Position numbers and translations under genes: made by a program. Below the pieces are notes generated by a model. That model saw only the letters and a list, made by a program, of their open reading frames with translations, was not told the origin of the DNA and made no database searches. Below, piece after piece: positions 1-11,196 of a stretch of 11,196 bases of DNA. The stretch is from Eimeria necatrix (Eukaryota; Apicomplexa; Conoidasida; Eucoccidiorida; Eimeriidae): positions 2,501 to 13,696 of the forward strand of contig NW_013654765.1 of the NCBI RefSeq assembly GCF_000499385.1, written 5' to 3'. Positions within the stretch are counted from its first letter, which is position 1, and each line of letters begins with the position of its first letter.

Positions 1-150
1 GTAATGAAGACAAACATTTTGTGTTGAAAGAAATGGAGATTTTTAAATTAATGAATTTGAGCTGCTGCAGCCATTCAGCAGCAGCTGCTGCTGCAGCTGC
101 GTTTGAGGCCCTGAGGCTGTGGGGTGCGTGCTGCTACTTGCTGCAGCAGC

Positions 151-213
151 TCCGCAGCTAGCTGCAGCTAGCTGCAGCTAGCCGTGGCTAGCTACGGCTA
201 GCTGCAGCTAGCT
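151..213. repeat. 10-bp tandem repeat, unit GCTGCAGCTA
   Basis: Six consecutive 10-bp units follow the consensus GCTGCAGCTA. Units 2, 3 and 6 are exact, while the others differ at one to three bases (for example GCCGTGGCTA and GCTACGGCTA). The unit is close to one helical turn and contains both GCAGC and the CTAG/AGCT core that also dominates the array at the right end of the window. It lies about 710 bp upstream of the start codon at 923. Confidence 0.85.
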
Positions 214-267
214 GGGCCCTGCTGGCTCCCAGAGAGCGCTGCTGCTTTGCCTGGCTGGGGATTCCCT

Positions 268-275
268 TGCATGCA
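268..275. promoter_or_regulatory. TGCATGCA palindrome, AP2-type candidate site
   Basis: A perfect 8-bp palindrome TGCATGCA. This motif is known as a binding site for ApiAP2 transcription factors in apicomplexans. Here it marks the upstream edge of the ATG-free stretch that precedes the gene at 923, which fits a promoter position. Its use as a site is inferred. Confidence 0.4.
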
Positions 276-922
276 TCTTAGCAGCAGCGCGCTGGGGAAA
301 TTACGGACGGCGGGGCCGATCTCGGGTTATTTTGCGTCTGTGGAGGAAAACTGTTTTTAAAATAGAATTAAAATTGCGTTTCGAATTAAAACTCGAAGGG
401 AAAAAGAGGAAAGCAGCGCGGAACGCAGCAGCAGCCGCGAGCGAGCAGTGTTCGTTGAGTGGCGGGTCGCTCCAGCTGCGGGCGGCGGAAAGCTCCCCAA
501 AAGCCGTTTAAAGTGGAATTTGGAGAGCAAAAGGAGAAAGAGAAGTCGAAAAGCTTTCATTAGAAGTAATTTGGAAGCAAATTGGCGCGAATTAAGGGGG
601 GAATCGGGGGAGCGTGGCTGGGCGAACAGCAGCGTAGCGGCTACAGCTGGCTGGGCGCAGCAGCGGGCGCTGCTGCTGCAGTGCGATCCTCGCATTAAAA
701 GCTGTCTTCACGGGAAAACAAAGCGCAACTGGCGAAGTTCAGGAGATTATTAGTTTATTTTTGCGTTTGGGGCGCAGGATTAGCGGGGGTTTCCTCGGGA
801 ACGGGGAGTTGAATTCGCCGCGGGTGGCATCGAAGATCGCGGGTCGCCGGGAGTTTCGCAGCGCTCGGCGCCGCATTCTTTGCTTTCTTTGCTTCCATTC
901 GGCCTTATTGCATGCATTGAGA
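276..922 (+). other. ATG-free probable 5' leader/promoter of the gene at 923
   Basis: No ATG occurs on the + strand from 276 to 911, although about ten would be expected by chance. The opposite-strand equivalent (CAT on +) occurs at least five times, for example near 557, 692, 827, 874 and 895. This strand bias fits a transcribed 5' untranslated region scanned by ribosomes. One minimal upstream reading frame, ATG-CAT-TGA at 912-920, sits just before the main start and is created by the TGCATGCA at 909-916. The open frames on both strands here begin with non-ATG codons or shadow the downstream gene, so I do not call them. Confidence 0.5.
909..916. promoter_or_regulatory. TGCATGCA next to the start codon
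   Basis: A second exact TGCATGCA, ending 6 bp before the ATG at 923. It could be an AP2 factor site or, at RNA level, the source of the two-codon upstream frame ATG-CAT-TGA (912-920). The role is inferred from motif identity and position only. Confidence 0.35.
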
Positions 923-1939
923 ATGCCGGGGCTTTTGGGGCGCGTCGGGGTGGCTGCTGCTGCAGTGGCTGCGCTGGGCGCAGCAAATTCAAGTTTTGCT
1001 GCGGGCGCAGCAGCGGAGGACTGGGCGGCGGCGGCGTCTTCGGGGCTTCCGCTGTCCGCAGCGTTCCCCACGGAGGCAACAGCAGCAGCAGCGTCTTCTG
1101 CTGCTGCAGCAGCAGCAGCAGCAGCAGCAGGAGCGCCGGAAAGCCCGCGTTTCTCGCCGGAGGAGCAGCAAGTGGCGGAGGTGCAAGCCCTGGACGAGAG
1201 CGACTTGCAGCTGCAACTGCGGGCTTTGTATTCCGTTTCAAAAGACCTCGAAATGAAACAAATTTTCCCAGAAGGAAGTCTGGAAGGCATGCAAGAAGTG
1301 CTGAACGAGCTCAGCAGCGTGGAGGAGCAGCAGCGGGATGTTGAACAGTACCTGCGGCGGTTCGCGCTGCTGCTGGGCCGCTCTCTGAACAAATATGGGG
1401 CCTTTTTTAAGTTAAAAGTGGCTTTAGGAGACCCTAGTTTGAAGGGAGAAGCTTATAAGCAGCAGCAGCAGCAGCTGCCGCTGCTGGCAGCAGAGTGGAC
1501 TGCAGCAAACCGGCTGCTGGTGAGCTACCTGCGGCTGGGCGCGCGGGACCTGCGGGACAAGTGGGGAGCAGCAGCAGCAGCAGACAAGCAGCAGCAAGAG
1601 CTGCTGCAGTTCTTCGAGCGGCTTGCTGCAGTCTACGAGCAGCAGCAGCAAGTCTTCCGCTGCGGCTACGCGCTGGCCGAGCTGCGCTACCTGCAGCAGC
1701 AGCACGCTGCAGCAGACCTTGCTGCTCTCCTCTCCGACAGCAGACAAAAAGCTGCTCTTCGAGACTTCGAAGCAGCTCTCGAAACCCTCAAAGAAAACAC
1801 TCATTTAGCGAGAAAGGCAGCAGCAAAACCCGCGAAAAACGGACTCTTCAATCCCAACTTTTTGCTGCTGCTGCCGTTTCCCCCGGACAAGCAGCGCGAG
1901 GCCGACGACCTGCCGCCGCCCGAGGACGACGAGATGTGA
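923..1939 (+). CDS. Hypothetical secreted Ala/Gln-rich helical protein, 338 aa
   Basis: An uninterrupted frame of 338 residues from ATG 923 to TGA 1937-1939. The frame is open further upstream to 761, but no ATG lies there, so 923 is the natural start. Residues 1-27 look like a signal peptide: a basic Arg at 7, an Ala/Val core, then small residues near Ser-Phe-Ala-Ala. Residues 52-69 are an Ala/Ser run coded by GCA repeats. From about residue 78 the protein is charged and apparently helical, with segments such as LQLQLRALYSVSKDLEMKQI and FERLAAVYEQQQQVFRCGYA, interrupted by short Gln and Ala runs. It has one cysteine (247) and an acidic, proline-containing tail ending EDDEM. I see no transmembrane segment after the signal, although residues 313-317 form a short Leu run. 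I do not recognise the family. A parasite secretory-pathway or organelle protein is possible but unproven. Confidence 0.75.
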   Translation: MPGLLGRVGVAAAAVAALGAANSSFAAGAAAEDWAAAASSGLPLSAAFPTEATAAAASSAAAAAAAAAAGAPESPRFSPEEQQVAEVQALDESDLQLQLRALYSVSKDLEMKQIFPEGSLEGMQEVLNELSSVEEQQRDVEQYLRRFALLLGRSLNKYGAFFKLKVALGDPSLKGEAYKQQQQQLPLLAAEWTAANRLLVSYLRLGARDLRDKWGAAAAADKQQQELLQFFERLAAVYEQQQQVFRCGYALAELRYLQQQHAAADLAALLSDSRQKAALRDFEAALETLKENTHLARKAAAKPAKNGLFNPNFLLLLPFPPDKQREADDLPPPEDDEM

Positions 1940-2020
1940 ATTAATTAATTATTTAATTTAATTAATTTAATTAATTAAATTAAATTAAATTAATTTAATT
2001 TATTTAATTTTATTCGTCCA
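1936..2020. repeat. TTAAT/TTTAA-type AT repeat downstream of gene 1
   Basis: Begins at the stop codon of the first gene: almost pure A/T built of AATTAATT and AATTTAATT units. It probably forms the 3' untranslated or terminator region. The same kind of sequence fills the introns of the next gene. Confidence 0.7.
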
Positions 2021-2087
2021 ATTCCGACAGGTTTTGCGCTCCAGACAAAAAAAACCACTTGCTGCGGCGACGCGCGGCTGCGGCGAC

Positions 2088-2147
<60 letters not shown>

Positions 2148-2174
2148 GCAGCAGCAGCAGCAGCAGCAGCAGCA
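2088..2174 (+). repeat. (GCA)n trinucleotide tract
   Basis: About 29 GCA/CAG units with a single CGG interruption near 2147, in the spacer between the two + strand genes. No splice or coding context links it to either gene, so it appears to be a non-coding copy of the repeat that elsewhere codes for amino-acid runs. Confidence 0.9.
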
Positions 2175-2381
2175 AAGAATGTTTAAAGGGTGAAATGCAA
2201 TTCTTCTTTTGTAATCCGCAAATGGGTTTATTTGAATTCAAATCTTCTCAAAGACATTTGCAACTTTGCATTTGCTGCACCTGCACACTTTTTTGCTGCT
2301 GCTGCTGCTGCTGCACTTTTGTTTATATTTTCTGTACAATTAAAACCAACTTCCCTTTATTCATTTATCCATTATCTATTT

Positions 2382-2384
<3 letters not shown>

Positions 2385-2449
<65 letters not shown>

Positions 2450-2452
2450 TTT
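2385..2452 (+). repeat. (TTTA)n tetranucleotide tract
   Basis: About 17 uninterrupted TTTA units. The T-rich strand is the + strand, the same orientation as the TTTA tracts inside the introns of the downstream + strand gene. Confidence 0.9.
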
Positions 2453-2530
2453 CTTTCTGCAAATAAATTGCTGCTTTCTCCTTTAGAAGCAGCAGCTGCA
2501 AACGGAAAAGAGAGAACAGAAGCAGCAACT

Positions 2531-2562
<32 letters not shown>
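2531..2562 (+). repeat. (GCA)n trinucleotide tract
   Basis: Ten to eleven GCA units followed by GCTAGCTGCTGCAG, a short CTG-type inversion that could pair with the tract. It lies in non-coding spacer 60 bp before the telomere-type repeats. Confidence 0.85.
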
Positions 2563-2624
2563 TAGCTGCTGCAGGAGTAAGTGGGCGTTAGCAGCGAAAG
2601 AGAATTCGATGCCATAAAGGAGAC

Positions 2625-2662
2625 TTAGGGTTTAGGGTTTAGGGTTTAGGGTTTAGGGTTTA
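2625..2662 (+). repeat. Interstitial telomere-type TTTAGGG repeats, block 1
   Basis: TTAGGG, then four exact TTTAGGG units (2631-2658), then TTTA. TTTAGGG is the telomere unit of many apicomplexans. Unique and repeat sequence continues on both sides for kilobases, so this is an internal block, not a chromosome end. Telomere-like repeats scattered in repeat-rich chromosome segments are known for Eimeria. Confidence 0.93.
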
Positions 2663-2756
2663 ATGAGGTTATTACTGTGCAAGTGGTGGAAATAAAAATG
2701 GCCAAACAGAAGAAGAGGGTTTGGGACTTCGGCTAAGAGCGACGCAGCAGCAAGAA

Positions 2757-2788
2757 GGGGTTTAGGGTTTAGGGTTTAGGGTTTGGGG
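2757..2788 (+). repeat. Interstitial telomere-type TTTAGGG repeats, block 2
   Basis: GGGG, then three exact TTTAGGG units (2761-2781) and one TTTGGGG variant (2782-2788), in the same orientation as the block 94 bp to the left. A lone GGGTTTGGG at 2717-2725 between the blocks looks like a decayed unit, suggesting one older array broken by substitution. Confidence 0.92.
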
Positions 2789-2924
2789 TCGCATTTTTGG
2801 ATTTTATTTTCTTTTAAATTCGCCAAAAAGGAATAAATAGGAATTACTGTTTTATTTTTACTTTAAGTTTCAAATAAATATATTTGGGGGAGCCCGGAGG
2901 GGGTTCGGTGTGCGTTTGGGTTTG

Positions 2925-2940
2925 AGGTGTACGTACACCT
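2925..2940. repeat. 16-bp palindrome AGGTGTACGTACACCT
   Basis: A perfect palindrome, and the leftmost member of a family with core TGTACGTACA that recurs across the window. It contains two inverted GTGTAC half-sites. Confidence 0.9.
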
Positions 2941-2943
2941 GGG

Positions 2944-2945
<2 letters not shown>

Positions 2946-2978
<33 letters not shown>
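2946..2978 (+). repeat. (AGC)n trinucleotide tract
   Basis: Eleven pure AGC units, five bases after the palindrome at 2925-2940. A similar CAG/CTG neighbour also follows the palindrome copy at 6101-6114. Confidence 0.88.
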
Positions 2979-3033
2979 TGCGAGCCGCGCGCGCTGCTGC
3001 AGCTTCTGCATTTAATTTTGGTTTTAATAAATG

Positions 3034-3484
3034 AAATTGAAGTGGAATTAATTAAAGTTTATTATTTGCTGCTTTGTTTCCACTTGAAAGGCAGCAGCTG
3101 CAGCAGATCGCCGCAGCAGAAGCAGCCGCCGCAAGGACCGCTGCCGACTGCAGCAATCGGCCCGGTCTTGTTGGTTTTCGCGGCTCAAACGCTGTTTTTT
3201 CAGTGAAAACAAAACCAATTAATTGAATTAAAGCAATAAAATCCTTTCAGCAAACAAAAGAACCAAAATCAAGGGCCAAACTCTCGAAACGGAACCCCCT
3301 CGCCCAGCAGCAGCAGCAGCAGCCCAGCCCGCCAGCTCGCTGCTTCTTTCTGTGTCCATACACTCGAAGCCAGCAGTTAAATCCTTAAACAATCTAATTA
3401 CTGATTTATTAAAAGGAGTTTTTGTCTTTTTGTTGTCTTTCCAGTTTTACTTTGTCCCCAGCTGCTGCCGAGATCTCTGTTGGC

Positions 3485-3515
<31 letters not shown>

Positions 3516-3697
3516 AGCAGCAGAGGGACTCCGCCTGTTCTTTTTTTGCTTCTTTCTCTGTCTCTCCAATTATATCTTTATTTTCGTTGAAGAGGCCTTT
3601 ATTTGTTTCTTTATTTCGTTTTATTTCTCTCTTTTCTTCTTTTCTTTCTTTCTTTCTTTTTGTCCTTTTCTTCTTCTGGACTTCACCAAACCACCCG
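3034..3697 (+). other. ATG-free probable leader/promoter of gene 2
   Basis: No ATG occurs on the + strand in these 664 bases. The part from about 3540 to 3680 is strongly pyrimidine-rich (runs of TTTC and TTCTT), and the first AG after about 3600 is at 3703-3704. It can be read either as a 5' untranslated leader or as the polypyrimidine tract of an intron whose acceptor lies in or near CTAG/CAGCAG at 3700-3715. In the second case an extra upstream exon would exist. CAG and CTG tracts occur at about 3306-3323 and 3485-3525. Confidence 0.45.
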
Positions 3698-3744
3698 ATG
3701 CTAGCAGCAGCAGCAGAGGGGCTCCCCCGGAGCCCCTCGCAGCT

Positions 3745-3775
<31 letters not shown>

Positions 3776-4234
3776 GAGCGACAGTCCCGCCGGCCGCTGC
3801 GCCTCCCGCTGCTCCTGCTGCAGCTGCTGGGGCAGCAGCAGCAGCTGCTGCTGCTCCTGCTGCTGCTGCTGCGGGCCGCAGCAGCAGAAGGCACCCCATA
3901 TGACCCCTATGCAGCAGCAGCTGTGGGGCCCCACAGCCACCTTAACTATTACCCGCCGCCTCCATACAACCCTACGCATGCAGCTGAGCAGCAGCTGCGG
4001 CAGCTGCAGCAGCTGCAGCAGCAGGAGCAGCAGCTGCGGCAGCAGGAGCAGCAGCTGCGGGAGCTGCAGCAGCAGGAGCTGCAGCTGCAGCGGCAGCAGC
4101 AGCAGGAGCTGCAGCTGCGGCAGCTGCAGCTGCAGCAGCAGCAGCTGCCCGGCAGCCCCTTCCCGCCCCCCTACGAATACGGCTTTGCTGCTGCTGCTGC
4201 TCCTGCTGCAGCTGCTCCCGCTGCTGCGCCCACC

Positions 4235-4273
<39 letters not shown>

Positions 4274-4458
4274 GGGCGGCTGCCGCCGTACGTGCCGCAG
4301 CCGTTTAACTACACAAGAGAGTTTTTAAAATCTTTAGCAGCAATTAAAAAAATAAAAAATAAAAAAATAAATAAAGTTTTTTCTCTTTTGAAAGAACTCA
4401 AATCCACAACTGCCGGTACTGTCTTTGAAGACCACGAGGTCAAGGTTTGTCTTTTGTT

Positions 4459-4518
<60 letters not shown>

Positions 4519-4690
4519 TTCATTATCTGTTTATTTATTTATTTATTAGTTATTTATTTATTTATTTATTATTTGCTGAAATTACCAATCAAGCAGAAGT
4601 TCGAAAAAAGGAAATAAACAGATTTGAAATAATTCCAAAACGAATTAAACAAACAAAATTATTCTTTTAACTAATTGATTTAATTTAATT

Positions 4691-4775
<85 letters not shown>

Positions 4776-4907
4776 TTTGATTTGCTGCAGGTGCTTTTAA
4801 TTTGGAAAAAAAGAAAAGGCGACTTTGGGGTGTCTGTGTCATTTGTGACTTTGCCTGTGGGGAGCGAGGTGTCTGTACAGCAGCTGCTGCAGCAGTTTTT
4901 GCTGAAC

Positions 4908-4947
<40 letters not shown>

Positions 4948-5365
4948 ACGGCTGCAGCAGCGCCTGGCTGGGGCTTTCTCTCAAAGTTGAAGCTCGAGAA
5001 AGAAAAGAAAAAAATAAATTTTTCCAAATTAAAAAAAAACAAATTCAAATTTCTCTCCGTCTTTTTGACGAAATTCGAATTATTTTCGAAGACTTGCCCA
5101 CCAGCTTCCGCGTAAATTAAATTAATTAAATTAAATTAAATTAAATTAATTAATTTAATTTAATTTAATTTAATTTAATTTAATTTAATTTAATTTAATT
5201 GTTTATTTAATTCTTTTGTTTTATTTTTAAATTAAATAAATTCATTTCTTTTTCTTTTTATTCACTTCGCCGCTATTCCCACTTTTGCAGTTTTTCTTTT
5301 TTTGAATTTTTTTCACTTTTCAAATCCCAATTAATTCACTTCTTCCATTCTTTTATCATTCGTTT

Positions 5366-5417
<52 letters not shown>

Positions 5418-5977
5418 TCTATTTATTTATTTATTTATTTATTTATTTATTTGTTTATTTATTTATTTAGGGCTCTCCTTGTTATTCGAAAAGTCTCGAA
5501 AACCATCTCGGCGATTTCGTCCCCAGAATTCTTCAAGAGGAATTTCCAGAAACAAAAATAAAAGCAAGTTTTTAATTTAACTTAATTAAATTTAATTTAA
5601 TTTGATTTAATTAAATAATTAATTAATTAATTAATTAATTAATTAATTAATTAATTAATTAATTAAGTGGTTTTAAATGGTAATGAAGTTAATTAAGTTA
5701 CAAGAAGAGGACCTCGATCGAGGGCGCTATGAAAAGTAGTTCTTTCGGCAGCAAAAAAGAAATCTTTAATTAATTAATTAATTAATTATTTATGTATTTA
5801 TTTAATTAAATTAATTAATTAGTTAATAAGTTAATTAATTAATTAATTAATTAATTAATTAATTAGTTTATTTGTTCATTTATTTATTCAGATGCTGGAG
5901 CTGAAGCCTGTGTCTGTATGGCGGCACATATCCCCTTCGCTGGGTGCGTACGAAGACGGGCCAGTGCTGTACAACTT

Positions 5978-6033
<56 letters not shown>

Positions 6034-7431
6034 GGGGCAGCGTGATGAGGGAAATAAGGCTGGGGAAGGGGAGCTCTCCGACGCTGCACCGTCTGGCTGA
6101 GGTGTACGTACACCGCGCGCTGCTGCTGCTGCGGGGCTGCAGCATTCGCAAAAGCGCCATTTTTCCTTCTTTTGCAATTGTTGCAAAAAGCCAAGAAAGA
6201 GTTTTTGTTTTGCCTCTCGAGGATTTAAAAGTGCCCCTCAGGGCCCTCCATTGGGCCCTCAAAGAAGCAGAAAAAGAAAAGGAAAAAGAAAATGAAAAAG
6301 AAATTCAAAAAGAAATTCCAAAAAAGTCCAAAAATCCAAAAAATGATAATTCAGAGGAACCCGTTTTCACTTTCGCACTTTACCTCAAAAATATACTCAA
6401 GTCCGAAGTCAGTCATTAATTAATTAATTAATTAATTAATTAATTAATTAATTAATTAATTAATTAATTAATTACATATTTATTTATTTATTTATTCATT
6501 TATTCGCTTGTTTGTTTATTGAAATGATTAATTTTTTGTTTGCTCGCCAATGCTTACTAATAAATAATTAATTCAGACAATTGGCCATCTGAATTAATTA
6601 ATTAATTAATTAATTAATTAATTAATTAATTAGCTAATTATGTAATTAAATAAATAATAAATTGGCAAAACAAAGAAACAAATAGCAGCAGCAAGCAGCA
6701 GCAAATGGATTTATTGTTTGCTTTTTCTTCAGGCCGCTTTGCCCTGTTTTGAGGCTTCTTTGGGCCGCCTTTCTCCTTCAACTGTCTCTCTAAAGTCCTC
6801 TCAAATTAAAGTTTTAATCAACTCCAAATGCAGAGGAATATTTATAATTCATTGTTCAAAAAAAGCTCTTTTTCTCAAATTCACAAATCCCCAAACAACT
6901 GTCGCAGACGCCCTTGCGACTTTGCGCACGCAGCTGTACGTACACCGCAGCTGGGGGGCCCCCGGAGGTTGGGGGCCCCCGCCGCCGGGGGGCCCCCCGG
7001 GGGCCCCCGAGGGGGGGGGCCCCCTGGGGCCCCTGGGGGCCCTGGGGAGGCTGGGGGGGGCCCTGGGGGCCCCCAAGGGGGGCCCCCGGGGGGGCCCCCG
7101 GGAGTGCTTTGTGGGGTTTATTTCGCTGAAAAGAAAACAGCAAAGAATGCTGCTGCCGGGGGCCCCCTGGGTGGCTTTGCCGGGCAGTACCCTTTTGTCA
7201 GATGCTGCAGCAGGGGGGGCCCCCCTGCTGCTGGGGCCCCGTGCTGCAGCAGCAGCAAAGGTGTTTTGTCCGAATTACTTGTCCCTTTTTTCTTTTGCTG
7301 AAGAAGTCAAAACCAAAAAGGGTACTTTTTTTGCACTTTCTGTTTCGCAGGGGGCCTCGGGGGGCCCCCGGGAGCAGGGGGGCCCCTTTTTCGGGGGTTT
7401 TACCCTCAAGCCTTTGCAGCCAAACAAATAA
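3698..7431 (+). CDS. Five-exon gene, unrecognised 791-residue Q/A/G-rich protein
   Basis: My model joins 3698-4444, 4791-5111, 5471-5563, 5892-6407 and 6733-7431, ending at TAA 7429-7431. Every junction is phase 0 and all exons stay open. Donors are CAAG/GTTTGT, CGC/GTAAAT, AAA/GCAAGT (GC donor) and GAA/GTCAGT. Acceptors are GCTGCAG, TTATTTAG, TTATTCAG and TTCTTCAG. Exon 1 (residues 1-249) has Gln, Leu and Ala runs, PPPPYNP, and a Gln/Leu/Glu/Arg segment likely to form a coiled coil. Exons 2-4 carry ordinary mixed sequence (for example ISLRLFDEIRIIFEDLP and FVPRILQEEFPETKIK), poly-Ala and 18 serines, and a Lys/Glu-rich stretch. Exon 5 begins with TTVADALATLRTQL-type sequence, then a Gly/Pro/Ala-rich part. 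Two segments (GSEVSVQQLLQQFL and TTVADALATL) faintly recall a ubiquitin-like strand-helix pattern. I do not assign a family. ATG 3698 is the first in frame after a 664-base ATG-free stretch, but an upstream exon is possible. Confidence 0.6.
3967..4146 (+). other. Gln-rich coiled-coil coding segment in exon 1
   Basis: This part of exon 1 codes for alternating Gln-Gln-Leu-Arg and Gln-Gln-Glu units, a pattern expected for an extended charged/polar coiled coil. The DNA is CAGCTGCGG/CAGGAG units, imperfectly repeated and derived from the same CAG expansion, but here diversified by Arg and Glu codons. That suggests selection on the protein rather than a raw expansion. Confidence 0.55.
4445..4790 (+). 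other. Intron 1 of gene 2 (346 nt), TTTA repeats
   Basis: Donor CAAG/GTTTGT and acceptor TTTGCTGCAG. Two long (TTTA)n tracts (about 4459-4570 with interruptions, and about 4693-4780) make up most of the length. The second runs up to the acceptor and may serve as its T-rich tract. Removal joins Glu-Val-Lys to Val-Leu-Leu-Ile-Trp in phase 0. Confidence 0.65.
5112..5470 (+). other. Intron 2 of gene 2 (359 nt), TTTAA and TTTA repeats
   Basis: Donor CGC/GTAAAT and acceptor TTTATTTAG. It starts with a pentanucleotide (TTTAA)n tract (about 5118-5200), has a T-rich middle, and ends in (TTTA)n (about 5367-5469) abutting the acceptor. Phase 0. Confidence 0.65.
5564..5891 (+). other. Intron 3 of gene 2 (328 nt), probable GC-AG intron
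   Basis: The only donor I find that keeps the frame is AAA/GCAAGT at 5564-5569, which matches the strong consensus required of GC donors. The GT four bases later (5568) would shift the frame, and the shifted frame stops at about 6100. The acceptor is TTTATTTATTCAG. The body is mostly (TTAA)n (5611-5666 and several tracts within 5765-5865). Confidence 0.55.
6101..6114. repeat. Palindrome GGTGTACGTACACC inside exon 4
   Basis: An exact 14-bp palindrome in coding sequence, read as Val-Tyr-Val-His within Leu-Ala-Glu-VYVHR. It is followed by CGCGCGCTGCTGCTG. It belongs to the same family as the intergenic copies at 8000-9200. Confidence 0.9.
6408..6732 (+). other. Intron 4 of gene 2 (325 nt), TTAA repeats
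   Basis: Donor GAA/GTCAGT and acceptor TTTTTCTTCAG. It contains (TTAA)n at about 6415-6473 and 6592-6632, TTTA units between, and a small CAG cluster at 6685-6703. If unspliced, the frame would end four codons past the donor at TAA 6417-6419. The long open frame that resumes exactly in phase after the acceptor supports splicing. Confidence 0.55.
6935..6946. repeat. Palindrome core TGTACGTACA inside exon 5
   Basis: An exact TGTACGTACA core followed by CC, read as Leu-Tyr-Val-His-Arg and flanked by CGCAGC/CAGCTG. It uses the same reading frame (YVHR) as the copy in exon 4. Confidence 0.88.
6951..7103. repeat. GGGGCCCC-rich tract in exon 5
   Basis: Runs of four to eight G alternating with runs of three to six C, many forming GGGGGCCCCC palindromes, read in the gene 2 frame as Gly/Pro/Ala. 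Smaller blocks of the same kind recur at about 7157-7173, 7213-7241 and 7350-7397. Several frames on both strands are open because the tract cannot form stop codons, so openness alone is weak evidence for coding. The ordinary sequence after it (ECFVGFISLKRKQQRMLL) supports the chosen frame. Confidence 0.8.
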
Positions 7432-8000
7432 ATACCATTTAATCCAATTTTTCTTTTTTTTTCTTTTTTGGACTTTTCTAGACACTCTTTTGCAAGTCTT
7501 TTCTCCCTTTTGGTCTTTTCGAATTCATTTTTCATTATTCCTTTTATTTCCATTTTATTCTTTCCATTTTCTGCATTTATAATTCAAAAAATAAATGATA
7601 AATGCTAGTAAATGCTAATTAATGGTAATAAATAAATAACAAATAGTAATAACTAACTAATAATAATTAGTAATAAACAAGCACTCTATAATAATAATAG
7701 ACGAATTTAAATAAATAGTACTATTAAGTAACAATTATGGTAAATAATTGTAAATGATAAATAATAATTAATTGTAGTAAACAACAATAGTAATAAATAA
7801 TAATTCTAATAAATAATAATAGTGACAAATATTAGTAAATAATGGCAAGTAAATAATACTGAATATACTAATAAATGACTAGTAACTATTAATAGAGAGT
7901 AGGAAATAAACAAAAACTACCACTAAATACAGTAATAAATAACAAACAATAAATAGAAAAGATAATAATAATGAAAAAAGGAAGTAAATAATAAATATAA
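7432..8000. other. AT-rich 3' flank of gene 2 and spacer
   Basis: No gene. T-rich from 7448 to about 7580 (probable 3' untranslated region), then about 400 bases of A-rich TAAT/AAATAATAA words (7585-7985) with frequent stop codons on both strands. The second part is irregular, unlike the clean TTTA tracts elsewhere. Confidence 0.55.
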
Positions 8001-8240
8001 CAGCAATGAGTTGTTCTGCGCTCGAGCGAGCACAGGATTTCAGTGTACATACACCCGAAACAGGAAACGAAAAAGAGCGGCCGAATTTGTTTTTGGGATT
8101 TTGCAAAAGGCCTTTCGAAATGATTTATTTTGGGACTTTGCGCCATTTTTGGAGGCTTTTTGTCTCTTTTTGTCGCATCAAAAGCGGAGAAAAATAAATG
8201 GAATTTGCAAATTCAAGAAATGCGTTTCGCGCAGCCCCGC

Positions 8241-8266
8241 GCTTGGGGTGTACGTACACCCGAAGC
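8241..8266. repeat. Extended palindrome around TGTACGTACA
   Basis: The inner 16 bp GGGTGTACGTACACCC are a perfect palindrome. After one mismatched pair the arms continue with GCTT/AAGC. The symmetry reaches beyond the usual 14-bp unit, showing that flanks of some copies are also paired. Confidence 0.75.
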
Positions 8267-8427
8267 CCCGAGAGCGAGACGAGCCCGGGGTTTTCGCTGC
8301 AGTTCAGAAAAGAATTTTCATTTAAATGTTGAATATCTAAAATAATTAATGTCGAAAGAAATAATTAATGTTGAAAGAACATTTCACTTATTGTCTTTCC
8401 CCTTCGGCGGGAACACAAGCTCGAAGA

Positions 8428-8441
8428 GGTGTACGTACACC
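8428..8441. repeat. Palindrome GGTGTACGTACACC
   Basis: An exact 14-bp member of the family, flanked by A on the left and G on the right, in non-coding sequence. Confidence 0.88.
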
Positions 8442-8558
8442 GCAAATGCACGCTCGACACTCACACTTATAAATGCGAAGAAGATACTTCCAACTTCCAA
8501 AATAAAAATATATTTCCACTTATTTCAACTTTTCTTCTTCCAATTTCAATTTAATAAG

Positions 8559-8699
8559 CACTTTTGGACACTTTTGGGGCTTCGCGAAAGCGGGCATTTG
8601 CTCGCGGTGTACGTACACCGCAGCTGTACGTACACCTGAGAGGTGTACGTACACCTCAGCTGCCCCGCAAAATGCACTTTCCGCGAAAGTCCAAAAGTG
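8559..8699. repeat. 141-bp imperfect inverted repeat with three palindromes
   Basis: The outer arms CACTTTTGGAC (8559-8569) and GTCCAAAAGTG (8689-8699) are exact inverted copies. Further in, TTCGCGAAAG (8581-8590) pairs with CTTTCCGCGAA (8677-8687), and GCATTTGC (8594-8601) with GCAAAATGC (8667-8675). The centre holds three TGTACGTACA palindromes (8605-8620, 8625-8636, 8641-8656). The whole could fold into one long hairpin. I see no target-site duplication and no transposase. Confidence 0.7.
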
Positions 8700-8752
8700 G
8701 AATTTCACTTTTGCAAAATTACACAAATGGGAATTTAAATGGAGATTCGGAT

Positions 8753-8850
8753 TGCATGCAGCAAGTCTCGAAGTGTACAGACACCGAATGCAATTAGAGA
8801 AGTGAATTTTAAATGACTTTCCACTTGTTGCATGCATGCAAGTGCATGCA
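8753..8850. promoter_or_regulatory. Cluster of TGCATGCA motifs
   Basis: Exact TGCATGCA at 8753-8760, a doubled TGCATGCATGCA at 8829-8840 (part of the palindrome TTGCATGCATGCAA, 8828-8841) and another at 8843-8850. The motif is a known ApiAP2 target. No gene start lies close by on either strand, so the cluster may be an enhancer or a promoter for an uncalled transcript. Confidence 0.4.
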
Positions 8851-9177
8851 GAAGACCCACGAAAAGTTAGCAAAGACTAGAACGGAAAAGAATAAATGAA
8901 TTTAATTTATTTAAATGTTAAATGCAAAACAAGAAAAGCAAATCCCGAAAGCTGAACACTGCGTCGGGGTGTCTGTACATACACCTGAAACGGCGGCTGG
9001 GGTCATTTCGCGTCGTTTTTCGCCGACTTTTCCCAAAATGAATTTCATTTTTTATTTTCTTTTCGAATTTCAACTCCTTTTTGCATTTAAATGCCTTTTT
9101 CCACTTCAGTTTTCCACTCAAACTGCAATCCGCGGGGAATACGCGGCAAAGGAGAAGAGCGCCGCCGTCACAACAGC

Positions 9178-9189
9178 TGTACGTACACC
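9178..9189. repeat. Palindrome core TGTACGTACACC
   Basis: The rightmost exact TGTACGTACA copy, preceded by CAGC as at 6935 and 8625. Confidence 0.86.
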
Positions 9190-9339
9190 CCAAACAGCAA
9201 ACAACTTCCGCATTCATTTCAACAATTAAATTCAAATTTATTTAATTTATTTAATTTCCACAAACACAAAAAGAAAACACTCCGAGGTCAAATGCAAAAC
9301 AAACATTAAACTCCTAAAGCTCTTTCCGTTTCACCAGCC

Positions 9340-9480
9340 ATTTAATTCCATTTCAAGACCATTTTAAAACCATTTAAATCCATTTTAAAGCAATTTAAAT
9401 CAATTTAAATCCATTTTAAAGCAATTTAAATCAATTTAAATTAATTTAAATAAATTTGAATTAATTTAAATCAATTTAAG
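9340..9480. repeat. Degenerate ~10-bp AT repeat, unit TCAATTTAAA
   Basis: A succession of about 10-11 bp units of the form TCAATTTAAA or TCCATTTTAA. A and T tracts recur about once per helical turn. It probably lies in the 3' flank or an intron of the minus-strand transporter gene. No coding sequence is visible. Confidence 0.7.
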
Positions 9481-9512
9481 ATTATGTAGGTCCATATAAA
9501 GATTAATTTAAT

Positions 9513-9559
9513 TCATTTTGGATGCATTTGACTTAGGGAAACTGCAGAGGCTTTAATTG
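9513..9559 (-). CDS. Candidate last exon of the PiT transporter gene
   Basis: Between blocks of AT repeat, this stretch has coding-like composition. Spliced in phase 1 after the exon at 9778-10033 (acceptor CTAGCAG at 9560-9566 on the minus strand), it would add Ile-Lys-Ala-Ser-Ala-Val-Ser-Leu and stop at TGA 9513-9515. This would give a short hydrophobic end where PiT proteins have their last membrane helix. The fit is short and the acceptor lacks a pyrimidine tract, so it is only a candidate. Confidence 0.2.
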
Positions 9560-9598
9560 CTGCTAGTCTGCTGCTGAATCTTTTGAAGTTCATTTCAA

Positions 9599-9660
9599 CT
9601 CATTTTAACGAATTTAAATCCATTTTAATCCATTTTAAGCGATTTAAATCCACCCAGATT
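9599..9660. repeat. 10-bp AT repeat, unit TCCATTTTAA
   Basis: About five units of TCCATTTTAA/TCATTTTAAC-type sequence. They are the reverse complement of the units at 9681-9740, so the two blocks form an inverted pair around about 9665. Confidence 0.65.
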
Positions 9661-9680
9661 AATTTAAATTATTTAAATGG

Positions 9681-9740
9681 ATTAAAATGAATTAAAATGA
9701 ATTAAAATGAATTAAAATGAATTAAAATGAATTAAAATGG
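9681..9740. repeat. (ATTAAAATGA)6, 10-bp tandem repeat
   Basis: Five exact ATTAAAATGA units and one ending in G instead of A, in tandem. AAAA tracts are exactly 10 bp apart, a spacing associated with intrinsic DNA bending. It is probably within the last intron of the minus-strand transporter gene. Confidence 0.9.
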
Positions 9741-9777
9741 ATTGAAATTGATAAAGTTAGGGTTGATTTGCAATTAC

Positions 9778-9869
9778 AAGAGAACACAATGGTGGCTAGC
9801 CAAGACAAGACCATGCTTCCAAACAGCTTCCAGTTTACAGCAGCCAAGTTGATGCAGCGCAGCCGCCTC

Positions 9870-9937
<68 letters not shown>

Positions 9938-10033
9938 TTGCGGCACCTCCAGCAGGCCCACGCCCACAGTGCTGCCCACGGCGCAGTGAGTCGTCGACAG
10001 CGGAATTCCCAACGCGCTGAACACCAGCACAGT
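9778..10033 (-). CDS. Exon of PiT/PHO-4 family phosphate transporter, C-terminal part
   Basis: The minus strand codes for TVLVFSALGIPLSTTHCAVG followed by STVGVGLLE, then 21 serines, then AAVNWKLFGSMVLSWLATIV. This matches the conserved C-terminal segment of PiT (SLC20/PHO-4) phosphate transporters: the Gly-Ile/Leu-Pro-Val/Leu-Ser-Thr-Thr-His-Cys motif and the Ala-Val-Asn/Asp-Trp segment with its membrane helix. Such proteins import inorganic phosphate with Na+ or H+ across the membrane. The exon likely starts after CTGCAG (acceptor at 10034-10039) and ends at donor CTT/GTAATT (9778/9777), phase 1. The frame can run on unspliced to a stop at 9722-9724, with a non-conserved tail. Upward into 10117 it would only add Leu from CAG repeats. 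The N-terminal exons lie beyond the right edge. Confidence 0.82.
9871..9936 (-). repeat. (AGC)22 tract coding 21 serines in the PiT exon
   Basis: Pure CTG/TGC units on the + strand, AGC on the sense (minus) strand. It inserts poly-Ser in the loop between the STTH segment and the Ala-Val-Asn-Trp segment, where other PiT proteins have only a few residues. Confidence 0.92.
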
Positions 10034-10035
10034 CT

Positions 10036-10067
<32 letters not shown>

Positions 10068-10105
10068 TGCAGCAGCAGCAGCAGGTGAAGCAGCAGCAGC
10101 AGCAG
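10036..10105 (+). repeat. (CAG)n tract with GTG interruptions
   Basis: CAG units with interruptions at GTG (about 10067), GTGAAG (about 10085) and an end near 10105. It directly precedes (on the minus strand) the acceptor of the transporter exon, so it lies in the intron as CTG on the sense strand. It is the inverse of the tract at 9871-9936, and the two could pair. Confidence 0.88.
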
Positions 10106-10358
10106 CTCGGACGCCAACCTAGCTAGCTAGCTACCTACCTAGCACCCAGCTAGCTAGCTACCCATATACCACCCAGCTAGCTAGCTAACAGCTCCAAGCT
10201 GAATCCTCCAGCGGGAGTGATTTGCCTATATCGCTAGCTAGCTAGCTAGCTAGCTACCCATATACCACCCAGCTAGCTAGCTAGCCCCCAGCTAGCTAGC
10301 TAGCCAACAGCTAGCTAGCTAGCTAGCTAGCTAGCTAACCCAAGCGGCTCCAAGCTCC

Positions 10359-10418
10359 ATGGCGAATCCTCTGGCGGGAGTGATCTTCTACAAAACTCAA
10401 AGCAACCCACACCGCTAG
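10359..10418 (+). other. 19-codon open frame within the array unit
   Basis: Reads MANPLAGVIFYKTQSNPHR then TAG, beginning at CCATGG. The unit at 10675 reads the same except GLILYK for GVIFYK, and the last unit (11149) matches the first as far as the window reaches. I do not recognise the peptide. It may be chance or a relic of coding sequence caught in the array; expression is not shown. Confidence 0.25.
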
Positions 10419-10500
10419 CTAGCTAGCTAGCTAGCTACCCAAATAAACCCCAGCTAGCTAACAGCTAGCTAGCTAGCTAGCTAGCTAGCTAACCCAAGCA

Positions 10501-10596
10501 CGAGGCTCGAGGTACCGCTTAGGAGACCGCCCTCACTAGAAGATGTTTTGAGTTTCGTTGGGTGTGGCGATCGATCGATCGATCGATCGATGGGTT
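10501..10596. other. In-place complemented block 1 of the array (96 bp)
   Basis: Complementing each base without reversing gives GCTCCGAGCTCCATGGCG and onward to ACCCAA, matching the array unit at all 96 positions. The bases before (AACCCAAGCA) and after (ATAAACCCC) continue the unit uncomplemented in exact register. A true inversion would give the reverse complement, which is absent here. Confidence 0.9.
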
Positions 10597-10794
10597 ATAA
10601 ACCCCAGCTAGCTAGCTAGCCAACAGCTAGCTAGCTAGCTAGCTAGCTAGCTAACCCAAGCAGCTCCGAGCTCCATGGCGAATCCTCTGGCGGGACTTAT
10701 TCTCTATAAAACTCAAAGCAACCCACACCGCTAGCTAGCTAGCTAGCTAGCTACCCAAACAAACCCCAGCTAGCTAGCTAGCCAACAGCTAGCT

Positions 10795-11030
10795 TCGATC
10801 GATCGATCGATCGATTGGGTTCGTCGAGGCTCGAGGTACCGCTTAGGAGACCGCCCTCACTAGAAGATGTTTTGAGTTTCGTTGGGTGTGGCGATCGATC
10901 GATCGATCGATCGATGGGTTTATTTGGGGTCGATCGATCGATCGGTTGTCGATCGATCGATCGATCGATCGATCGATTGGGTTCGTCGAGGCTCGAGGTA
11001 CCGCTTAGGAGACCGCCCTCACTAGAAGAT
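10795..11030. other. In-place complemented block 2 of the array (236 bp)
   Basis: Same-direction complement of about one and a half array units. It runs from within a (GCTA)n tract (CAACAGCTAGCT before 10795) to the middle of the conserved block, where AGAAGAT (complement of TCTTCTA) passes to CAAAACTCAAAGC in register at 11031. All (CGAT)n sequence here becomes (GCTA)n on complementing. Confidence 0.9.
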
Positions 11031-11196
11031 CAAAACTCAAAGCAACCCACACCGCTAGCTAGCTAGCTACCCACATAAACCCCAGCTAGCTAGCTAGCCA
11101 ACAGCTAGCTAGCTAGCTAGCTAGCTAACCCAAGCGGCTCCGAGCTCCATGGCGAATCCTCTGGCGGGAGTGATCTTCTACAAAACTCAAAGCAAC

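What the first reader, a model, noticed from the sequence alone, without database searches (positions are those of the whole stretch)
10501..11030. Two blocks of a tandem array are complemented in place, without reversal
In the array, 10501-10596 and 10795-11030 equal the base-by-base complement of the neighbouring units read in the same direction. Both edges of both blocks keep exact register with the uncomplemented array (AACCCAAGCA before 10501, ATAAACCCC after 10596, CAAAACTCAAAGC after 11030). The array itself supplies the uncomplemented templates. All (CGAT)n runs in the array are thereby explained as complemented (GCTA)n. Inversion, foldback or template switching all yield the reverse complement, so no standard DNA process explains this. 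An error in read orientation, gap filling or consensus building is the most likely cause. If raw reads confirm it, it would be extraordinary.
Basis: seen in the sequence. Interest (0 to 1): 0.9.

Follow-up and report, generated by a model that had tools for sequence, protein, structure and literature searches.

The report
Assembly error complementing repeat-array blocks
Two stretches of a repeat array near the end of a draft Eimeria-like parasite contig are written as the base-by-base complement of their neighbours without reversal, and because about a dozen other contigs of the same assembly show the same thing, mostly close to contig ends, it is most likely a software error made while the genome was being assembled, and not biology.

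Summary
Window 10501-10596 and 10795-11030 are the in-place complement of the surrounding array; the four junctions keep register; reverse and reverse complement score near background. The artefact reading is strongly supported and widened. The window ends where its 13,696-base contig ends, so block 2 stops 166 bases from a contig end. In the 44 Mb assembly (CGAT)6 occurs only in these two blocks, against 1,941 + 1,937 hits of its reversal. Reversed-motif searches flagged 18 contigs; 13, including this one, have a resolved in-place complement block (both edges scored on 9, one edge on 4; C627 weak, C814 too simple to tell complement from reversal). Two control base permutations gave no hits. 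Of the 13, 8 have the block within 200 bases and 9 within 600 bases of a contig end. On C994 two blocks are in-place complements of the end of an EF-hand exon whose intact copy lies beside them. Best explanation: reversal without complementing in a gap-closing or contig-end-extension step. The program is not identified; raw reads and the assembly paper were not available. Not a biological feature; a useful quality warning.

The parts
10117..11196 (+). tandem array of about 150-162-base units with (GCTA)n runs; it runs to the end of the contig
   Evidence: Tandem Repeats Finder rows from 10117 on (a 316-base row at 10286-10920); contig C1125 ends at window base 11196
10501..10596 (+). block 1: in-place complement of the array (96 bases)
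   Evidence: 95 of 96 ungapped, 100% in 48-base pieces; junctions 40/40 and 39/40
10597..10794 (+). normal array between the two blocks (198 bases)
   Evidence: serves as uncomplemented template; identical in register to neighbouring units across the junctions
10795..11030 (+). block 2: in-place complement of the array (236 bases)
   Evidence: exact complementary pieces of 63, 108 and 99 bases; junctions 40/40 and 40/40
11031..11196 (+). normal array up to the contig end (166 bases)
   Evidence: window 11131-11196 is 98% and 91% identical to two other normal units; contig length 13,696

Best explanation
The two blocks are in-place complements of the array, and they are most likely stretches that an assembly step (gap closing or contig-end extension in a repeat) took from the opposite strand and reversed without complementing. 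By arithmetic, reversing a reverse-complemented segment S without complementing it gives complement(S), which fits its slot base for base; this accounts for register at the edges, arbitrary boundaries, variable length and normal sequence on both sides. Shown: the same signature recurs on 12 further contigs (one weak, one ambiguous), 7 of those 12 within 200 bases of a contig end. Inferred: which step or program did it, and that the raw reads carry ordinary (GCTA)n units. No biological function is proposed for the blocks; the underlying array looks like an ordinary GCTA-rich minisatellite. The confidence of 0.96 is for an assembly strand-handling error as such; within it I put about 0.6 on this variant and the rest on the first two rivals.
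For: Complement at 98-100% in 13 of 16 blocks scored; the others are C480 89%, C588 80% (scored across a unit boundary) and C627 77%. Junction scores on one diagonal: both edges at 34/40 or more on C1125, C1117, C463, C588, C194, C975, C688 and C480; C814 (exact 8-base flanks). Control permutations A<>G/C<>T and A<>C/G<>T: 0 hits against 270 redundant complement hits in 19 loci, and 0 (12 loci; 6 loci). (CGAT)6 only in the two blocks; (AAATCCC)3 20 hits against 35,428 of its reversal; (CGT)8 5 against 137,111. 8 of 13 resolved contigs have the block within 200 bases of a contig end, 9 of 13 within 600; 0 of the 100 listed normal telomere-like tracts lie within 600 bases of a contig start against 3 of 13 block contigs. 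On C994 two blocks are 98% in-place complements of the end of an exon whose intact copy gives EF-hand_7 at 2.9e-17, while the one open frame scanned through block b gives no Pfam domain. Literature: in one case study IMAGE gathered reads less than 600 bases from contig ends, and it extends or merges contigs in rounds (PMC2884544, passages); GapFiller's authors attribute IMAGE's large genomes to extension of left and right scaffold edges (PMC3446322, passages).
Against: No raw reads were seen. The program is unknown: the paper of the presumed assembly is not held, and that IMAGE was used is not shown. A general orientation bug should hit many closed gaps, whereas about 0.1% of telomere-like tract ends are affected (1 of 1,385; 1 of 1,032), so it must be an edge case. 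Four of 13 resolved contigs have the block 5.6-49 kb from an end (C123, C480, C814, C994). On C123, C660, C994 and C627 only one edge has a scored junction. On C480 plain reversal scores 95%, above complement at 89%, and on C814 both score 100%, so these two short blocks do not separate complement from reversal by composition. N runs were seen only at C1117, ending 1,154 bases before the block, so blocks do not hug open gaps. On C688 two blocks sit at almost the same place in successive units and on C994 two blocks are near-identical copies, which a purely random error would not predict. The contig-end control covers contig starts only, and repeats may be commoner at contig ends anyway.
Confidence: 0.96

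Rival explanations
1. Case-sensitive reverse complement: bases held in lower case (low-quality, filled or soft-masked) were reversed but not complemented when a contig was turned round, because the complement table covered upper-case letters only. This is another artefact with the same in-register output.
For: Explains register, several blocks in one array, sharp edges and enrichment near contig ends, and blocks at almost the same unit position on C688 if the lower-case marking depended on sequence.
Against: It predicts isolated single-base flips; the two window blocks are solidly complemented (100%). I did not scan for flips outside the blocks, and no case information was available.
Confidence: 0.25
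2. Per-base strand flip in a pileup consensus or polishing step: bases from minus-strand alignments were complemented a second time, column by column, where only minus-strand reads covered the contig. Also an artefact.
For: Would give in-register blocks of any length at poorly covered contig ends.
Against: It would be expected wherever coverage is one-sided, also outside repeats; none of the dispersed palindrome GGTGTACGTACACC (2,413 places) is found complemented (at a rate of 0.1% about two would be expected, so this is weak), and a 10 kb stretch of the same contig has none (L006).
Confidence: 0.12
3. A biological process copies or swaps the strands in place so that a segment becomes its own complement with unchanged polarity.
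For: The blocks found lie in tandem arrays and telomere-like tracts, though the searches could only see such places; two pairs of blocks look duplicated (C688, C994), as a heritable change would.
Against: Inversion, foldback and template switching give the reverse complement (established knowledge); a strand-swapped block would need 3'-3' and 5'-5' joins. Reverse complement scores are near background. Concentration within 200 bases of contig ends is an assembly property, not a chromosomal one.
Confidence: 0.01
4. The blocks are an unrelated or diverged repeat that resembles the complement by chance or shared low complexity.
For: The array is rich in simple (GCTA)n runs.
Against: 60-108 exact complementary bases including non-simple sequence, junctions in register, no hits for two control permutations.
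Confidence: 0.001

Closest known systems
Gap-closing and contig-end misassembly in short-read drafts (IMAGE-type local assembly)
   Same: Location near contig ends and in repeats; repeats in or beside the gap are given as the two main causes of misassembled or unclosable gaps (PMC2884544, passages); scaffold edges are extended by IMAGE (PMC3446322, passages)
   Different: The passages seen describe wrong or collapsed repeats, not a base-by-base complement; use of IMAGE on this assembly is not shown
False duplications at contig boundaries ('homotype' duplications)
   Same: Often at contig boundaries and about as long as the reads (PMC8081667, passages); here the blocks lie in local copies mostly about 107-180 bases apart, mostly near contig ends
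   Different: Nothing in the passages seen speaks of a changed strand; here a copy is complemented without reversal
True inversion in a tandem array
   Same: A segment of an array changes strand
   Different: An inversion gives the reverse complement; tested and rejected for both window blocks

Membership tests
Assembly strand-handling artefact | Block equals complement (or reversal) of local sequence, a product no known polymerase makes | tested here: met
   complement 100% for both window blocks in 48-base pieces, reverse complement 52% and 55%
Assembly strand-handling artefact | Recurs at unrelated places of the same assembly | tested here: met
   13 contigs with a resolved block including C1125 (C627 weak, C814 ambiguous), of 18 flagged by reversed-motif searches
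Assembly strand-handling artefact | Enriched at assembly boundaries (contig ends) | tested here: met
   8 of 13 within 200 bases, 9 of 13 within 600; partial control only: 0 of 100 listed normal tracts within 600 bases of a contig start; right-hand ends of those contigs mostly not known
Assembly strand-handling artefact | Raw reads lack the junctions | not testable with these tools
   no reads available
Genomic inversion | Block equals reverse complement of the ancestral segment | tested here: not met
   44 of 96 and 104 of 236; 52% and 55%
IMAGE or GapFiller product | The program was run on this assembly | not tested
   assembly paper not held; searches gave no methods text for it

The most novel reading that the evidence does not exclude
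A polarity-preserving strand swap really happens in tandem and telomere-like arrays of this parasite, leaving segments that are the in-place complement of their neighbours and that can then be duplicated with the array.
Probability: 0.01. Interest if true: 1.

Novelty: not a real feature. Interest (0 to 1): 0.27.

Why it matters
As biology it is almost surely nothing. As data quality it matters: a draft parasite assembly carries a class of error that a check for inversions would miss, that can spoil copies of coding exons (C994), and that can be found with a short test (align each contig to its own non-reversed complement, or count reversed motifs such as (CGAT)n, (AAATCCC)n and (CGT)n). Other assemblies made with the same pipeline would deserve the same scan. 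If reads did confirm the blocks, it would overturn what is known of DNA copying.

Tried and rejected
Inversion, plain reversal and chance were tested and rejected for the window blocks. That only this array is affected was rejected. The first block finder (simple self-mirror repeats such as (AATT)n filtered out beforehand) found no complement hit in L014, L023, L034, L035, L037, L058 and L068; L023 (C480) and L037 (C814) were resolved later by junctions, the other five were not. A register script with strict edges found only part of the junctions and was replaced. Of 18 contigs flagged by reversed motifs, five stay unresolved: C52, C971 and C263 have no local template; C736 and C745 look to me like natural CGT/CAA-type repeats.

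Literature: searches for such an error listed 1 of 1, 3 of 3 and 30 of 81 papers; none looked to be about it by title. PMC8920891, PMC9668749 and PMC6191289 were seen as listings only; of PMC8081667 I saw 12 of 21 passages, all on false duplications; PMC7162515 passages are about reverse-complement queries. I make no claim that the error is unreported. Searches for the assembly methods did not give them; PMC12102361 (passages) does not mention E. necatrix. Rfam: no match in the window. Viral contigs: no match to the block or to the normal unit.

Species: the window protein at 923-1939, searched as 1052-1939, is 87% identical to an Eimeria tenella protein. E. necatrix is a guess resting partly on recalled kinship; its published assembly is 55.0 Mb in 3,707 contigs (PMC7564333, passages), which differs from the 44.0 Mb in 1,148 contigs held here and would fit only if short contigs were left out.

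Full report
What was claimed.

Check of the observation. It holds. The complement of block 1 matches the array at 95 of 96 positions; the complement of block 2 is built of exact array pieces of 63, 108 and 99 bases (178 of 236 as one ungapped whole, since unit lengths vary). Reverse complement and plain reversal match 44 and 47 of 96 for block 1 and 104 and 102 of 236 for block 2. In 48-base pieces both blocks are 100% complementary to array copies; reverse and reverse complement give 52-60%, shuffled blocks 47-51%. A junction score (20 identical bases on one side, 20 complementary on the other, same diagonal) is 40, 39, 40 and 40 of 40 at the four edges, the second and third read from the template side (locus L007; L007 position = window position minus 7,500). 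Over 19 loci the same scan gives 270 redundant hits for the complement and none for two control base permutations, and none in the first 10 kb of the same contig (L006). Simple self-mirror repeats were filtered out beforehand.

Where the window lies. The window is C1125:2501-13696 of a 44,016,600-base assembly of 1,148 contigs, and the contig ends at the window's last base. Block 2 therefore ends 166 bases from the contig end. A window protein is 87% identical to one of Eimeria tenella and 58% to one of E. brunetti, and the sequence is full of GCA and TTTAGGG repeats; the genome is an Eimeria close to but not E. tenella. E. necatrix is a guess: its published assembly is Illumina only and, in a review that lists it inconsistently as tier 2 and tier 3, restricted to automatic improvement (PMC7564333, passages), but its size and contig number differ from those held here. 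The normal array unit was found on C1125 alone (3 places; the tool calls such counts lower bounds).

The test that settles most of it. If a strand-handling error complemented stretches in place, common asymmetric motifs should now and then appear reversed. (CGAT)6 has 4 forward and 1 reverse hits, all in the two blocks, against 1,941 and 1,937 for its reversal. (AAATCCC)3, the in-place complement of the telomere-like repeat, has 20 hits against 35,428, (AAATCCC)2 37 against 52,302, (CGT)8 5 against 137,111. These flagged 18 contigs. Reading them showed the same structure on 13. Both edges score 34/40 or more on C1125 (two blocks), C1117 11155-11273, C463 9801-9861, C588 88-295, C194 583-733, C688 30099-30145 (a second block, 29962-30010, has a scored right edge), C975 17535-17564 and C480 73016-73052. 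On C814 9470-9496 a (CGT)n run sits inside (GCA)n with exact flanks, where complement and reversal cannot be told apart. One edge only is scored on C123 (block about 28188-28295), C660 (from 29487; right edge about 29545 by eye), C994 (two blocks) and, weakly, C627 (about 133-180). Complement scores 98-100% for 13 of 16 blocks, 89% for C480, 80% for C588 (scored across a unit boundary) and 77% for C627; on C480 plain reversal scores higher (95%).

Contig ends. Of the 13 contigs, eight have the block within 200 bases of a contig end (C1125 166, C1117 157, C463 153, C588 87, C660 at most 178, C688 184, C975 159, C627 about 132) and C194 lies at 582; C123, C480, C814 and C994 are 5.6 kb or more from an end (the length of C660 is inferred from a locus cut short at the contig end). 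As a partial control, none of the 100 listed normal telomere-like tracts, of 1,384 found, lies within 600 bases of a contig start, against 3 of 13 block contigs; the right-hand ends of the control contigs are mostly not known, and repeats may be commoner at contig ends anyway.

A coding example. On C994 an intact stretch (L070:1224-1469, minus strand) encodes an EF-hand protein (Pfam EF-hand_7, E 2.9e-17), with a second EF-hand stretch at 1559-1801; it looks like centrin (recalled, not tested). Two nearby blocks (L070 759-859 and 1027-1126) are 98% in-place complements of its end; the one open frame scanned through the second block has no Pfam domain; the first block and the other frames were not scanned. 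I infer that the coding copy is the true orientation.

Mechanism. If a program holds the missing segment S as its reverse complement and reverses it without complementing, the result is complement(S), which fits the gap exactly. This gives sharp edges, register, arbitrary position and no trace of the reverse complement, which is what is seen. In one case study IMAGE gathered reads lying less than 600 bases from contig ends, and it extends or merges contigs in rounds (PMC2884544, passages); it is said to extend scaffold edges (PMC3446322, passages). The positions fit such a step; that IMAGE or any named program was used here is not shown. A case-sensitive complement table and a per-base strand flip in a consensus step would give similar blocks and are kept as rivals. 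The palindrome GGTGTACGTACACC, at 2,413 places, is never found complemented; about 0.1% of telomere-like tract ends are affected (1 of 1,385 and 1 of 1,032), so about two complemented palindromes would be expected at that rate and their absence says little.

What does not fit well. The rarity means an edge case and not a general bug; four contigs have blocks far from an end; N runs were seen only on C1117, 1,154 bases from the block; and paired blocks at nearly the same unit position on C688 and C994 hint at a sequence-dependent trigger or at duplication after the event.

Verdict. Observation confirmed, artefact reading supported and widened. It is not a biological feature. Raw reads would settle it finally.

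Noticed in passing
whole assembly; in the window e.g. 2926-2939, 6101-6114, 8247-8260, 8606-8619, 8642-8655: The 14-base palindrome GGTGTACGTACACC occurs at 2,413 places in the 44 Mb assembly, sometimes in short arrays with 20- or 26-base spacing; its reversal was not found. Function not examined.
   Followed up: partly
L070 (C994:48400-50200): The end of an EF-hand (centrin-like) exon has two diverged local copies, both stored as in-place complement.
   Followed up: partly
C588:88-295, C194:583-733, C463:9801-9861, C660 from 29487, C688:29962-30010 and 30099-30145, C975:17535-17564, C1117:11155-11273, C480:73016-73052, C123:28188-28295, C814:9470-9496, C627 about 133-180 (weak): Further in-place complement blocks in the same assembly, in local repeats with shifts of about 107-180 bases.
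   Followed up: yes
C52:36354, C971:143, C263:15394: Reversed telomere-like or CGT repeats without a local template; may be further complemented blocks.
   Followed up: partly
window 923-1939: Intact 338-residue protein, 87% identical to an uncharacterised Eimeria tenella protein and 58% to one of E. brunetti.
   Followed up: partly
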